Part shown: positions 1 through 64,000 of the stretch, in pieces
Position numbering within the stretch: position 1 is the stretch's first letter
Layout: each line of letters starts with the position of its first letter
Assembly (NCBI RefSeq): GCF_014204715.1
Contig: NZ_JACHLY010000001.1
Location: 4,858,501 to 4,922,500 of the forward strand
Direction: 5' to 3'
Origin: Streptomonospora salina
GTDB taxonomy: Bacteria > Actinomycetota > Actinomycetes > Streptosporangiales > Streptosporangiaceae
DNA length: 64,000 nucleotides
The notes under the pieces: model-generated
Seen by the model: the letters and a program-made list of their open reading frames with translations, nothing else
Told to the model about the DNA's origin: nothing
Database searches by the model: none
Program-made: the position numbers and the translations under genes

Positions 1-53
1 AGCGGAACAGTCCGCGGAGTCGCCCGCGGGACCCACGGCATGAGGAGCACGAC

Positions 54-533
54 GTGCAGAAGATCATGACGCATCTGTGGTTCGACGATCAGGCCGAAGA
101 GGCCGCCCGGTTCTACACCTCGATCTTCGGGGACTCCCGGATCGTGGAGGTCACCGACTACGGCCGCACGGCTCCCGGCACCGCCGTCACGATCCTGGCG
201 GTGACCTTCGAGCTGGCGGGCCAGCGCTACATCGCCCTCAACGCCGGGCCCGCCTTCACCTTCAACGAGGCCGTCTCGCTGTATGTGGACTGCGCCGACC
301 AGGAGGAGGTCGACTACTACTGGTCGCGCCTGCTGGAAGGCGGCGGCGAAGCGGTCCAGTGCGGGTGGCTCAAAGACCGCTACGGGCTGTCCTGGCAGGT
401 CGTGCCGCGTACGCTCACCGACCTGATGGCCGACCCCGACCCGGAGCGGGCCGGGCGCGCCTTCGAGGCGATGATGGGCATGGTCAAGCTCGACGCCGCG
501 GAGCTGCAGGCCGCCGCCGACGGCACCGCCTGA
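54..533 (+). CDS. VOC superfamily (PhnB/3-demethylubiquinone methyltransferase-like) protein
   Basis: A 159-residue protein of the glyoxalase/VOC fold, PhnB-like subgroup. The opening MTHLWFDDQAEEAARFY and the later WLKDRYGLSWQVVP segment are typical of this subgroup, whose members are usually annotated by homology with no proven reaction. The GTG start at 54 is preceded by GAGGAG at 42-46, so it is preferred. Length is normal for the family. It stands alone ahead of the antiporter gene, with no visible link to it. Family assignment is firm; substrate unknown. Confidence 0.85.
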   Translation: MQKIMTHLWFDDQAEEAARFYTSIFGDSRIVEVTDYGRTAPGTAVTILAVTFELAGQRYIALNAGPAFTFNEAVSLYVDCADQEEVDYYWSRLLEGGGEAVQCGWLKDRYGLSWQVVPRTLTDLMADPDPERAGRAFEAMMGMVKLDAAELQAAADGTA

Positions 534-679
534 CCGCGGCGCATCGGCCGCCCCGCGCCGCCCCGGCGTGCAGACCGCGGGGCGTTGAGCTGGTTGGGCG
601 CCGCGCTTGCAGGGTAGGCGCCCGCGCGGACCGAACGCGCGCACGACGGCCGCGGACCGGCGCGGCCGAGGGGGCGATA

Positions 680-1939
680 GTGATCGAGCTGGTCCTGGCC
701 TTTGCGGTGGTGCTGTTCGCCGCCGTACTGGTGTCGGGAATCGCCCACCGGACCGTGCTCTCCACCGCCGCGCTGTTCCTGGCCGCCGGGTTCGTCCTCG
801 GCCAAGGCGTTCTGGGGCTGGTGCCCCTCACCGGCGGCACCGACTCCGTGCGGCTGCTGGCCGAGGGCGCGCTGTTCGCCGTGCTGTTCACCGACGGCAT
901 GCGGCTGGACGTCAACGACCTCCGGGCCCACTGGCGGCTGCCCGCCCGCGCCCTCGGGCTGGGGATGCCGGTCACGTTCGCGCTGATCGCGCTGCTGGCC
1001 CGGTACCTGACGGGGCTGGAATGGCCGGAGGCGCTGCTGATCGCAGCGGTGCTCTCGCCCACCGATCCGGTCTTCGCCGCCGCCCTGGTGGCCCGCGAAC
1101 GAGTGCCCTACCGCCTGCGCCACCTGCTCAACGTGGAATCCGGGCTCAACGACGGGATCGCCCTGCCCGTGGTGGTCGTGCTGCTGGCGCTGGCCGCCGA
1201 CCAGCCGACGCACCCGGCGCCGCTGGCAGGCGAGCTCGGGCTGGGCGTGGTGGTGGGCGTGGGAGTCGCCCTGGCCGGGGTCCTGCTGGGGCGGCTGCCC
1301 GGACTGGCGGCGACCACCCGCTACGAACCGCTGGGCGCCTTCGCGATCGGCCTGACCGTCCTGGCACTGTGCCAGCTGACCCACGCCAACATGTTCCTGG
1401 CGGCCTTCACCGCCGGTGTCACCGTCGCGACCGCCGGCCCGGAGATGCGCACCGCGTTCCACCGGTTCGGCGAATCGATCGCCGAACTGCTCAAGCTCGC
1501 CGCCCTGCTGGTGTTCGGCGCGCTGATGTCGCCCGCCTTCCTCGCCGAGATCCCGCTGAGCGGGTGGGTCTTCGCGGTGCTGGTGCTGGTGGCGGCCCGC
1601 CCCGTCGCGATGGCGGCCGCGCTGACCGGATCGCAGCTGGACGTGCGCGAGCGGGCCGCGATCGCCTGGTTCGGCCCCAAGGGCTTCGCGTCGGTGGTCT
1701 ACGGCCTGCTGGTGCTGGAGTCGGACCTGGCCCGCAGCGGCGAGCTGTTCCACCTGGCGGCGCTGGCCATCGTGCTGTCGATCCTGGCGCACTCCTCCAC
1801 CGACATCCTCGTCGCCGGCCGCTTCCCCGGAAAGGACGCGCAGCCCCCGCCCGAGGACGCCGATGCGGACACCCCGGAGGACCCGCCCGCCCCGGAGAGC
1901 CCGCCGCCGGGCGACACTCCGGGCAGCGGCCTGCGGTGA
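680..1939 (+). CDS. Cation:proton antiporter (CPA1/NhaP type)
   Basis: Predicted 419-residue integral membrane antiporter that exchanges monovalent cations for protons. The sequence is almost continuous hydrophobic segments. It contains the family signatures LSPTDPVFAAALV and NVESGLNDGIALPVVVV, which hold the ion-binding acidic residues in this family, and ends in an acidic, proline-rich cytoplasmic tail. The frame stays open far upstream, but the GTG at 680 sits directly before the first membrane helix (VIELVLAFAVVLFAAVL) and follows a GAGGGGG ribosome site, so it is taken as the start. Direction and ion specificity cannot be read from sequence. Confidence 0.88.
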   Translation: MIELVLAFAVVLFAAVLVSGIAHRTVLSTAALFLAAGFVLGQGVLGLVPLTGGTDSVRLLAEGALFAVLFTDGMRLDVNDLRAHWRLPARALGLGMPVTFALIALLARYLTGLEWPEALLIAAVLSPTDPVFAAALVARERVPYRLRHLLNVESGLNDGIALPVVVVLLALAADQPTHPAPLAGELGLGVVVGVGVALAGVLLGRLPGLAATTRYEPLGAFAIGLTVLALCQLTHANMFLAAFTAGVTVATAGPEMRTAFHRFGESIAELLKLAALLVFGALMSPAFLAEIPLSGWVFAVLVLVAARPVAMAAALTGSQLDVRERAAIAWFGPKGFASVVYGLLVLESDLARSGELFHLAALAIVLSILAHSSTDILVAGRFPGKDAQPPPEDADADTPEDPPAPESPPPGDTPGSGLR

Positions 1940-2125
1940 ACGCGGCGCGGCACCGGCGCCCCGGGAACCCCCGAGCGGGCCGCCGCAGCGTGCCGTCACT
2001 GCCTGCGCACACCTCGCCCCGCCTGCCGGACCGCGGGCGGGCACAGGCGACAATGCCACCGGAACGGCGCGCCGGAGGAGCGGCCGCCGGACGGCACGGG
2101 CGCCGAGCACGAGCGGAGGCAGCGG

Positions 2126-2971
2126 ATGAGCGACGACGCGGACGGCAGCGGGGACGGAACGGGCCGCCGGAGGGACGGCGCCGACGCCGGCGGGGACGGC
2201 GGGCCCGGCCTGCTGGTGTCCCAGCGGGGCGGCGTGCTGACCGCGACCTTCGACCGCCCCGCCCGTCGCAACGCCATGACCTGGGCGATGTACGAAGAGT
2301 TGGCCGACGTGTGCGAGCGGGCCGACGCCGACGACGACGTGCGCGCCCTGCTGCTCACCGGCGCCGGAGACACCGCCTTCGTGGCCGGAAGCGACATCGG
2401 CCAGTTCGCCGGGTTCACCGACGGCGCCGACGGTGTCGACTACGAACGGCGCCTGGGCGCGATCATCGACCGGCTCGCCGCGGTGCAGGTGCCCACGCTC
2501 GCGGCCGTGCGCGGCTACTGCGTAGGCGGCGGGCTGATCATCGCCGCATCCTGCGACCTGCGCATCGCCGCGCCGTCCGCGCGGTTCGGCGTGCCCATCG
2601 CGCGCACGCTCGGCAACTGCCTGGGGATGTCCACCTACGCGCTGCTCGTGGACCACCTCGGGCCCGGCCGCACACTGGACCTGCTGCTGACCGCGCGGAT
2701 GCTCACCGCCGACGAGGCGCACGCGGCCGGTTTCGTCACCCGCCTCGCGGCCGACGAGGATCTCGACGCGGAGGCGGCGGCGCTGACCGACCGCCTCGCC
2801 GAGCACTCCCCGCTGAGCATGTGGGCAGCCAAGGAGTCCGTGCGCCGCTTGCGCCGCGCGAACCTGCCCGAGGACCGCGACATCCTCGAACGGGCCTACG
2901 GCAGCGAGGACTTCCGCAACGCGGTGGCCGCCTTCGGCGCGAAGACGGCCCCGACGTGGCGGGGGCGGTGA
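2126..2971 (+). CDS. Enoyl-CoA hydratase/isomerase (crotonase) family protein
   Basis: A 281-residue crotonase-fold protein. The N-terminal 28 residues are Asp/Gly-rich and probably disordered. Oxyanion-hole elements are visible at AGSDIGQFAGF and in the CVGGGLIIAASCDLRIA stretch. The two glutamates used by classical enoyl-CoA hydratases are not obvious: the corresponding region reads VPIARTLGNCLGMS. It may therefore be an isomerase, a lyase or another CoA-acting enzyme rather than a true hydratase. A GGAGG site precedes the ATG. The amidase gene starts 64 bases downstream in the same direction, suggesting co-transcription. Confidence 0.85.
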   Translation: MSDDADGSGDGTGRRRDGADAGGDGGPGLLVSQRGGVLTATFDRPARRNAMTWAMYEELADVCERADADDDVRALLLTGAGDTAFVAGSDIGQFAGFTDGADGVDYERRLGAIIDRLAAVQVPTLAAVRGYCVGGGLIIAASCDLRIAAPSARFGVPIARTLGNCLGMSTYALLVDHLGPGRTLDLLLTARMLTADEAHAAGFVTRLAADEDLDAEAAALTDRLAEHSPLSMWAAKESVRRLRRANLPEDRDILERAYGSEDFRNAVAAFGAKTAPTWRGR

Positions 2972-3035
2972 TCCGCGCGCTCCGGCCCCGCGCGGTCCCG
3001 GCACCCCCGGCGGGCGGGACCGCCGCGGGGGGAGG

Positions 3036-4211
3036 ATGAACGGCCCGCGGCGCCGTCCCGGCGCCGCGGGGATCGCCGCGGCGGTCGCGACCGGGCGCGT
3101 GGGAGCGTCGGCGGTGGTGGAGGAGGCGCTGGCCGGTATCCGCAGGCGCGACGGCGCTCTCAACGCCTTTAGCGCGGTATGGGAGGAGTGGGCGCGCGAG
3201 CGGGCTGCCGACGTCGACGCCGCCGTGGCGCGCGGCGCCCAGCTGCCGCTGGCCGGGGTGCCGATCGGGGTGAAGCACGCCGAGCGCACCGCGTCGTTCC
3301 AGGCCCGGCGGCTCGTCGAGGCGGGAGCGGTCCCCGTCGGGGCGACCGCGGTACCCGGACCCGGAACCGAGTGGAAGACCTGGGGCGCCACCGACCGCGG
3401 GACGACCGCCAACCCGCGGCGTCCCGGCCGCAGTCCCGGAGGGTCCTCGGCGGGCTCGGGGGCCGCGGTGGCGGCGGGCCTGGTGCCGCTCGCCACGGCC
3501 AGCGACGGCGCGGGTTCCATCCGCATCCCCGCCGCCTGGTGCGGGGTGGTGGGCTACAAACCCACGACCGGACTGATTCCGGCCCGCGACGCCGCCGGGC
3601 TGACCGTAGGCGGCCCGATCGCCGGCCGCGTCGCCGACGCCGTGCTGTACCTCCGCGCCGTGCTGGGGGATCCGCCCTTCGGCGGGCGCCGGTGCGCCGT
3701 ACCGCGGCGCGGGACGGGGCCGCTGCGCGTGGCGTGGTCGTCGACGCTGGGCTTCAACCGTGTGCACCCGGGCGTCGCGGAGACCGCCGCCCGGGCTCTG
3801 GGGGAGTGGGAGCGCAGCGGCGCGATCACGGTGCAGGGGGCCGGTCCCGGCTTCGACGATCCGGGTGAGCGGTGGCGGGCCCTGCGCGGCTCGGCCGCCC
3901 GGCGCCCGTCCCGGAACGGCGTTGCGGCCGACGGCGGCAACGCGGTCCGGCTTGCGGAACTGTTCGCCGAGTGCGACCTGCTGGCCACGCCGACGACGCC
4001 GAACCCGCCCCATGGGCCCCGGGGCCCGGGGAAGGAGATGAGTGTCGGGTTGACGTGGCTGTTCAACCTCACCGGTCATCCCGCCGTCAGCGTGCCGGCC
4101 GGGTTCTGCGACGACGGCGGTCCCGTGGGTCTGCAGCTGGTCGCCGATCTGCACGGTGACGAAGCGCTGCTGGGTGCCGCTGCCGATTACGAGACGTGCG
4201 TTTCGGGGTGA
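3036..4211 (+). CDS. Amidase signature family hydrolase
   Basis: A 391-residue amidase signature enzyme, shorter than the 450-500 residues usual for the family. The Ser-cisSer-Lys triad is visible: Lys in VPIGVKHAE, the cis-Ser in the glycine-rich SPGGSSAGSGAAVAAGL, and the nucleophilic Ser in GAGSIRIPAAWCG. The C-terminal half is compressed relative to typical members, which may narrow or change the substrate pocket. A GGGGGAGG site lies immediately before the ATG. It follows the crotonase gene closely, so a shared degradative pathway with an amide intermediate is possible but unproven. Confidence 0.85.
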   Translation: MNGPRRRPGAAGIAAAVATGRVGASAVVEEALAGIRRRDGALNAFSAVWEEWARERAADVDAAVARGAQLPLAGVPIGVKHAERTASFQARRLVEAGAVPVGATAVPGPGTEWKTWGATDRGTTANPRRPGRSPGGSSAGSGAAVAAGLVPLATASDGAGSIRIPAAWCGVVGYKPTTGLIPARDAAGLTVGGPIAGRVADAVLYLRAVLGDPPFGGRRCAVPRRGTGPLRVAWSSTLGFNRVHPGVAETAARALGEWERSGAITVQGAGPGFDDPGERWRALRGSAARRPSRNGVAADGGNAVRLAELFAECDLLATPTTPNPPHGPRGPGKEMSVGLTWLFNLTGHPAVSVPAGFCDDGGPVGLQLVADLHGDEALLGAAADYETCVSG

Positions 4212-4498
4212 AAGCAGGCCGCCGGAGGTGCTCGCGCGGGTCGCGGCCGAGGGCGCGCCGCGCCGCGGGTCGCCGCGGGCGGCCGCCCGCGGCGAGGCGT
4301 GTGAGCGTGCGCCCGCGGTGCGCGGCCGCCCACACTGGCCCGGGGGCGAACGGGTAGCACCCGGCGGGTTGGTGTTCCGGCTACCCGGCGTATGCCCCGG
4401 CGAAACCCGGCACGGCGGTGATTCCCGGTGCGGGAACGCGGCGGCGCCCGGCCGCGTCCAAGCGGCGATCCGGACGGACACGACCGGAAGGTGCCGGC
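4212..4498. other. Intergenic region without a recognised gene
   Basis: This 287-base gap after the amidase gene holds GC-rich sequence with several short complementary segments. No convincing reading frame, strong terminator or operator was found. The small membrane protein gene that follows has its own GGAAGG ribosome site at 4486-4491. Confidence 0.4.
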
Positions 4499-4639
4499 AT
4501 GAAGCAGTCGTTCGATTCCCCCGGCTCGCCCGCGTCGTCGGCGCGGACCGCGGGCCGTGTGCTGTCGCTCGCCGCGGCGCTGCCGATCGGCGCGCTCGTC
4601 GCCCTCGCCCTGCTGGTGCCGGCCGCCGTCCGGCGCTGA
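4499..4639 (+). CDS. Small single-pass membrane protein (46 aa)
   Basis: Short protein starting MKQSFDSPGSPASSARTAGR, followed by one strongly hydrophobic segment (about residues 21-43) and a terminal RR. A GGAAGG ribosome site lies 7 bases before the ATG. The composition, a polar Ser-rich N-terminus plus one helix, fits a genuine small membrane protein. No family is recognised, and it could be non-coding in this GC-rich setting. Confidence 0.45.
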   Translation: MKQSFDSPGSPASSARTAGRVLSLAAALPIGALVALALLVPAAVRR

Positions 4640-4720
4640 GGCCGTCGCTCCCGAAGCGTGCCCGACAGCGGTGCCGGCGGCCGGATGGCCGCGGCCTACG
4701 CCCCCGCCGGGCGCCGCGGA

Positions 4721-5191
4721 TCAGGCTGGGCGCCGCGGAAGCAGGCGGGCGAGCACCCAGGCCACCGCCCCGCTGACCGCACCGATCCCGACCCCGGTGG
4801 CGACACTGCTCACCACCGCCGCGGCGCGCAGCAGTGCGCCTTCGGAAGCGGGCGGCAGCGTCCCGGCGAGTTCCCCACCCAGCTGCGGAGGATCGCCGGC
4901 GAACCCCTGCGCCCACAGCACCTGGTGCACCGCCGCCAGCAGCACCCCATAGACCGCGCCCACGATCAGCAGGGCCACCAGCGGGCGCCGGAGCCGGCCC
5001 AGCACCGCGACGGCGACCCACACCAGCACCGGCCCGAAAACGAGCGCCGTGTTCGCCGCCGGGCCCACCAGGCCGAGATCGTGGGCGACGACACGCGGCA
5101 GGCCCAGCGCGGCCAATCCGAGCACGCACCACCAGGGAAGAAGCCCCGGCCGCCGGCGGAGTGCCGTGCCTGCACCGTCCTCGGTTCGCAT
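4721..5191 (-). CDS. Hypothetical membrane protein, four predicted helices
   Basis: 156-residue protein with about four hydrophobic segments (near residues 18-36, 45-64, 68-90 and 123-148) and an Arg-rich C-terminus. GAAAGGGGA lies at good spacing before the ATG. It is convergent with the small membrane protein gene at 4499. No family or function is recognised. Confidence 0.7.
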   Translation of the reverse strand: MRTEDGAGTALRRRPGLLPWWCVLGLAALGLPRVVAHDLGLVGPAANTALVFGPVLVWVAVAVLGRLRRPLVALLIVGAVYGVLLAAVHQVLWAQGFAGDPPQLGGELAGTLPPASEGALLRAAAVVSSVATGVGIGAVSGAVAWVLARLLPRRPA

Positions 5192-5411
5192 GCGTCCCCT
5201 TTCCGCGCCGGGCGGTACCGCCGGCGGCCCCGCTTCGTCCGTGCGGCGGTCGCCGCGCCCGGGCCGTGTGGCCGGACCGGCGTGCCCACCGGCGACGACG
5301 CTACGTCCCGAGTGGGCGGCGCAGCGTCCGCCGCGAGGCCCGGATCGGTATACATCCCGCGGTGTAGGCGGGCCTGTGCGGCTGCGCCGCCGGTCGGAGG
5401 CGACGCGGCGG

Positions 5412-5458
5412 CCGCTGATCCCGGCCGCGCGGGCGGGCCCAGAGGCCGGGATCAGCGG
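5412..5458 (-). terminator. Perfect 15-bp hairpin overlapping the HxlR gene stop codon
   Basis: Arms at 5412-5426 and 5444-5458 are exactly complementary around a 17-base loop. The right arm includes the TGA stop of the regulator gene. It is placed as a transcription terminator for that gene; there is no U tract, as usual for actinobacteria. Confidence 0.6.
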
Positions 5459-5874
5459 GCGGGTGCGGCCGAGTCGGCGCCCTCCTGCGGCCCGGTGCCG
5501 TCCTCGCGATACATGTGGCCCCAGGTGACCAGGGGCTCCAGCGCGTCCAGCAGCCCGCGCCCCCGGTCCGACGGGCGGTAGAGGATCTGAACCGGGGTCG
5601 TCGGGACGACGTCCCGTTCGAGCAGCCCCGCCGACTCCAGCTCCTTCAACCGCTGGGACAGCATCCGGTCGGAGATCTGGCCGATGAACCTGCGGTATTC
5701 GCTGAAGCGCTGCGCCCCGCGTGCGCCGGCGAGCAGGATCACCCCCATCCAGCGCCGCCCGACGAGCTCCAGCACCTCTTGGAAGACGTCGCAGTCCTGG
5801 TCGTGGGAAGTCGGAAAAGGTGCGGCGGTCGAGTTTGCGGCGCCGTCGTCTCCGGCAGCAGTCGATATAGTCAC
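5452..5874 (-). CDS. HxlR family winged-helix transcriptional regulator
   Basis: 140-residue regulator. The HxlR core is clear: CDVFQEVLELVGRRWMGVIL with the N-terminal sensing-type Cys, then RFSEYRRFIGQISDRMLSQRLKELE (recognition helix) and the wing region LYRPSDRGRGLLDALEPL. HxlR proteins often control nearby oxidoreductase or detoxification genes and respond to electrophiles through the Cys. The start is set at the GTG at 5872-5874, matching the family N-terminus; no clear ribosome site precedes it. The AT-rich segment just upstream (about 5875-5905) is the likely self-regulatory and promoter region. Confidence 0.85.
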   Translation of the reverse strand: MTISTAAGDDGAANSTAAPFPTSHDQDCDVFQEVLELVGRRWMGVILLAGARGAQRFSEYRRFIGQISDRMLSQRLKELESAGLLERDVVPTTPVQILYRPSDRGRGLLDALEPLVTWGHMYREDGTGPQEGADSAAPAR

Positions 5875-6085
5875 ATACGGAAAATAAGTAGCTAACCTGA
5901 GTTTTGGCAAGGGTCCAGGGTCCTGCAGAGCCGGCCCCGGGCGCCCGCCGCCCGCGTATCCCGCGCAGCGGAGATCGTCGGAGTCCGCCCTACACACGGG
6001 GCACTGCCCGTACAGTTGCCGTGACAACAGGCGCACAGCCCAATGTTCCGCCGTTCCACCCCCCGGAGTTGAGAGGCCGAATCCG

Positions 6086-6922
6086 ATGAGCGACGCCCTC
6101 AGGTTTCCACCGCCCGAACTCGACATGTCGAAGCCGACCATCGCCCGCGCCTACGACGCGCTGCTGGGCGGCAAGGACAACTTCGACCTCGACCGCGACC
6201 TGGCCGCAGGGGTGGAGGAGATCAACCCCGGCAGTACCGTGATGGCCCAGCACAACCGCGCCTTCCTGGCGCGCGCCGTCGGATTCGTCGCCGGCGAGCT
6301 GGGGATCGGCCAGTTCCTCGACCTCGGTTCGGGGCTGCCGACCGCCGAGAACACCCACCAGGTCGCCCAGCGCAACTCACCGCAGAACCGCGTCGTCTAC
6401 GTCGACATCGACCCGATGGTGCTGGCCCACGCCCGTGCGCTGATGGTCGAGAACGACACGACCACGGTGATCACCGCCGATGTGCGCGATGTGGGGGCGG
6501 TCATGAACGACGCGGGGGCGCGCCGGCTGCTGAACACCGACGAGCCGGTGTGCCTGATGCTGCTGTCGCTGCTGCACTGCTTCCCCGACGAGGACGACCC
6601 CTTCAGCCTCGTGCGGCGCTACCTGGAGCCGTTCCCGTCCGGGTCGGCTCTGGTGTACTCGCACACCTGCTCCGACGACGCCGAGCACGCCCGCGCCGTC
6701 ACCGAGCGCATCCACAGTTCGGGTACGCCGTGGGGCCGGGTGCGCAACCCGCAGGAGTGCGAGGCGGCAGTGGCCGGGATGGAGCTGGTGTCGCCGTCGG
6801 TGGACGGGACCGGGCCCGCCCGCCTGGTCGACTGCGACACCTGGCGCAAACCGGGAACCGATCCCGTCGACATCCCCGACAAGCGGATCTGGGAGCACGC
6901 CGGCGTCGCCGTCAAACCCTGA
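6086..6922 (+). CDS. DUF574/SAV2177-type SAM-dependent methyltransferase, copy 1
   Basis: 278-residue class I methyltransferase of the actinobacterial DUF574 (Methyltransf_19) family. The opening DMSKPTIARAYDALLGGKDNF is diagnostic. The SAM-binding motif I is FLDLGSGLPTAENTHQ, and VVYVDIDPMVLAHARAL supplies the acidic ribose-binding region. The substrate of this family is unknown. A close paralogue follows in tandem 162 bases downstream. Both copies have a related upstream segment containing CCGTACAGTTGCC, so they probably share regulation as well as ancestry. Confidence 0.92.
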   Translation: MSDALRFPPPELDMSKPTIARAYDALLGGKDNFDLDRDLAAGVEEINPGSTVMAQHNRAFLARAVGFVAGELGIGQFLDLGSGLPTAENTHQVAQRNSPQNRVVYVDIDPMVLAHARALMVENDTTTVITADVRDVGAVMNDAGARRLLNTDEPVCLMLLSLLHCFPDEDDPFSLVRRYLEPFPSGSALVYSHTCSDDAEHARAVTERIHSSGTPWGRVRNPQECEAAVAGMELVSPSVDGTGPARLVDCDTWRKPGTDPVDIPDKRIWEHAGVAVKP

Positions 6923-7084
6923 AGCGGTGCGGAGGGGGCGCCGCGGGCGGCGATGCGGCCGCACGTCCGGTCTCCGCATGCCGCCGTGAAGGCCGGGGAG
7001 CCCCCGTACAGTTGCCAGTGGCACGAGGCGTACACGCAGTGATCCGCCGCTCTACCCCCTCCGGAAGTGAGAGAGCAGAATCCG

Positions 7085-7921
7085 ATGAGCGATTCCCTCA
7101 GGTTTCCACCGCCCGATCTCGACATGTCGAAGCCGACCGTCGCCCGCGCCTACGATGCGCTGCTGGGCGGCAAGGACAACTTCGACCCCGACCGCGAGCT
7201 GGCCGCCGCGGTCGAGGAGATCAATCCCGGAACGACGGCGCTCGCGCACGAGAACCGCGGTTTCCTCGCGCGCGGCGTCGAATACGCGACGCGGGAGCTG
7301 GGGATCGGCCAGTTCCTCGACCTCGGTTCGGGGCTGCCGACCGTCGAGAACACCCACCAGGTCGCCCAGCGCACCTCGCCCGACAACCGGGTCGTCTACG
7401 TCGACATCGACCCGATGGTGCTGGCCCACGCCCGTGCGCTGATGGTCGAGAACGACACGACCACGGTGATCACCGCCGATGTGCGCGATGTGGGGGCGGT
7501 CATGAACGACGCGGGGGCGCGCCGGCTGCTGAACACCGACGAGCCGGTGTGCCTGATGCTCGTGTCGCTGCTGCACTGCTTCCCCGACGAGGAGGAGCCG
7601 TTCGATCTGGTGCGGCGCTACCTGGAGCCGTTCCCGTCCGGGTCGGCTCTGGTGTACTCGCACCTGTGCTCCGACGACGCCGCACACGCGCGCACCTTCA
7701 CCCAGCGGGTGCACAGTTCGGGTACGCCGTGGGGCCGGGTGCGCAACCCGCAGGAGTGTGAGGCGGCAGTGGCCGGGATGGAGCTGGTGTCGCCGTCGGT
7801 GGACGGGGCCGAGCCTGCCCGCCTGGTCGACTGCGACACCTGGCGCATGCCGGGCGCCGATCCCGTCGACGTCCCCGACAAGCGGATCTGGGAGCACGCC
7901 GGCGTCGCCGTCAAACCCTGA
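7085..7921 (+). CDS. DUF574/SAV2177-type SAM-dependent methyltransferase, copy 2
   Basis: 278-residue tandem paralogue of the gene at 6086, the same length and colinear throughout. Bases 7391-7560 are identical to 6392-6561, while flanking stretches differ, which points to recent gene conversion or duplication. An in-frame upstream ATG at 7067 exists, but 7085 is chosen because it aligns with the start of copy 1 (MSD.LRFPPP) and has GTGAGAGAG upstream in the same relative place. Motif I is FLDLGSGLPTVENTHQ. Function is as unknown as for copy 1. Confidence 0.92.
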   Translation: MSDSLRFPPPDLDMSKPTVARAYDALLGGKDNFDPDRELAAAVEEINPGTTALAHENRGFLARGVEYATRELGIGQFLDLGSGLPTVENTHQVAQRTSPDNRVVYVDIDPMVLAHARALMVENDTTTVITADVRDVGAVMNDAGARRLLNTDEPVCLMLVSLLHCFPDEEEPFDLVRRYLEPFPSGSALVYSHLCSDDAAHARTFTQRVHSSGTPWGRVRNPQECEAAVAGMELVSPSVDGAEPARLVDCDTWRMPGADPVDVPDKRIWEHAGVAVKP

Positions 7922-7986
7922 GGGCCCTGCCCGCCGGCGGCGCCGACCGAACGCGGGGGTCAACGCCGGTCGGCCCGGCATCCCGC

Positions 7987-8018
7987 CGTGTGCCCGCACC
8001 GGCCGGTGCGGGCACACG
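7987..8018. terminator. Perfect 32-base palindrome between convergent genes
   Basis: The 16-base half-sites are exactly complementary with no separate loop, and lie between the converging methyltransferase and xylanase genes. This is best explained as a bidirectional terminator. Confidence 0.65.
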
Positions 8019-8125
8019 CGTCGCGTGTCCGGTGCGGGAAGCGGCCGGGCCGGCCGTGTCTGCGTGTGTCTGTTCGGGTGGATCGCGGCCGCTCGCGGGG
8101 CCGCGGCCGCGACCGACCGCGACCG

Positions 8126-9298
8126 TTAGCGGCCGCCGTGCCCGCGGCCGGGCCAGCCCGGCCACTTCTTCTCCTCCTTCAGCGCCTCGTGCAGCGCGAA
8201 GAAAGCCGGCTTGCGGGTGTAGTCCTCGGTCATGACCGTGGCCGACCCCTGGCCCTCGAAGGTTCCCGGCACCCAGGAGTACTTGTCGTTGAAGCCCCAG
8301 ATCGTGAACGACTCGCAGCTGTCGACGTCCAGGCACGCCTGAAGCGCCCGGCGGTAGTAGTCGGCCTGGGTGTCGAGCTGCTCCTCGGTCGGCTCACCGC
8401 TTTCGGGCAGGGTCATGCGGATGTCGACCTCGGTGACGGCCGTGCCCAGCCCCAGGTCGTCGAAGCGCTGGAGGTTCTCCTCCATGCTGCCGGGGAAGGG
8501 GTAGTCGAGGCTGAGGTGGCCCTGGGCGGAGAAGCCGTGCAGCGGCACGTTCTCGGCGAGCAGCTCCTGGGACAGTTCGTAGTAGGCGTCGCTCTTGGCG
8601 TTGACGCCTTCGACGTTGTAGTCGTTGAAGTACAGCTCGGCGTGCGGGTCGGCCTGGTGGGTCCAGCGGAAGGCGTCGGCGATGATTCCGGGGCCCAGCC
8701 GGCGCAGCCAGATGTTCTCCTCGGTGCGCAGCTCGCCGTCGCCGTCGAAGATCTCGTTGGCCACGTCCCACTGCTGGATGCGGCCCTTGTAGCGGCCGAC
8801 GACGGTGGTGATGTGGTCCTTCAGGATGGAGCGCAGCTCCTCGTCGGTGAAGTCGCCCTCCTCCAGCCAGTCGGGGTTCTGGCTGTGCCACAGCAGGGTG
8901 TGGCCGCGCACGACCTGGCCGTGGCGCGCGGCGAAGTCGACGATGCGGTCGGCGTCCTCGAAGTCGTACTCGCCCCGCTCGGGGTGGATGTACTCCCACT
9001 TCATCTGGTTCTCGGCCGAGACCGAGTCGAACTGGCGCGCCAGCGTCGTGCGGTAGGTCCGGTCCGACGCGAAGGGCGGATCGTAGTCCTGGTCCGTGTG
9101 ATGGCCGCCGCCGGCGATCGCGGTGCCGATGTGGAGATCGTGGGGGGCGGCCCAGCGCAGCCGTTCGGCCTTGCCGTTGGAGTGGTGGGGCGGCCAGTGG
9201 CCGTCGCCGAAGCCTTCCGCGGCGGCCGGAGACGCGGCCAGCGGGGCGGTCAGGGCGGCCGCGGCCAGGGCGGTTGTAGCGAAGCGGATGGGTCGCAT
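8126..9298 (-). CDS. Secreted GH10 endo-1,4-beta-xylanase
   Basis: 390-residue extracellular xylanase cutting internal beta-1,4 bonds of xylan. A Sec signal peptide covers residues 1 to about 27, ending ASPAAA. The GH10 barrel follows with acid/base Glu182 (WDVANEIFDGDG) and nucleophile Glu290 (TEVDIRM); the LWHSQNPDW and WGFNDKYSW motifs are also present. No carbohydrate-binding module is seen: the C-terminus ends soon after the barrel. The ATG at 9298 is preferred over one at 9313 because GGGAG precedes it. A TTGACG-17-TATGGT promoter and a TTTTCCGGAAAA palindrome lie upstream. The divergent LacI gene is the obvious regulator. Confidence 0.93.
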   Translation of the reverse strand: MRPIRFATTALAAAALTAPLAASPAAAEGFGDGHWPPHHSNGKAERLRWAAPHDLHIGTAIAGGGHHTDQDYDPPFASDRTYRTTLARQFDSVSAENQMKWEYIHPERGEYDFEDADRIVDFAARHGQVVRGHTLLWHSQNPDWLEEGDFTDEELRSILKDHITTVVGRYKGRIQQWDVANEIFDGDGELRTEENIWLRRLGPGIIADAFRWTHQADPHAELYFNDYNVEGVNAKSDAYYELSQELLAENVPLHGFSAQGHLSLDYPFPGSMEENLQRFDDLGLGTAVTEVDIRMTLPESGEPTEEQLDTQADYYRRALQACLDVDSCESFTIWGFNDKYSWVPGTFEGQGSATVMTEDYTRKPAFFALHEALKEEKKWPGWPGRGHGGR

Positions 9299-9330
9299 CG
9301 GGGGGACTCCCATTCGGTCTGCCGCTGTCA

Positions 9331-9342
9331 TTTTCCGGAAAA
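9331..9342. promoter_or_regulatory. Palindromic operator TTTTCCGGAAAA upstream of the xylanase gene
   Basis: Perfect 12-base palindrome between the xylanase promoter and its start codon, in a relatively AT-rich island. A related ATTTCCGGAAC element occurs at the deacetylase promoter at 10603. Position just after the predicted transcription start fits a repressor site; binding by the adjacent LacI protein is inference. Confidence 0.6.
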
Positions 9343-9364
9343 TTCCGTTTAACCGGGTCGGTGG

Positions 9365-9393
9365 ACCATAAGAGCTCCTGGCCAGGGCGTCAA
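9365..9393 (-). promoter_or_regulatory. Xylanase promoter TTGACG-17-TATGGT
   Basis: On the minus strand a -35 (positions 9393-9388) and a -10 (9370-9365) are separated by 17 bases, an excellent housekeeping sigma match, with the palindrome at 9331 just downstream. Confidence 0.6.
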
Positions 9394-9508
9394 TACCCCG
9401 ATCCCCGTCCGGGGGCGCGGTCACGTCCGCACGGCCCCGCGGATGCGGTTCCCGCGCGTCGCCGCGTCGCCCCGCGTCCGTACTCTGGGTAGGTACGAAG
9501 GAGGAGCA

Positions 9509-10540
9509 GTGGCCGATATCCCGACCCCAGCCGTGACCATCTCCGCCATCGCCGAAGAGGCGGGGGTTTCGGCACCGACCGTTTCACGCGTCCTCAACGG
9601 CAGGGGCGACGTCGCTCCCGCCACGCGCGAACGCATCGAGTCCCTGCTGCGGGCGCGCGGCTACCGCCGCCGGGGCAGCCGCGGCGGCGAGATGGTCGGC
9701 CTGCTGGACTTGGTCTTCAACGACTTGGACAGCCCGTGGGCCGTCGAAATCATCCGCGGCGTCGAGGACGCGGCCCACGCGGCGGGCAGCGGCATCGTCG
9801 TCTCGGCGATCCACCGGCGGGAGAGCTCCACCCGGCAGTGGCTGCAGAACGTGCGCTCGCGCACCAGTGACGGTGCCATCCTGGTCACCACCGACCTGGA
9901 TTCCTCCCTGCGCGCCGAGCTGGAGGAGCTGCACATGCCCTCCGTGGTGGTCGACCCGGTCGGCGTGCCCGATCTGGCGGTGCCCACGATCGGCGCGACC
10001 AACTGGGCCGGCGGCCTCAGCGCCACCGACTATCTGATCAGCATGGGCCACCGGCGCATCGCGTTCGTGGCCGGGCGCCCGGAGCTGTGGTGCAGCCGCG
10101 CCCGCCTCGACGGCTACCGGGCGGGGCTGGAGACCGCCGGGTTGAACGTCGACGACGACCTCGTCGTGCCGGGTGAATTCGACTACGAGTCCGGCTTCCG
10201 CGCCGGCGAGCGGCTGTTCGGCCTGGCGGATCCGCCCACGGCCGTGTTCTCGGCCAGCGACCAGATGACCCTGGGCGTCTATGAGGCGCTGCGCCGGCGG
10301 GGCCTGCGCGTTCCCGCCGACATCAGCGTGATCGGCTTCGACGACCTGCCCGAAGCGCGCTGGGCCTCGCCGCCGCTGACGACGGTGCGCCAGCCCCTGG
10401 CCGAGATGGGCCGGCTCGCGGTCCACACCGTGCACCGGCTGGCGCGGGGCGAGGCGATCGAGAGCCCGCGGGTGGAACTGGCCACCGAGCTCGTCGTCCG
10501 CGACAGCACTGCGCCGGTGACGGTCTCCTCGGCGGAGTGA
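9509..10540 (+). CDS. LacI family transcriptional regulator
   Basis: 343-residue repressor-type protein. The N-terminal helix-turn-helix is VTISAIAEEAGVSAPTVSRV and the hinge begins near VAPATRERI. The periplasmic-binding-protein-like sensor domain ends with the family signature VIGFDDLPEARWASPPLTTV. The GTG at 9509 follows GAAGGAGGAG at 9497-9506. It sits between the divergent xylanase gene and the downstream deacetylase-esterase pair. Both of those carry TTTCCGGAA-type sites, so it is probably the local xylan-utilisation repressor, released by a xylan-derived sugar. Confidence 0.9.
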   Translation: MADIPTPAVTISAIAEEAGVSAPTVSRVLNGRGDVAPATRERIESLLRARGYRRRGSRGGEMVGLLDLVFNDLDSPWAVEIIRGVEDAAHAAGSGIVVSAIHRRESSTRQWLQNVRSRTSDGAILVTTDLDSSLRAELEELHMPSVVVDPVGVPDLAVPTIGATNWAGGLSATDYLISMGHRRIAFVAGRPELWCSRARLDGYRAGLETAGLNVDDDLVVPGEFDYESGFRAGERLFGLADPPTAVFSASDQMTLGVYEALRRRGLRVPADISVIGFDDLPEARWASPPLTTVRQPLAEMGRLAVHTVHRLARGEAIESPRVELATELVVRDSTAPVTVSSAE

Positions 10541-10565
10541 GGCGGCGGTACTCCGCCGAGGGGCG

Positions 10566-10595
10566 TTGACACCGCGGTCCCGCGCTCCGTAGGTT
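10566..10595 (+). promoter_or_regulatory. Deacetylase-esterase promoter TTGACA-18-TAGGTT
   Basis: A consensus -35 at 10566-10571 and -10 at 10590-10595 lie directly after the LacI gene, showing that the deacetylase has its own promoter rather than reading through. Confidence 0.6.
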
Positions 10596-10602
10596 GCCTT
10601 TG

Positions 10603-10624
10603 ATTTCCGGAACATTTCGGAACA
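10603..10624. promoter_or_regulatory. Putative LacI operator, two TTTC(C)GGAAC units
   Basis: ATTTCCGGAACATTTCGGAA contains the TTTCCGGAA core found at the xylanase promoter, followed by a second TTTCGGAAC. It begins 8 bases after the -10 box, a position suited to repression. Confidence 0.5.
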
Positions 10625-10646
10625 GGCTGCGGCCAAGGAGACCTGT

Positions 10647-11396
10647 GTGACGGACATGCGCGGACGATCCCCCATCCCGGGCCGCCTCCTGGCGACCTTC
10701 CTGACGCTCGGCCTCGCCCTGTGCACCGCGGTGCCCGCCCAGGCCGGACCGCTCCACCACCGCCCCCACCACGACCACCGCCCCAACGGACCCGCCACCC
10801 CCGACATCGTCGACCAGACCCGGCGGGGCGGCCAGGGCGTGGCGCTGACCTTCGACGACGGCCCCGACCCGCGCAACACCCCCCGACTGCTCGACGTGCT
10901 GCGCGAACACCGCGTCAAAGCCGTCTTCTGCCTCTGGGGCGAGCACGTGCGCGACCACCCCGACATCGTCCGCAGCATCGCCGCCGACGGGCACACGCTG
11001 TGCAACCACACGATGCGCCACGACGACATGGGCTCGTGGGAGCCCGAGGACATCCGCGCCGACCTCCTCGAAACCGACCGGGCGATCCGCGAAGCCGTCC
11101 CGCACGCCCGCATCCCCTACTTCCGCGCCCCCTACGGCGCCTGGGGCCAGAGCCCGCAGGTCGCCGCGGATCTGGGCATGCAGCCGCTGGGCTGGAGCCT
11201 GGCCGTGGAGGACTGGGCCCCGCCGGGCACCGACGAGTTGGTGCGCCGCCTGCAGGACGGCATCGCGCCGCGGTCGGTGGTGCTGCTGCACGACGGCGGC
11301 GGCGACCGCAGCCAGACGGTCGAGGCGGTCGCCCGGATCATCCCCGCGATGAAGTCCGACGGCTGGCACTTCGCTCGCCCGGCCCGACGGGGGTAG
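10647..11396 (+). CDS. Secreted CE4 polysaccharide deacetylase (possible acetylxylan esterase)
   Basis: 249-residue exported deacetylase of carbohydrate esterase family 4. A signal peptide ends near residue 33 (TAVPAQA), followed by a His-rich linker. The NodB domain shows TFDDG (Asp70-Asp71), the zinc-binding His121 and His125 of NHTMRHD, RAPYG, and the C-terminal LLHDGGG. CE4 enzymes remove acetyl groups from xylan, chitin or peptidoglycan; the xylanase neighbourhood and shared operator-like site favour xylan. GTG start with AAGGAG upstream. The esterase gene begins 3 bases after its stop. Confidence 0.88.
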   Translation: MTDMRGRSPIPGRLLATFLTLGLALCTAVPAQAGPLHHRPHHDHRPNGPATPDIVDQTRRGGQGVALTFDDGPDPRNTPRLLDVLREHRVKAVFCLWGEHVRDHPDIVRSIAADGHTLCNHTMRHDDMGSWEPEDIRADLLETDRAIREAVPHARIPYFRAPYGAWGQSPQVAADLGMQPLGWSLAVEDWAPPGTDELVRRLQDGIAPRSVVLLHDGGGDRSQTVEAVARIIPAMKSDGWHFARPARRG

Positions 11397-11399
11397 GCG

Positions 11400-12737
11400 A
11401 TGCTCGGGACCGCGCCCTCCCCCCGCACCCGCGCCCTGCGGCTCGGCGCCGTCCTCGCGGGAGCGCTGCTGCTGATCACCGCCGGAACCGCGGCCGGCAC
11501 CGCCCAGTCCTGGCACCGCCCCGGAAGCGGCCACCCCGGCGGCGGTCACCGCTCCTGGGTGGGCACCTGGGCCGCCGCGCCCACCGCCGCCCCGCAGTCG
11601 GCCACCCCCGTCCTCGAGGACGAGACCGTCCGCCAGGTCGTGCACACCAGCGTCGGCGGCGACCGCATGCGGCTGCGCCTGACCAACGAGTTCGGCGAGA
11701 CGCCGCTGCGCATCGGCGAGGTTCGCGTCGCGCTGCGGGACGGTTCCTCCGGCACCGACACGGAACCCGGGAGCGACCGCGCCGTCACCTTCGGCGGCCG
11801 CACCCCGGTGACGGTCCCGGCCGGCGCCCCGATGCTCAGCGACCCGGTGGATCTGCGCCTGCCGCCGCGCTCGGACCTGGTCGTCAGCATCCACCTGCCC
11901 GAGCGCACCCCCGTGACCACGCTGCACGGCTCCTCCTACCAGGAGAACGCGGTGGCGGCGGGCAACACCACCGGCGAACCCGCGGTCACCCCCACCGCCA
12001 CGATGACCCAGTGGTACTTCCTCTCCGGGGTCAGCGTGCGCGCCCGCGGCACGCGCACCGGGGCGGTGGTCGCGTTCGGCGACTCGATCACCGACGGCGC
12101 CGAGACCACGACGGGCGCCAACCACCGCTGGCCCGACCTGCTCGCCGAGCGGGTGGGCGCACGCACGGGCGTGCTCAACGCGGGTATCTCGGGAAACCGG
12201 CTCCTGCACGACCCCAACCCGCCCGAAGGCGGTGAGGCCGAGGCGTATGCGGCGTTCTTCGGGCAGAGCGCGCTGCGCAGATTCGACCGCGACGTGCTGA
12301 CACACCCGGGGGTCGAGCACGCGATCGTGCTGCTGGGCGTGAACGACCTCGGCCATCCCGGCACCGCGACCGCCCCGGCGTCGGAGACCGTCACCGCCGA
12401 GGAGGTCATCGGCGGGCACCGCCAGATCATCGCGCGGGCCCACGCCGCCGGCCTCAAGGTCTACGGCGGCACGATCCTGCCGTTCAAGGGCGACACGTTC
12501 GGCTTCTACAGCGCGGAGAACGAGGCCAAGCGGCAGCGGATCAACGAGTGGATCCGCACCGACGGCGAGTACGACGCCGTCATCGACTTCGCCGAGGCGA
12601 TGCGCGACCCCGACGATCCGCAGCGCCTGAACCCCGCCTACGACAGCGGCGACCATCTCCATCCCGACGACGCCGGAATGGCCGCCATGGCCGACGCCGT
12701 GCCCACCCGGCTGTTCCGGCCGGGCAAGCGGCACTGA
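11400..12737 (+). CDS. Secreted SGNH/GDSL hydrolase
   Basis: 445-residue exported esterase. The N-terminal hydrophobic signal region (about residues 12-35) leads into a beta-rich N-domain, WVGTWAAAPTAAPQ, typical of this SGNH subgroup. The catalytic blocks follow: GDSITDG (nucleophile Ser), GISGNRLL, LLGVNDLG, and the C-terminal GDHLHPDD with Asp-His. It is probably translated with the upstream deacetylase (3-base gap). In context a deacetylating or side-chain esterase acting on hemicellulose is likely, though substrate is not shown by sequence. Confidence 0.88.
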   Translation: MLGTAPSPRTRALRLGAVLAGALLLITAGTAAGTAQSWHRPGSGHPGGGHRSWVGTWAAAPTAAPQSATPVLEDETVRQVVHTSVGGDRMRLRLTNEFGETPLRIGEVRVALRDGSSGTDTEPGSDRAVTFGGRTPVTVPAGAPMLSDPVDLRLPPRSDLVVSIHLPERTPVTTLHGSSYQENAVAAGNTTGEPAVTPTATMTQWYFLSGVSVRARGTRTGAVVAFGDSITDGAETTTGANHRWPDLLAERVGARTGVLNAGISGNRLLHDPNPPEGGEAEAYAAFFGQSALRRFDRDVLTHPGVEHAIVLLGVNDLGHPGTATAPASETVTAEEVIGGHRQIIARAHAAGLKVYGGTILPFKGDTFGFYSAENEAKRQRINEWIRTDGEYDAVIDFAEAMRDPDDPQRLNPAYDSGDHLHPDDAGMAAMADAVPTRLFRPGKRH

Positions 12738-12744
12738 CCCCGCA

Positions 12745-12783
12745 CCTCCGCCCCGGTTGGACACGGAGCAGCCGGGGCGGAGG
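12745..12783 (+). terminator. 12-bp GC hairpin after the esterase gene
   Basis: Arms 12745-12756 and 12772-12783 are exactly complementary with a 15-base loop, 7 bases after the esterase stop codon. Confidence 0.65.
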
Positions 12784-12839
12784 CGGGTCCGCGGCGGGAT
12801 CGCCCCTCCCTCCGGCAGCCGCCCGCCGCAGGCCCGCCG

Positions 12840-12887
12840 CCGCCTCCGCGCGCCCGTGAGCATCACCGGGCGGGCGCGCGGAGGCGG
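12840..12887. terminator. Second, 17-bp perfect hairpin
   Basis: Arms 12840-12856 and 12871-12887 pair fully around a 14-base loop. It lies about 100 bases upstream of the next gene and may be a back-up terminator or an attenuator in that gene's leader. Confidence 0.5.
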
Positions 12888-12988
12888 ATCCGTGCAGTCC
12901 CCGCGGAGGATGCGGGAATCCCCCCTTCGGGGGAGGCCGCCGCGACCGCGTCCGGGCTAGGCTGCCGACGCAGACGTGAGGAGACCGA

Positions 12989-13450
12989 ATGGGGGGCGAC
13001 GACGTGAGCGGGACCGGGGAGCCGACCGGGAGCGGGGGGCGAACCGTCGGCGGCCGGGACGTTCGCCTACCGGGCGCCGCCGCTGCCGCCACGGCCGTCG
13101 TACTGGCCGTCGCGCACCTGGCGGTCGCCGGTTCGGCGGCCGCCGGTACGGCACCGGGGCTCGGGACCTTCGCCTGGATACTCCTGCCGCCGGTGCTCGT
13201 GGCCGGCTTCGCCCTGGCCACCCTCGCGTTCGCCTTCGGCCGGACGCCTCTGCCGCGCGGCCTGCTGCTGGGAGCGGTGTGGACCCACACCGTGCTCGTG
13301 GCGGCGCTCGTGGCGCTGAGCCTGGCCGGGTTCGCCACCGGTGTGCCGGTGACCCTGTCCACGGTGTTCGGCGCCCCGTTCGCCTATGCGCTCGTGTCGC
13401 TGATCGCCTACACGGTCCTGCTGGTGCGACTGCGCGCCGGCCACCGCTGA
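12989..13450 (+). CDS. Hypothetical four-helix membrane protein
   Basis: 153 residues: a Gly-rich polar N-terminus (1-28), then four hydrophobic segments and a short basic tail. GAGGAG precedes the ATG. It converges on the lipid kinase gene. No family recognised; the overall shape resembles small inner-membrane proteins of unknown role. Confidence 0.7.
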   Translation: MGGDDVSGTGEPTGSGGRTVGGRDVRLPGAAAAATAVVLAVAHLAVAGSAAAGTAPGLGTFAWILLPPVLVAGFALATLAFAFGRTPLPRGLLLGAVWTHTVLVAALVALSLAGFATGVPVTLSTVFGAPFAYALVSLIAYTVLLVRLRAGHR

Positions 13451-13504
13451 CGCCGCGCGGGCCGGGGCCCGGCCCGCCCCCGCGCTCGGGGGAGCGGGGC
13501 GCCG

Positions 13505-14434
13505 CTACGCCGCCGCGGGCACCAGGACCTCGACGGCGCCGGGGACGGCTTCGGCGCGCAGCGGCAGCTGCCCCGCCGGCTCGCCGTCGGCGTAGGCGCG
13601 CATGTCGGGGGTGTGCACCCGCACGGACGCGGCGTGGAACGTGTGCACCAGCGGATGGGCGGTGTGCGTGCCGCGGTAGATCCGGGGGAACGCCCGCAGC
13701 AGCTGCCCCGCCGTCGCCGGGCTCACCGCGGTGACCGCGAGGCGGCCGTCGGCGGGGTCGGCGTGCGGGCAGACCCGCATGCCGCCGCCGTAGCAGGAGG
13801 TGTTGCCGATCGCGACCAGCGCCGCCTCCAGCTCCTGCACGCGCCCGTCGGCCTCGATCGTGAACGGCAGCGGACGCAGCCGTCCCAGCTCCGCCAGGAC
13901 CGCCGCCGCGTAGCGCATCCGCCCGCGCGGCCGGCGCATCCGCTCGGTGCGCTCGACGACGAGCGAGTCGAAGCCGCTGGTGAGCACGGTTCCGAACCAC
14001 AACGGGCGGTCGCCGCCCTCCGGCGGAGCGCAGCGGCCCAGGTCGATCCGGCGGCGGACGCCGCCGAGAAGGACGTCGGCGGCGGCGTCGGGGGGCGTGG
14101 CCGGGATGCCCAGCACGCGGGCGAAATCGTTGCCGCTGCCGGTCGGCAGCACGGCCAGGGCGGTCGAGGTGCCGGCCACCTCCTGCAGCGCGAGGTGGAC
14201 CATGCCGTCCCCGCCGGCCACGGCCAGCACTCCTGCGCCCGCGGCCACGCAGTCGCGGGCCCGCCGCCGCGTCTCGGCGGCATCCCGTCCGGCCACCACG
14301 TCGACGTCGACGCCGCGGGCGAGCAGGCGCCGCGCGGTCCGTGCCGCGATCTCGCCACCGCGCCGACCGCCCGCCGCGGGATTGGCCAGCAGCGTGACGG
14401 CGGACGGTGCGGCGTCGCCGCCGACGGGGGTCAC
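13505..14434 (-). CDS. Diacylglycerol kinase-family lipid kinase
   Basis: 309-residue DAGK/YegS-type kinase that would phosphorylate a diacylglycerol-like lipid. The ATP-binding segment LANPAAGGRRGGEIA and the catalytic-core GGDGMVHLALQEV are present, followed by LPTGSGNDFAR. The C-terminal beta-sandwich includes the YADGEPAGQLPL segment that closes the family fold. The GTG start at 14434 overlaps the TGA of the upstream flavoenzyme gene (GTGA), indicating translational coupling. Pairing with an alkyl-DHAP-synthase-like enzyme suggests membrane or ether-lipid metabolism. Confidence 0.9.
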   Translation of the reverse strand: MTPVGGDAAPSAVTLLANPAAGGRRGGEIAARTARRLLARGVDVDVVAGRDAAETRRRARDCVAAGAGVLAVAGGDGMVHLALQEVAGTSTALAVLPTGSGNDFARVLGIPATPPDAAADVLLGGVRRRIDLGRCAPPEGGDRPLWFGTVLTSGFDSLVVERTERMRRPRGRMRYAAAVLAELGRLRPLPFTIEADGRVQELEAALVAIGNTSCYGGGMRVCPHADPADGRLAVTAVSPATAGQLLRAFPRIYRGTHTAHPLVHTFHAASVRVHTPDMRAYADGEPAGQLPLRAEAVPGAVEVLVPAAA

Positions 14435-16044
14435 GACCGCTCCGGGATCAGCTTGCCGGGGTTGAGCACGCCCGCCGGATCCAGCGTGTCCTTGACCGCG
14501 CGCAGGACCTCCACGCCCAGCGGGCCCACCTCGTCCTCCATCCACGGTCGGTGATCGGTGCCCACCGCGTGGTGGTGGGAGATGGTGGCCCCGCATGCGG
14601 CGATCGCGTCGCCGGCCGCGCGCTTGGCCGCGCGCCAGCGTCCGCCGGGATCCGCGCCGGCGGCCGCCGCGACGGTGAAGTACAGCGACGCGCCCTCGGG
14701 ATAGACGTGGGAGGCGTGGCACAGCACCAGCGGCGCGGCACCCTCGGGTGTCGTCAGCGCACCGGCGAGGGCGTCGGTGACCGCGTCGCGCAGCCGGTGC
14801 AGCTCAGACCACGTCGTAGCGGTCTCCAAGGTCTCGGCGAGCACCCCGGCGTCCAGCAGGGAGTCGCGCAGGTACGGCGCGAGGTAGCGCCCGCTGCGCC
14901 AGTGGGCGACCCGCTCGGGGCCCAGTCCGGTGCCCCCGGCCCGCCGCAGCGTGTCCGAGCACAGCTCCCGCACGGCGGCCACGCGCTCCGCACCGCCCTC
15001 GTGGGTGACCACCGCCAGGCATCCGGGAGCGGCCTCCTCGCCGGCCAGGACGGCGTTGACCGACGTCTCCTGCTCGTCGGAGAGCCGGACGAGCGTGGGC
15101 CGCACGCCGTCCTGGGCGAGCGCGCGCAGGGCGGCGGTGCCCGTAGCGAAGTCGGGGAACGTCCAGGCCTCGTCGTGCCGCTCTTGGGGACGGGGGTGCA
15201 CGCGCAGCGTGACCTCGGTGATCACGCCGACGGTCCCCTCCGATCCGAGCAGCAGCCGGCGCAGGTCCGGACCGGCGGCCGAGGACGGTCCGCGGCCCGG
15301 TTCGAGCGTGCCGCGCGGCGTGGCCGCCCGCAGCGACACCACCATGTCGTCGAAGCGCCCGTAGCCCGCCGAGGACTGCCCGCTGGAGCGGGTGGCCGCG
15401 TAGCCGCCGACGGTGGCGTACTCGTAGCTCTGGGGCCGGTGCCCGAGAGTGAACCCGTGGGCGGCCAGCAGCTCCTCGGCCTCGGGGGTGCGCAGACCCG
15501 CTTGCAGGGTCGCGGTGCGGGAGACGGCGTCCACGGCCACGAGCCGGCTCAGGCGCCGCAGGTCCAGCGCGACGGCCGCGGCGAACCCGCCCCGCAGCGG
15601 CTCCACTCCGCCCACGACGCTGGTGCCGCCGCCGAAGGGCACCACCGCTACGCCGTACCGGGCGCACGCCGTCAGCACCGCCGCCACCTCGTCGTGGCCG
15701 GCCGGCAGTACCACCGCGTCGGGCGCGTCGGACACGTCGCCGCCGCGGCGGCGCAGCAGGTCGGGTGTGCTCTTGCCGCCGGCGTGGCGGACGCGGGCGG
15801 CCGCGCCGGTGTCCACGTTCTCGTCGCCGACCGCCGCGGCCAGCGCCGCGCGGGCGTCCGGCGGCAGGGATCCGGGCGGCAGGCGCAGCTCGGCCTCGGG
15901 GGTGCGGGGCAGCCCCGCGTCGGGCGCGATGCCCAGCACCTGCCCGATCAGTTCGCGCTGGGACGGGGTCAGCGGCGCGGCGTGCGCGGGGTCGCCCCAG
16001 GAGTCCCAGGACGCCTCCCCCACGCGGTGAGTGGGCTCGGTCAT
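14431..16044 (-). CDS. FAD-binding oxidase of the alkyldihydroxyacetonephosphate synthase type
   Basis: 537-residue flavoenzyme of the VAO/PCMH family. FAD-binding features include VPFGGGTSVVGGVEP and the SYEYATVGGYAATRSSGQSS stretch. The C-terminal ISHHHAVGTDHRPWMEDEVG carries the histidine run characteristic of alkyl-DHAP synthases, which swap an acyl for an alkyl chain to form the ether bond of ether lipids. The closing LDPAGVLNPGKLI is typical of the family. It is coupled to a downstream lipid kinase and divergent from a TetR gene with 17 bases between starts. An ether-lipid role is likely, but other hydroxy-acid oxidases share the fold. Confidence 0.85.
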   Translation of the reverse strand: MTEPTHRVGEASWDSWGDPAHAAPLTPSQRELIGQVLGIAPDAGLPRTPEAELRLPPGSLPPDARAALAAAVGDENVDTGAAARVRHAGGKSTPDLLRRRGGDVSDAPDAVVLPAGHDEVAAVLTACARYGVAVVPFGGGTSVVGGVEPLRGGFAAAVALDLRRLSRLVAVDAVSRTATLQAGLRTPEAEELLAAHGFTLGHRPQSYEYATVGGYAATRSSGQSSAGYGRFDDMVVSLRAATPRGTLEPGRGPSSAAGPDLRRLLLGSEGTVGVITEVTLRVHPRPQERHDEAWTFPDFATGTAALRALAQDGVRPTLVRLSDEQETSVNAVLAGEEAAPGCLAVVTHEGGAERVAAVRELCSDTLRRAGGTGLGPERVAHWRSGRYLAPYLRDSLLDAGVLAETLETATTWSELHRLRDAVTDALAGALTTPEGAAPLVLCHASHVYPEGASLYFTVAAAAGADPGGRWRAAKRAAGDAIAACGATISHHHAVGTDHRPWMEDEVGPLGVEVLRAVKDTLDPAGVLNPGKLIPERS

Positions 16045-16045
16045 A

Positions 16046-16080
16046 CGTTACAGTTTTCCATATGGTGTCAATCAGTAACG
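16046..16080. promoter_or_regulatory. Nested inverted repeat over the divergent start codons
   Basis: CGTTAC (16046-16051) and GTAACG (16075-16080) flank a central CCATATGG palindrome, together spanning the 17-base gap between the divergent starts and the first codons of the TetR gene. It fits a site where the TetR protein could control both genes. Confidence 0.4.
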
Positions 16081-16682
16081 AGGAGGAGTCTCCCTCCGAC
16101 CCGATGGCGCAGAGTCTGCTCGACGCCGCCCGCGACTCCATCGCGGTGTTCGGGCTGCGTCGGCTCACCCTCACCGACGTCGCCCGCCGCGCCGGCGTGA
16201 GCCGCCCGACCGTCTACCGGCGCTGGCGCGACATGGACACCCTCCTCGGCGACCTGCTGACCCGCGAGATGCACGCGGTGGTCGCCTCGGCCGCACCCCG
16301 CGCCTCCGCCGGCGCGGCCGACGGCCGCAGCCGCCTGGTGGCCGGCGCCGCCTCCGTCCTGGCCGACCTGCGCGCCCACCCGCTGATGTCGCGCATCCTC
16401 GACACCGAACCCGAGGCGCTGGTCACCTACACCTTCCGCCGTCTGGGATCCAGCCAGCGCAACGCGCTGGCCATGGTCGAGGAGCAGATCCGGGCGGGCC
16501 AGGCCGACGGCTCCGTCCGCCCGGGGGAGCCCGCACAGCTGGCGCGGATGGTGCTGCTGCTGGTGCAGAGCGCCGCCCAGTCGTGGCGCCTGACCGAGGA
16601 CGTCCTCCCGCTGGACGGGCTCACCCGCGAGGTGCGCCGCATGCTCGACGGTTACCTGCAACCGGGAGAGGACGACTCCTGA
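16062..16682 (+). CDS. TetR family transcriptional regulator
   Basis: 206-residue regulator with the N-terminal helix-turn-helix LTLTDVARRAGVSRPTVYRR. The C-terminal ligand domain is TetR_C-like (MSRILDTEPEALVTYTFRR). The ATG at 16062 has no ribosome site and may be leaderless. An in-frame ATG at 16104 follows AGGAGGAG, but at a long 15-base spacing, so the start is uncertain. It is divergent from the ether-lipid-type oxidase and upstream of glpD, so control of glycerol/lipid genes is a reasonable inference. Confidence 0.85.
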   Translation: MVSISNEEESPSDPMAQSLLDAARDSIAVFGLRRLTLTDVARRAGVSRPTVYRRWRDMDTLLGDLLTREMHAVVASAAPRASAGAADGRSRLVAGAASVLADLRAHPLMSRILDTEPEALVTYTFRRLGSSQRNALAMVEEQIRAGQADGSVRPGEPAQLARMVLLLVQSAAQSWRLTEDVLPLDGLTREVRRMLDGYLQPGEDDS

Positions 16683-16773
16683 TGGACCCCGCCGCGCACC
16701 CGAACCGAACCGCGCCCGACCGCACGGGCGCGCCCGCGCCGGGCCCCGCGCGCCGTGCCCGGGGCGGGCGCTC

Positions 16774-18315
16774 GTGAGCCCCGCCGGCGCGAGCGCCTCC
16801 CTCAGCGCCGCACGCCGTCGCCGCGACCTCGACCAACTCGACCGCGATCCCCGCGTCGACCTGCTTGTTGTGGGCGGCGGCGCCACCGGCGCCGGAATCG
16901 CCCTGGACGCGGCCGCGCGCGGACTGTCGGTGGTCCTGGCCGAAAAGCACGACCTGGCCTTCGGCACCAGCCGGTGGAGCTCCAAGCTCGTACACGGCGG
17001 CCTGCGCTACCTCGCCACCGGCCAGGTCGGCATCGCCCGGGAGAGCGCCCGCGAGCGCCACATCCTCCTCTCCCGCACCGCTCCGCACCTGGCGCGCAGA
17101 CTGCCCATGCTGCTGCCCCTGCACAGCGGCATCGGCCGTCCCCAGGCCGCCGTGACCCGCGCCGGGCTGCTGGCGGGCGACGCGCTGCGGATGTCGGCGG
17201 GCACCCCCGCCTCGCTGCTGCCCGCCTCCCGCGGCGTCTCGCGCCGCCGCGCCCTCGACCTCGCCCCGGGCCTGCAACCCGCGGGCCTGCGCGGCGGGCA
17301 GCTGTCCTTCGACGGGCAACTGGTCGACGACGCCCGCTTCGTCGTCGGCCTGGCGCGCACCGCCGCCGCCCACGGCGCCCGCGTCCTGACCCGCTGCGCC
17401 GCAGAGGAGCTGCACGGCGACCACGCCCTGCTGCGCGACCGGCTCACCGGCTCCGCGCTGCGGCTGCGGCCGCGCGCGACCGTCAACGCCGCGGGAGTGT
17501 GGGCCCAGGAACTCGTTCCCCAGGTGAAGCTGCTCCCCAGCCGGGGTACGCACCTGGTGCTCGACGAGAGCGCCTTCGGCGGGCTGCGTTCGGCCCTGAC
17601 CGTCCCGGTGCCCGGCGAGACGAGCCGCTTCACGCTCGTGCTGCCCCAACAGGACGGCCGCGTCTACGTCGGACTCACCGACGAACCGCTCGACGGGCCC
17701 GTTCCCGACGTGCCGCCGGTGCCCGAGCACGACGTCGGCTTCCTGCTGGACGTCCTCGGCGGTGTGCTGGCGGACCCGCCGGGCCGCGCCGACGTGGCCG
17801 GCGCCTACGCCGGGCTGCGGCCGCTGCTGGACGCCGGGGAAGGCCGCAGCGCCGACGTGTCCCGCCGCCACGCGGTACTGACCTCCCCGGAGGGGGTGGT
17901 CACCGTGGTGGGCGGGAAGCTCACCACCTACCGGCGCATGGCCGAGGACGCCGTGGACGCGGCCGTCGCGGGCGCGGGCCTGGGCGCGGGGCCGTGCCGC
18001 ACCGGCCGGCTGCCGCTGGTGGGAGCGGACGCGCCGGAACGCCTGCGCCGCCTCGACGCGCCCGCGCGCCTGGTCTCCCGATACGGCACCGAGGCCCCGG
18101 CCGTGCTCGCCGAAGCCGAAGGCCGCCCCGACCTGCTGGAGCCGCTCGCCGCGGGCATCACCGCCGCGGAGCTGCGCTGGGCCGTGCGCCACGAGGGCGC
18201 CCTGGACGAGGACGACCTGCTCCAGCGCCGCACCCGCGCCGCCCTGGTCGACGGGGATGCCGACACCCTGAAGGAGGCCGCACGCGAGGCCCTGTCGCTG
18301 CCGGCGAGCGGGTGA
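16774..18315 (+). CDS. glpD: Glycerol-3-phosphate dehydrogenase (FAD-dependent)
   Basis: 513-residue GlpD-type flavoprotein oxidising sn-glycerol 3-phosphate to DHAP at the membrane. The Rossmann FAD motif is LLVVGGGATGAGIALDAAARG and the FAD_Gly3P signature is SSKLVHGGLRYL; substrate-domain motifs include GTHLVLDE and VVGGKLTTYRRMAEDAVD. The GTG start gives the expected family N-terminus (RRRRDLDQL). DHAP is the precursor used by alkyl-DHAP synthesis, which connects it to the divergent flavoenzyme-lipid kinase pair. It follows the TetR gene by 91 bases and is probably co-transcribed with it. Confidence 0.9.
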   Translation: MSPAGASASLSAARRRRDLDQLDRDPRVDLLVVGGGATGAGIALDAAARGLSVVLAEKHDLAFGTSRWSSKLVHGGLRYLATGQVGIARESARERHILLSRTAPHLARRLPMLLPLHSGIGRPQAAVTRAGLLAGDALRMSAGTPASLLPASRGVSRRRALDLAPGLQPAGLRGGQLSFDGQLVDDARFVVGLARTAAAHGARVLTRCAAEELHGDHALLRDRLTGSALRLRPRATVNAAGVWAQELVPQVKLLPSRGTHLVLDESAFGGLRSALTVPVPGETSRFTLVLPQQDGRVYVGLTDEPLDGPVPDVPPVPEHDVGFLLDVLGGVLADPPGRADVAGAYAGLRPLLDAGEGRSADVSRRHAVLTSPEGVVTVVGGKLTTYRRMAEDAVDAAVAGAGLGAGPCRTGRLPLVGADAPERLRRLDAPARLVSRYGTEAPAVLAEAEGRPDLLEPLAAGITAAELRWAVRHEGALDEDDLLQRRTRAALVDGDADTLKEAAREALSLPASG

Positions 18316-18378
18316 GCGGGGACGCGGGAGCGGAGAGCCGGTCCGCTCAACGCATGGGGCACCTTCGAGCCCGGTGCG

Positions 18379-18443
18379 TCATCGGCCGGCGAGAAATCAC
18401 CGCCGTGCCGCCCTCTCGGCAGTGATTTCTCGCCGGCCGATGA
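18379..18443. terminator. 22-bp perfect hairpin between convergent genes
   Basis: Arms 18379-18400 and 18422-18443 pair without mismatch around a 21-base loop, including an AT-containing GAGAAATCAC segment unusual for this DNA. It lies between converging glpD and aconitase genes and should terminate both. Confidence 0.65.
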
Positions 18444-18546
18444 AGCGGAACGCCGGGTGCGCAACCGCTTCTAGTCGCCGGGCGGGGCGTCGTTGCGGCG
18501 CCTGTACTACCTCAGCCGGTACGTCCTGAGCCACGGGCCGTCCGCC

Positions 18547-20505
18547 TCAGTCCGCTTGGCGGGCCAGCAGCGGGATCTGGCCGCCGGCCAGGACGGCCTC
18601 GACCTGGGGGGCCGACAGCCGGTGCCGCAGCCGGTACTCCTCGCCCTTGCTGTCGTTGCGCACGGTCAGCTCGCTCCCGGCGGGCAGGGTCTCGACGAGG
18701 TTCTCCAGGACGAGGACGTCGCCCGCGTCGATGCGGTCGTAGTCGGCGGGGTCGGCGAACTCCAGCGCCAGAATCCCGAAGTTGGCGAGGTTCTGCCAGT
18801 GGATCCGGGCGATGGACTTGGTGATCACCGCGCGCAGACCGAGATAGCGCGGGGTGATTGCGGCGTGCTCGCGCGAGGAGCCCTGCCCGTAGTTCTCCGC
18901 TCCGACGACGAAGTGCCCCGGGCCCTCGGCCAGCTCCCGCGCCCGCCGCGGATAGGCCGCGTCGATCCGGGTGAAGGTGAACTCGGCCAGCTCGGGGACG
19001 TTGGAGCGGAACGGCAGCGCCGCCGCACCCGCCGGGGAGATCTCGTCGGTGGAGACGTCGTCGCCGACCTTGAGCAGCACCGGCGCCTCTATACGGTCGG
19101 GCAGCGGCGGGAAGTCCGGCAGCGCCGAGATGTTGGGCCCCTTGACGAGCTCGACGTGCTTGGCCTCCTCCGCCGGCGGAGGAGCCACGAGCATCCGGGT
19201 GTTGACGCTGGACCGCTCCGGCAGTTCCACCCGCGGATAGGGCATGTCCAGCTTCTCGGCCAGGTCGCGCGGGTCGGTGATCACCCCGGTGAGGGCGGAG
19301 GCCGCCGCCGTCTCCGGGGAGCACAGCCACACCGAGTCCTCCGGGGTGCCCGACCGTCCGGGGAAGTTGCGCGGGAACGTGCGCAGCGAGTTGCTGCCCG
19401 CCGCCGGCGCCTGGCCCATGCCGATGCAGCCCATGCAGCCCGCCTGGTGGATCCGGGCGCCGGCGCCGATCAGGTCGAGTGTGGCCCCCGTCTTCGTCAG
19501 GTCGGCGAAGATCTGGCGCGACGAGGGGTTGACGTCGAAGCTGACGGTGCTGTCGGTCTGGCGCCCCTTGACCATCGCCGCGGCGACGGCGAAGTCGCGC
19601 AGCCCCGGATTGGCCGAGGATCCGATGACGACCTGGTCGACCTCTTCGCCCGCGGCTTCGCGCACCGGCACCACGTTGTCGGGCGCCGACGGCATGGCGA
19701 TGAGGGGTTCGATCGACGACAGGTCGATCTCGTCGGTCACGTCGTAGTGGGCGTCGGGGTCGGCGAGCAGCTCGGTGAAGTCGTCCTCGCGGTCCTCGCC
19801 GCGCAGGAAGTCGCGCACCGCGTCGTCGGCGGGGAACACGGTGGTGGTGGCGCCCAGTTCGGCCCCCATGTTCGCGATGACATGGCGGTCCATCGCGGTC
19901 AGCGTGGCCACGCCCGGCCCGTGGTACTCGATGATGCGGTTCAGCCCGCCCTTGGTGCTGTGCCGCCGCAGCATCTCCAGGATGACGTCTTTGGCCGACG
20001 TCCACTCCGGAAGCGTCCCGGTGAGCCGCACACCCCAGATGTGCGGTGCCCGGATGCGCAACGGGCGGCCGGCGATGGCCATGGCCACCTCCAGTCCGCC
20101 CACGCCTACGGCCAGCATGCCCAGCGACCCCGCGGCGCAGGTGTGGGAGTCGGAGCCGACCATCGTCTTGCCGGGGACGCCGAAGCGCTGCATATGGGTG
20201 GGGTGGGAGACGCCGTTGCCCGGCTTGGAGTACCACAGCCCGTAGCGCCGGGACGCCGACTGCAGGAACTCGTGGTCCTCGGCGTTCTTCTCGTCGGCTT
20301 GGAGGAGGTTGTGGTCCACGTACTGCACGCTGACCTCGGCCCGTGTGCGGTCCAGCCCCAGCGCCTCCAGCTCCTGCATCACGAGGGTGCCGGTGGCGTC
20401 CTGGGTGAGCGTCTGGTCGACGCTCAGCGCGATCGGTCGCCCGGGCACCATCTCGCCCTCGACCAGGTGCGCCTCGATCAGCTTGTGTGCGACTCCGCGT
20501 CCCAT
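18547..20505 (-). CDS. Aconitate hydratase
   Basis: 652-residue aconitase of the shorter bacterial/mitochondrial-like type. [4Fe-4S] ligands are visible: the Cys in GSDSHTCAAGSLGML and the CxxC in QAGCMGCIGMGQAP. The swivel domain carries ENYGQGSSREHAA, whose Ser-Arg pair binds substrate carboxylates. It would isomerise citrate and isocitrate, or a related tricarboxylate. It lies 141 bases downstream of an IclR gene in the same direction, next to a CoA-transferase/citryl-CoA-lyase operon. A role as a pathway-specific aconitase rather than the housekeeping one is possible. Confidence 0.9.
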   Translation of the reverse strand: MGRGVAHKLIEAHLVEGEMVPGRPIALSVDQTLTQDATGTLVMQELEALGLDRTRAEVSVQYVDHNLLQADEKNAEDHEFLQSASRRYGLWYSKPGNGVSHPTHMQRFGVPGKTMVGSDSHTCAAGSLGMLAVGVGGLEVAMAIAGRPLRIRAPHIWGVRLTGTLPEWTSAKDVILEMLRRHSTKGGLNRIIEYHGPGVATLTAMDRHVIANMGAELGATTTVFPADDAVRDFLRGEDREDDFTELLADPDAHYDVTDEIDLSSIEPLIAMPSAPDNVVPVREAAGEEVDQVVIGSSANPGLRDFAVAAAMVKGRQTDSTVSFDVNPSSRQIFADLTKTGATLDLIGAGARIHQAGCMGCIGMGQAPAAGSNSLRTFPRNFPGRSGTPEDSVWLCSPETAAASALTGVITDPRDLAEKLDMPYPRVELPERSSVNTRMLVAPPPAEEAKHVELVKGPNISALPDFPPLPDRIEAPVLLKVGDDVSTDEISPAGAAALPFRSNVPELAEFTFTRIDAAYPRRARELAEGPGHFVVGAENYGQGSSREHAAITPRYLGLRAVITKSIARIHWQNLANFGILALEFADPADYDRIDAGDVLVLENLVETLPAGSELTVRNDSKGEEYRLRHRLSAPQVEAVLAGGQIPLLARQAD

Positions 20506-20646
20506 CTCGCTCCTTCCTCTCTCCTACAACCGAGGCTGACCGCATTGACGCGCCGCAAACGGGGACACCGGTCACAGCGGACATGCGGCGCGCGGATCGC
20601 AGCGGGCACGCGGATCCGCCGGAGCCTCGCGGCGGCCCCGGGCGCC

Positions 20647-21459
20647 TCAGCCGCCTGCGCCGGGGGTGACGACTTCCATCGGGTGGGCCTTCCATGCCTC
20701 CCAGTCGGCACTGATCGCGCTGGCAGCGCCCAGCAGCAGCGGCAGGTGGCCTTCGGTCAGCGTCTGCACGGGCGTCTCGGCGGCATGGGCGTTGACGTTG
20801 ACCGCGGCCACCACTGCGCCCTGGCCGTCGCGGATCGGAGCGGCGACGGAGCGGATGCCCGGCGCCAGCTCCTCGTCGGTCAGCGCCCACCCGCGCGCCC
20901 GCACTTTGCTGAGTACCGTGCCCAGCTCCGCGCGCTCGTGCCGGTGCGCCGGCTCGATGCCCGAGCGCGAGGGCTCGGCGAGGGTCCGGTCGAGCTCCTC
21001 GGGTGAGAGCGCCGCGAGCAGCACCTTGCCCAGCGAGGTCGCCGGCGCCGGGAACCGGGTGCCCAGCGTGACGGAGAGGGTGACGAGCTTGGGCACCGCC
21101 ACTCGCGCCACATAGACGATGTCGGAGCCGTCCAGCTGCGCGATCGAGCAGGACTCCCCGGTCTGCTTGACCAGATCGCGCAGGTGCGGCACCGCGAGGT
21201 CCCACATGTTCTGCGAGCGGATGTAGGCCATGCCGAGGTCGAGTACGCGCGGGGTCAGTGAGAACTCGCCGTCGTCGCCGCGCACGTAGCCCAGTTGCTC
21301 CAAGGTGATCAGGATGCGCCGGACCGTGGGCCGGGCCAGGTCTGTGGCCGCGGCCAGCTCCGAGAGCGTCATCGCGGGCCGTCCGGGCTCGAAGCAGCGC
21401 AGGACGTCCAGTCCGCGGGCGAGCGCCTCGATGAACTCGGGGGTGGTGTCTCGACGCAT
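20647..21459 (-). CDS. IclR family transcriptional regulator (PcaR-like)
   Basis: 270-residue regulator. The winged helix is MTLSELAAATDLARPTVRRIL; the IclR effector domain spans about residues 85-255 and includes PAPATSLGKVLLAAL and DEELAPGIRSVAAPIRD. The N-terminal FIEALARGLDVLRCF resembles the PcaR/PcaU/PobR branch that controls aromatic catabolism. It precedes the aconitase gene and sits beside the ring-cleavage operon, so it is the best local candidate for the CGGAC-N4-GTCCG sites at 25.0-25.2 kb. Confidence 0.9.
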   Translation of the reverse strand: MRRDTTPEFIEALARGLDVLRCFEPGRPAMTLSELAAATDLARPTVRRILITLEQLGYVRGDDGEFSLTPRVLDLGMAYIRSQNMWDLAVPHLRDLVKQTGESCSIAQLDGSDIVYVARVAVPKLVTLSVTLGTRFPAPATSLGKVLLAALSPEELDRTLAEPSRSGIEPAHRHERAELGTVLSKVRARGWALTDEELAPGIRSVAAPIRDGQGAVVAAVNVNAHAAETPVQTLTEGHLPLLLGAASAISADWEAWKAHPMEVVTPGAGG

Positions 21460-21579
21460 GCACGACCTTTCCTACGTCTCACCCGGTGGCGCCTGACCCG
21501 GTTGCGGCGGTTTCGGTTCAGCGTAACGCGCGGCGGCGCAGGGTGCGGCGGGCGAGGCCGTGCCGGTGCGCTGGGACGA

Positions 21580-21611
21580 GGGCCGCTCCGGCGGTTCCGC
21601 CGGAGCGGCCC
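21580..21611 (-). terminator. 15-bp hairpin after the DoxX gene
   Basis: Arms 21580-21594 and 21597-21611 are fully complementary with a tight loop, 8 bases beyond the DoxX stop on the minus strand. It closes the ring-cleavage operon. Confidence 0.7.
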
Positions 21612-21618
21612 CTGCCGT

Positions 21619-22125
21619 TCAGTCGGCCGCTGCGGCGCCGCGCAGCACGGCGCGCCTGCGCAGCAGGACCGGCGCCGTCGCCAGCAGACCCAGGACGACG
21701 GCGCCCGCACCGGCCCAGACCGGGGGAGCCGACATCCCCAGCGGCGCGTCGAGGGAATAGGCGCCGGCGCCGGTGAAGCCCAGTGCCGCTGCGATCAGGG
21801 CGTAGACCAGCGCGGCCTCGTAGCCGCCGTGATGGGCCCATAGCCCCTTGCCGGCGTTGGCGGCGGCCGCCACGGTCATCGTGCCGATGACGGCCGCTGC
21901 GCCCAGCGGCGTCAGCAAGCCCAGCAGGATCAGGGCGGCGCCGGCGGTCTCCGCGGCCGAGGCCAGCACCACCATCGGGCGGGCGGGGCGGAAGCCCAGA
22001 CCGTGGAACATCGTGGCGGAGCCCGCGAGGCCGGCTCCGCGGAACCAGCCCAGGCTCTTCTGCGCAGCGTGGCCCAGGAGCAGGGCCGCCAGCGCCAGGC
22101 GAAGCAGGAGTAGTCCGATGTCCAC
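21619..22125 (-). CDS. DoxX family membrane protein
   Basis: 168-residue protein with four hydrophobic helices and the DoxX signature (LLRLALAALLLGHAAQKSLGWF near the start, MFHGLGFRPARPM mid-protein). DoxX proteins are small quinone-linked or redox-associated membrane proteins of uncertain role. GTG start; it begins 6 bases after the stop of the dioxygenase gene, as the last gene of a four-gene operon. Confidence 0.85.
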   Translation of the reverse strand: MDIGLLLLRLALAALLLGHAAQKSLGWFRGAGLAGSATMFHGLGFRPARPMVVLASAAETAGAALILLGLLTPLGAAAVIGTMTVAAAANAGKGLWAHHGGYEAALVYALIAAALGFTGAGAYSLDAPLGMSAPPVWAGAGAVVLGLLATAPVLLRRRAVLRGAAAAD

Positions 22126-22131
22126 GGCGGA

Positions 22132-22995
22132 TCACGTCCTCGGCTGCAGTACGAAGTCGAACTCGGCGGTGGCGAAGGAGGTGGCGACGGTGGTGCCGTC
22201 GGGCGCGGTGCCCGCCTCGTGGCGGCGGAAGGGCACGATCAGTTCCTCTTTGGTGCCGAAGACGACGTCGGAGTCGAGGTACTGCGTGTCCTCTTCGAAG
22301 ATGTGGGTGATCAGCTTCTCGTAGCCGGGTTCGTCGATGAGGAAGTGGATATGGGCGGGCCGGAAGTGACTGATCCGGGTGCGCTCGATCAGGTCGCCTA
22401 CGGGCCCGTCCATCGGGATGGTGTAGCCCTTGGGAACGACGCTGCGCAGGCAGTAGGTGCCGTCCTGGCGCGTGCGGTACTTGGCGCGCAGCCGCGCCTC
22501 GTCCACCTCCGACAGCTGGGCCTCGTAGGCCCCGTCGGAGTCGGCCTGCCACACGTCCAGCACGGCGCCGCCGACCGGCTCGCCGTCGACGCCGCGGACG
22601 GTGCCGTGCACGAACAGCGGCAGGCCCTCGGCGCCGTCGGACATGTCGTGGCCGTAGGGGGCGGCGGGGGAGCCGTCGATGTAGAAGGGGCCCAGGACGG
22701 TGGCGGGGGTGGCCTCGGGGCCGAACCGGTTGTTCATCTGGACCACGAGCATGCTCAACCCGACCACGTCGGAGGCCAGGATGAACTCCTCGCGCTTGTC
22801 GTCGCTGATCCGCCCGGTCTCGGTGAGCCAGCGCATCGCCGCCATCCACTCCTCCTCGGTGAGATGGACGTCGCGCGCGAAGGCGTGCAGGTGGCGCACC
22901 AGCGCGGTCATCAGCTCGGCCAGCCTGGGGGACTCGGCCGTCGCCCAGCGCCGGGCCGCCAGCTCGGTGATGTTGTCCTCAGTCGCGTACGGCAT
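22132..22995 (-). CDS. Intradiol ring-cleavage dioxygenase, hydroxyquinol 1,2-dioxygenase type
   Basis: 287-residue non-heme Fe(III) dioxygenase. The N-terminal helical dimerisation domain (LTEEEWMAAMRWLTETGRIS) is followed by the catalytic beta-sandwich. Likely iron ligands are Tyr in DSDGAYEAQL, Tyr in VPKGYTIPMDGP, and the two His of FRPAHIHFLI. THIFEEDTQYLDSDVVFG matches the hydroxyquinol/catechol 1,2-dioxygenase group. Hydroxyquinol cleavage gives maleylacetate; no maleylacetate reductase gene is in this window. The start overlaps the preceding gene by 17 bases. Confidence 0.88.
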   Translation of the reverse strand: MPYATEDNITELAARRWATAESPRLAELMTALVRHLHAFARDVHLTEEEWMAAMRWLTETGRISDDKREEFILASDVVGLSMLVVQMNNRFGPEATPATVLGPFYIDGSPAAPYGHDMSDGAEGLPLFVHGTVRGVDGEPVGGAVLDVWQADSDGAYEAQLSEVDEARLRAKYRTRQDGTYCLRSVVPKGYTIPMDGPVGDLIERTRISHFRPAHIHFLIDEPGYEKLITHIFEEDTQYLDSDVVFGTKEELIVPFRRHEAGTAPDGTTVATSFATAEFDFVLQPRT

Positions 22996-23848
22996 CGTCG
23001 TCTCCGTCCCGGTCTGCGTCCTCGGGTGGGGTGTAGGTGGCGTTGCGGTCGACGAGCAGGTAGGTGTCCAGGGCCATCGGACGCCGCCGCTCCTCGGCGA
23101 GCTGTCCGAGTAGACCGCCCGCCCGCGCCAGCAGGGCGAAACCGCGCAGCAGGTCGGGGGGCAGGTCCAGGTCGGCCAGCGCCGCGCCGCACACCCCCGC
23201 GCCGTTGAGGACCAGCCGCCGCCCCAGCACGCGCTCGTGCGTACGGCCGATCGCCTCGAACAGGCGCAGGTGCGGGCCGGTGAGCCCTTCTTCCTCGGCG
23301 ATGCGCAGCAGGGCCGGCGTGCGCGGGTCGCCCTGCTTGTGCACGGGGTGGCCCAGGCCGGGGATGATCCGCTTGGCGGCGCGTTCGCGGGTGACGACCT
23401 CCTCGGCCAGCGCGTCCCACTCGGCCTCGTCGGCGGGCTCGTCCGCGCGCTGTGCCAGGACGTCGGCCAGGAAGCGGCCGGTGTCCTCGGTGACGCCGAG
23501 GAACCGCGAACCGCCCCCGAGCAGGCCCGCCGCCAGGGCGCCCTGCAAGGAGTCGGGCGCGCTGAGGTAGGTGAGCCGGGCCGCGATGGCGGTGGGCGTG
23601 AAGCCGTGGTCGGCCAGGGCCACCAGGCAGGCCTCGAACAGGCGCACCCGGCCGGGGGAGGGCCGCTTCTGCGTCACCATCCACAGCACCAGCTCGCCGA
23701 AGCCGACGCGGCCCATCAGGTCCTCGGCCAGGTCGTGGCCCAGCAGCGAAATGGTCGATTCCGTCGAGGTGCCCAGTGAGGTGGGAAAGCTCGGCGCACC
23801 GCTCCCGCCGCCTCCTGCGGTGTCGCTGCGGTCGCTGCCCTCAGCCAT
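22979..23848 (-). CDS. Citrate synthase-fold protein, citryl-CoA lyase type
   Basis: 289-residue, single short citrate-synthase domain, far shorter than citrate synthase itself (about 370-430). LTYLSAPDSLQGALAAGLLGG and the His-containing IIPGLGHPVHKQGDPRTP match the citryl-CoA lyase/citrate synthase catalytic region. Such proteins cleave or form citryl-CoA-like tertiary hydroxyacyl-CoAs. It overlaps the upstream CaiB gene by 8 bases and the downstream dioxygenase gene by 17. Coupling to a CoA-transferase strongly suggests activation of a hydroxy acid to its CoA ester followed by C-C cleavage. Confidence 0.8.
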   Translation of the reverse strand: MAEGSDRSDTAGGGGSGAPSFPTSLGTSTESTISLLGHDLAEDLMGRVGFGELVLWMVTQKRPSPGRVRLFEACLVALADHGFTPTAIAARLTYLSAPDSLQGALAAGLLGGGSRFLGVTEDTGRFLADVLAQRADEPADEAEWDALAEEVVTRERAAKRIIPGLGHPVHKQGDPRTPALLRIAEEEGLTGPHLRLFEAIGRTHERVLGRRLVLNGAGVCGAALADLDLPPDLLRGFALLARAGGLLGQLAEERRRPMALDTYLLVDRNATYTPPEDADRDGDDDAVRD

Positions 23849-25019
23849 CGTCGCCCTCCTTCTCGTCGCGGTTGGTGCTCAGCCACGCGCGGATCTGCGC
23901 GGAGTGCTCGTCGAGCCGGGGCGGCGGACGGTCGTAGCGCGTCCGGCTGCGCGAGAGGGTGATCGGATTGCGGATGCCCGGAACGGCGTCGGGCCCGCTC
24001 CCCGCCGGCACGACCGGGTCCAGGCCGAGGGAGTCGGCGAAGGCGACGCCCTCGTCGACGGTGTTGATCGGCGCGCAGGCCACCCCGTGGGCCAGGAGGA
24101 TGTCGAACCACTCGGCCTTGGTGCGCGCGCTGAGCGCGTCGACCAGATGGGGGCGCAGCGCGTCGCGGTTGGCGGTGCGGTCCTGGTTGTGGGCGAAGCG
24201 GGGGTCGCCGACCAGGTCGGACCGGCCCAGGGCTGCGCACAGGCGGGCGAACTGGCCGTCGTTTCCGGCGATGACGATGAGGTCGCCGTCGGCCGTCGGC
24301 AGCGGCTCGTAAGGGAACAGGCTCGGGTGGGCGTTGCCCATGCGGTGGGGCACGGTGCCGCCGGCGGCGTAGGCGCCGGACTGGTTGACCAGCCCCGACA
24401 GTGCGGAGGAGAGCAGGTTGACCTCGACCTGCTGGCCCTCGCCGGAGTCGTTGCGCTCCTGGAGGGCGGCCAGGACGCCGATCGCCGCGTGCATGCCGGT
24501 GATCACGTCGAACACCGAGATCCCGGCGCGGAAGGGCGGGCCCTCGGGGGCGCCGGTCAGACTCATCAGTCCCGAGATCGCCTGGACCATCAGGTCGTAG
24601 CCGGGGATGGAGGCGCCTTCACCGGAGCCGAAACCGGATATGGAGGCGTAGACGACGCCGGCGTTGGCCTCCCGGACCGACGCGTAGTCCAGCCCGAACC
24701 GCTTCAGGCCGCCGGGCTTGAAGTTCTCGATCACCACGTCGGCCCGCCGGGTCAGCTCGCGTGCCGCTTCCAGGTCCGCGGGATCGGCCAGGTCGAGACT
24801 GAGCGAGCGCTTGTTCCTGTTCACCGACAGGAAATAGGTCGCCTGGTCCCCGCGGGTGGGCGGCGACCAGGTCCGCGAGTCGTCGCCGCCGGGGCCTTCG
24901 ACCTTGACCACCTCGGCGCCGAGGTCGGCCAGCAGCATCGTCGCGTACGGGCCCGCGAGGATCCGCGAGAAGTCCGCGACCAGCAGGCCCGACAGCGGGC
25001 CCCCCGTAGGGTCGTTCAT
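23841..25019 (-). CDS. CaiB/BaiF (class III) CoA-transferase
   Basis: 392-residue CoA-transferase. LLVADFSRILAGPYATMLLADLGAEVVKVE is the classic N-terminus, the catalytic Asp lies in GYDLMVQAISG, and ENFKPGGLKRFGLDY is another family motif. It would move CoA between carboxylic acids. The ATG at 25019 has GAAAGG upstream; a TTG one codon earlier is less likely. It is the first gene of a tightly overlapping operon (CoA-transferase, citryl-CoA-lyase-like, dioxygenase, DoxX). A CGGAC-N4-GTCCG site lies 33 bases upstream. Confidence 0.9.
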   Translation of the reverse strand: MNDPTGGPLSGLLVADFSRILAGPYATMLLADLGAEVVKVEGPGGDDSRTWSPPTRGDQATYFLSVNRNKRSLSLDLADPADLEAARELTRRADVVIENFKPGGLKRFGLDYASVREANAGVVYASISGFGSGEGASIPGYDLMVQAISGLMSLTGAPEGPPFRAGISVFDVITGMHAAIGVLAALQERNDSGEGQQVEVNLLSSALSGLVNQSGAYAAGGTVPHRMGNAHPSLFPYEPLPTADGDLIVIAGNDGQFARLCAALGRSDLVGDPRFAHNQDRTANRDALRPHLVDALSARTKAEWFDILLAHGVACAPINTVDEGVAFADSLGLDPVVPAGSGPDAVPGIRNPITLSRSRTRYDRPPPRLDEHSAQIRAWLSTNRDEKEGDDG

Positions 25020-25051
25020 CAAGAGACCTTTCTCGTGGCCTGTCCACTGAT

Positions 25052-25065
25052 CGGACTAACGTCCG
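25052..25065. promoter_or_regulatory. Inverted repeat CGGAC-TAAC-GTCCG, copy 1
   Basis: Perfect 5-4-5 inverted repeat 33 bases upstream of the CoA-transferase start. The same arms and spacer length recur at 25227-25240 before the divergent amidohydrolase gene, indicating one regulator for both transcripts. Confidence 0.55.
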
Positions 25066-25225
25066 CATAATCAGGATCGGTCTGGCGGAGGGGTGTGTCA
25101 ACGGGGTGATTGTGCTTGATGCATGGTTACTGCAGGAAAACGGTGCTCGACTCTGCGAGGGAGGTGGATGCCATTGACAACCCAGGTGCCTCAGATCACT
25201 CTTGAGTATATATCGTGATCGCCTG

Positions 25226-25241
25226 ACGGACGATTGTCCGT
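25226..25241. promoter_or_regulatory. Inverted repeat ACGGAC-GATT-GTCCGT, copy 2
   Basis: Perfect 6-4-6 inverted repeat 21 bases upstream of the amidohydrolase ATG, with the same core as copy 1. An AT-rich TATATA (25207-25212) with upstream TG lies just before it and could be the -10 region. Confidence 0.55.
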
Positions 25242-25262
25242 TCGTCTGTACGGGAGCTCCAC

Positions 25263-26747
25263 ATGTCTGACCCCACCCTCCGCGGCCCCGCGCCCGAACC
25301 CGGGCGCCCCCTCGTTTTCAGGAACGGCACCGTCCTGGTGATGGACGGAACCGGCCGCGTCCGCCCCGACTGCGACGTGCTGGTGGTCGACGACCGCATC
25401 GCCGCGGTCGGCCCCGGCCTCGACGCCCCCGAAACCGCCCGGGAGATCGACGCCTCGGGCGGCATCGTCATGCCGGGCATGATCGACACCCACCGCCACA
25501 TGTGGCAGACCGTCATGCGCGGCTACGGCGCCGACTGGACCCTGTCGCAGTACTTCGTCTGGTACTACCTGGAGTGGGGGTCCCGCTTCCGGCCCGCGGA
25601 CATGCACGCCGGCAATCTGCTCGGCGCGTGGGAAGCCCTCGACGCCGGTGTGACCACCACGGCCGACTGGTCGCACGGACTCGTCACCACCGAACACGCC
25701 GACGCCGCGCTCGATGCGCTGGAGTCGGTGCCCGGACGCTGGGTGTTCGGCTACGGCAACATCCACGCCGGCCCGTGGGAATGGGCGACCTCGCCCGAGT
25801 TCCGTGCGTTCTACGACCGGCGCATCCACGGCAAACGCGGCGACCGGCTCGGCTTCCAGATCGCGTTCGACGTGACCGGCGACGCCTCCTTCCCCGAGCG
25901 GCCCGCCTTCGAGACCGCCCGCGAGCTGGGCGTCGAGGTCACCACGCACGCCGGGGTATGGGGTGCGACCGGCGACAACGGCATCCGGCTCATGCACGAG
26001 CACGGTTTCATGGGCCCGGGGACCGTCTACGTGCACGCGGCCTCGCTGTCGGAGGACTCCTACCAGCGCATCGCCGCCAGCGGCGGCTCCGTGTCGGTAT
26101 CCACCGAAAGCGAGCAGAGCGCAGGCCAGGGATATCCGCCCACCTGGCGGCTGCGGCGCCACGGCATCCCCGTCTCGCTGTCGACGGACACCAGCGTGTG
26201 GTGGAGCGCGGATCCGTTCAGCGCCATGCGGGCCACTCTGGGCGCCGACCGCTCCCGCGAGCACCTGGAGGCCCAGGCGCGCAGCGAGACCGTCACGCAC
26301 AGCCACCTGCGTGCCGAGCACGTCGTCGACTGGGCCACCCGAGGCGGCGCGCACACCCTCGGTCTGTCCAGTTCGGTGGGCAGTCTGGAACCGGGCAAGA
26401 AGGCCGACGTCGTGCTGCTCAAGAACGACGCCTCGCCTGCGATGTTCCCGCTCCTCAACCCCTACGGCCACGTCGCGTTCCAGGCCCAGCGGGGTGACGT
26501 GCACACCGTCGTGGCCGACGGGCGGGTGGTCAAACACGAGCACCGCCTCGTCGGCGCCGACCTGCCGGCCGTACGCCGCGCGGCCGAGTCGACTCTGGAC
26601 TACCTGCGCGACCAGCTGGGTGACGCATGGACGTCGGGGATGAACCCCGATATCCCGCCCACGAAGATTCTGGACAACCCCTACACCTACACGGAGTTCC
26701 GGGACTCCTCCACACGCCGCAGCCAAGAGCCCGCGGGCGAGGCGTAG
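25263..26747 (+). CDS. Amidohydrolase (ATZ/TRZ, deaminase-like)
   Basis: 494-residue metal-dependent hydrolase of the amidohydrolase superfamily. Metal ligands are visible: GMIDTHRHMW (HxH on strand 1), His in VEVTTHAGVWG, and Asp in VSLSTDTSVWW. The composite beta-domain appears at LVFRNGTVLVMDG and GSLEPGKKADVVLLKND. The group includes chlorohydrolases and deaminases acting on purines, triazines and other N-heterocycles. It is divergent from the CoA-transferase/ring-cleavage operon and shares its palindrome, so it may perform an early hydrolytic step of the same pathway. Confidence 0.87.
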   Translation: MSDPTLRGPAPEPGRPLVFRNGTVLVMDGTGRVRPDCDVLVVDDRIAAVGPGLDAPETAREIDASGGIVMPGMIDTHRHMWQTVMRGYGADWTLSQYFVWYYLEWGSRFRPADMHAGNLLGAWEALDAGVTTTADWSHGLVTTEHADAALDALESVPGRWVFGYGNIHAGPWEWATSPEFRAFYDRRIHGKRGDRLGFQIAFDVTGDASFPERPAFETARELGVEVTTHAGVWGATGDNGIRLMHEHGFMGPGTVYVHAASLSEDSYQRIAASGGSVSVSTESEQSAGQGYPPTWRLRRHGIPVSLSTDTSVWWSADPFSAMRATLGADRSREHLEAQARSETVTHSHLRAEHVVDWATRGGAHTLGLSSSVGSLEPGKKADVVLLKNDASPAMFPLLNPYGHVAFQAQRGDVHTVVADGRVVKHEHRLVGADLPAVRRAAESTLDYLRDQLGDAWTSGMNPDIPPTKILDNPYTYTEFRDSSTRRSQEPAGEA

Positions 26748-26760
26748 GCCCGTCCGCGTC

Positions 26761-26800
26761 GTTCTGCCGGGCGCCGTCCGTCCACGGCGCCCGGCGGAAC
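26761..26800 (+). terminator. 17-bp hairpin after the amidohydrolase gene
   Basis: Arms 26761-26777 and 26784-26800 pair over 17 bases with one G-T type mismatch and a 6-base loop, 13 bases after the stop. Confidence 0.7.
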
Positions 26801-26876
26801 GGAACCGGGTGGGGCGGCGGGGCGATCGGTGCGCCCCCTCGGCCGCCGGGTGACCGCCCGGCGTTCACCGCGGGGG

Positions 26877-26905
26877 TTGACGAAGGCGAAGTGCCACCTT
26901 ACGTT
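26877..26905 (+). promoter_or_regulatory. Orphan promoter TTGACG-17-TACGTT
   Basis: A strong -35/-10 pair with ideal spacing, about 330 bases before the arabinanase start. The following ATG at 26915 is not a convincing gene, so it may drive a long leader, a small RNA, or be a relic. Confidence 0.4.
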
Positions 26906-27115
26906 CACTGAAACATGACGAAGCGTATTCGCAGTGTAGTCGTCGGCCGCGGGTGCCTTCGCGTGAGGCGCCCCGGGGGCGGGGAGCGCCTGAGCGCGCG
27001 ACAGGCCGCCGCGCGAGGACGATCCGCGGCGCGTGATCCGCACCGCGCTCCCCGCCGGTCGGCGTCCTGGCCCGATGCGGTGCCGTACCCGTCGAGTTCC
27101 GACGCCGGCCATCCG

Positions 27116-27143
27116 TTGCGCCGCAGAATGTTAGCGCTAACAT
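27116..27143 (+). promoter_or_regulatory. Arabinanase promoter with overlapping LacI-type operator
   Basis: TTGCGC (27116-27121), a 16-base spacer and TAACAT (27138-27143) form a promoter. A perfect palindrome ATGTTAGCGCTAACAT (27128-27143) covers the -10 box, a form typical of LacI-family operators for plant-sugar genes. No LacI gene adjoins it. Confidence 0.65.
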
Positions 27144-27233
27144 GGCTTGTTCCGACCGCGGAGCGCTCCGGCGCCCCGCCCTTCGGAGCGGGAGCAGGGC
27201 CGGTCCCCAATCACGAGCCCGAGGAGCACCCCC

Positions 27234-28271
27234 ATGACCGCACACTCCCGAACCCGTTCGGCGGGACTCTCGCGGCGGCGGCTGCTGACCGCCGCGCTGG
27301 CGACCGGTGGCGCAGCCGCGGCCGCGACCGCCGCCGGTACCGCCTACGCCACCCGCCCGGACGGTGCGACAGCGGACCTGCGCGCCGCCGACTACCCCGG
27401 TCCCGGTGCGGTGACCGGCGACGTCGAGGTGCACGACCCCGGCTTCGTCAAGCGGCCCGGCGGCGGCTACCTCGTCGCCCACACCGCCCCCGACATCGCC
27501 CTGAAGACCTCCGGTGACCGCACGGCGTTCCGCGACGCCGGGACGGTCTTCCCGGGCGGCGCCCCCTGGACCACCGAGTACACCGGCGGCGACCGCAACC
27601 TGTGGGCGCCGCACCTGTCCTACGCCGACGGGCGCTACCTGCTGTACTACTCGGCATCCACCTTCGGTTCCAACCGGTCGGCGATCTTCCTGGCGACCAG
27701 CACCAGCGGCGACTCCGGAACCTGGACCGACCAGGGGGTCGTCGTCGAGTCGTGGACCTCGCAGGACTTCAACGCCATCGACCCGCACCTGTCCGCGGAC
27801 GCTCAGGGCCGCTGGTGGCTGGCCTTCGGGTCCTACTGGTCGGGCATCAAGATGATCCGCATCGACCCGGCCACCGGCAAGCGGCTCGGCGACGCCTGGC
27901 ACTCGCTCGCCGGACGCGGCGGCGACTCCATCGAAGCGCCGACCGTCTTCCGCCACGGCGGGCGGTACTACCTGTTCGTGTCCTTCGGCGCGTGCTGCCA
28001 AGGCGCCGACAGCACCTACCGGGTCATGGCCGGGCGCTCCGACGACATCGCCGGCCCCTACTACGACCGCGGCGGCACCCCGATGACCTCCGGCGGCGGC
28101 ACCGAGATCCTCGCTGGCCACGGCGGCATCCACGGCCCCGGCCACCAGGACGTGTTCGCCGACTCCGACAGCGACATCCTCGCCTACCACTACTACGCCG
28201 ACGACGGCACGGCCCTGCTGGGGGTCAACCGGCTCGGCTGGGACGGCGCCGGCTGGCCCTACGTGCATTAG
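27234..28271 (+). CDS. Tat-exported GH43 endo-1,5-alpha-L-arabinanase
   Basis: 345-residue secreted arabinanase cutting alpha-1,5-arabinan. A twin-arginine signal (LSRRRLLTAALATGG) runs to about residue 40, indicating folded export. The five-bladed propeller carries the GH43 triad: Asp68 (EVHDPGFVK), Asp183 (NAIDPHLSAD) and Glu234 (SIEAPTVFR). RNLWAPHLSY is a further family motif. GAGGAG at 27221-27226 supports the ATG at 27234. The palindrome over its promoter implies sugar-responsive repression. It complements the xylanase cluster at 8-13 kb in plant cell-wall breakdown. Confidence 0.92.
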   Translation: MTAHSRTRSAGLSRRRLLTAALATGGAAAAATAAGTAYATRPDGATADLRAADYPGPGAVTGDVEVHDPGFVKRPGGGYLVAHTAPDIALKTSGDRTAFRDAGTVFPGGAPWTTEYTGGDRNLWAPHLSYADGRYLLYYSASTFGSNRSAIFLATSTSGDSGTWTDQGVVVESWTSQDFNAIDPHLSADAQGRWWLAFGSYWSGIKMIRIDPATGKRLGDAWHSLAGRGGDSIEAPTVFRHGGRYYLFVSFGACCQGADSTYRVMAGRSDDIAGPYYDRGGTPMTSGGGTEILAGHGGIHGPGHQDVFADSDSDILAYHYYADDGTALLGVNRLGWDGAGWPYVH

Positions 28272-28412
28272 CGCGCCCGGCACCGCGCGTGTCCCCGGCG
28301 GTAGCCCGCAGCGGAGCCGGCGGCGGCCGCATCCGGTCACTGCGGGGAAACGTCGCGTGTCCGGGCCCCGGGTACACCCGGTGCGGGCGGGTCGAGCGGA
28401 GGGAGCCGGACG

Positions 28413-29048
28413 GTGACGGTGCTGGCGGGCGCGCACACGGATCACACCGCGCACATGGCCGGGCTGCCGGAGTGGCTGCGGATCGGCGCCGCCCTCGTGC
28501 TCGCCGCGGTCGCGGTGCTGCACGCGCGCCACGGCGCCCACATGGCCGGGCAGCGGCGATGGTGGCACCTGGGGCACGCCGTCATGGCCGCGGGCATGGC
28601 GGCGATGTACCTGCTTCCGCGCATGCGCCACGAGGGTCTCCATCAGGGCGGCCTCGTGCTGTTCGCGCTGCTGGCGGCGGGCACGGTCGCCGCGGCGGTG
28701 GGGCTGCGCTCGCGCGAGGGGGCGCTGAATCCGATCTGGACGATGTCGGCCCTGGACTACCTCGCCATGGTCTACATGCTCGCGGCCCCGGCACTGCGCC
28801 CGGCCTGGCTCGGTTACGCGTTCGCCGCCTACTTCGCCTGCGCGGTCGTGGGCTGGGTCGCGCGCGCGTTCGACCGGCTGCCCGTGTTCGCGCGCCCGGC
28901 GGCCGTCGGCGCCGGGCACGCCGGCCCCGCGCTGCTGTCGGCGCCGCCGGAGGGGGGTTCCGGCGGCCCGAGCCGCTCCCGGATGTCGGTGGCGCTGACC
29001 CTGGCCGTGATGGCGGCGGCCATGGCCGCCATGCTCGTCGCGATGTGA
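28413..29048 (+). CDS. DUF5134-like His/Met-rich membrane protein
   Basis: 211-residue integral membrane protein with about six hydrophobic segments. The N-terminus is rich in His and Met (HTDHTAHMAG, HARHGAHMAG, HLGHAVMAAGMAAMYLLPRM), a pattern shared with the actinobacterial DUF5134 group. Such residues may bind metal, but no function is established. GGAGGGAG precedes the GTG start. It stands alone. Confidence 0.65.
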   Translation: MTVLAGAHTDHTAHMAGLPEWLRIGAALVLAAVAVLHARHGAHMAGQRRWWHLGHAVMAAGMAAMYLLPRMRHEGLHQGGLVLFALLAAGTVAAAVGLRSREGALNPIWTMSALDYLAMVYMLAAPALRPAWLGYAFAAYFACAVVGWVARAFDRLPVFARPAAVGAGHAGPALLSAPPEGGSGGPSRSRMSVALTLAVMAAAMAAMLVAM

Positions 29049-29065
29049 CCCGGGCGGCGCGCCGC

Positions 29066-29104
29066 GGCGCCCGCCGCATCGGCGCCCGCCGCATCGGCGC
29101 CCGC
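29066..29104. repeat. 15-base tandem repeat, 2.6 copies
   Basis: Two exact copies of GGCGCCCGCCGCATC (29066-29080, 29081-29095) and a partial third, between the DUF5134-like gene and the IclR remnant. Confidence 0.7.
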
Positions 29105-29134
29105 GGCTCGGCCGCGCGGTGGCGAGCGGACCGC

Positions 29135-29698
29135 TCAGCGCGTCGGCGCCACGTCCTCGGCGACCCGCCGGGCGGCCGCGATGAGCGTGCCGCTCCAGGC
29201 GGGCAGCGCCTCGCGGTCGAACCGCGCTGTGGGAAGCGCCAGCGACAGCGCGGCCATCGGCGCGCCCGACGCGTCGGTGACCGCCGCGCCGATGGCGGTC
29301 ACCCCGGTCTCGGTGCGCTGATCGTTGATGGCGAAGCCCCGATCGCGCACCAGCGCCAGCTCCGTGCGCAGCCGCGCGGGATCCACCTCTTCCGCACCGG
29401 AGTAGAGCTCGGCGACCTCCTCCGGCGGCAGCGCCGCCAGGATCGCCTTGCCGCCCGAGGCCAGGTGCGCCGGCACCGATCGGCCCATCCGGTCACCCAC
29501 ACGCAGCACGTGGTCGGACTCCACGGTGGCGATGAACCGCACCTCGGTCCCGGCCGGCACCACCACGTTGGCCGACTCGCGGGTGCGCTCCACCAGCCGC
29601 TCCAGATGCGGCCGGCACACCCGGCGCAGCAGCGCGACGGGCGCCTCCGTGGCCTCGGCCGGGCGCAGCACCTTCCCGGGGACGTAGGAGCGATCGCC
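29135..29698 (-). pseudogene. IclR family regulator, C-terminal fragment
   Basis: Encodes only the effector-binding domain of an IclR regulator: SYVPGKVLRPAEATEAP near the domain start, LASGGKAILAALPPEEVAELY and AALSLALPTARF near the end. The DNA-binding winged helix is absent. Upstream of about 29698 the minus-strand frame runs into sequence that encodes gentisate dioxygenase on the other strand. With no start or HTH it cannot be a functional repressor. Family and context suggest it once controlled the gentisate pathway genes whose pieces adjoin it. Confidence 0.75.
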
Positions 29699-29701
29699 GA
29701 G

Positions 29702-29836
29702 CTGCTCGTCCCGCTGTGGACCGAGATCGGCGACCTCATGCCGCCCACACCCCGCTCCGACGCGCATCCGCACCTGTGGCGGTGGAACACGCTGCTGCCG
29801 CTGGCCGAACGCGCCGGCGATCTGGTGCCCGCGGGC
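29702..29836 (+). pseudogene. Gentisate 1,2-dioxygenase, short N-terminal fragment
   Basis: The translation VPLWTEIGDLMPPTPRS followed by PHLWRWNTLLPLAERAGDLVP is the conserved N-terminal region of cupin gentisate 1,2-dioxygenases. Only about 45 codons remain; both the true start and the whole catalytic cupin are missing. The frame continues directly into a hydroxylase fragment at VPAG/HSVHVLER, so a deletion joined the two genes in frame. An ATG at 29738 could in principle start a 238-residue chimera. Confidence 0.7.
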
Positions 29837-30454
29837 CACTCGGTGCACGTCCTGGAACGCGCCGCCGAGTTCGCCGAGGTCGGCGCCGGCCTGCAGATGG
29901 CGCCCAACGCCACCCGCGTCCTGCGGGAATGGGGCCTGCTCGACGAGGTCGCCGCCGCGGGCGTAGCCCCGGGGCGGCTGCGCATGAAGGACGCCCTCGA
30001 CGGTGCAGAGCTGACCCGCCTGGAGCTCGACGCCGCCTTCGCGGGTACGTCCGCCGAGGTGCGCGACGGGCTGGGTTCGCTGTGGCGCGACCGGCGCTGG
30101 CCGATGTATGACCGGGTGTCCGTCGCCTCGTGGATCCGGGGTCGGCTGGTGCTCACCGGCGACGCCGCCCACCCGATGCTGCAGTACCTGGCCCAGGGGG
30201 CGTGCCAGGCGATCGAGGACGCCCACGCGCTGGCCGCGCAGGTGGGGACGGCCGGCGCGGACGCGGCCGACTGGGACGGTGCGCTCGACCGCTACGAGGC
30301 CGAGCGCACCGGCCGCACCGCCGGAGTGCAGGCCGCGGCCCGGACGTGGGGCGAGATCCGGCACGTCGACGGCGTCGCCCGCGCGCGGCGCAACGAGCTG
30401 TTCCGCGACCGGGACCCGCGCGACTACCGCCGCATCGACTGGCTGTACGGCTGA
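29837..30454 (+). pseudogene. 3-Hydroxybenzoate 6-monooxygenase, internally deleted remnant
   Basis: FAD-dependent aromatic hydroxylase pieces. HSVHVLERAAEFAEVGAG and MAPNATRVLREWGLLDEV come from the N-terminal FAD domain, lacking the first GxGxxG strand. The frame then jumps at about 30041-30060 to RDRRWPMYDRVSVASWIRG and GDAAHPMLQYLAQGACQAIE. Roughly 190 central residues, including the substrate-binding domain, are missing. The C-terminus (DPRDYRRIDWLYG) is intact. It cannot be an active hydroxylase. Together with the dioxygenase and IclR fragments it marks a collapsed gentisate operon. Confidence 0.8.
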
Positions 30455-30475
30455 GGGGCCTCCGCGTCCCGCGGC

Positions 30476-30518
30476 ACCCGCCCCGGACCGAGCCATGCCC
30501 GATCGGTCCGGGGCGGGT
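30476..30518. terminator. 16-bp perfect hairpin between convergent units
   Basis: Arms 30476-30491 and 30503-30518 pair fully with an 11-base loop, just after the hydroxylase remnant and before the MFS gene stop. It is usable in both directions. Confidence 0.7.
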
Positions 30519-30547
30519 CGGACGCGGGGGAGCGGCGGGAGCGGCGT

Positions 30548-32068
30548 TCAGGTCCGCTCGGAGCGCCGCGCCCCGGTGTCCCCGTGTTCCTCGGGGCTCG
30601 GCGCGTCGTCGCTGCGGGGCGCGCGGGGGAGGAGGAAGGTCAGCAGTAGGCTGGCCGCAAGCAGGCCGATATCGACCCACAGAGCCGCCTGCAGACCCGC
30701 GGTGAAGGACTCCGACCGGTCGGCGCCCGATCGTGCCGCATCGGCGATCCGGGTGAAGAACACCGTGCCGACCAGGGCCACCCCCGCGGCGATGCCGAGT
30801 TGATCGGCGGTGTTGAGCAGACCGGACGCCGCACCGGCCACGGCGCCGGGAACGCGCGCCAGGACGATGTCGATGATCGGGGCGACGATGAGCCCTACAC
30901 CGATGCCGCTCACCAGCATCGGGGCGACGAAGTCCCAGATGCCGGCGGTCGCGTCGACTCGGCCGACGGTCCAGACGAGCATCGCCTGCCCGGCCGCTGC
31001 GAGGGCCGCTCCGGCGGTCAGTACGCGCGGACCCAGCCGCACCGCGAGGCGCACTGCGAAGACGGAGACCGCCATGGTCGCGACGGGCGAGGCCATGGTG
31101 GCGAGTCCGGCCTGCAGCACGGACATGCCCAGGCCGCTCTGCAGGTAGATGGAGAATACGAAGAACAGACTGAAGGCGCCGCCGAAGGCCATGAGCACGA
31201 CGGCGAGCCCGGCGCCGAAGGAGCGGTGCCGGAACAGTTCGGGTGGCACGAGCGGGGTCGCGCCCGAACGGTGCCTGCTTCCCTGGTGTATCCGCAAGAG
31301 CAGGAGCAGCGGCAGCGAGGCCGCCATCACGGGGGCCGTCCACCAGGGCCAGTCGAGTTCGCGCCCCTGGATCAGCGGATACAGCAGTGCGAGCAGCGCG
31401 GCGGACAGCAGCGCGACGCCGGCGGGGTCCAGGCGCAGCGGCCGCTGGGAGCGCGACTCCCGGACGAACAGCGCCGCCCCGGCCAGTGCGGCCGCTCCGA
31501 TCGGCAGATTGATCAGGAAGACGGGACGCCACGCCAGGCCGAACAGGTCGGCGTGGACCAGCAGGCCGCCCAGCGGGGGGCCCAGCGCAGCCGCGCCCCC
31601 CGCTACGGCGCCGAACAGGCCCAGCACGGTGGCGCGCTCGTCCGGGGGGAATGCGACCTGGAGGATCGACAGTCCTTGGGTGATGATGAACGCTCCGGTC
31701 AGCCCCTGGAGGACCCGGCCGGTCAGCAGGGTGGCGATGTCCGGTGCGAACGTGCACACCGCGGAGGCGAGGACGAAGCCTGCGATCCCCAGCAGCGCCG
31801 TGCGTTTGCGTCCCACCATGTCGCCGATCCGGCCGGCGGTGACCAGGGTGAGGGCGAAAGCCAGGGTGTAGGTGGCCGAGATCCACTGCAACTGGGCTCC
31901 GGTCGTCTCCAGGTCCCGTTCGATGACGGGCAGCGCGATGGTGACGACGGTGGTGTCGACCATGATCATCGCGATGGCGACCAGGAGGAAGACCGCGCCG
32001 GACCAGCGGTGCCGGGCGGGCAGGTGCCCGCCGGCGCCGTCCGGGTCCGCGGCCGGTTCCGACGACAT
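30548..32068 (-). CDS. MFS drug/proton antiporter, DHA2 (EmrB/QacA) type
   Basis: 506-residue exporter with about 14 hydrophobic helices. Motif A appears as GRIGDMVGRKR, and IALPVIERDLETTGAQLQWIS is the standard DHA2 opening; LQGLTGAFIITQGLSIL and LLVHADLFGLAWRPVFLINLPIG are also conserved. The ATG at 32068 has GGGGAG upstream, while an earlier in-frame ATG lies near the operator. It is divergent from a MarR gene whose paired palindromes lie in the shared promoter, the usual layout for a ligand-induced efflux pump. Confidence 0.92.
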   Translation of the reverse strand: MSSEPAADPDGAGGHLPARHRWSGAVFLLVAIAMIMVDTTVVTIALPVIERDLETTGAQLQWISATYTLAFALTLVTAGRIGDMVGRKRTALLGIAGFVLASAVCTFAPDIATLLTGRVLQGLTGAFIITQGLSILQVAFPPDERATVLGLFGAVAGGAAALGPPLGGLLVHADLFGLAWRPVFLINLPIGAAALAGAALFVRESRSQRPLRLDPAGVALLSAALLALLYPLIQGRELDWPWWTAPVMAASLPLLLLLRIHQGSRHRSGATPLVPPELFRHRSFGAGLAVVLMAFGGAFSLFFVFSIYLQSGLGMSVLQAGLATMASPVATMAVSVFAVRLAVRLGPRVLTAGAALAAAGQAMLVWTVGRVDATAGIWDFVAPMLVSGIGVGLIVAPIIDIVLARVPGAVAGAASGLLNTADQLGIAAGVALVGTVFFTRIADAARSGADRSESFTAGLQAALWVDIGLLAASLLLTFLLPRAPRSDDAPSPEEHGDTGARRSERT

Positions 32069-32135
32069 GGGCTGTCTCCCCTTCGACGCGTGCGGGATGC
32101 GGGCGGCGTGCATTAGAGTCGCTGCCGAGCGAAGT

Positions 32136-32172
32136 TATCTTCCGAATGGAACTATCTTCCTATTGGAAGATA
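32136..32172. promoter_or_regulatory. Two MarR-type operators, TATCTTCC-N4-GGAA
   Basis: The first site TATCTTCC-GAAT-GGAA (32136-32151) is a partial palindrome. The second, TATCTTCC-TATT-GGAAGATA (32153-32172), is a perfect 8-4-8 inverted repeat. They lie 68 bases from the MFS start and just before the MarR start, so occupancy would control both genes. Confidence 0.75.
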
Positions 32173-32193
32173 ATAGGGAGAGGGGGACGGGAC

Positions 32194-32730
32194 GTGTCAA
32201 CCGGATCCGCCGGCGCCGGCCACAAGCGCCTCACCGAAGACGAAGTCCGGAGCCTGCGGCGGTTCATCACCGCCACACTGCTCAACGGTCAGGTCACCGC
32301 CGACGCGGCCGGTCTGCACCCCGTCGACCTGTACGTCCTCAACCTCGTGGACGTCGATGGGGCGGCCACCGCGGGCGAGCTCGCCAAACACACCGGACTG
32401 ACCACCGGAGCGATCACCAAACTGGTCGACAGGCTGGTCCGCTCCGGCCTCGTCGAACGCGCCCGGGACCCCGCCGACCGGAGGCGCGTGGTGATCCGCA
32501 TCATCGGCAAGGCGACCGCCGAGACTCTCGGAGGCGCCTCGGCCCCCCTGTTCGCCCCCGTCGCCACGCGCATGGACCGGCTGATCTCCGGATTCACCGA
32601 CGAGCAGCGCGCGGTGCTGGCCGAGTTCTTCGACCTGGCGGCCGATCAGCTCCGCCATGCCACCGAGGACCTGCAGCAGGGGCGCCGCGCGAGCGGCGGC
32701 GACGCCTCCCGGCCGGATCCGCGCGAATGA
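32194..32730 (+). CDS. MarR family transcriptional regulator
   Basis: 178-residue regulator. The winged helix is TAGELAKHTGLTTGAITKLVDRL, followed by the wing VERARDPADRRRVVIRI with its conserved DxRR. The GTG at 32194 is chosen: GGGAGAGGGGGACG precedes it, whereas an upstream ATG at 32146 lies inside the operator. It is divergent from the MFS exporter and presumably represses both until an efflux substrate binds. Confidence 0.9.
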   Translation: MSTGSAGAGHKRLTEDEVRSLRRFITATLLNGQVTADAAGLHPVDLYVLNLVDVDGAATAGELAKHTGLTTGAITKLVDRLVRSGLVERARDPADRRRVVIRIIGKATAETLGGASAPLFAPVATRMDRLISGFTDEQRAVLAEFFDLAADQLRHATEDLQQGRRASGGDASRPDPRE

Positions 32731-32767
32731 GCCCGCCGAGCGCCCCGATCCCGGCGGCGCCATGACA

Positions 32768-32816
32768 GCGATCCCGGCGGTGCCGGCGTGAAACACGCCG
32801 GCACCGCCGGGATCGC
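32768..32816. terminator. 23-bp perfect hairpin with AAA loop
   Basis: Arms 32768-32790 and 32794-32816 are exactly complementary with a three-base loop, between converging MarR and symporter genes. It is one of the longest perfect stems in the window and a bidirectional terminator. Confidence 0.7.
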
Positions 32817-32844
32817 CTGGGGCCCGCCCTCGCGGGCACGGGGA

Positions 32845-32877
32845 GGCCCCTCCCGCTGGGAGGTGACGGGAGGGGCC
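32845..32877 (-). terminator. 11-bp hairpin after the symporter gene
   Basis: Arms 32845-32855 and 32867-32877 pair fully around 11 bases, 45 bases beyond the symporter stop on the minus strand. Confidence 0.55.
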
Positions 32878-32921
32878 GGGATGGGGGAAGGCCCACGGTG
32901 TGGCCGCCGCCCCGGGGGCGG

Positions 32922-34589
32922 TTAGTCTCCGCTCGGGACGCGCCGCGGCGCGGGGTAGCGGATGCTCTCCACCATTTCGGAGACGTGCCGGGCCGGAGGC
33001 GGGGTCATCAGCGACACCACGACCGCGACGACGGCGTTGACCAGAGCGCCGACGGCGCCGATGCCCTCGGGGCTGACGCCGAGGATGTAGTCGTGAGCCG
33101 CGAGCCCGAACACTTCGAGCGTGTAGAGCATGTAGACGATGGTGAAGCTCAGGCCGACGATCATGCCGGCCGCGGCCCCGATCGCGTTGCACCGCTTCCA
33201 GAAGATCCCCAGCACGATGGCCGGGAAGAAGCTGGCAGCGGCCATACCGAAGGCGAACGCCACCACCTGCGCCACGAAGGCCGGCGGGTTGATACCCGCG
33301 ATCACCGCCACGAGGATGGCCGCCGCCATCGCGATACGCCCCACGAGCAGGCGCTCCTGGTCGCCCGCGGTCTGGCGGACGTAGCGGAAGTAGATGTCGT
33401 GGGACACCGAGGAGGAGATGACCAGCAGCAGACCGGCCGCCGTGGACATCGCAGCGGCCATACCGCCGGCGGCGACCAGGCCGATGATGGGCGCCGGCAG
33501 GCCGGCGATCTCCGGCGAGGCCAGCACCAGGATGTCGTTGTTGACCGTCAGGTCCGCGCCGGCGGCCGGGTCGTTGCTGACCGAGTTGACCACGTCGGCG
33601 TTCTGGTTCACCGACACCAGGCCGGTCTGCGCCCAGTTGTTCACCCAGGCGGGCAGGTTGTCGGTGGCGGTGCCGTTCACCCCTTGGAGCAGGTTGAGCT
33701 TGGTGAACGCGCCCACCGCCGGAGCGGTGGTGTAGAGCAGGGCGATGAAGAACAGCGCCCAGAACGCCGAGTAGCGCGAACCGCGGACGGTCTTGGTGGT
33801 GTAGAAGCGGATGATGACGTGCGGCAGACCGGCCGTACCGATCATCAGCGCCATGGTCACCAGGAAGATGTCGACCATCGGGCGGGAGGTGAACGGGTCG
33901 GTGAAGACCTGCATGCCGAGCTCGGTCGACAGCACGTTCAGTTCGTCGAGGATCTGCCCGAAGGACACCTGGGGGATGGGCAGGCCGGTCATCGTCTGAG
34001 CCACGGCCACGGCCGGGATCAGGTAGGCGATGATCAGCACCGTGTACTGGGCCACCTGCGTGTAGGTGATGCTCTTCATGCCGCCGAGCACCGCGTAGAC
34101 GAAGATGACCACCGCGGCGATCATCACGCCGTAGGCGATGTCGATGTTGAGGAACCGGCTGAAGACGATGCCGCCGCCGTTCATCTGCCCCACCACGTAG
34201 GTGAAGGAGACGATCACGGCCGCCACCGCGGAGATGGTGCGCACCAGCTCGGAGTACCGGTCGCCGACGAACTCGGGGACCGTGTACTTGCCCCACTTGC
34301 GCAAGTAGGGCGCGATCAGCAGGGCGAGCAGCACGAAGCCGCCGGTCCAGCCCATGAGGTAGACGCTGCCGTCGTATCCCAGGAAGGCGATCAGGCCCGC
34401 CATCGAGATGAACGACGCCGCCGACATCCAGTCGGCACCGATCGCAGCGCCGTTGGCGATGGTGGGGACGCCGTGGCCGGCGACGTAGAAGCCCTCGGTC
34501 TCCTTGACGCGGCTGCGCCAGGCGATCGTCATGTAGATACCGAAGGTCACGACGATGAAGATCGTCGTCCAGATCTGGATGTCACTCAT
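32922..34589 (-). CDS. Sodium:solute symporter (SSF), DUF4212-partnered, monocarboxylate type
   Basis: 555-residue, about 13-helix SSF permease. The opening FYVAGHGVPTIANGAAIGADWMSAASF and the mid-protein GTAGLPHVIIRFYTTK are typical of the acetate/pyruvate-like branch (VC_2705/ActP-related). Its ATG overlaps the stop of the small-subunit gene (ATGA), so the two are translationally coupled. A short-chain monocarboxylate is the likely substrate by family. A LytS/LytTR system is encoded with a second symporter just across the divergent promoter, suggesting joint control. Confidence 0.9.
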   Translation of the reverse strand: MSDIQIWTTIFIVVTFGIYMTIAWRSRVKETEGFYVAGHGVPTIANGAAIGADWMSAASFISMAGLIAFLGYDGSVYLMGWTGGFVLLALLIAPYLRKWGKYTVPEFVGDRYSELVRTISAVAAVIVSFTYVVGQMNGGGIVFSRFLNIDIAYGVMIAAVVIFVYAVLGGMKSITYTQVAQYTVLIIAYLIPAVAVAQTMTGLPIPQVSFGQILDELNVLSTELGMQVFTDPFTSRPMVDIFLVTMALMIGTAGLPHVIIRFYTTKTVRGSRYSAFWALFFIALLYTTAPAVGAFTKLNLLQGVNGTATDNLPAWVNNWAQTGLVSVNQNADVVNSVSNDPAAGADLTVNNDILVLASPEIAGLPAPIIGLVAAGGMAAAMSTAAGLLLVISSSVSHDIYFRYVRQTAGDQERLLVGRIAMAAAILVAVIAGINPPAFVAQVVAFAFGMAAASFFPAIVLGIFWKRCNAIGAAAGMIVGLSFTIVYMLYTLEVFGLAAHDYILGVSPEGIGAVGALVNAVVAVVVSLMTPPPARHVSEMVESIRYPAPRRVPSGD

Positions 34590-34921
34590 GACTCGCCCCC
34601 CTTCTCGGCAGTGCCGCCGGTGGGCTCGTCGTACTCGTAGACGCCGAACTCCTTGTCAAGGCGGTCCATGTACAGGCAGTAGACGAGAATCAGCAGCAGG
34701 AACACGTAGATCGATCCCTGCTGCGCGAACCAGAATCCCAGCGGGAATCCGGCGATGGCGATCTGGTTCAACTGCTCGACGAAGAGGACGCCCGCGCCGA
34801 ACGACACGGCGAACCAGACGGCCAGCAGGACCACCATCAGCCGGAGGTTCTTCTTCCAGTACTCGCGCCTCCAGCCGTTGCCGCCCGGTGGTTCCGGGCT
34901 GTTGTCTTCCGTATCTGCCAC
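34586..34921 (-). CDS. DUF4212 symporter small subunit
   Basis: 111-residue protein with two hydrophobic helices. EYWKKNLRLMVVLLAVWFAVSFG and FPLGFWFAQQGSIYVFLLLILVYC match DUF4212, the small partner of a class of sodium:solute symporters. The GTG start at 34921 follows AGGAGAAG. It overlaps the symporter gene by 4 bases, consistent with a two-component permease. Confidence 0.92.
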   Translation of the reverse strand: MADTEDNSPEPPGGNGWRREYWKKNLRLMVVLLAVWFAVSFGAGVLFVEQLNQIAIAGFPLGFWFAQQGSIYVFLLLILVYCLYMDRLDKEFGVYEYDEPTGGTAEKGGES

Positions 34922-35061
34922 GATCGCTTCTCCTAGTTACCGGGTAGGGACAGACTGAGGGCGGGCCCCGTACCGCTGGGGTCGACACCAACGCACGTGT
35001 GGCATGGCGCACAAGCCCGATGCCGCCGAGCGGCCGATCCGTCTTTCGAGCGGTCGTATAG

Positions 35062-35077
35062 GCGCCATGAATGGCGC
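35062..35077. promoter_or_regulatory. Inverted repeat GCGCCAT-GA-ATGGCGC
   Basis: A 7-2-7 inverted repeat midway between the two divergent symporter operons. It is a candidate site for a regulator of both; LytTR sites are usually direct repeats, so a different protein may bind here. Confidence 0.35.
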
Positions 35078-35188
35078 AGATCACATCGGGATTCGTTCGT
35101 GGGTCCCGGTCGACCGCTTGCGTTACGCACCCGCCCGCCCGCCCGCCGCCCCCTCAACACCCGGGCCACCTGCGGTTAGGATGCGGCC

Positions 35189-35605
35189 ATGTCAGCTTCC
35201 AACGGCTCCGCAGCGCCCGTCGCGCCGCGCCGTATCCTCCACGCGGGCAGCCTCCGCATGATCGGTGCCGGCCTGATGCTGATCATCGGTGCCTTCACGC
35301 CGTGGATGTACACGCCCCTGGTCACCATGCAGGCCATGCACGGCCCCGGCCTCTGGTTGCTGTGCTGCGGCGTCGTCGCCGTCGCCGGCGCCCTGCTGCC
35401 CTACCGCCGCCTCGCCCTCGCGCACGCGCTGATCCCGGCCGCCGCCGGCGGGGCGCTGGTGGTCTGGCAGCTCGGGCTGATCGCCTACCACAGCGCCGCG
35501 ACCGACACTTGGGGCACGATGCTGCCCGGCGCCAGCATGGTGATCGTCGGCGGCGGCGTGGCGATCCTGATCAGCGCGGCGCGCCGCATGCACTCCGCGG
35601 GCTAG
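35189..35605 (+). CDS. Hypothetical four-helix membrane protein
   Basis: 138 residues with four hydrophobic segments (SLRMIGAGLMLIIGAFTPWM onwards). It leads the second symporter operon, with only 2 bases between its stop and the next start. No family is recognised; position suggests an accessory role in transport. Confidence 0.7.
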   Translation: MSASNGSAAPVAPRRILHAGSLRMIGAGLMLIIGAFTPWMYTPLVTMQAMHGPGLWLLCCGVVAVAGALLPYRRLALAHALIPAAAGGALVVWQLGLIAYHSAATDTWGTMLPGASMVIVGGGVAILISAARRMHSAG

Positions 35606-35607
35606 CG

Positions 35608-35964
35608 GTGGCCCCCGACCACGGGAGCGAGCCCTCGCTGGGATCGGCCGACGAGCACGACACCCCAGCGGAAGTCGACGCCGCGTTCCGCACCCTGCGG
35701 CGGGTCGCGATCGGTCACGTCGCGGTGTTCACGTGCGTCATCGTCGGGGTTCCGCTGCTGACCGCGGCGCTGGACTGGTGGTCGCAGGGGCGGCTCTGCG
35801 GCGGGATGAGCCCCATGTTCGCGATGACGGCCTTCGGGCTCTACGCGTTCTTCTTCGTCGTCTGCCTGGCGGCCGCCACCCTGTCCAACGCGGTCGAAGA
35901 GCGGATGCTCGGCGGTCCGGGCCGCGAGGCCCACCACGACGAGGAGGGGACGCTCCCGCCGTGA
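35608..35964 (+). CDS. Small DUF485-like membrane protein, symporter partner
   Basis: 118 residues. An acidic N-terminus is followed by two hydrophobic helices (AIGHVAVFTCVIVGVPLLTAAL and MFAMTAFGLYAFFFVVCLAAA) and a charged tail. This layout and location match DUF485-type proteins that accompany ActP-like symporters. The GTG start lies 2 bases after the previous stop, and its own stop overlaps the symporter start. Confidence 0.65.
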   Translation: MAPDHGSEPSLGSADEHDTPAEVDAAFRTLRRVAIGHVAVFTCVIVGVPLLTAALDWWSQGRLCGGMSPMFAMTAFGLYAFFFVVCLAAATLSNAVEERMLGGPGREAHHDEEGTLPP

Positions 35965-37649
35965 TGACGAGCATCCTGCTCCTCGTCGTCCTGCTCGCGG
36001 CCGTCGTCTCGGTCGCGTTCCTGATCCGACCGCAGCGGACCTCCACCTTCGAGTTCTACCTCGCCGGGCGGCGGGTCGGCGTGGTCACCAACGCCTGCGC
36101 CATCTGCGGCGACTACTTCTCCGCCGCCTCCTTCCTCGGCGTGGCGGCGGCCGTCTACGCCTCCGGCCTGGACGGCATGTGGTACGCCACCGGCTTCGCC
36201 GCCGGGTTCGTCCCGGTGCTGCTGTTCATCGCCGCACCGCTGCGCCGATTCGGCGAGTTCTCCATCCCCGACTTCCTGGGCCGGCGGCTGGAATCCAACA
36301 GCGTGCGGCTGACGTCGGTGGCGATCGTGCAGCTGATCATCCTGGCCTACCTCGTGCCCCAGGCGGTGGCCAGCGGCATCATCTGGGAACTGTTCGTCGG
36401 CCAGGGCGTGGGCGGTCTGTCCGCCTACTCCACCGGAGTGCTCGTCTCCACCGCCGCGATCATGCTGATGGTGTCGCTCGGCGGTATGCGCGGCACCACC
36501 TGGACCCAGGCCGTGCAGTTCCTGCTGCTGCTGGCCATCTTCGTGTGGCTGGCGATCATCGTGATCGGCTCCGGATTCAGCTACCCCGAGGCGCTGCGCG
36601 AACTGTCGTCGCGCCCGCTGGCCAACCCCGCCGAGACCGGCGGCGCCTGGCAGCTGGAGGAGGTCACCAACCGGCTGCACCCCGAGTCCCCGGCCTTCTT
36701 CGGCGAGCCCGGCGGGCAGTACAGCCAACTCGGCCAGTTCGCGCTCATCTTCTCCCTGGCGCTGGGCACCGCCGGTCTGCCGCACATCATGAACCGCTAC
36801 TTCACCAGCCCCACGGGCACGGCCGCGCGCATGACCACCGTGTGGGTGGTGGGCCTGGCCGGGCTGTTCTACACCCTGGCGGTGCTGCTCGGCACCGCCG
36901 CCCGGTCCGTCATCCGCGACGTCTCCGACGAGCTGCCCTGGCTGGCCGACCTGACCACCGGCGGTGTGCTGCGAGTGCCCGAGTACGCGCTGCTGGTCCT
37001 GGGCCAGGTCTTCGGCGGCCGCGCGGGCCTGGGGCTGATCGCGGTGGGCGCACTGGTGGCGGTGCTGTCGACCATAGCGGGCCTGCTGCTGGCCTCGGCC
37101 GCATCGTGGGGCCACGACATCTACGAGCGCTACATCAACCCCCGCGCCACCCAGAACCAGGCGCTGTGGGCCGGCCGCGCCGCCGTGGCCGTCGTCGCCG
37201 CGGTCTCGGCGCTACTGGCGCTGGCCGTACGGCCCGATACCCTCACCGGCCAGTTCCCGTCTATCGTGGCGACCATGGTGACCTGGGCATTCGCGTTGGC
37301 GGGATCGGCGCTGACCCCGGTGTTCATCCTCGCCATCTGGTGGCGGCGCACCACCGGTCCGGGCGCGGCCGCCGGCATGGCCGCGGGCGCCGTGACGGCG
37401 GTGGGCATGTGCGGCGCGGGAGTCCTGCTCGGCGACGCCCCGTACGCGTCGGTGCTGATGACCCCCACCCTGGTCTCCGCGCCGTGCGCGGCCGCGGCGA
37501 CGGTGGCGGTATCACTGCTGACCCGCCCGCCCCCGGACATGGACCGCATCTGGGTGCGTCTGCACGGCACGGCGGCCGACCGCCGGGCCGTGCGCATCGC
37601 CCGGCTGACCGTCACCGGTATCGGGCGGCGCTCCGGGGAGGGCCGATGA
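35961..37649 (+). CDS. Sodium:solute symporter (SSF), second copy
   Basis: 562-residue SSF permease. FYLAGRRVGVVTNACAICGDYFSAASF and GTAGLPHIMNRYFTSPTG are typical motifs, shared in outline with the symporter at 32922 but clearly divergent. GTG at 35961 (or ATG at 35964) overlaps the previous stop, with GAGGAGGGG upstream. It is followed directly by the LytS-type kinase gene (overlapping ATGA), so sensor and transporter are produced together. A monocarboxylate substrate is inferred from family and partner. Confidence 0.9.
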   Translation: MMTSILLLVVLLAAVVSVAFLIRPQRTSTFEFYLAGRRVGVVTNACAICGDYFSAASFLGVAAAVYASGLDGMWYATGFAAGFVPVLLFIAAPLRRFGEFSIPDFLGRRLESNSVRLTSVAIVQLIILAYLVPQAVASGIIWELFVGQGVGGLSAYSTGVLVSTAAIMLMVSLGGMRGTTWTQAVQFLLLLAIFVWLAIIVIGSGFSYPEALRELSSRPLANPAETGGAWQLEEVTNRLHPESPAFFGEPGGQYSQLGQFALIFSLALGTAGLPHIMNRYFTSPTGTAARMTTVWVVGLAGLFYTLAVLLGTAARSVIRDVSDELPWLADLTTGGVLRVPEYALLVLGQVFGGRAGLGLIAVGALVAVLSTIAGLLLASAASWGHDIYERYINPRATQNQALWAGRAAVAVVAAVSALLALAVRPDTLTGQFPSIVATMVTWAFALAGSALTPVFILAIWWRRTTGPGAAAGMAAGAVTAVGMCGAGVLLGDAPYASVLMTPTLVSAPCAAAATVAVSLLTRPPPDMDRIWVRLHGTAADRRAVRIARLTVTGIGRRSGEGR

Positions 37650-38935
37650 GCAACGGCAGCCTGCCGCTGGCCGGCGTCGTCCTGCTCGCCTGGGGCGCGG
37701 TGTACCTGGTCACCCAGCAGATCACCGCGCCTCCGCTGGGCGCCGGCACCACGGTGCTCATCGGCGCCGGCCTGACCACCGCGCTGATCGTCGGCTACCC
37801 TTCGGCGCTGCGCGGCCCCCGCAGCAAGCGCTTCGCGCAGCCGGCCGCCGCCCGCGTCCAGCAGGGGCGCCACGGCACCACGATCGCCGCGGTGGGCCGC
37901 TCGATGCCGCTGCGTTCGGGGTTGACCGCCGAAAGCGCCCACCGCACCGCCCAACTGCTGCAGCCGCTGCTCAACGGCGCGGCGGTGGCCATCACCGACC
38001 GCGAACACGTCCTGGCCTTCGCCGGCCCCGGTTCCGACCACCACCGCTCCGGCGACGAGGCGGCCGCGCCGACGGCCCGCGCGCTCAACCGCGGCAAGGC
38101 CGTACTCGTGCGGCGCCGCGGCGAGCTGGGCTGCCCCGACGGCGACTGCCTGCTGCGCACGGCCGTCATCGTGCCGCTGACCGACGGCAACCGCACCGTG
38201 GGAACCCTGCAGGTCTACCGGACCGACGGGGCGCTGTCGCCGCAGGGGGTGGTAGAAGGGCTGGCCGGCATCCTGTCGCTGCACCTGGAGCTGGCCGAGC
38301 TCAACCGCCGCCAGAGGCTGGCCGTGGACGCCAAACTGGATGCGCTGCGCGCCCAGATCAACCCGCACTTCCTGTTCAACACCCTCAACACCATCGCCTC
38401 CAAGGTGCACACCGACACCGAGGAGACGCGGCAGCTGCTGGTGCGCCTGTCCGACTTCTTCCGCTACGTGGTCCGCCAGGAGGGCCACTTCGCCGAATTC
38501 GGCCAGGAGTACTTCTTCGTCCGCACCTACGTCTCGCTGGAACAGGCGCGCTACGGCGACCGGGTCCGGGTGCGCTACGACATCGACCCCCAGGTGCTCA
38601 CCGCGCACGTTCCGGTGCTCATCATCCAGCCGCTGGTGGAGAACGCGATCAAGCACGGGCTCTCGGGCAAGGTCGAGGGCGGCACCGTCACGCTGAAAGC
38701 CAGGGTGGATCCGCTGACCCGCACCACCTCCGTCCGGGTGGCCGACGACGGTGTCGGAATCCCCTCCGACATGCTGAAACGTATTTCCGACGCCGAGCGC
38801 GGCGACGGTGACGGCCAAGGGCTGAGCAACATCGCCGGGCGCTTGGCATCGCTGTACGGCGAGCGCTATCGTCTGGACATCCAATCCACCGAGAACGGCG
38901 GCACAGTCGTGGATCTGCAGATACCCCTTGGATGA
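37646..38935 (+). CDS. LytS-type sensor histidine kinase
   Basis: 429-residue kinase. Two N-terminal helices are followed by a GAF-like region (about 90-215) containing a Cys pair in GCPDGDC (Cys163, Cys168). The His_kinase domain has phospho-acceptor His241 in INPHFLFNTLNTI and the ATPase motif VENAIKHG (Asn333). This architecture matches LytS/YpdA/BtsS kinases, several of which sense pyruvate or related acids and switch on a cognate transporter. The gene overlaps the symporter before it and the regulator after it. Confidence 0.92.
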   Translation: MSNGSLPLAGVVLLAWGAVYLVTQQITAPPLGAGTTVLIGAGLTTALIVGYPSALRGPRSKRFAQPAAARVQQGRHGTTIAAVGRSMPLRSGLTAESAHRTAQLLQPLLNGAAVAITDREHVLAFAGPGSDHHRSGDEAAAPTARALNRGKAVLVRRRGELGCPDGDCLLRTAVIVPLTDGNRTVGTLQVYRTDGALSPQGVVEGLAGILSLHLELAELNRRQRLAVDAKLDALRAQINPHFLFNTLNTIASKVHTDTEETRQLLVRLSDFFRYVVRQEGHFAEFGQEYFFVRTYVSLEQARYGDRVRVRYDIDPQVLTAHVPVLIIQPLVENAIKHGLSGKVEGGTVTLKARVDPLTRTTSVRVADDGVGIPSDMLKRISDAERGDGDGQGLSNIAGRLASLYGERYRLDIQSTENGGTVVDLQIPLG

Positions 38936-38939
38936 GCCT

Positions 38940-39689
38940 ATGCGCGCGCGTTGCCTCATCGTCGACGATGAGGCCCCGGCGCGGGCGGACCTCCGTTACC
39001 TTCTGTCGAGGTTCGATCACGTCCAGGTAGTCGGCGAAGCGTCCAACTCCGAGGAAGCCCTGCTGCTGCTGGACTCCCTCGACTACGACCTGGTGCTGAT
39101 GGACATACGCATGCCCGGCGGCACCGGTCTGGACGTCGCCCGCAAGCTCCGCGAGGCCGACAGTCCGCCGCGGATCATCTTCACCACGGCCTTCCCCGAC
39201 TACGCCGTCGAGGCTTTCGACCTCGACGCGGCCGACTATCTGGTCAAGCCCTTCGACGCCGACCGCCTCGCACGGGCGCTGGACCGCGCCCTGGCCACAC
39301 GCCCCGAAGAGGCCGAAGTCCAGGCCGTGCCGCGCCGTTCCGACGGCACCGAGTCCCCGCACCGCATCCCGGTGCACAAAGGCGACCGCACCGTGCTGCT
39401 CAACGAGTCCTCGATCATCTACGCGGGGGCGGCGCGCGGCTACTCCTACCTGCAGCTGTCCGACGAGCGCGTGCTGGTCAACTTCTCGCTCAACGAGCTG
39501 GAGCGCCGCCTGCACGGCTCCCAGTTCTTCCGCGCGCACCGCTCCTACCTGGTCAATCTCGACTATGTCCGCGAGCTGGCGCCCGATTTCCGGGGAACGC
39601 TGATGCTGCTGATGGACGACCCGCGCAAGAGCCGGGTGGAGGTCTCCCGCCGCCAGGCCCGCGAACTGCGCCGCGTGCTGGGGATGTAG
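38940..39689 (+). CDS. LytTR response regulator
   Basis: 249-residue regulator. The receiver domain has phospho-acceptor Asp55 (LVLMDIRMPGG) and the KPFDADRL lysine region. The C-terminal LytTR DNA-binding domain ends FRAHRSYLVNLDYV. The ATG at 38940 is preferred; a TTG at 38928 would overlap the kinase gene. It probably activates the adjacent symporter operons in response to the LytS-type kinase. Confidence 0.92.
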   Translation: MRARCLIVDDEAPARADLRYLLSRFDHVQVVGEASNSEEALLLLDSLDYDLVLMDIRMPGGTGLDVARKLREADSPPRIIFTTAFPDYAVEAFDLDAADYLVKPFDADRLARALDRALATRPEEAEVQAVPRRSDGTESPHRIPVHKGDRTVLLNESSIIYAGAARGYSYLQLSDERVLVNFSLNELERRLHGSQFFRAHRSYLVNLDYVRELAPDFRGTLMLLMDDPRKSRVEVSRRQARELRRVLGM

Positions 39690-39732
39690 CCGACCGCCGG
39701 GCCACGGGCGCGCCCGCGGCCCGGCGGTCGGC
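39689..39732 (+). terminator. 15-bp hairpin overlapping the LytTR gene stop
   Basis: Arms 39689-39703 and 39718-39732 pair perfectly; the left arm starts at the last base of the TAG stop. Confidence 0.7.
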
Positions 39733-39779
39733 GTACCCGCGGCCTCGGAACGCGGGTGTCCCGGGCGCCGCGGGTACGC
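39731..39779 (-). terminator. 13-bp hairpin after the NmrA-type gene
   Basis: Arms 39731-39743 and 39767-39779 pair fully with a 23-base loop, 13 bases past the stop of the minus-strand gene. It abuts the LytTR gene terminator. Confidence 0.6.
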
Positions 39780-39791
39780 GATCGCCCCTGC

Positions 39792-40655
39792 TCAGGCCCT
39801 CCAGACCCCCGTGGCGGCGGCGTCGCGGGCGAAGTCGGCGAAGTCGCGCGGCGCGCGCCCCAGCGCCCGCTTCACCCCGTCGGCGAGGTGGGCGTTGCGT
39901 CCGTCCCGGATCAGCTCGAACAGGCCCGCGAACTCCTCCGGGATGCCGTTCTCCCGCAGGAAACCGCGGAAGTCCTCATCGGTGACGGGCACGTAGCGGA
40001 TCGTGCGGCCGGCGGCGCCGGAGATCTCCCCGGCCGCTTCCGCGAAGCTCATCAGCCGGGGACCGGTGAGCTCGTAGACCTGCCCGGCATGGCCGGACCC
40101 GGTCAGCGCGGCGGCGGCCACGTCGGCGATGTCGTCGGCGTCCACGAACGGTTCGACGGCGTCGCCGGCGGGCAGCGCCAGCTCCCCGGCCAGCACCGGG
40201 TCCAGGAAGAAGCCCTCGTCGAAGTTCTGGTCGAACCAGCTGCAGCGGAGGATCGTCCACTCCGCGCCGGTGCCGGCGACGGCCTCCCGCACCTTCCGCT
40301 CCGCGGCGAGGGCGCCCTCCTCGCCGCGCCCCGACAGCAGCACCAAGCGCCGCGCGCCCGCGTCGGCGGCGCTGCGCGCGAACCGCGCCGCGGTTTCGTC
40401 GGCGCCCGGGAACCCCAGGTCGGGTTGGTAGGAGAGGTAGACGGAGTCCACGCCTTGCAGGGCGGCGCCCCAGGTGGAGGGGTCGTCCCAGGAGAAGGGC
40501 GGTTGTCCGGAGCGGGAACCGATGCGCACCGCCGAGCCGTGCCGGGACAGCCGCTGGGCGAGGCGCCGCCCGGTCTTGCCCGTGCCGCCGGTGACCAGTA
40601 CGGGCCGGGAAGGAGAAGCAGTGGAAGAAGGAGACGTCTGTGCCTGTGTCGTCAT
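39792..40655 (-). CDS. NmrA-like NAD(P)-binding oxidoreductase
   Basis: 287-residue atypical short-chain dehydrogenase. The Rossmann motif is PVLVTGGTGKTGRRLAQRL; the NAD(P)-binding core continues with VDSVYLSYQPDLGFPGADE and RRLVLLSGRGEEG. The catalytic Tyr-Lys pair of classical SDRs is not evident, as in NmrA/NmrB-type sensors and azoreductase-like members. The ATG at 40655 is used; another lies at 40691, and neither has a clear ribosome site. It is divergent from an AraC gene that probably controls it. Confidence 0.82.
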   Translation of the reverse strand: MTTQAQTSPSSTASPSRPVLVTGGTGKTGRRLAQRLSRHGSAVRIGSRSGQPPFSWDDPSTWGAALQGVDSVYLSYQPDLGFPGADETAARFARSAADAGARRLVLLSGRGEEGALAAERKVREAVAGTGAEWTILRCSWFDQNFDEGFFLDPVLAGELALPAGDAVEPFVDADDIADVAAAALTGSGHAGQVYELTGPRLMSFAEAAGEISGAAGRTIRYVPVTDEDFRGFLRENGIPEEFAGLFELIRDGRNAHLADGVKRALGRAPRDFADFARDAAATGVWRA

Positions 40656-40814
40656 GGGACCAGTCAATCCCGGCACCGAAAGACGGGCCATAGTCGCAAA
40701 GCGCGGCCGCATGTTCCAGCGTCTAAGTGCGTCGCCGCCGACCTTCACTGTTTCCCGGGACTGCCGACTTTTCCAACCTTCCCGGCCTTCCTCCCCTCCG
40801 ACCGGGGCATCGCT

Positions 40815-40820
40815 TAGAAT
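40815..40820 (+). promoter_or_regulatory. -10 box TAGAAT giving a leaderless AraC transcript
   Basis: TAGAAT ends 6 bases before the GTG start, and no ribosome site is present, so transcription probably begins at or beside the start codon. Confidence 0.4.
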
Positions 40821-40826
40821 CGCACG

Positions 40827-41822
40827 GTGGATCCGCTCACCGCTCTGCTGGAGGGCCCCAAGGCGCGCGGGGCGTTCCTGCTGCGTTCGGTGTTCACACC
40901 GCCGTGGTCGCTGCGCGTGCAGGACCGTGCCCCGGTCTCGGTGGTGACGATGGTGCGCGGCGATGCCTGGATCCTCCCGGCCGAGGGTGCGCCGATCCGG
41001 CTGCGCCCCGGGGATGTGGCCGCCGTCCGCGGGCCCCGGCCCTACACGCTGGCGGACGACCCCTCCACCCCCGTCCGTATCACCGTCGGCCCGGACCAGC
41101 GCTGTACCACCGCCGACGGTGCGGACGTCACCGACTGCATGTCCCTGGGCGTGCGCACGTGGGGTGAGGACCGCGACCGGGACGCGCCCGCGGTCATGCT
41201 CAGCGGCACCTACCAGGCGCCGAGCGAGGTCGGGCGGTGGCTGCTGACCGCCATGCCCGAGGTGCTGGTGCAGGAGGCCGAGGCGGGCGACGCCGCGCTG
41301 GTCGCGCTCCTGGCCGACGAGATCCGCCGGGAGAAGCTCGGCCAGCAGCCGGTGCTGGACCGGCTGCTGGACCTGGTGCTGGTCAGCGTGCTGCGCGCGT
41401 GGCTGGCCGCCGACGGGGGGAGCGTGCCCGGCTGGTACCGGGCCCAGAGCGACCCCGTCGTGGGCCCGGCCCTGCGGGCGGTGCACGAGGAGCCCGCTCG
41501 TGCGTGGACGGTGGCGGCGCTGGCGGCCGAGGCCGGGGTCTCCCGGGCCGGATTCGCGCGGCGCTTCACCGACCTGGTCGGGCAGCCGCCCATGGCCTAC
41601 CTCACCAGCTGGCGGCTGGCCCTGGCGGCCGATCTGCTGCACGCCCCCGAGGCCACCGTCGACGCCGTCGCGCGCCGGGTCGGCTACGGCAGCGGATTCG
41701 CGCTGAGTGCGGCGTTCAAGCGGGCGTACGGCATGAGCCCGCAGCAGTACCGTACCCACGGCCGCGCCGCCGGCCCTCCGCTGCACGGCGCGGCGCGCTC
41801 CGGGGCGTGGCCGAGCGGCTGA
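40827..41822 (+). CDS. AraC family regulator with cupin sensor domain
   Basis: 331-residue regulator. The N-terminal cupin (AraC_binding_2/cupin_6-like) includes IRLRPGDVAAVRGPRPYTLADD, and the C-terminal double helix-turn-helix includes VAALAAEAGVSRAGFARRF and VARRVGYGSGFALSAAFKRAYG. The divergent NmrA-type reductase is its likely target, a common pairing in actinobacteria. Ligand unknown. Confidence 0.9.
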   Translation: MDPLTALLEGPKARGAFLLRSVFTPPWSLRVQDRAPVSVVTMVRGDAWILPAEGAPIRLRPGDVAAVRGPRPYTLADDPSTPVRITVGPDQRCTTADGADVTDCMSLGVRTWGEDRDRDAPAVMLSGTYQAPSEVGRWLLTAMPEVLVQEAEAGDAALVALLADEIRREKLGQQPVLDRLLDLVLVSVLRAWLAADGGSVPGWYRAQSDPVVGPALRAVHEEPARAWTVAALAAEAGVSRAGFARRFTDLVGQPPMAYLTSWRLALAADLLHAPEATVDAVARRVGYGSGFALSAAFKRAYGMSPQQYRTHGRAAGPPLHGAARSGAWPSG

Positions 41823-42122
41823 AGCGGCAGCCGGCCGCGGCTTCGTGCGCTGGGAAGATCGATTGCACCCCTTGACGGAAATCGCTTTCCCTGCAAATTT
41901 GCGCCCGTCGCTTCCGCGTGCACCGTGCCGTGGCGCGGCGACGGCCGGCCCTGTTCGCCGGACGAACCGGTGATGCGGCCGGGTGAGCTCCGCAGGGTCG
42001 CGCTCGTGCCCTACCGCCGCTGGGCCCGCCGCGGACCCTCCACGATGCGCATCTGGTTTCCCCGGATGGGCTGACGAGCGGACCCGGCCCGGCGTGGGCG
42101 GGACCGGCCTCCGCAGGCGGGG
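41823..42122. other. 300-base gap between convergent genes
   Basis: An AT-richer patch at 41870-41905 includes a 10-base palindrome GCAAATTTGC (41893-41902) and a TTGACG-17-AAATTT promoter-like pair. A 33-codon frame from 41973 to 42074 has no ribosome site. No gene can be supported. Confidence 0.4.
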
Positions 42123-43208
42123 TCAGCGCGGGAAGACGGTTCCGTCGAACAGTTTGCGGGCGGTGCGGATGACGGCCGACCGGCCCACCTTCGGTGCGGC
42201 GGCGGACCCGCCGAGCTCGACGTCGACGGCGAGTGTGCCGGAGGGGTGCTCGATCTCCACGGGCGCACCCGAGGCGGGGGCGGCGAACAGCTCGGCGCCC
42301 ACCGCACCGTCGAGCATCAGCGCGGTCACCGCGGTGACACCGCCCAGCACCCCGATCGAGGGGTGGACACGCACGGGGATGAACGTCCGGGTGCAGATCG
42401 CGCCGCCGTCGCGCGGCGCGGCCACCAGGGTGGTCTTGGGCACCGAGCTTGCGGTGACGTCGCCCAGGCCCATCAGCGCTCCTGCGCGTGTGCGCAGCGC
42501 GTCCACGCGCTCGGCCAGCGCGGTGTCGGCGGCCAGGTCGGCCGCGGTCTCGTAGCCGGCGGCTCCCAGATCGGTCGCGCGCACGACCACGACCGGCATT
42601 CCGTTGTCGATGCACGTGACGGGGATTCCGCCGATCTCGTCGCGGATCCGGCCGGTGGGCAGGAGGCTGCCGCACACCGCCCCCTCGGTGCCGGCGAAGT
42701 CGAGGGAGACCGGCGCCGCGCTGCCGGGCACACCGGATACGGCCGTCGTGCCGGAGTAGTCGACGCGGCCTCCGGGGGTGGCGAAGGTCGAGACGGCGGC
42801 GCCGCCGGTGTTGACCAGGTGGATGCGCACCGACGTGCGCTGGGGACCGGCCGGGACCAGGCCGCGCTCGACGGCGAACTGGCCGACTCCGGCGAGGAGG
42901 TTTCCGCAGGTCTGCCGATCGGAGACGGTCGGATCGTCCACACCGAGCTGCAGGAACAGGTAGTCGATGTCGTGGTCGGCTTCGGCGGCGGCCGGTGCGA
43001 CGATCGCGACTTTGCTGGTGACCGACTGGGCGCCGCCGATTCCGTCGATCTGGTGCGGGTCGGGCGTGCCCATGATCCGCAGCAGCAGGTCGTCGCGTTC
43101 GGCCGGGTCGCGCGGCAGGTCTTCGGCGAGGAAGAAGGCGCCTTTGGACGTGCCGCCGCGCATCAGCATGCAGCGTGTTCCGGCGCCGGCGGTCGCGGCT
43201 GTGGTCAC
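42123..43208 (-). CDS. PrpF-family isomerase (4-oxalomesaconate tautomerase-like)
   Basis: 361-residue two-domain protein of the PrpF/DUF453 (diaminopimelate epimerase-like) fold. MLMRGGTSKGAFF, GGAQSVTSKVAIV and DRQTCGNLLAGVGQFA are the hallmark segments. Members isomerise tricarboxylic or oxalomesaconate intermediates in methylcitrate and gallate/protocatechuate pathways. It stands alone here, although an aconitase and ring-cleavage genes lie about 20 kb away. A GntR-type palindrome lies about 110 bases upstream. Exact substrate unknown. Confidence 0.87.
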   Translation of the reverse strand: MTTAATAGAGTRCMLMRGGTSKGAFFLAEDLPRDPAERDDLLLRIMGTPDPHQIDGIGGAQSVTSKVAIVAPAAAEADHDIDYLFLQLGVDDPTVSDRQTCGNLLAGVGQFAVERGLVPAGPQRTSVRIHLVNTGGAAVSTFATPGGRVDYSGTTAVSGVPGSAAPVSLDFAGTEGAVCGSLLPTGRIRDEIGGIPVTCIDNGMPVVVVRATDLGAAGYETAADLAADTALAERVDALRTRAGALMGLGDVTASSVPKTTLVAAPRDGGAICTRTFIPVRVHPSIGVLGGVTAVTALMLDGAVGAELFAAPASGAPVEIEHPSGTLAVDVELGGSAAAPKVGRSAVIRTARKLFDGTVFPR

Positions 43209-43592
43209 GGTCGGCTCCCTTCGCCGCGATCGGGTGCGGCAGAGCGGTGCGCTTGCGGCATCGGTTCCTCCTCGCGCGCGTGTGCGGCGGCTTCAGCATG
43301 CCCAGAGCACACAATATTGTCAACAATTTCGTATCCGGAAATGGAGTGGATGTGGTTCCGAGTAGGCCCGGCGGAGTGTGAATCAGGTGAGAGCACGGCG
43401 CGCGGGGGCGATGCGGCGCCGACGGCGCCGCACCCCGCCGACGCGCGGACGCCGGTGCGTGATCCCCGCGCACACCGGGGGAGCGGCGCGTCCGCGCCGG
43501 CCGCCGGCGTTCCTCCCCGACCGACGGTTCTCACATTCGTCTCAGATTCCTGCCAGAGGTCTCGCACCCCTCTCCGGCTCCATGGGGCCCGG
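43209..43592. other. Upstream region of the PrpF gene and left flank of the TnpB element
   Basis: Contains the palindrome at 43316-43327 in an AT-rich island, a 9-bp hairpin at 43412-43432, and GC-rich sequence with no supportable gene. The left boundary of the mobile element lies somewhere near 43560-43595, but no end sequence could be recognised. Confidence 0.4.
43316..43327. promoter_or_regulatory. Palindrome ATTGTCAACAAT, GntR/FadR-type operator
   Basis: Twelve-base palindrome of the form bound by FadR-subfamily GntR regulators (GT...AC core), next to a second ACAATATTGT palindrome overlapping its left half. It lies upstream of the PrpF gene, with no GntR gene nearby. Confidence 0.45.
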
Positions 43593-43654
43593 AAGCAACC
43601 GAAGCGGCGCTGACCGCCTGGAAGAAGACCGCGGAGCCGGGGTTCCTGTCCGAG

Positions 43655-44710
43655 GTGTCCTCGGCGCCGCTGCAGCAGGTGCTGCGCCACCAGCACACCG
43701 CGTTTGCGAACTTCTTCGCCGGACGCGCCGCCTACCCCCGGTTCAAGAGCAGGAACGGCAAGCAGCCGGCGCACGACACCCGCAGCGCGTTCCGCATGCG
43801 CGACGGCCGGCTGTTCCTGGCCAAGCAGCAGGCGCCGCTGGCGTTCGTGCGGTCCTTCGACGAGACCGATCCGGCCGCGCTCGACCCGACGGCGGTGGTC
43901 GTCTCCCGCGAGCCGGACGGGCGCTGGTACGTGGCCTTCGCCGTGGAGGCCGAGGACCCGCAACCCGCCCCCGAGGCCGGTTCCGAGGTCGGCATCGACC
44001 TCGGGGTGACGGACCTCGCCACTCTCTCCACCGGTGAGAGGATCGCCAACCCCCGCCACCTGGAGCGCAAAGCCCGCAACCTCAAGCGCTACCGGCGGCG
44101 CATGGCCCGCACGACCCCGGGCTCGGCCAACCGGAACACAGCGAAGAAGAAGGCCGCCGCCGCCCACCGCAAAGTCCGCCACGCCCGCACCGACTCCCTG
44201 CACAGAACCACCACACGGCTGGTGCGCGAACACGACGTGATCGCGATCGAGGACCTGAACGTGCGCGGCATGACCGCCTCCGCGGCCGGCACCGTCGAGG
44301 CCCCCGGAAAGCGGGTGCGCCAGAAGGCCGGGCTCAACCGGTCGGTACTGGACGCCGGGTTGGGCGAGTTCCGCCGCCAGCTGGAGTACAAAGCCCGCCA
44401 CTACGGGCGCACCCTGATCGTGGTCGACCGGTGGTATCCCGGCAGCAAGACGTGCTCGCACTGCGGGCACGTGCTGGACACGCTGTCCTTGGGCACGCGC
44501 CGGTGGACGTGCCCCGCCTGCCGCACCCGACACGACCGGGACCTCAACGCGGCGAAGAACATCCGTGCGGCTGGTCGAGTCGCAGCCCGGGAGAGACCCC
44601 CGGGCGAGGCCTGGGCCCCGCTGGGCCCCCGCTGTGCGAATATGCGGAGCTTGCGGAGCTCGCACAGTAGGGGAGGCGAATATGCGGGGCTTGCGGAGCT
44701 CGCACAGTAG
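43655..44710 (+). CDS. tnpB: TnpB RNA-guided nuclease, N-terminally truncated
   Basis: 351 codons from a GTG. RuvC catalytic residues are intact: Asp115 (GIDLGVTDLATL), Glu199 (IAIEDLNVRGM) and Asp296 (HDRDLNAAKNI). The zinc ribbon has Cys267/Cys270 and Cys286/Cys289. Homology continues upstream to about 43593 (TEAALTAWKK) without a start codon, and the first 40-60 residues of a normal TnpB, including the N-terminal wedge region, are missing. It is therefore probably not a complete nuclease. The 3' end reads through a 40-base duplication, replacing the original C-terminus. Confidence 0.8.
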   Translation: MSSAPLQQVLRHQHTAFANFFAGRAAYPRFKSRNGKQPAHDTRSAFRMRDGRLFLAKQQAPLAFVRSFDETDPAALDPTAVVVSREPDGRWYVAFAVEAEDPQPAPEAGSEVGIDLGVTDLATLSTGERIANPRHLERKARNLKRYRRRMARTTPGSANRNTAKKKAAAAHRKVRHARTDSLHRTTTRLVREHDVIAIEDLNVRGMTASAAGTVEAPGKRVRQKAGLNRSVLDAGLGEFRRQLEYKARHYGRTLIVVDRWYPGSKTCSHCGHVLDTLSLGTRRWTCPACRTRHDRDLNAAKNIRAAGRVAARERPPGEAWAPLGPRCANMRSLRSSHSRGGEYAGLAELAQ

Positions 44711-44715
44711 GGGAG
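44636..44715. repeat. 40-base tandem duplication at the tnpB 3' end
   Basis: Copies at 44636-44675 and 44676-44715 differ at one position (GGAGCTT versus GGGGCTT). Because 40 is not a multiple of three, the duplication changes the frame in which the terminal codons and the TAG are read. Confidence 0.85.
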
Positions 44716-44862
44716 GGAGCCGATGTGAGACGGCACGGGTCCGCCCGTCCGCGGTCGGCGACGAAGCAGGAAACCGCTGCCGTGAGGCAGTCCGCCTGAG
44801 CGGGGCCGTCCCCCGTCGGGGACGGTCGGGCTCTCCCTCCTTCAGGCGGGGGAGGAAGTCAA
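44716..44862 (+). ncRNA. Candidate omega-RNA (TnpB guide RNA) scaffold
   Basis: Non-coding 3' segment between the tnpB stop and the element right end. It includes a perfect CCGTCCCC-CGTC-GGGGACGG hairpin (44806-44825) and a terminal CTCCC/GGGAG pairing near 44833-44854. In characterised TnpB systems the guide RNA spans this region, and the guide is read from the flank, here the permease codons from about 44863. This is predicted by position and structure only. Confidence 0.45.
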
Positions 44863-44863
44863 G

Positions 44864-44914
44864 ATGGTCATCGCCTATGCCGTCCAGCTGCGCGGCATGC
44901 GAAAGGCAGTGTGA
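44864..44914 (+). pseudogene. MalF-type sugar ABC permease, last 16 codons
   Basis: The translation MVIAYAVQLRGMRKAV then stop matches the C-terminal end of carbohydrate ABC permeases, and the next permease start follows 3 bases later as usual for these operons. The rest of the gene is cut off by the TnpB element. Confidence 0.55.
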
Positions 44915-44917
44915 GCG

Positions 44918-45195
44918 ATGAGCCCCCCGACCCCTCCCCGCACCGGCGCCCCCGCCGCACCCTCCGCGGCGGTGCGCCTGCGCACACCCCGCCGCCCCGC
45001 CCGCACCGGCACCGCCCCGCGCCGCAGCGTCCTGCTCACGCTGCTGACCGGGCTCGTTCGGGTCTACTCGCTGGTCCCGCTGGCCTGGCTGGCGATCAAC
45101 GCCACCAAAACCCAGCAGGACCTGTTCGACTCCTTCGGGCTGTGGTTCAGCGGCGACTTCGCCCTGTTCGCCAACATCGCCGAAACCCTCACCTA
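44918..45195 (+). pseudogene. MalG-type sugar ABC permease, N-terminal fragment
   Basis: A Pro/Arg-rich cytoplasmic N-terminus is followed by the first transmembrane helix and periplasmic segment (VRVYSLVPLAWLAINATKTQ and LFANIAETLTY), as in carbohydrate permeases of the MalG type. The gene stops being a permease at about 45192, where GH42 sequence begins in a different frame. All but one of the six helices are lost. Confidence 0.7.
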
Positions 45196-45932
45196 CTGGA
45201 CTGGTATTCGGCGCTGCTCTCGTGCGGCGTGCGCGCCGACGTGGTGCCGCTCGGCACCCCGCCGGAGGGCTACCGGATGGTAGTAGCGCCGATCCTGCAC
45301 ATGGTGACGGAGGAGCGAGCCGCGGAACTCGCGCGCTTCGCCGAGGGCGGCGGGCACCTGGTCGCCACCTACTTCTCCGGGGTCGTCGACGAGAACGACC
45401 ACGCGTGGCTGGGGGCTACCCCGGCCCGCTGCGCGAGCTGATGGGCATCCGCATCGAGGAGTTCGCGCCGCTGCTGCCCGAGGAGCGGGTGCGTCTGGAC
45501 GACGTCTCCGTCGGCACGCTGTGGAGCGACGACCTCACCGTCACCGACCCCCGGGCAGAGGTACTGGCCTCCTACGCCGACGGGCCGCGCGCCGGGCGGC
45601 CGGCGATCACGCGCCGGCCCGCGGGTGCCGGCTCGGCGGCCTACGTGTCCACCCGACTGGGCGCCCACGGGCTGCCGGGGATCCTGAACCGGCTGCTGGC
45701 TGCGGCCGGCGTCACCGGCGAGCTGCCGGCCGAGCTGGCCGGGCGCGTGGAGCTGGCGGTGCGCGCCGGCGGCGACGGCACGCGGTACCGGTTCGTCGTC
45801 AACCGCACCGCCGAAGCGGTGGACATCGCCGCGCTGGGCGGCGAACTCCTGGACCCCGCTGACGCTGAGGACGGCGGCGCCCGCCTGCTGCCCCCGCACG
45901 GCACCGCGGTCCTGCGCCACGCGGCGGGCTGA
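45190..45932 (+). pseudogene. GH42 beta-galactosidase, C-terminal fragment with frameshift
   Basis: It begins at DWYSALLSCGVRADVVPLG in the frame of position 44911 and continues through the trimerisation domain (YRMVVAPILHMVTEERAAEL). At 45411-45415 a run of five G requires one more G to keep the frame: upstream reads HAWLG and the next frame resumes GYPGPLRELMG to the natural end at 45932. The catalytic barrel with both glutamates is missing. It was probably the hydrolase of a galactoside-uptake operon whose permeases precede it. Confidence 0.75.
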
Positions 45933-45971
45933 GCCGCGGCGCCGCCTCCTGGGCAGGGCGCACGGATACCG

Positions 45972-46015
45972 GCGGCCGCGCCGCCCGGCGGACACGGGCC
46001 GGGCGGCGCGGCCGC
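45972..46015. terminator. 18-bp perfect hairpin between convergent units
   Basis: Arms 45972-45989 and 45998-46015 pair fully with an 8-base loop between the GH42 remnant and the His-rich membrane protein gene. Confidence 0.7.
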
Positions 46016-46034
46016 GTGCTGCGGCGGGCCGGAC

Positions 46035-46745
46035 TCAGTGGGCGTGGTCGTGGTCCTCGTGGCCGGCGGGAGCCTGCCCGTCGCCGGGGGACTGCGGCGA
46101 CTGCTCGGCGGAGGGGCCGCCACCGGCCGAGGAGCCGGCCGAGGGATCGGCCTCCCGGCTGCCGGAATCGCCACCGCCGTGGTCGTGGCCCGAGTGGCCG
46201 TCGCCCGATCCACCCGATTCCCCGTGGCCGCCGGAGCCTGCGTGGCCGTGGTTGTCGGACTCGGCGACCGCTGCCGCCGTGGCGAAGGTGGCAGCCAGTA
46301 CCGCCGCTGCGGCGACGCCCATCGCCACCGCACCCGGCTCCGGCCTGGCGGTGCGCCACAGCAGCGCCGCGGCGACCGCGAGGATCAGCACTCCCTCCAG
46401 AGCGGCGGCCACCAGGTCGGTGGTGCCCACCGCTTCGGGCGTTCCCGCGTGCGGGCCGAAGGGCATGCCGTAGACGCGGCTGTAGCCCCACAGCACGAGG
46501 GAGCTCGCGTTGAGGGCGGCTCCGGCACCGAGCAGCAGCGGATCGCTCCAGCGCAGGACCGCGACACCCCACAGTGCTTGAAGAACGCCGAGCGCGACGA
46601 AGAAGACGCCCGAAGCGGGCCACTCTCCGGCGTGCACGGGTGCCATGACGACGTGGACTTGGGCGGCGGCGATGGAGGCCGCCGCGGCGGTGTAGCGGGC
46701 AGCGTGGCCGGCGCGCCGCTGCCGGGCGCGACGAGACTGATTCAT
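46035..46745 (-). CDS. Membrane protein with histidine-rich tail
   Basis: 236 residues. About five hydrophobic helices occupy residues 20-185. They are followed by an extended Gly/Ser/His/Asp tail (for example HGHAGSGGHGESGGSGDG and HEDHDHAH at the end) that looks like a metal-binding, disordered extension. The ATG at 46745 follows GGGAG. The gene for another His-rich protein lies 141 bases upstream in the same direction. A role in copper, zinc or nickel handling is suggested by composition only. Confidence 0.7.
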   Translation of the reverse strand: MNQSRRARQRRAGHAARYTAAAASIAAAQVHVVMAPVHAGEWPASGVFFVALGVLQALWGVAVLRWSDPLLLGAGAALNASSLVLWGYSRVYGMPFGPHAGTPEAVGTTDLVAAALEGVLILAVAAALLWRTARPEPGAVAMGVAAAAVLAATFATAAAVAESDNHGHAGSGGHGESGGSGDGHSGHDHGGGDSGSREADPSAGSSAGGGPSAEQSPQSPGDGQAPAGHEDHDHAH

Positions 46746-46886
46746 TGTGCGCAAACTCCCGGTTCGTGGTGCTGTGTCGGGCCGGCGGGCCCGAGGGATC
46801 GGGGCGCGGCGGAGCAGCCGCGCCGGTGGTGCCATGCCGACGCGGCGCCGGTCCGCAAGGGACGGGCGCCGAGCGGCGGAGGGCAT

Positions 46887-47417
46887 CTAGATCCGCAGCA
46901 CCGAGAGTTCGGCCAAACGTAGCCGGGTACATCGCAGGCGCGTGCGCCGCCGGCGGCGTCCCCGCACCACGATCGCGCGCGGCGGGGCCGGCGCCAGGGC
47001 GCGCGGCCCGGCGGCGAGGAAGGCGGGCCAGCACACCAGCCAGAGCACGCCGGCCGAGGGCGCCACGCTCACGCAGTCGGCGTGGGAGTGCGGTTCGGAA
47101 TCGGCGATCCGGGCGGCGGAGCAGTCGTCGCCGTCGGCGTGGACGTGGTCGGCATGGCCGGTGGGGGATGCGCCCGCGGCGGAACCGCCGCGGGCGTCGT
47201 GCCGAGGCGCCACGGTGAGCGAGTGGACCCCGTGGGCGGCACCGCCGCCGTCGGCGTGGGCGGCCGCCGCGGAGCCCTCCAGCGCGGTGTCGGGATGCCC
47301 GTGGGTCAGCGCGCCGCCGATCCCGTGCACGGCTGCGACGGGAACCAGCACCAGCAGCAGCACAAGCAGCGGCCACGACGACGCGGCCGCCTGCCGGGCG
47401 GTGGAGCTGAACAGCAT
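46887..47417 (-). CDS. DUF6153-like His-rich exported/membrane protein
   Basis: 176 residues. An N-terminal hydrophobic segment (SWPLLVLLLVLVPVAAVHG) leads to a His/Asp/Cys-containing central region (GHADHVHADGDDC, SEPHSHADCVSV), then a second hydrophobic helix and an Arg-rich stretch ending LAELSVLRI. The terminal LAEL..LRI matches actinobacterial DUF6153 proteins, small envelope proteins of unknown role. It lies upstream of a His-rich membrane protein gene and is probably co-expressed. Confidence 0.65.
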   Translation of the reverse strand: MLFSSTARQAAASSWPLLVLLLVLVPVAAVHGIGGALTHGHPDTALEGSAAAAHADGGGAAHGVHSLTVAPRHDARGGSAAGASPTGHADHVHADGDDCSAARIADSEPHSHADCVSVAPSAGVLWLVCWPAFLAAGPRALAPAPPRAIVVRGRRRRRTRLRCTRLRLAELSVLRI

Positions 47418-47606
47418 CGTTCCTCGGCGCTTGAGAGGGACTGCGCGGAATCCGCACCGTGCCCGTGCCAGGCGCGGGGGGTGCTCGGCGACCCTACCCG
47501 TTCGGCTGCCTGCCGCCTAGATCAGTACAAGCCACGGCGAAACCGTCGTTTCCGGCAGGCTGGGCGTCCCCGGTCGGGAGGCGTTGGGCCGCTTCGCTCG
47601 CCGGCG

Positions 47607-48308
47607 TCAATCACGCGCCGGGGCGTCGGCGAGGCGGTCGAGGAACTCGCCGAGGAGAGCGCGCTCGCCGTGGCTGAACACGCCGTCGGTGTCGCCCAGC
47701 ACCGCCTTCAGCCCGGCCGCGCGCTGGGCGCGCTCACCGGCCCCGGAAGGCTCGGTGCCGGTGATGGAGCCGATCGTCGCCTCGCGCAGCCGCCGGGACA
47801 GGTCGGGGATGCGCTCCTGGGCGGGCGTGCCGATGAGGCTGAGGGTGGCACCGACACCGGCGGCGTGGACGGCCTCCGCCCCGGTACCGACGCTGACCGC
47901 GAGCCTGCCGGCGTCGGCGACGCGTTCCACGAGCATCCGCAGCCGCTGCGTGGCCCGCTCGGCGGCCGCCGGCCGCTGTCCGGGCACCGGCTGCCCGTAC
48001 ATCAGCAGGTAGTGGGCCGGGTACTCCAGACCGAACTCCACGTGCAGGTCCCAACCGGTGCGCAGGTCCTCGACCGGATCCTCGGTCAGTGCCTGGTCGT
48101 GCTTGCGCGCCAGGTAGGTGTCGAACCCGTCGGAGGCCACGGCGTCCAGCAGTCCGCCCATGTCGGTGAAGAGCCGGTAGATCGCCGGCGGCTGCACCCC
48201 GGCGGCGGCGCTTACGGCACGCGTGGTCACCGAATCGCGTCCCTGCGACTGCAGCAGCTCCGCGGCCGCATCGATGATCCGCCGCCGCGCTTCGTCCCGC
48301 TCACTCAC
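47607..48308 (-). CDS. TetR family transcriptional regulator
   Basis: 233-residue regulator with helix-turn-helix VTTRAVSAAAGVQPPAIYRLF and a TetR_C-type ligand domain beginning near YPAHYLLMYGQ. GTG start; no ribosome site, but a TAGCAT -10 box (48315-48320) lies 6 bases upstream, suggesting a leaderless message. No clear partner gene: its divergent neighbour is a scarred fragment. Confidence 0.87.
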   Translation of the reverse strand: MSERDEARRRIIDAAAELLQSQGRDSVTTRAVSAAAGVQPPAIYRLFTDMGGLLDAVASDGFDTYLARKHDQALTEDPVEDLRTGWDLHVEFGLEYPAHYLLMYGQPVPGQRPAAAERATQRLRMLVERVADAGRLAVSVGTGAEAVHAAGVGATLSLIGTPAQERIPDLSRRLREATIGSITGTEPSGAGERAQRAAGLKAVLGDTDGVFSHGERALLGEFLDRLADAPARD

Positions 48309-48314
48309 GAATCA

Positions 48315-48320
48315 ATGCTA
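48315..48320 (-). promoter_or_regulatory. -10 box TAGCAT of the TetR gene, leaderless
   Basis: Six bases separate this hexamer from the GTG start on the minus strand, which puts the expected transcription start at the initiation codon. Confidence 0.35.
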
Positions 48321-48516
48321 TCAGTGGGTTGGTATCTCTGATCGGGGTCGGGGGGCGACCGGGAGCCCGTCGGTATCGAGGCGGTCAGGAACGTGCATGT
48401 CGTGCCGACCGTCGGTAGGGCGATGCTCGCGGCGCTTCGTGCATTCGAGGGTGAACCCCGCGCGCCGAGCGACCCGGCACGAGGCAACCGGTGGGACGAC
48501 GGAATGAGGACGAACG

Positions 48517-48660
48517 ATGCCGACCGGGACGGCGATCCGCGACGCACGCCAGCAGCTGTTCGGCACTGCGGAGCGGAACCTGCTTCGGGACGGGCCGAGC
48601 GCGCTGACCAGCCGTGCCGGCACCGACGAGGCGGGCTGCGCCAAAGGAGCGGTGCACCGG
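48517..48660 (+). pseudogene. TetR family regulator, N-terminal HTH fragment
   Basis: RQQLFGTAERNLLRDGPSAL followed by TSRAGTDEAGCAKGAVHR is the DNA-binding domain of a TetR regulator, complete up to the recognition helix. GAGGA precedes the ATG. At about 48660 it joins, out of frame, the second half of a phosphotransferase gene; the TetR ligand domain is gone. Confidence 0.7.
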
Positions 48661-49075
48661 CCACGGCGACACCGCCCCCTACAACTGCGTGGTGCACGAC
48701 GGCCGCGCGGTCGGGTTCATCGACGTCGACACCGCCCACCCGGGGCCGCGCCTGTGGGACCTCGCCTACGCCGTCTACCGGTTCGCCCCGCTGCACGCGC
48801 CCGCCAACCCCGACGGCGTCGGCGGTCCCCAGGGCCAGGGCCGCCGCGCCGCCCTCTTCTGCCGCGCCTACGGCCGCCCCGCCGACGCGGAGCTGCTCGA
48901 CACGGCGGCCGAGCGGCTGCGTCGGCTCGCGGCCCACATCCGCGAGCGGGCCCGGCAGGGCAGCCCGGCGTTCCGCGCCCACATCGCCGACGGCCACATC
49001 GACCTCTACGAATCCGACATCGCCTACCTGGAAACCCACCGGGCCGCGCTGCTGCGCGCCTTCGCCGCCGGGTGA
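48657..49075 (+). pseudogene. Aminoglycoside phosphotransferase-fold protein, C-terminal half
   Basis: It begins at the catalytic loop HGDTAPYNCVV (Asp and Asn of the Brenner-type motif) and continues through GFIDVDTAHPGPRLWDLAYA with the Mg-binding Asp. The helical C-lobe is intact to the stop at 49075. The nucleotide-binding N-lobe is absent, so kinase activity is not expected. A GTG at 48614 could start a 153-residue product, but its first 15 residues are TetR DNA read in another frame. Confidence 0.75.
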
Positions 49076-49213
49076 GCACGCGGACGCGGCGCGGCGCCGC
49101 CCGCCCCCAGGCGCCTGCCGCGGGCGCTCGTACCGGGGCGGCCGCGAGACCCGGTGCGCTCGGCCCCTAGGATGACCGGACCTCAGGTGCCGTCCCTGTT
49201 CAGGAGGAAACGC

Positions 49214-49249
49214 ATGGCCGCCGCACCACCGCGCCGGGGCCGTACGTGA
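49214..49249 (+). CDS. 11-residue leader peptide coupled to the MFS gene
   Basis: ATG at 49214 follows an ideal CAGGAGGAAAC ribosome site and encodes MAAAPPRRGRT; its TGA stop overlaps the GTG start of the MFS gene (GTGA at 49246-49249). The MFS start itself has no ribosome site. The arrangement suggests that translation of the leader delivers ribosomes to the transporter, and Pro-Pro-Arg-Arg codons could act as a pause site. Confidence 0.5.
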   Translation: MAAAPPRRGRT

Positions 49250-50445
49250 GCACTGCACCCCGCTCCGCCCGGCCCCGCGGCTGGCTGTGGTGGCTGCTGG
49301 TCACCGTGGTCGCCACCCAGACCACGCTCAACCTCTGCCGGCCCCTCATCTCCTACCGCTCCGTCGCGCTGGGCGCCGATGCCCTGCACGTCGGGCTGAT
49401 CACGGCGGCTTTCGCCCTGCTGCCGCTGTTCGTAGCAGTCCCGCTGGGCCGGCTCAGCGACCGGCTGCGGCGCACAGCCTGGATCGTCGCCGCGGGAATC
49501 GTGCTGATGGCGCTCGCGCCACTGCTACTGGCCCTATCGCAGCGGCTGACCACCGTCGCCGCCGGCAGCGCCGTCCTGGGGCTGGGCCATCTCACCTTCA
49601 TGGTCGCCGCGCAGCGCATGATCGCCCAGCGCTCGGGCGAAGACGCACTGGACCGCAACTTCGGGCTGCTCACCGCTTCAGCCGCCCTCGGGCAGCTCGT
49701 CGGGCCGCTGCTGTCCAGCCTCCTGCTCGCCGACGCCTCCTCCGGCCAGGGCCTGGGCCCGCAGACACAGCAGGCACTGCTCGTGGCGGCACTGACCGCG
49801 GCGCTGGGCCTGCCGGCCGTCCTCGGCGTGTGGTCGGCGACCCAGCCCCGTGCCGAGCGCGGGGCGGCGGCCCTGCCGCTGCCGGACCTGCTGCGCCGCC
49901 CCGGCGTGCCCGCCGGGCTGTTCACCAGCCTCGCGCTGCTGTCGGCGGTGGACCTGCTGATCGCCTACCTCCCGCTCGTCGCCGACCAGCGCGGCATCAC
50001 CCCCGCCGCCGTCGGCGCCCTGCTGGCCGCCCGGGCGGCGTCCTCGATCCTCTCGCGCCTGATCGTGGAGCGCCTCGTGCAGCGCTGGCGGCGCCACATC
50101 CTCATCATGGCCAGCACCCTGGGCTCGGCCGCGGCGCTCAGCGCCGTGGCTCTGCCGGTGTCGGGAACGGCCGCCATGGCGACCGCGCTGGTGCTGGGCG
50201 GATTCCTGCTGGGGATCGGGCAGCCGCTGACCATGACCATGATCGTGCGCGCGGTCCCGGTCGACACGCGCGGCACCGCACTGTCCCTGCGGCTGTGGGG
50301 CAACCGCCTGGGCCAAGTCGCCATCCCCGGCGCCGCCGCGCTCGTCGCCGGAACCGCGGGTGCCGCCGGTGCGCTCTGGTTCGTCAGCGCCGTCCTCCTG
50401 GCGGCGACCGCGGCCGTCCGGACCTCCGCCGCCCGCCGCCGGTGA
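49246..50445 (+). CDS. MFS transporter
   Basis: 399-residue permease with 12 hydrophobic helices and a motif A-like PLGRLSDRLRRTAWI between helices 2 and 3. The second half has a similar loop (LIVERLVQRWRRH). The layout is that of DHA1-like drug or metabolite exporters, but the substrate is unknown. The GTG start overlaps the leader peptide stop, implying translational coupling. Confidence 0.85.
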   Translation: MSTAPRSARPRGWLWWLLVTVVATQTTLNLCRPLISYRSVALGADALHVGLITAAFALLPLFVAVPLGRLSDRLRRTAWIVAAGIVLMALAPLLLALSQRLTTVAAGSAVLGLGHLTFMVAAQRMIAQRSGEDALDRNFGLLTASAALGQLVGPLLSSLLLADASSGQGLGPQTQQALLVAALTAALGLPAVLGVWSATQPRAERGAAALPLPDLLRRPGVPAGLFTSLALLSAVDLLIAYLPLVADQRGITPAAVGALLAARAASSILSRLIVERLVQRWRRHILIMASTLGSAAALSAVALPVSGTAAMATALVLGGFLLGIGQPLTMTMIVRAVPVDTRGTALSLRLWGNRLGQVAIPGAAALVAGTAGAAGALWFVSAVLLAATAAVRTSAARRR

Positions 50446-50659
50446 CCGGAGAAACCGTACGGCGGTCCGGGGGAGCGGGCCCGCGGCGCGCCCCTCCCAG
50501 CCGTGCCGCTCTCCGGCGGCCGCGGGAGTAGGCTGCTGACCGGTTCCGGCGGCTCCCCGCCGGTCCGGGGCCGGGCACGGTCCGCCGGGGCGCCGTGTGC
50601 TCGGCGCCTCCTCCGGCCCCGCCCGCACACCCGTCGCCGCGCCTGCAAAGGGAGCGCAC

Positions 50660-51418
50660 ATGGCCACCGTGAACGGCACCGCCGTCGACGTCACCACCGA
50701 GGACGGCACCGCCGACGCCTACCTCGCCCACCCCGGCGACGGCGGCGGCGCCCACCCCGGCGTCCTGCTGTACATGGACGCTTTCGGCCTGCGCCCGCAG
50801 CTGGAGCGGATGGCCCGGCGCCTGGCCGGGGCCGGCTACACGGTGCTGGTGCCCAACGTGTTCTACCGCCACGGCCGCTCGCCGGTGGTGGAGCTGCCGG
50901 AGTTCATCGACCCGGGACAGCGCCCGGAGATCTTCCAAAAGCTCGGGCCGATCATGCAGTCGCTGACACCCGACCAGGCGATGCGCGACGCCGACGCCTA
51001 TCTGCGCTACCTGAGCGGCCTGCCCCGGACCGCCGACGGGCCGGTCGGCGTCCTCGGTTACTGCATGGGCGCCGCTCTGGCGCTGCGCACCGCCGGAACC
51101 TACCCCGACCGGGTGGCCGCCATGGCCGGATTCCACGGCGCCGAGCTGGCCTCCGACGCCCCGGACAGCCCGCACCTGCGCGCCGACCGCATCAGCGCCG
51201 AGCTGTACTTCGGCCACGCCGACGAGGACCCCGGCATGCCGCCAGCGCAGATGCGGCGCCTGGATCAGGCCCTGACCGCTGCGGGTGTGACCGCCACCGC
51301 CGAGGTCTACACGGGCGCGCGCCACGGATTCACGCAGGCCGACACCGCTAGCCACGACCCCGAGGCCACCGAGCGCCACTGGCGGGCGCTGCTGGACCTG
51401 CTGGGCCGCACCCTCTGA
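50660..51418 (+). CDS. Dienelactone hydrolase family protein
   Basis: 252-residue alpha/beta hydrolase. The nucleophile is Cys135 in VGVLGYCMGAALAL, as in true dienelactone hydrolases, and the C-terminal GARHGFTQAD supplies the catalytic His. AAGGGAG precedes the ATG. Dienelactone hydrolases act in chlorocatechol breakdown, but most homologues are general esterases, and there is no ring-cleavage gene next to this one. Confidence 0.88.
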   Translation: MATVNGTAVDVTTEDGTADAYLAHPGDGGGAHPGVLLYMDAFGLRPQLERMARRLAGAGYTVLVPNVFYRHGRSPVVELPEFIDPGQRPEIFQKLGPIMQSLTPDQAMRDADAYLRYLSGLPRTADGPVGVLGYCMGAALALRTAGTYPDRVAAMAGFHGAELASDAPDSPHLRADRISAELYFGHADEDPGMPPAQMRRLDQALTAAGVTATAEVYTGARHGFTQADTASHDPEATERHWRALLDLLGRTL

Positions 51419-51466
51419 GGGCTCGGGGCCGGTTGCCGCACCGCGGCGCGGCAACCGGCGGCGACC

Positions 51467-51667
51467 CCGCCGGAGCACCCCGATCCTCCGGTGCTGGAGC
51501 TGGTCGCTCGGGGGCGCTCCAACGAGGAGAGTACCCCTGAGCCGCGTGTGGGTGCGGCCACCGTCAAGCCCCGCATCAGCCGGCTGCCGGCCGAGACCTG
51601 TTCCCGCGGCCGCGCTCAGCCGGTGATCGCCGCCTACGAAGCGGGACTGGTCCGGCCCGGGACCTGA
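51467..51667 (+). pseudogene. LuxR-type response regulator, degenerate C-terminal HTH
   Basis: The frame ending at 51667 reads VLELVARGRSNEESTPEP, then GAATVKPRISRLPAE, then AYEAGLVRPGT. This is a recognisable but mutated LuxR/NarL HTH domain, with substitutions at normally invariant positions and no receiver domain. It sits just upstream of an ABC exporter, the usual place for a sensor kinase-LuxR pair, so it is probably the decayed regulator of that exporter. Confidence 0.7.
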
Positions 51668-51759
51668 CCCCGAGGTGGCGGGCATCCGCCTGCGGGGGGA
51701 CTGCGGGCCTCCCCCCGCAGGGTGACGACGCGGCCGCGGTCCGCTGCCAGTCTGGCGGC

Positions 51760-52707
51760 ATGATCCAGGTGGACGACCTCACGAAACGCTATGGAGCCGC
51801 GACCGCCGTCGACGGCGTCGGCTTCTCGGCGCCTGCGGGCAGGGTGACCGGGCTGCTGGGCCCCAACGGAGCGGGCAAGACCACGACCGTCAAGATGCTG
51901 CTCGGACTCGTGCGCCCGGACCGGGGAAACGCGCTGGTCGACGGCCGCCCCTATCCGAGCCTGGCCGATCCGCTGCGCACCGTCGGCACCCTGCTGGAAG
52001 CCGACTCCCTCCACCGCGGCCGAACCGCCCGCCAGCATCTGCGCTGGCTGGCCCAGAGCAACCGGATCCGGCCCGGGCGGGTCGGCGCTGTGCTGGACCA
52101 GGTCGGGTTGGCGGACCAGGCCCGCGCCCGGATCGCGACGTTCTCCCTGGGGATGCGCCAGCGCCTGGGCCTGGCCGCCGCTCTGCTGGGGGAGCCGAAG
52201 GTCCTGCTGCTGGACGAGCCGATCAACGGCCTGGACGCCGAGGGCATCGTCTGGATGCGCGCTTTCCTGCGCGAACAGGCGGCCCGCGGCACGGCGGTGC
52301 TGGTTTCCAGCCACCACATGACGGAGGTGGCCGAGACCGCCGATCACCTCGTCGTGATCGGCTCCGGCCGTCTCCTGGCGGACCTGCCCACCGAGGAGGT
52401 GATCAGGCGCTACGCCCGGCCGAGCGTGCGGGTGGCCAGCGGTGAGCGCGACCGGCTGGCCGCCGTCCTCGGGGACGCCGGCTACCCGGTGCACACTCGG
52501 TCCGACGGCGGGCTCGCCGTCTCGGGAGCGTCGGCCGCCGCGATCGGAGCGCTGGCGGGCGAGCACCGCATCGTGCTGGAGGGGCTGAGTCGGGAGTCGG
52601 GATCGCTGGAGGAGGCCTACCTCGGCCTCGTCGGCAGCCCGGCCGCCGAGGCCGCCTCCGGCACCGAACCGTCCACGACCGCCGACGACCCGAAGGGCCG
52701 ACAGTGA
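51760..52707 (+). CDS. ABC transporter ATP-binding protein
   Basis: 315-residue ATPase. Walker A is GPNGAGKTTTV, the signature is FSLGMRQRLGLAAALLG, Walker B is VLLLDEPINGLD, and the H-loop is SSHHMTEV. A C-terminal DUF4162-like extension of about 90 residues follows. This is the exporter (ABC-2/drug or lantibiotic immunity) class. Its stop overlaps the GTG of the permease gene (GTGA). Confidence 0.93.
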   Translation: MIQVDDLTKRYGAATAVDGVGFSAPAGRVTGLLGPNGAGKTTTVKMLLGLVRPDRGNALVDGRPYPSLADPLRTVGTLLEADSLHRGRTARQHLRWLAQSNRIRPGRVGAVLDQVGLADQARARIATFSLGMRQRLGLAAALLGEPKVLLLDEPINGLDAEGIVWMRAFLREQAARGTAVLVSSHHMTEVAETADHLVVIGSGRLLADLPTEEVIRRYARPSVRVASGERDRLAAVLGDAGYPVHTRSDGGLAVSGASAAAIGALAGEHRIVLEGLSRESGSLEEAYLGLVGSPAAEAASGTEPSTTADDPKGRQ

Positions 52708-53480
52708 ACCGCGGCATCCTCGAATCCGAAGTCACCAAGATCCGCACGCTGCGCTCCGCTGCCGGCGCACTCGCCGTCATGCCGGCGGTGAGCGCAGGGC
52801 TGGGCGCAGTGAGCGGGTGGTCGGTGCGCCGGGCCATGGACGACGGAGCCGCGATGGTCCGGGACTTCGACCCGGTCTCCGCCGGGGTGGCGGTCACCGG
52901 GTACAGCCAATTCGCTCTCATCGTCTTCGGCGTCGTCATTGTCACCCACGAGCACGGTTCGGGGATGATCCGCCAGGCACTGACGGCAGTGCCGCGCCGG
53001 GGCGCCTACTACACCGCGAAGCTGCTGGCGGGTGCCGGGGCGGCGCTCGTCGCCGCGGTGCCGGCGGTGCTGCTGGGCTATCTGGCGACGCAGTGGGGTC
53101 TGGCTGCGCACGGGGCCGGTATCGGCGAACCCGGTGCCGTTGCGGCGCTGGCGGGCGCCGTGGCCTATCTGGTGCTGACGGCGGTGTTCAGCATCGGCGT
53201 GGCGGGCCTGCTCCGCAGCCCGGTCGCGTCCCTGGCCGTGCTGGCGCCGGTGTACTTCATCGTGTCCCAGCTGCTCACGACGATCGAGGCCACGGCCTGG
53301 TTCGCGAAGTACCTGCCGGACCAGGCCGGTATGCGGATGTTCGCGGCCGGCTCCGGCCAGCCGGCCGCCGCGTCGGTGGAGGCACCCCTGGACCCTGCCG
53401 TGGGCGGGGCCGTTCTGGCGGCGTGGGCGGGTGCCGCAGCCGTCTTGGGCTACGTGCGGCTGCGGCGGCTGGAACTGTGA
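52704..53480 (+). CDS. ABC-2 type permease
   Basis: 258-residue membrane subunit with six hydrophobic segments. The opening ESEVTKIRTLRSAAGALAV and the conserved EHGSGMIRQALTAVPRRGAYYTAK loop are typical of ABC-2 permeases in two-gene exporters. It is translationally coupled to the ATPase. A substrate such as a peptide antibiotic is possible but unproven. Confidence 0.9.
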   Translation: MNRGILESEVTKIRTLRSAAGALAVMPAVSAGLGAVSGWSVRRAMDDGAAMVRDFDPVSAGVAVTGYSQFALIVFGVVIVTHEHGSGMIRQALTAVPRRGAYYTAKLLAGAGAALVAAVPAVLLGYLATQWGLAAHGAGIGEPGAVAALAGAVAYLVLTAVFSIGVAGLLRSPVASLAVLAPVYFIVSQLLTTIEATAWFAKYLPDQAGMRMFAAGSGQPAAASVEAPLDPAVGGAVLAAWAGAAAVLGYVRLRRLEL

Positions 53481-53495
53481 GCCCGGGACCGCTGG

Positions 53496-53513
53496 GCCCG
53501 GCCGCGGCCGGGC
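53496..53513. terminator. 18-base GC palindrome between convergent genes
   Basis: A self-complementary GC block lies in the 37-base gap between the permease and DUF3237 genes, which fits a compact bidirectional terminator. Confidence 0.5.
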
Positions 53514-53517
53514 GCGC

Positions 53518-53961
53518 TCACTGGGCGAGGATCCGGTGGACGTCGACGGCGACCGGGTCTCCCGGCTCCGTCGGAAGGCTCAGGCGGCCGGCGAAGAAGG
53601 CGGTGTTGAGCCATGTCGGTCCCCCTTCGGGGACCTCGAAGACCGGGTGCGTGGGGCATGCCCGGGCGGCGCCACCGCCGGGCGGGCCGGCGGGGTCGGC
53701 GAGGCCCTCGTTGACGACGGTGATCACGGCGCCGTCGGCGGAGCGGATCTCATAGCGCGCCCAGACGTGCACGGCACCGTCCGGGCGGACGAGGTTCCAG
53801 TCGGCGCCGCCGGGCAGGACCTCGCCGGTGAGGGCCGGGCCGTCGACGGTGCCTCCGGCGATCGGGATGACGCGGCGGAACCCCGCGTAGGTCGTACCGA
53901 CTTCCCGCGGTTCGCCGAGTTCGACGGTGACGGTGAAGGCGTACTCCAGCGTGAGCGGCAT
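53518..53961 (-). CDS. DUF3237 family protein
   Basis: 147-residue beta-barrel-type protein. Characteristic segments are RRVIPIAGGTVDGPALTGEV, LPGGADWNLVRPDGAVHVWARYEIR and WLNTAFFAGRL. DUF3237 proteins are widespread and of unknown function, sometimes near hydrolase genes. Complete length for the family. Confidence 0.87.
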   Translation of the reverse strand: MPLTLEYAFTVTVELGEPREVGTTYAGFRRVIPIAGGTVDGPALTGEVLPGGADWNLVRPDGAVHVWARYEIRSADGAVITVVNEGLADPAGPPGGGAARACPTHPVFEVPEGGPTWLNTAFFAGRLSLPTEPGDPVAVDVHRILAQ

Positions 53962-54192
53962 GGGGCTCCGTCCTGGTCGGGGCCGCGGGCCGCCGGCGAG
54001 CGGCGGGGGCGGCGGGCACCACGCATACTGGCGGTCCCGGAATCCGGACGTTCAGCCGTCGGCAGCCGTGTGACCACCGCCCCGGCACGCATGGCCGGGA
54101 CTCCACCCGGCGCACCCCGCGGCGCCGTACGAGGACCGGGGACGAGACCGCGCCGCTTGCGGCGCGCAGGCGCGCCCGTCCGCTCGGCGGCG
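53962..54192. other. Intergenic sequence without a recognised gene
   Basis: GC-rich spacer upstream of the DUF3237 gene. No operator-like palindrome or supportable reading frame is seen. Confidence 0.4.
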
Positions 54193-54390
54193 CTACCGGT
54201 CGGCCGCCGGCCGGGCCGACGCCACCCACACCACCGCCGCCACCGCAGATTCCGGCGTGCGGGCGAACTCGCCGGTAGAGCCGAACGCGACCAGCGCCGG
54301 CGCACTGCCCAGCCAGAACATCGTCCAGGACGCGACGATCGCCCGACTGTAGGGGCGACCGTGTCCGGCAGCAGCGCGCTCGCGCGCGGG
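54193..54390 (-). pseudogene. Membrane-protein remnant in frame after the channel gene stop
   Basis: Immediately after the TAG of the channel gene the same frame stays open for 65 codons. It reads GRPYSRAIVASWTMFWLGSA, then FARTPESAVAAVVWVASARP, and ends at 54193. Two hydrophobic stretches look like real coding sequence rather than GC noise. It lacks a start codon except an internal ATG. Either a truncated membrane-protein gene or, less likely, a readthrough extension of the channel. Confidence 0.35.
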
Positions 54391-55485
54391 CTAGTGCCAC
54401 TCCGAGCGGATCATCTCGCGGTCGTCGAACATCAGGGCCCGCTCGGCCCGGTCGACGAGGCGTTCCAGGTCGGCGGCGGTCAGGCGCTTGCGGGCGAGGT
54501 AGAACAGCCGGGCCCCGCGCGGTACCTCCCGGGTCCAGGACGGGCTCAGCAGGAGCTCTCCCCGGTCGCTGAAGCCCAGTACGGTGGCGGCGTTCCACCG
54601 GCCCAGCGCCATCTGGAACTGGCCGTAGGTGCGTTCGGCCAGCGCGTCGGGCACGTCGATGGAGTAGCAGCCGCGGTCGTCGTGGCCCAGCAGCCGGTCG
54701 ACCACGCGGGACATGCCCTTGTCGTGCACCTCGGCGGCCAGCAGCCGCACGTCGTGCCGCGACACGCACCGGGCCTCCGGCGCGACGCGCGACATCGTGC
54801 GGGTGTGGGCGGTGTCGTGCAGCGCGACCACGATGTGGGCGCGGGGGGCGGCGTGGGCCGCGGCGACCGTGGTTTTCAGAGCTTCGTCGTCGTCGCGGGC
54901 GTCCACCAGCACCGCCGCCGCACTCGCCAGCCCCGCCCGCGCCAGGACGCCGTCTTCAGTGAGGTCGCCCCGGACGAACGCCACGTCGTCGCGGTGGGCC
55001 AGGGGATGAGCCTCGGCCTGGTCGGGCCAGGCGCACAGGGCGATCTGGTGATCCTCCTCGGCGGTGAGTCCGTCGACGATGCGTTCGGTGCGCGTGGGCG
55101 TGTACCCGAGCACGGCGATGTGCCCGCTGGACTTGACCGCCGCCCGTCCGTGCATGCGCAGCTCCTTGGCCTTGTCGAGCATCCGCGCCAGGCGGGTGAA
55201 CAGCATGGTGATCGTGACGATGCCGCCGACGATGACGTAGATGCCGATCCCGCGTCCGGCCGGCGTGCCGGGGTAGTGCTCGCCCGGTCCGGGGGCGGCG
55301 GGCGTGATCGTTCCCGCGAACCACCACCAGTAGGCTCCCGGTTGCACGACGGCCGAGCCGCGCGGCTCGACCCAGGCCATCAGCAGCCAGCTGCTGACGA
55401 ACACGAACATCAGCAGCCAGAGCGGAAGGGCCCAGGTGGCGCGGCGCCACATCCGGTCAACCAGGCGCCCCGGCCACAGCCGCAT
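54391..55485 (-). CDS. RCK-domain ion channel with atypical pore
   Basis: 364 residues. Helix 1 is at about 17-37, a pore-like WWWFAGTITPAAPGPGEHYP segment (53-72) precedes helix 2 (79-97), and then come an RCK/TrkA_N-type nucleotide-binding domain (GHIAVLGYTPTRTERIV onward) and a C-terminal TrkA_C-like region. The frame matches two-helix potassium channels, but the filter position reads APGPGE instead of TVGYGD, so K+ selectivity is doubtful. CASTOR/POLLUX-type channels also depart from TVGYG. Divergent from the BCCT gene. Confidence 0.8.
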   Translation of the reverse strand: MRLWPGRLVDRMWRRATWALPLWLLMFVFVSSWLLMAWVEPRGSAVVQPGAYWWWFAGTITPAAPGPGEHYPGTPAGRGIGIYVIVGGIVTITMLFTRLARMLDKAKELRMHGRAAVKSSGHIAVLGYTPTRTERIVDGLTAEEDHQIALCAWPDQAEAHPLAHRDDVAFVRGDLTEDGVLARAGLASAAAVLVDARDDDEALKTTVAAAHAAPRAHIVVALHDTAHTRTMSRVAPEARCVSRHDVRLLAAEVHDKGMSRVVDRLLGHDDRGCYSIDVPDALAERTYGQFQMALGRWNAATVLGFSDRGELLLSPSWTREVPRGARLFYLARKRLTAADLERLVDRAERALMFDDREMIRSEWH

Positions 55486-55753
55486 CGTGCACTCTTTCCC
55501 AGCGGAAGCGGGAAGGCCCGGATCACGCTGCTCGGTCGCTCAGCCGACGATCAACGGTTCGACGGTCGAGTCCTACCCCGAAGGCGAAGAGACGATTCCC
55601 GGCCCCGTCCGCCGGACGTGCCGGGAGGAGCGGCGAGCTATCGCGCACCGGCCGTGCGGGTACGGGTACGCATGGCGGCTGTCCGACACCGCCGTGCACG
55701 CGGTGTCGGGATTCTCCGCGCAGTGCACGGCGACAGCGGGAGCGTGGTCGAGG

Positions 55754-57424
55754 ATGCGGCAGTCGGCGCGGGGCGCGGCCAAGCCGGGGGTGTTCGTCCC
55801 GGCCGCCGTGGTCATCGCGGCGTTCGTGGCGTTCGCGATGGGGGCGCCCCACGTGGCGTTCACGTGGATGACCGCGGCCCACGACTGGATCGTGGCCTCA
55901 CTGAGCTGGTACTACGTGGTCGTCGTCGCCGGGTTCGTGGTGTTCGCGCTCTGGGCGGCCATGGGCCACACGGGAGACATCCGCCTGGGCCCCGACGACG
56001 AAGACCCCGAATTCGGGCGCGGATCGTGGTTTTCGATGCTGTTCGCCGCCGGAATGGGCATCGGCCTGATGTTCTGGGGTGTCGCCGAGCCCCTGCACCA
56101 CTTCGCGGGCGTCCCCAACCGCGCCTCGGGAGTGGACGGGCCGCCGGCGGAGGCCGCCGAGGGGGCTCTGGTGCAGACCCTGCTGCACTGGGGACTGCAC
56201 GCCTGGGCGGTCTATGCGGTGGTCGGGCTGGCGGTCGCCTACACCGTGCACCGCCGGGGCCGGCCGGTCTCGGTGCGCTGGGTGCTGGAGCCGTTGCTGG
56301 GCAGCCGGGTGAACGGTCCGGTCGGCGACGCCGTCGACGTGGCGGCGGTCGTCGCCACGGTGTTCGGGGTGGCGACCTCGCTGGGCCTGGGGGTCTCCCA
56401 GATCGCGACCGGTCTGGAAGTGCTGGAGCTGCTGGCGGCCCCGGGAACGGCGGCCAAGGCCGCGCTGATCGGCGTGATCACGCTGGCGGCGATCGTGTCC
56501 GTGGCTACCGGGGTGCACCGCGGGATCCGCGTGCTGTCGGGGCTGAACTTCTCGATCGCCGCGGTACTGCTGGTGTTCGTCGCCGTGGCCGGACCGACCG
56601 TCTTCCTGCTGCGCGAAGGGGCGCAGCTGATCGGGGCCTACTTCCAGAACATCGTCGCCATGAGCTTCGACACCGCCGCGACGGCCGGAGCCGGCGGCGC
56701 CGAGTGGCAGAGCTGGTGGACGATCTTCTACTGGGGCTGGTGGATCTCCTGGGCCCCGTTCGTGGGCGTGTTCATCGCCCGCATCTCCCGCGGGCGCAGC
56801 GTCCGGGAGTTCGTCGCCGGGGTGCTGATCGTGCCCACCGCCGTGACCCTGGTGTGGTTCACGGTGTTCGGCGGGAGCGCCCTGTGGCAGCAGGTGCGCC
56901 GCGGCGGGGACGCCTTCGCCGGGGGACTGATCGGCGCCGACGGATCGGTGTCGCAGACGGGTGCGCTGTATGAGCTGCTGGGCGGGCTGCCGTGGGGCGG
57001 TGCGGCGGTCGTGGTGGCCGTCGTCCTCGTGGCGCTGTTCTTCGTGACGTCGTCGGACTCCGGATCGCTGGTGGTGGACATGCTCGCCTCCGGCGGCGAC
57101 CAGGACCCGCCGGTGGGCAGCCGGATCTTCTGGTCGGTGCTGGAGGGCGCGGTGGCGGTCGCGCTGCTCACCGCCGGCGGGGACGACGCGCTGACCGCGC
57201 TGCGGTACGCGGCGGTCGTGGTGGCGCTGCCGTTCAGCGTGGTCATGATCGCCATGTGCGCGGCGCTGGTGCGCTCGTTCCGCCGGGAACGGCGCCGCCA
57301 GCTGCGCCTGCAGCGGGCGCTGCAGCGCGAGGAGCTGGCGGCGCAGGTGCTGGAGAACCTGGCCGGGGAAGGGCTCGTCGACACCCCGGGCGCCACCGGT
57401 GACACCCCCCGGAAGGACGGTTGA
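55754..57424 (+). CDS. BCCT family transporter (betaine/carnitine/choline type)
   Basis: 556-residue, 12-helix secondary transporter for quaternary-ammonium or related osmolytes. Family signatures are GMGIGLMFWGVAEPLHHF and FYWGWWISWAPFVGVFIARIS, with FFVTSSDSGSLVVDML near the C-terminus. The C-terminal cytoplasmic tail is Arg/Glu-rich (about residues 505-556) and may sense ionic strength as in BetP. The ATG at 55754 places the first helix correctly, although a longer frame exists upstream. Adjacent to a divergent channel gene, so an osmotic-stress theme is plausible. Confidence 0.9.
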   Translation: MRQSARGAAKPGVFVPAAVVIAAFVAFAMGAPHVAFTWMTAAHDWIVASLSWYYVVVVAGFVVFALWAAMGHTGDIRLGPDDEDPEFGRGSWFSMLFAAGMGIGLMFWGVAEPLHHFAGVPNRASGVDGPPAEAAEGALVQTLLHWGLHAWAVYAVVGLAVAYTVHRRGRPVSVRWVLEPLLGSRVNGPVGDAVDVAAVVATVFGVATSLGLGVSQIATGLEVLELLAAPGTAAKAALIGVITLAAIVSVATGVHRGIRVLSGLNFSIAAVLLVFVAVAGPTVFLLREGAQLIGAYFQNIVAMSFDTAATAGAGGAEWQSWWTIFYWGWWISWAPFVGVFIARISRGRSVREFVAGVLIVPTAVTLVWFTVFGGSALWQQVRRGGDAFAGGLIGADGSVSQTGALYELLGGLPWGGAAVVVAVVLVALFFVTSSDSGSLVVDMLASGGDQDPPVGSRIFWSVLEGAVAVALLTAGGDDALTALRYAAVVVALPFSVVMIAMCAALVRSFRRERRRQLRLQRALQREELAAQVLENLAGEGLVDTPGATGDTPRKDG

Positions 57425-57455
57425 TGCACGCAGGACCGGCGGAACGCCCGGCGCC

Positions 57456-58049
57456 CTAGTGCTGCGTCGTCCCGTTGAGCAGCTGCTCGAAGGGGACCGG
57501 TTCGTCGAACGAGCCCTCCTTCGTCCGCGCGGGAGCGGGACGGCCCTGTGCGGCCGCGGCGAGTTCTCCCGCCGCGCGGGCGATGCGCCGGTCGAGGTCG
57601 GCGTCGTTGCCCCAGTCGGAGGCGGCGGCGTAGACGGCGGTGGGCACGGGCCGGGCCCGCAGGTAGGCCGCCAGCGGGCGCAGCGCGTGCTCCAGCATGA
57701 GCGAGTGCCGCTCGGTGCCGCCGGTCGCGCCCAGCAGTACGGGTTTGCCCTCCATCGACTCGGGGTCGACCACGTCCAGGAAGGACTTGAACAGGCCGCT
57801 GTAGGAGGCGCTGAACGTCGGGGTCACCAGGATGAGCCCGTCGGCGGCGTCGAGTCGGTCGAGTACCCGCTGCAGGCGCGCGTCGGCGAAGCCCGTCAGC
57901 AGGTGGTCGGTGATGTCGTGGGCGTAGTCGCGCAGCTCCACCACGTCGGCCCCGGTCCCGACGTCGGCGGCCGCGGCCAGCCGGTCGGTCAGCAGCCGGG
58001 TGCTGGAGGGTTGGGACAGGCCCGCGGAGATCGCGAGGATGCTGGTCAT
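57456..58049 (-). CDS. LLM-partnered FMN reductase (CE1759 family)
   Basis: 197-residue flavodoxin-like NAD(P)H:FMN reductase. The N-terminal ILAISAGLSQPSSTRLLTDR is the flavin phosphate loop; LILVTPTFSASYSGLFKSFLD and VLLGATGGTERHSLMLE are conserved. It supplies reduced FMN to the luciferase-like monooxygenase encoded immediately upstream, whose stop overlaps its start (ATGA). Confidence 0.9.
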   Translation of the reverse strand: MTSILAISAGLSQPSSTRLLTDRLAAAADVGTGADVVELRDYAHDITDHLLTGFADARLQRVLDRLDAADGLILVTPTFSASYSGLFKSFLDVVDPESMEGKPVLLGATGGTERHSLMLEHALRPLAAYLRARPVPTAVYAAASDWGNDADLDRRIARAAGELAAAAQGRPAPARTKEGSFDEPVPFEQLLNGTTQH

Positions 58050-59143
58050 GCCGGGTTCTCCTCCGTCTTCTCGCGCTGCGCCCGAAGCAGGGACGCATGG
58101 GTGGGGGCGTCGGGGACGTGGGCCGGGCGCGCCGCCTCGAACTCCTTGCGCAGCACCGGCACCACCTCTTCGCCCAGCATGTCGAGCTGCTCCAGTACGG
58201 TCTTCAGCGGCAGGCCGGCGTGGTCGATCAGGAACAGTTGGCGCTGGTAGTCGCCGACGTAGTCGCGGAACCCCAGCGTGCGGTCGATGACCTGGGCCGG
58301 GCTGCCGACGGTGAGCGGGGTCCGCTCGGAGAATTCCTCCAGCGACGGCCCTCCGCCGTAGACCGGGGCGTCGTCGAAGTAGGGCCGGAACTCCGCGACG
58401 GCGTCCTGGGAGTTGCGGCGCATGAACACCTGTCCGCCCAGACCGACGACGGCCTGGTCGGCGCGGCCGTGGCCGTAGTGCTCGAAGCGCCGGCGGTACA
58501 GCTCGACCATCCGCTCGGTGTGCTCGGGCGGCCAGAAGATGTGGTTGTGGAAGAAGCCGTCGCCGTAGTAGGCGGCCTGCTCGGCGATCTCGGGGCTGCG
58601 GATGGAGCCGTGCCAGACGAACGGCGGCACGCCGTCCAGCGGCCGCGGAGTGGAGGTGAAGCCCTGCAGCGGAGTGCGGAACTCGCCCTTCCAGTCGACG
58701 ACGTCTTCGCGCCACAGCCGGTGCAGCAGGTGGTAGTTCTCCACGGCCAGCGGGATCCCCTTGCGGATGTCCTGGCCGAACCAGGGATAGACGGGCCCCT
58801 GGTTGCCGCGGCCCATCATCAGGTCCACCCGCCCGTCGGCCAGATGCTGCAGCATCGCGTAGTCCTCGGCGATCTTGACCGGGTCGTTGGTCGTGATCAG
58901 CGTCGTCGACGTGGACAGGATCAGGCGCTCGGTCCGGGCCGCGACATAGCCCAGCATCGTGGTCGGCGAGGACGGAACGAACGGCGGGTTGTGGTGCTCG
59001 CCGGTGGCGAACACGTCGAGCCCCACCTCTTCGGCCTTGCGGGCGATGGCCACCATCGCTTGGATCCGCTCGGCTTCCGTCGGTGTGCGCCCGGTCGTCG
59101 GGTCGGGCGTGACGTCGCCGACCGTGAACACCCCGAACTGCAT
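58046..59143 (-). CDS. LLM class flavin-dependent oxidoreductase (CE1758 family)
   Basis: 365-residue TIM-barrel monooxygenase using FMNH2. MQFGVFTVGDVTPDP, DVFATGEHHNPPFVPSSPT and RVDLMMGRGNQGPVYPWFG are typical of the CE1758 subgroup, which is always paired with a CE1759-type reductase. Substrate unknown. An inverted repeat GTTCA-GATT-TGAAC lies 17 bases upstream, matching one at the MarR gene promoter. Confidence 0.9.
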   Translation of the reverse strand: MQFGVFTVGDVTPDPTTGRTPTEAERIQAMVAIARKAEEVGLDVFATGEHHNPPFVPSSPTTMLGYVAARTERLILSTSTTLITTNDPVKIAEDYAMLQHLADGRVDLMMGRGNQGPVYPWFGQDIRKGIPLAVENYHLLHRLWREDVVDWKGEFRTPLQGFTSTPRPLDGVPPFVWHGSIRSPEIAEQAAYYGDGFFHNHIFWPPEHTERMVELYRRRFEHYGHGRADQAVVGLGGQVFMRRNSQDAVAEFRPYFDDAPVYGGGPSLEEFSERTPLTVGSPAQVIDRTLGFRDYVGDYQRQLFLIDHAGLPLKTVLEQLDMLGEEVVPVLRKEFEAARPAHVPDAPTHASLLRAQREKTEENPA

Positions 59144-59159
59144 GGCGACCTCCTCGGTC

Positions 59160-59173
59160 GTTCAGATTTGAAC
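59160..59173. promoter_or_regulatory. MarR-type operator GTTCA-GATT-TGAAC
   Basis: Perfect 5-4-5 inverted repeat just upstream of the monooxygenase start. It shares the TTCA..AT..TGAA pattern with the site at 59735. Confidence 0.55.
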
Positions 59174-59202
59174 CGATTGTCAGAACGGTGGCGGGGGGCG
59201 GA

Positions 59203-59715
59203 CTATTCCCCCGGTCGGTGATCGGCTGCGGGGGCCGCGGCGCGGCCCCCGCCGGCCGGGGCGCGCGACTCCTCCAGGCGGCACCGCAGGCGAGTGAACA
59301 CGCGGGCGATCACGTGCAGGTCGTCCTCGCCGAGGTCGGCGGTGAACAGCCGCTGCACGGTCTCGATGTGGTGGCGGTCGGCGCCCCGGAACGCTTCGAG
59401 CCCGGTGGCGGTGAGTACCGCGTAGCTGACCCGCTTGTCGTCCGGCGACGGGTGGCGCAGCACCCATCCGCGCCGCTCCAGCACCTTGACCTGGTAGGTC
59501 AGTCGGCTCGGGGAGAACACCATGCGCGCCGCCAGTTCGCCCATCCGCAGCCGGTGCGCGGGGCTCTCCGACAGAACCAGCAGCAGGTGGTAGTCCACCA
59601 GGCTCATCCCGGCGGTCGTGCGCAGGTCCTCGTCCAGCCGGGTCTCCAGGAGCAGGCTCGTCTCGATGTAGGGCCGCCAGGCCTGTCGCTGCAGCGAGTC
59701 GTGCCAGTCCACCAT
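59203..59715 (-). CDS. MarR family transcriptional regulator
   Basis: 170-residue regulator. The winged helix is RMGELAARMVFSPSRLTYQVKVLE and the wing contains RHPSPDDKRVSYAVLT. It lies directly upstream of the flavin monooxygenase operon on the same strand. TTCA-type inverted repeats occur at its own promoter (59735) and at the operon promoter (59160), so autoregulation and control of the operon are likely. Confidence 0.9.
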   Translation of the reverse strand: MVDWHDSLQRQAWRPYIETSLLLETRLDEDLRTTAGMSLVDYHLLLVLSESPAHRLRMGELAARMVFSPSRLTYQVKVLERRGWVLRHPSPDDKRVSYAVLTATGLEAFRGADRHHIETVQRLFTADLGEDDLHVIARVFTRLRCRLEESRAPAGGGRAAAPAADHRPGE

Positions 59716-59734
59716 ATCGCCAGCTTAGCAAGAG

Positions 59735-59749
59735 CTTCAAATGGTGAAG
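59735..59749. promoter_or_regulatory. MarR-type operator CTTCA-AATGG-TGAAG
   Basis: Perfect 5-base arms with a 5-base spacer, 20 bases upstream of the MarR start codon in an AT-richer patch. Confidence 0.5.
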
Positions 59750-59919
59750 TAACGGGCGACTGCACCGCCGGACCCGTGTCGGGGCGCCCGCCGGAGCCCG
59801 CCGCCGGCATCGCGGGGGAGGGGCCGCTGCACCGGTGTCGCCGGGGGCGCCCGGTCTGTGTCCTCGGCGACCGCCCCGGGGCGTCGCCTACCGGCCCCTG
59901 CCGGGGCGCCGGCCGCGGG

Positions 59920-59961
59920 CGCGCGCCCGCCGGCGCGCGCCCGCCGGTGCGCGCCCGCCGG
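59920..59961. repeat. 14-base tandem repeat, three copies
   Basis: Copies of (C/T)GCGCGCCCGCCGG at 59920-59933, 59934-59947 and 59948-59961, just after the alcohol dehydrogenase stop. The first two are identical and the third differs at one base. Confidence 0.75.
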
Positions 59962-59973
59962 AATGCGTATGGT

Positions 59974-61008
59974 TCAGGGCCGGACCAGGACCTTCAGGGC
60001 CTCGCGGTCGGCCATGGCGCGGTAGCCGTCGGGCACCTGGTCGAGGCCGACGGTGCGGTCGAACACCCGCCCCGGCTCGATCCGACCGTCCAGTACGTCG
60101 GGCAGCAGCTCGTCGATGTAGGCCCGCGCGGGCGCGACACCGCCGGTGAGGGTGACGTTGCGGAAGAACGTGCCGAAGCCCATCGGCACCTGCTCGTACT
60201 GCGGGGCACCGACCCGGCTGACCACGCCGCCGTCGCGCACCGCCCCCAGCGCGGTCTCCAGCGCCGGGTCCAGGCCGACGCATTCGAGCACCGTGTGCGT
60301 GCCGTCACCGCCGGTGAGCTCGCGGACGCGTTCGACTCCCTCCTCGCCGCGCTCGGCGACGACGTCGGTCGCGCCGAACTCGCGGCCGAGACCGGTGCGG
60401 TCGGTGTGGCGTCCCATGAGGATGATCCGCTCGGCGCCGAGCCGCTTGGCGGCCAGTACCGCAGACAGGCCGACCGCACCGTCGCCGATCACCGTGACCG
60501 ACGTGCGCGGCGACACCCCGGCGGTGACGGCACTGTGGTGGCCCGTGGGGAACACGTCCGACAGCGTCAGCAGCGACGGCAGCAGCGCCGCGTCCTCGCC
60601 GACCGGCATCTTCACCAGCGTGCCCTGGGCGTGGGGCACCCGCACGGCCTCGCCCTGGCCGCCGTCCGTGCCGCCCGTGCCCCACATGCCGCCGTGGCGG
60701 CACGACGTATGCAGGCCCTCCGAGCAGAAGTCGCAGGTGTTGTCGGCCCACACGAACGGTGCGACGACCACGTCGCCCGTCCGCAGTCCGGAAACCTCCG
60801 ATCCGGCCTCCTCGACGACGCCGAGGAACTCGTGACCGATGCGCTCGCCCGCCGCCGAGTCGGGCATCGACCCGTAGGGCCACAGGTCGCTGCCGCAGAC
60901 GCAGGAGCGCAGCACACGCACGATCGCGTCCGTGGGCTCGTGCAGCTTCGGGTCCGGAACCTGCTCCACCCGGACGTCGCCGGCCCCGTAGATGAGCGTC
61001 GCTCGCAT
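59974..61008 (-). CDS. Zinc-dependent alcohol dehydrogenase
   Basis: 344-residue medium-chain dehydrogenase. Catalytic zinc ligands are in SCVCGSDLWPYG (Cys) and GERIGHEFLG (His-Glu). The structural-zinc lobe DNTCDFCSEGLHTSCRHGG has Cys, Cys and Cys. The NAD(P)-binding motif is VIGDGAVGLSAVLAAKRLG. It would oxidise an alcohol or reduce an aldehyde. The ATG at 61008 follows GAGAAGG. It lies beyond the MarR-monooxygenase group on the same strand, with no clear functional link. Confidence 0.92.
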   Translation of the reverse strand: MRATLIYGAGDVRVEQVPDPKLHEPTDAIVRVLRSCVCGSDLWPYGSMPDSAAGERIGHEFLGVVEEAGSEVSGLRTGDVVVAPFVWADNTCDFCSEGLHTSCRHGGMWGTGGTDGGQGEAVRVPHAQGTLVKMPVGEDAALLPSLLTLSDVFPTGHHSAVTAGVSPRTSVTVIGDGAVGLSAVLAAKRLGAERIILMGRHTDRTGLGREFGATDVVAERGEEGVERVRELTGGDGTHTVLECVGLDPALETALGAVRDGGVVSRVGAPQYEQVPMGFGTFFRNVTLTGGVAPARAYIDELLPDVLDGRIEPGRVFDRTVGLDQVPDGYRAMADREALKVLVRP

Positions 61009-61169
61009 ATGAAACCTTCTCGATTCGATGGTGGTTCTCCGCCGCACGGAATGATCGCCGCGGCGGCTCCCGGCCGCTTGCGATCACCCCCGTCGCAAAA
61101 CGGCTACCCACCACTCAACCAGGCATCCCGGGTGCAACGGGCAGGCAAGACGAACGGGGCGGCAGCAGG

Positions 61170-61360
61170 CCCCCGAGCGCGGCCGCGGCCGCGCAGTCCC
61201 GATCCGGGACGCTCGGCCCCGGCGACGCGCCTGCGAGGAGGCCACGGCTGCGGCCGAGGGCCTGAACGCGCGAATCCGCGTGTCACGCGTGGCCGGGCGG
61301 CGGGTGGAGGATCTCACTGCGCACATGACCCGGGCGGTACTGGGCGGTCCGGGTCGGCGG
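61170..61360 (+). pseudogene. Duplicated remnant: end of Ldh-family gene plus start of SIP gene
   Basis: Bases 61170-61219 closely match 61661-61710, the end of the Ldh-family fragment, but with its stop changed from TGA to CGA. Further on, the frame reads RVEDLTAHMTRAVLGGPG, the N-terminus of a siderophore-interacting protein (compare RVEPLTPHMIRVVLGGPG in the intact gene at 61842). This is a truncated second copy of the same gene junction. Confidence 0.6.
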
Positions 61361-61693
61361 GTTTCGCCGCGTGCGGAGCGCGGCAGCGACGATCCCGACG
61401 GCGCGGTCCACCGGCAGAACGCTCTGTCGACCGACCTCGACCAGGCGGCCTTGGGCGACGGGGACGGCTATGCCGGGTTCGTTCGCGACACCGTGGAAGC
61501 GCTGAAGGACCTGCCCCGGGCCGAGGGCACGGAGGAGATCCTCCACCCCGGTGAGCGCAGCGCGGACATCGCGGAGCAGCGCGGCGAGCAGGGGGTGCCC
61601 GTGGGGGCGAAGGTGTGGGCCGACGTCAGCGCCGCCGCCGAGCGGCTGGGTGCGGCACTGCCCCCGACCGCGGCCGCAGCCGCGCAGTCCTGA
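61361..61693 (+). pseudogene. Ldh-family (malate/lactate dehydrogenase type) C-terminal fragment
   Basis: HRQNALSTDLDQAALGDGDG, then AEGTEEILHPGERSADIAEQ and GVPVGAKVWADVSAAAERLG are the C-terminus of an Ldh/ureidoglycolate-dehydrogenase-like oxidoreductase. It is joined in frame to the SIP-like N-terminal remnant; an ATG-less GTG at 61280 could start a 137-residue chimera. Catalytic and NAD-binding parts are missing. It lies 148 bases before the intact SIP gene. Confidence 0.65.
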
Positions 61694-61841
61694 TCTGGGA
61701 CGCTTGGCCCATCGGCTCGACCGAAGGCCCGGCCGCGTCGGCGGGGCCGGGACACCGGGCGGAGACCGCCCCCACCGGTGTCCCGGCCCCGCGCCGCATG
61801 CGCGGGGCCGTTTCGGCAGCAACGGCGAGGAAGGAACCACC

Positions 61842-62687
61842 ATGGCCCAGCGCCCCGAACGCACGAGCCCGCGCGCCAGACGCGCCCGGGTGCAGCGTGT
61901 CGAACCGCTCACTCCGCACATGATCCGCGTGGTCCTGGGCGGCCCCGGACTGGACGACTTCGCCCTGGGCGACTGCACCGACCACTACATCAAGCTGCTG
62001 TTCCCCGCCGACGGCGGCGCCTACCCCGAACCCTTCGATCTGCAGCGCATCCGCGAAGAGCAGCCGCGCGACCAGTGGCCGGTCATGCGCACCTACACCG
62101 TGCGCCACTGGGACGCCGACGCGGGTGAGCTGACGGTGGACTTCGTCCACCACGGCGACAAGGGGATCGCGGGGCCGTGGGCCGCGGCGGCCCGCCCGGG
62201 AGACGACCTCTACTTTTCCGGGCCCGGCGGTGGCTACGCGCCCGATCCGGCCGCGGATTGGCATCTCCTCGCCGGCGACGAGAGTGCGCTGCCGGCCATC
62301 GCGACCGCGCTGGAGAACCTGCCGCGGGGCGCCCGGGCCCGCGTTTTCGTCGAAGTCGCCGGGCCGCAGGAGGAGCAGAAGCTGGAGACCGCCGCCGACG
62401 CCTCGATCACCTGGCTGCACCGGGGCTCCGAGGGTGTGGGCGCGCCGCTGGTGCGCGCGGTCGCCGGGATGGAGTTCCCGCCCGGCGACGTCCAGGTGTT
62501 CGTGCACGGCGAGGCCGGCTTCGTGAAGGAGTTGCGGCGCGTGCTGCGCACCGAGCGGGGCATCGACCGCGAGCGGCTGTCGATCTCGGGCTACTGGCGC
62601 CTGGGCTTGAACGAGGACGGCTGGCAGTCCGCCAAGCGCGAATGGAACCGCGAGGTCGAAGCGGAACAGGAGGGCGCCGAGAGCTGA
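61842..62687 (+). CDS. Siderophore-interacting protein (ViuB-type ferric reductase)
   Basis: 281-residue SIP. The FAD-binding beta-barrel is at the N-terminus (RVEPLTPHMIRVVLGGPG, VMRTYTVRHWD with the RxYT motif). The NAD(P)H-binding domain follows, with HLLAGDESALPAIATALE and the C-terminal GYWRLGLNEDGW. Such enzymes reduce iron from imported ferric siderophores in the cytoplasm. AAGGAA precedes the ATG. Its N-terminus is duplicated as a remnant 560 bases upstream. Confidence 0.93.
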   Translation: MAQRPERTSPRARRARVQRVEPLTPHMIRVVLGGPGLDDFALGDCTDHYIKLLFPADGGAYPEPFDLQRIREEQPRDQWPVMRTYTVRHWDADAGELTVDFVHHGDKGIAGPWAAAARPGDDLYFSGPGGGYAPDPAADWHLLAGDESALPAIATALENLPRGARARVFVEVAGPQEEQKLETAADASITWLHRGSEGVGAPLVRAVAGMEFPPGDVQVFVHGEAGFVKELRRVLRTERGIDRERLSISGYWRLGLNEDGWQSAKREWNREVEAEQEGAES

Positions 62688-62794
62688 GGGCCGGCGGCAC
62701 CGGGGCAGGGGCTTCCTGCGGTTCGGGCGGCCGCCGGGCGGGAGCGGCGCCCGCCGCCGCACGGGCCGCTCGATACGGCCGGGCCGCGGGCGCT

Positions 62795-63211
62795 TCACCG
62801 GTCCAGGTAGGTCTCCTGGAGGTGTCGCCACCGTAGCCCGTGCGGCGCGCTCGGGTCGCGTTCGAACACGGCGGTGCAGCGGCGCGAACGCGCGTCGGGA
62901 GTCCCGCTGTGCTGTTCGGTGAACGACGCGACGAGCAGGCGCGTGTCCGCGGCCGCGAGGCGGGTGCCGTGTGTCCGGATCCGCAGCCGCTCCGCAGACC
63001 CGTGCGCGCTCCGGACGGATCCGATGACCTGGTCGCGCGTCAGCTCCGCCCCGTCACCGGTGATCAGCGTGAACTCCGGGATGTGGGCGTCGGAGAACGC
63101 CGCGAACTCCTCGGCGGAACACGGGACGGCGCCCGAGAGCCACCCCTGCAGGACCCGGTGCAGGCGCTCGATCTCGGCGGCGCAGGCGTCGGTGGATTCG
63201 GCTTCTCCCAT
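62795..63211 (-). CDS. SnoaL/DUF4440-like protein
   Basis: 138 residues in the NTF2/SnoaL-like alpha+beta fold. FAAFSDAHIPEFTLITGDGAELTRDQVIGSV and the terminal GLRWRHLQETYLDR are typical of DUF4440/nuclear transport factor 2-like proteins. Function cannot be assigned. It converges on the SIP gene. Confidence 0.75.
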   Translation of the reverse strand: MGEAESTDACAAEIERLHRVLQGWLSGAVPCSAEEFAAFSDAHIPEFTLITGDGAELTRDQVIGSVRSAHGSAERLRIRTHGTRLAAADTRLLVASFTEQHSGTPDARSRRCTAVFERDPSAPHGLRWRHLQETYLDR

Positions 63212-63479
63212 GCGGTCAGTGTGCCAGGCCGGGCCCCGGCGCGGAGGCGACCGCGGCGACGCCGGCCGATGCCCCCGGTGCGCCGCCGCTCGGTCCGGGC
63301 GGCAACGCCGATCCGGTCGGCCGGCGCACGGCGGCGCCGGGGACGCGCGGCCACCGGCGCCCGGAACGGGGTCCGGAAAGAAAGCTGCGCGAATCGCGAA
63401 TCGGCTCGGCGGCGGGCGGGCGTCGTGTCCGGCAGTTGCCGTATTCGTCTGCGGTGGCGGAACGCTTTACCGGATGCGT

Positions 63480-63725
63480 GCCGCACCAAGGTCACCCTCG
63501 TCTTCGACCCCGAGGACGTGCGCCGGGTCCTGGACGAGGCGCCGACCCCGGGTTCGTGCTCGGCTACGGCCACCACCGCGCGGAAAACGGCGCGGGCCTG
63601 GTCGGCATGACGACGCACACCGCCTCGATCGCCCCGGTGGGATCCTTGCCGGCGCCGGCCGACTCCGAGCGCTCCGTGCCCGGCACCGAGGTCGCGGTCG
63701 TCTGGGGCGAGCACCCGGGCCCGGC
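63480..63725 (+). pseudogene. Aminomethyltransferase (GcvT-like) C-terminal fragment with frameshift
   Basis: TKVTLVFDPEDVRRVLDEAP is read in one frame, and then, after a shift near 63545-63555, GFVLGYGHHRAENGAGLVGM, followed by THTASIAPVG and PGTEVAVVWGEHPGP. These are the C-terminal domain of folate-dependent aminomethyltransferases/demethylases. The N-terminal folate domain is absent and the fragment runs into NmrA-type sequence. Confidence 0.65.
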
Positions 63726-63727
63726 GA

Positions 63728-64000
63728 GAACTGGAAGACGTCGCCGCCCGGATCAGCCCGGTTTCCGGGGAGCCGGTCACCGCCGCGCTGAAAGGCGTCG
63801 ACGCGGCCTTCCTCAACAGCCCTTCGGCCGAGGACGCCGCCGCGCTGCAGATGCGATTCGCCGACCTGGCCCGCGGCGCCGGACTGCACCGGCTCGTGGT
63901 GCTCTCGCAGTACGGCGCGGAAACCGGATCGCCGGTGCGGTTCCTGCGCTGGCACGCCGAAGTCGAAGCACACGTGCGGCGGCTGGGCCTCGACCACACC
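63728..64000 (+). pseudogene. NmrA-like NAD(P)-binding protein fragment, runs off the window
   Basis: An open frame to the window edge reads TAALKGVDAAFLNSPSAEDA, then ADLARGAGLHRLVVLSQYGA, then FLRWHAEVEAHVRRLGLDHT. This is the middle of an NmrA/azoreductase-like Rossmann protein. The N-terminal GxTGxxG strand is missing at the junction with the aminomethyltransferase piece. The gene may continue beyond 64000, so only the 5' truncation can be judged. Confidence 0.65.

Follow-up and report, generated by a model that had tools for sequence, protein, structure and literature searches.

We describe a 364 amino acid protein of Streptomonospora salina that is placed by predicted fold and descent among the RCK channels of the two-helix MthK type, and in which the TVGYGD selectivity filter of its relatives is replaced by APGPGE on a lengthened pore loop. 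The altered filter is genuine and not a chance finding. The trait common to its carriers is a two-residue insertion together with the loss of TVGYGD, and not the PGPGE sequence as such, since PGPGE is private to the S. salina protein, its three nearest relatives carry AAGPGD and a second group carries SSGQQD. We favour, with a probability of about 0.5, the reading of a conducting, RCK-gated channel of the MthK kind with a remodelled filter, in which selectivity for K+ would have been lost.

The gene lies on the reverse strand, at positions 54391..55485 of the window (the whole 64,000-nucleotide stretch of contig NZ_JACHLY010000001.1 that was analysed), and was characterized from its open reading frame with Pfam, AlphaFold2 and Foldseek. 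The AlphaFold2 model, a single chain like all our models and computed from a 45-row alignment, comprises a first transmembrane helix (TM1, residues 4-39, 55369..55476), a pore helix (residues 49-60, 55306..55341), a loop (residues 61-74), a second transmembrane or inner helix that continues into the RCK linker (TM2, residues 75-111, 55153..55263) and then, in the same chain, a cytoplasmic RCK domain, all encoded on the reverse strand. This last domain was recognized by Pfam as TrkA_N (PF02254, residues 155-233, 54787..55023) with 35.1 bits, above the cut-off of 23.8, and has the MthK fold, while the Ion_trans_2 match reached only 19.2 bits, under the cut-off of 22.5. When the model was compared with the PDB using Foldseek, the 13 best matches were all MthK chains (best E 4e-18), with Slo1 and GsuK ranking lower, and MthK was also the closest solved relative by sequence, over residues 53-281. 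The architecture claimed by the sequence-only reading of this DNA, namely two helices, a pore loop and an RCK domain with APGPGE at the place of TVGYGD, was borne out by Pfam, AlphaFold2, Foldseek and the alignment with homologues. The window protein shares with MthK, a Ca2+-gated RCK K+ channel, and with the actinobacterial TVGYGD homologues the two helices, the pore loop and one RCK domain per subunit, and its fold matches that of MthK over most of its length; it differs from all of them in lacking TVGYGD, in its two extra pore-loop residues and in its sub-threshold Ion_trans_2 match. Sequence comparison indicates that its ancestors belonged to a family of RCK channels bearing TVGYGD.

In the alignment with TVGYGD homologues, to which the window protein is 40-58% identical, APGPGE occupies the filter place (residues 64-69, 55279..55296, reverse strand), and the pore loop is longer by two residues, which MAFFT places at A57-G58 (55312..55317, reverse strand), so that APGPGE is no six-for-six swap. 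Three prolines (62, 65 and 67) lie in or beside the filter. G66 and G68 are kept throughout the window group, hereafter the GPG group, and are followed by an acidic residue; in these GPG forms both glycines of GYG are thus retained and the changes are confined to non-glycine positions, presumably ones at which the KcsA backbone adopts a conformation that could accommodate proline. The inner helix remains similar to that of canonical relatives (YVIVGGI). These conserved glycines, the acidic residue after them and the conservation of both pore and inner helices would suit a channel that is still K+-selective, in which a different sequence keeps the ring of carbonyls with the G-x-G glycines in place. 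We consider this improbable, because none of the threonine, valine and tyrosine positions is preserved, the loop is two residues longer, the second glycine is lost in the SSGQQD form, and TVGYGD is retained by nearly all the relatives read (see below). The K+ channel signature TxVG(Y/F/L)G, which is absent from the window protein, is moreover deemed obligatory for K+ channels in the available text of a review (PMC12332018).

The distribution of the altered filter is narrow. In the window's own taxonomic family, homologues at E <= 1e-40 were found in 36 of the 341 genomes searched, three of which, in addition to the window's, carry the AAGPGD filter (G011, G023 and G108); within the window's genus, five other genomes yielded no homologue at E <= 1e-3. 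When named genomes were scanned with a pair of short peptide patterns, by which members without those peptides are missed, three loci were returned, from Nocardiopsaceae bacterium YIM 96095, Haloechinothrix alba and H. aidingensis. The first, a strain that we take to be Halostreptopolyspora alba, is apparently the same locus as that of G011, and the two Haloechinothrix proteins carry SSGQQD with the same two-residue insertion, preceded by T-P-A as in the window protein. Homologues passing the threshold of E <= 1e-40 were present in 64 of the 346 Haloechinothrix-family genomes searched, themselves a sample of a larger group. A search of a plasmid collection gave no match, no report of such a filter appeared among the papers listed by searches of the open-access literature, and none mentioning strain YIM 96095 was found there.

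Altogether, TVGYGD was read in 107 of 113 distinct loci and another filter in the remaining six, a count with which a recount by script agrees. The 113 loci comprise 72 from a first set (77 rows less five repeats), 40 fetched further and the second G755 copy (L106); L143, L164 and L167 were counted as TVGYGD, their motif being split by a misplaced gap in the 134-row alignment with repeats, and the count leaves aside two Haloechinothrix-family matches that do not cover the pore, as well as weaker matches. The insertion is common to the six odd-filter members, one in each of six species-level genomes with the window's included, and is absent from the TVGYGD members read. G023 holds one altered and one canonical copy, and G755 holds two canonical ones. 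The homologue check that the sequence-only reading had proposed for the PGPGE filter therefore came out divided: an altered filter with the insertion is seen again in five further species-level genomes, which excludes a solitary mutant among homologues with TVGYG, the finding that would have overturned that reading, while PGPGE itself is confined to the window. Among the weak matches, six longer RCK-type proteins (L011, L012, L016, L021, L027 and L028, with open frames of 464-704 aa) have pore stretches without TVGYG, e.g. LSPGKIASDTG or LDPGTMGGDEG, and in our estimation resemble CASTOR/POLLUX-type channels.

Separate Ion_trans_2 channels above the cut-off were identified in the odd-filter genomes. 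Every host of the altered protein has a further channel of this kind, one with TVGYGD, which lies elsewhere in G000 (the window genome), G011, G108, G699 and G700 and corresponds to L025 in G023. In the window genome it is L109 (G000:C1:2169551-2169787), the one Ion_trans_2 match above the cut-off, whose TVGYGD filter is KcsA-like. None of the six altered genes was recovered among the Ion_trans_2 matches above the cut-off when their own genomes were searched, which, together with the sub-threshold score of the window protein, indicates that altered-filter channels are probably under-annotated.

Phylogenetic trees built with the pore columns left out, from sets of 72 and 34 rows, both recovered an eight-member clade (support 100/99) in which the six altered proteins are joined by L071 from G755 and L004 from G038, both canonical and 57-58% identical to the window protein. 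The window protein and its three GPG relatives form one group (support 100/99 and 100/100), and the Haloechinothrix proteins branch outside the two canonical members with moderate branch support. The best tree requires two filter changes. Holding the six altered proteins together cost 7.5 log units in the 34-row subset of the 72 rows (p-AU 0.114), a result that neither establishes nor rejects one common origin for the odd filter. The insertion common to both filter groups favours either one origin or an exchange of the pore segment. L004 (G038:C141:5492-6560) has a frame break near codon 282, which could reflect recent pseudogenization or a fault in the assembly.

That canonical sister is itself frame-broken, and the window pore is the most divergent of the four-member GPG group (P65, E69), both of which could be expected if the window gene were decaying or erroneous, its filter being a drifted relic or the product of a sequencing or frame error. 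We regard this as very improbable and largely refuted by the recurrence of insertion and altered filter in six genomes and by the pattern of substitution. The frame contains no internal stop, GC at the three codon positions (0.73/0.51/0.93) is similar to that of adjacent genes, and pN/pS between the window gene and its three GPG relatives is 0.48-0.54, and lower inside the filter.

Within the GPG group, the six pairwise comparisons give a pN/pS of 0-0.19 over filter codons 56-72, compared with 0.19-0.54 for the whole gene. Between the window gene and L002, 10 synonymous and 2 nonsynonymous changes fall in these codons and 110 and 156, respectively, elsewhere (one-sided Fisher p 0.005). The remaining five pairs point in the same direction, none of them significantly alone (p 0.10-0.31); the pairs are non-independent, with branches in common, and the contrast involves few codons. 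In nine canonical pairs chosen as a control, filter pN/pS was 0-0.28, two values being undefined because changes were lacking. Over codons 56-72 the two Haloechinothrix genes do not differ from each other, and are therefore uninformative on selection. On these thin statistics, the constraint on the altered filter seems similar to that on the TVGYGD filters. Such constraint alone is no proof of conduction; structural constraint by itself could also give a low pN/pS in the pore loop.

Precedents for conduction through filters other than TVGYGD come from two systems. NaKTs of Tsukamurella paurometabola, with the filter LPMGNGPLSP, conducts non-selectively and is activated by Ca2+, and its authors report, in the available text, that no other channel with a similar filter was found (PMC5052707). 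It is likened here to the window protein by filter and architecture: as that paper describes it, NaKTs is a two-helix channel of actinobacterial origin whose proline-rich filter retains G-x-G (PMGNGP for TVGYGD). The prolines, however, fall at different positions: at KcsA T75 and D80 in NaKTs, by the swap made in that paper, and at V76 and Y78 in our alignment of the window protein, which has A64 in place of the T75-position proline that forms part of the backbone Ca2+ site of NaKTs. The suggestion of a new pore type in the sequence-only reading is weakened by this published proline-rich filter. The second precedent, CASTOR, has RCK domains, lacks TVGYG and conducts Ca2+ selectively, as stated in the accessible part of PMC6697748. 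CASTOR, POLLUX and DMI1 are, like the window protein, RCK-ring channels without TVGYG, and differ from it, as far as that text describes them, in having two tandem RCK domains, four predicted transmembrane helices, the filter AD(S/A)GNHA and a location in the plant nuclear envelope; the window protein has 364 aa, a single MthK-like RCK unit and no Asp in the filter stretch. As judged from sequence, then, the window protein bears neither the K+ channel signature nor the filter features specific to NaKTs or CASTOR.

As inferred from descent and fold, two-helix subunits would assemble into a tetramer whose cytoplasmic RCK ring gates the pore, and the remodelled filter would still conduct yet no longer select K+, the ions passed being probably Na+ and K+ and perhaps Ca2+. 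The main rival reading, to which we give appreciable but clearly lesser credence, is that of a non-conducting sensor, in which the filter is permanently shut and the RCK ring serves as a membrane scaffold responsive to ligands or ions, perhaps regulating the transporter encoded next to it. TVGYGD is wholly gone, and the filter exists in two forms (A[A/P]GPG and SSGQQ), the second of which, GQQ without a second glycine, could be a filter freed from conduction; in the window protein, prolines 62, 65 and 67 could stiffen or close the filter, and their positions are unlike those of NaKTs as far as the latter is described. The filter loop is also uncertain in AlphaFold2, with a pLDDT of 56 over residues 61-70 of the window model, whose overall mean is 84.5, and of 59 for the loop in the Haloechinothrix model, both being models of altered-filter proteins. 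These points all weigh against conduction, as does the structural explanation of low pore-loop pN/pS; a filter about as constrained as canonical ones weighs against the sensor. A conducting channel without K+ selectivity is favoured over it because the precedents of NaKTs and CASTOR conduct.

The neighbouring gene bears on both readings. The divergent osmolyte transporter noted in the sequence-only reading proved to belong to the BCCT family (PF02028, 583 bits), that of BetP, and lies on the forward strand at 55754..57424 (start inferred at the M at 55754, within an ORF from 55436). A four-genome alignment of the intergenic stretch between the two genes (55486..55753) showed its transporter-side end to align among the four GPG genomes; on the channel side (55486-55630) the window's stretch exceeds those of the three relatives by about 140 bases. 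A divergent BCCT gene stands beside the channel in 4/4 GPG genomes, the relatives' copies being 71-73% identical to the window's, and the other neighbours examined vary: DUF3237 in the window, an AMP-binding enzyme and MFS at L099, a permease and an epimerase at L100 and a gamma-glutamyltranspeptidase at L101. This constant adjacency among varying neighbours speaks for a sensor, as does the reported response of BetP, a BCCT protein, to cytoplasmic K+ (PMC10710835, available text), which makes a functional link between BCCT and a cation channel plausible. No BCCT gene, however, was found within the 6.5-8 kb flanks of the channel in either Haloechinothrix genome, where the neighbours include an ABC ATPase, an ScfRs regulator, isocitrate lyase and malate synthase, so that the clade as a whole cannot have the regulation of a neighbouring transporter as its function. 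None was found nearby in the two canonical clade members either (L071, and L004 on a short contig), and among 106 loci, most canonical ones with flanks of about 1.5 kb, a BCCT match near the channel occurred only at loci from the four GPG genomes.

At the genome level, a BCCT relative of at least 57% identity is present in all eight clade genomes and, among 60 relatives searched, only in the four that hold a clade member. A BCCT match at E <= 1e-130 occurs in 52 of the 346 Haloechinothrix-family genomes, 24 of them within the 64 having any channel of this protein family (about 10 expected; Fisher p 4e-7, confounded by kinship), an overlap that may derive from kinship or shared habitat. Only three of the 52 carry a clade member, for which co-occurrence as evidence of a clade-wide shared pathway was mostly rejected; of the association between channel and BCCT, all that holds is the adjacency of the two genes in four genomes.

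For the conducting channel that we favour, ion balance would be adjusted alongside osmolyte uptake by the BCCT neighbour. The pairing with an osmolyte transporter, together with the description of Haloechinothrix species as halophilic (PMC6113628, available text), suggests a putative role of the altered channel in osmotic adaptation. More speculatively, and in our view rather unlikely in full, one RCK-gated lineage may have rebuilt its K+ filter into two sequences on a common longer loop, A[A/P]GPG[D/E] and SSGQQD, with selectivities unseen in known RCK channels, and in the GPG genomes may have acquired a dedicated BCCT partner for which it would supply or drain the driving cation or set a cytoplasmic ion signal sensed by transporters of this type. 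The TVGYG filter is a standard example of a near-invariant functional sequence, and because intact TVGYGD relatives and two replacements share one clade, filter swaps between natural relatives could test what is required for conducting and for selecting ions.
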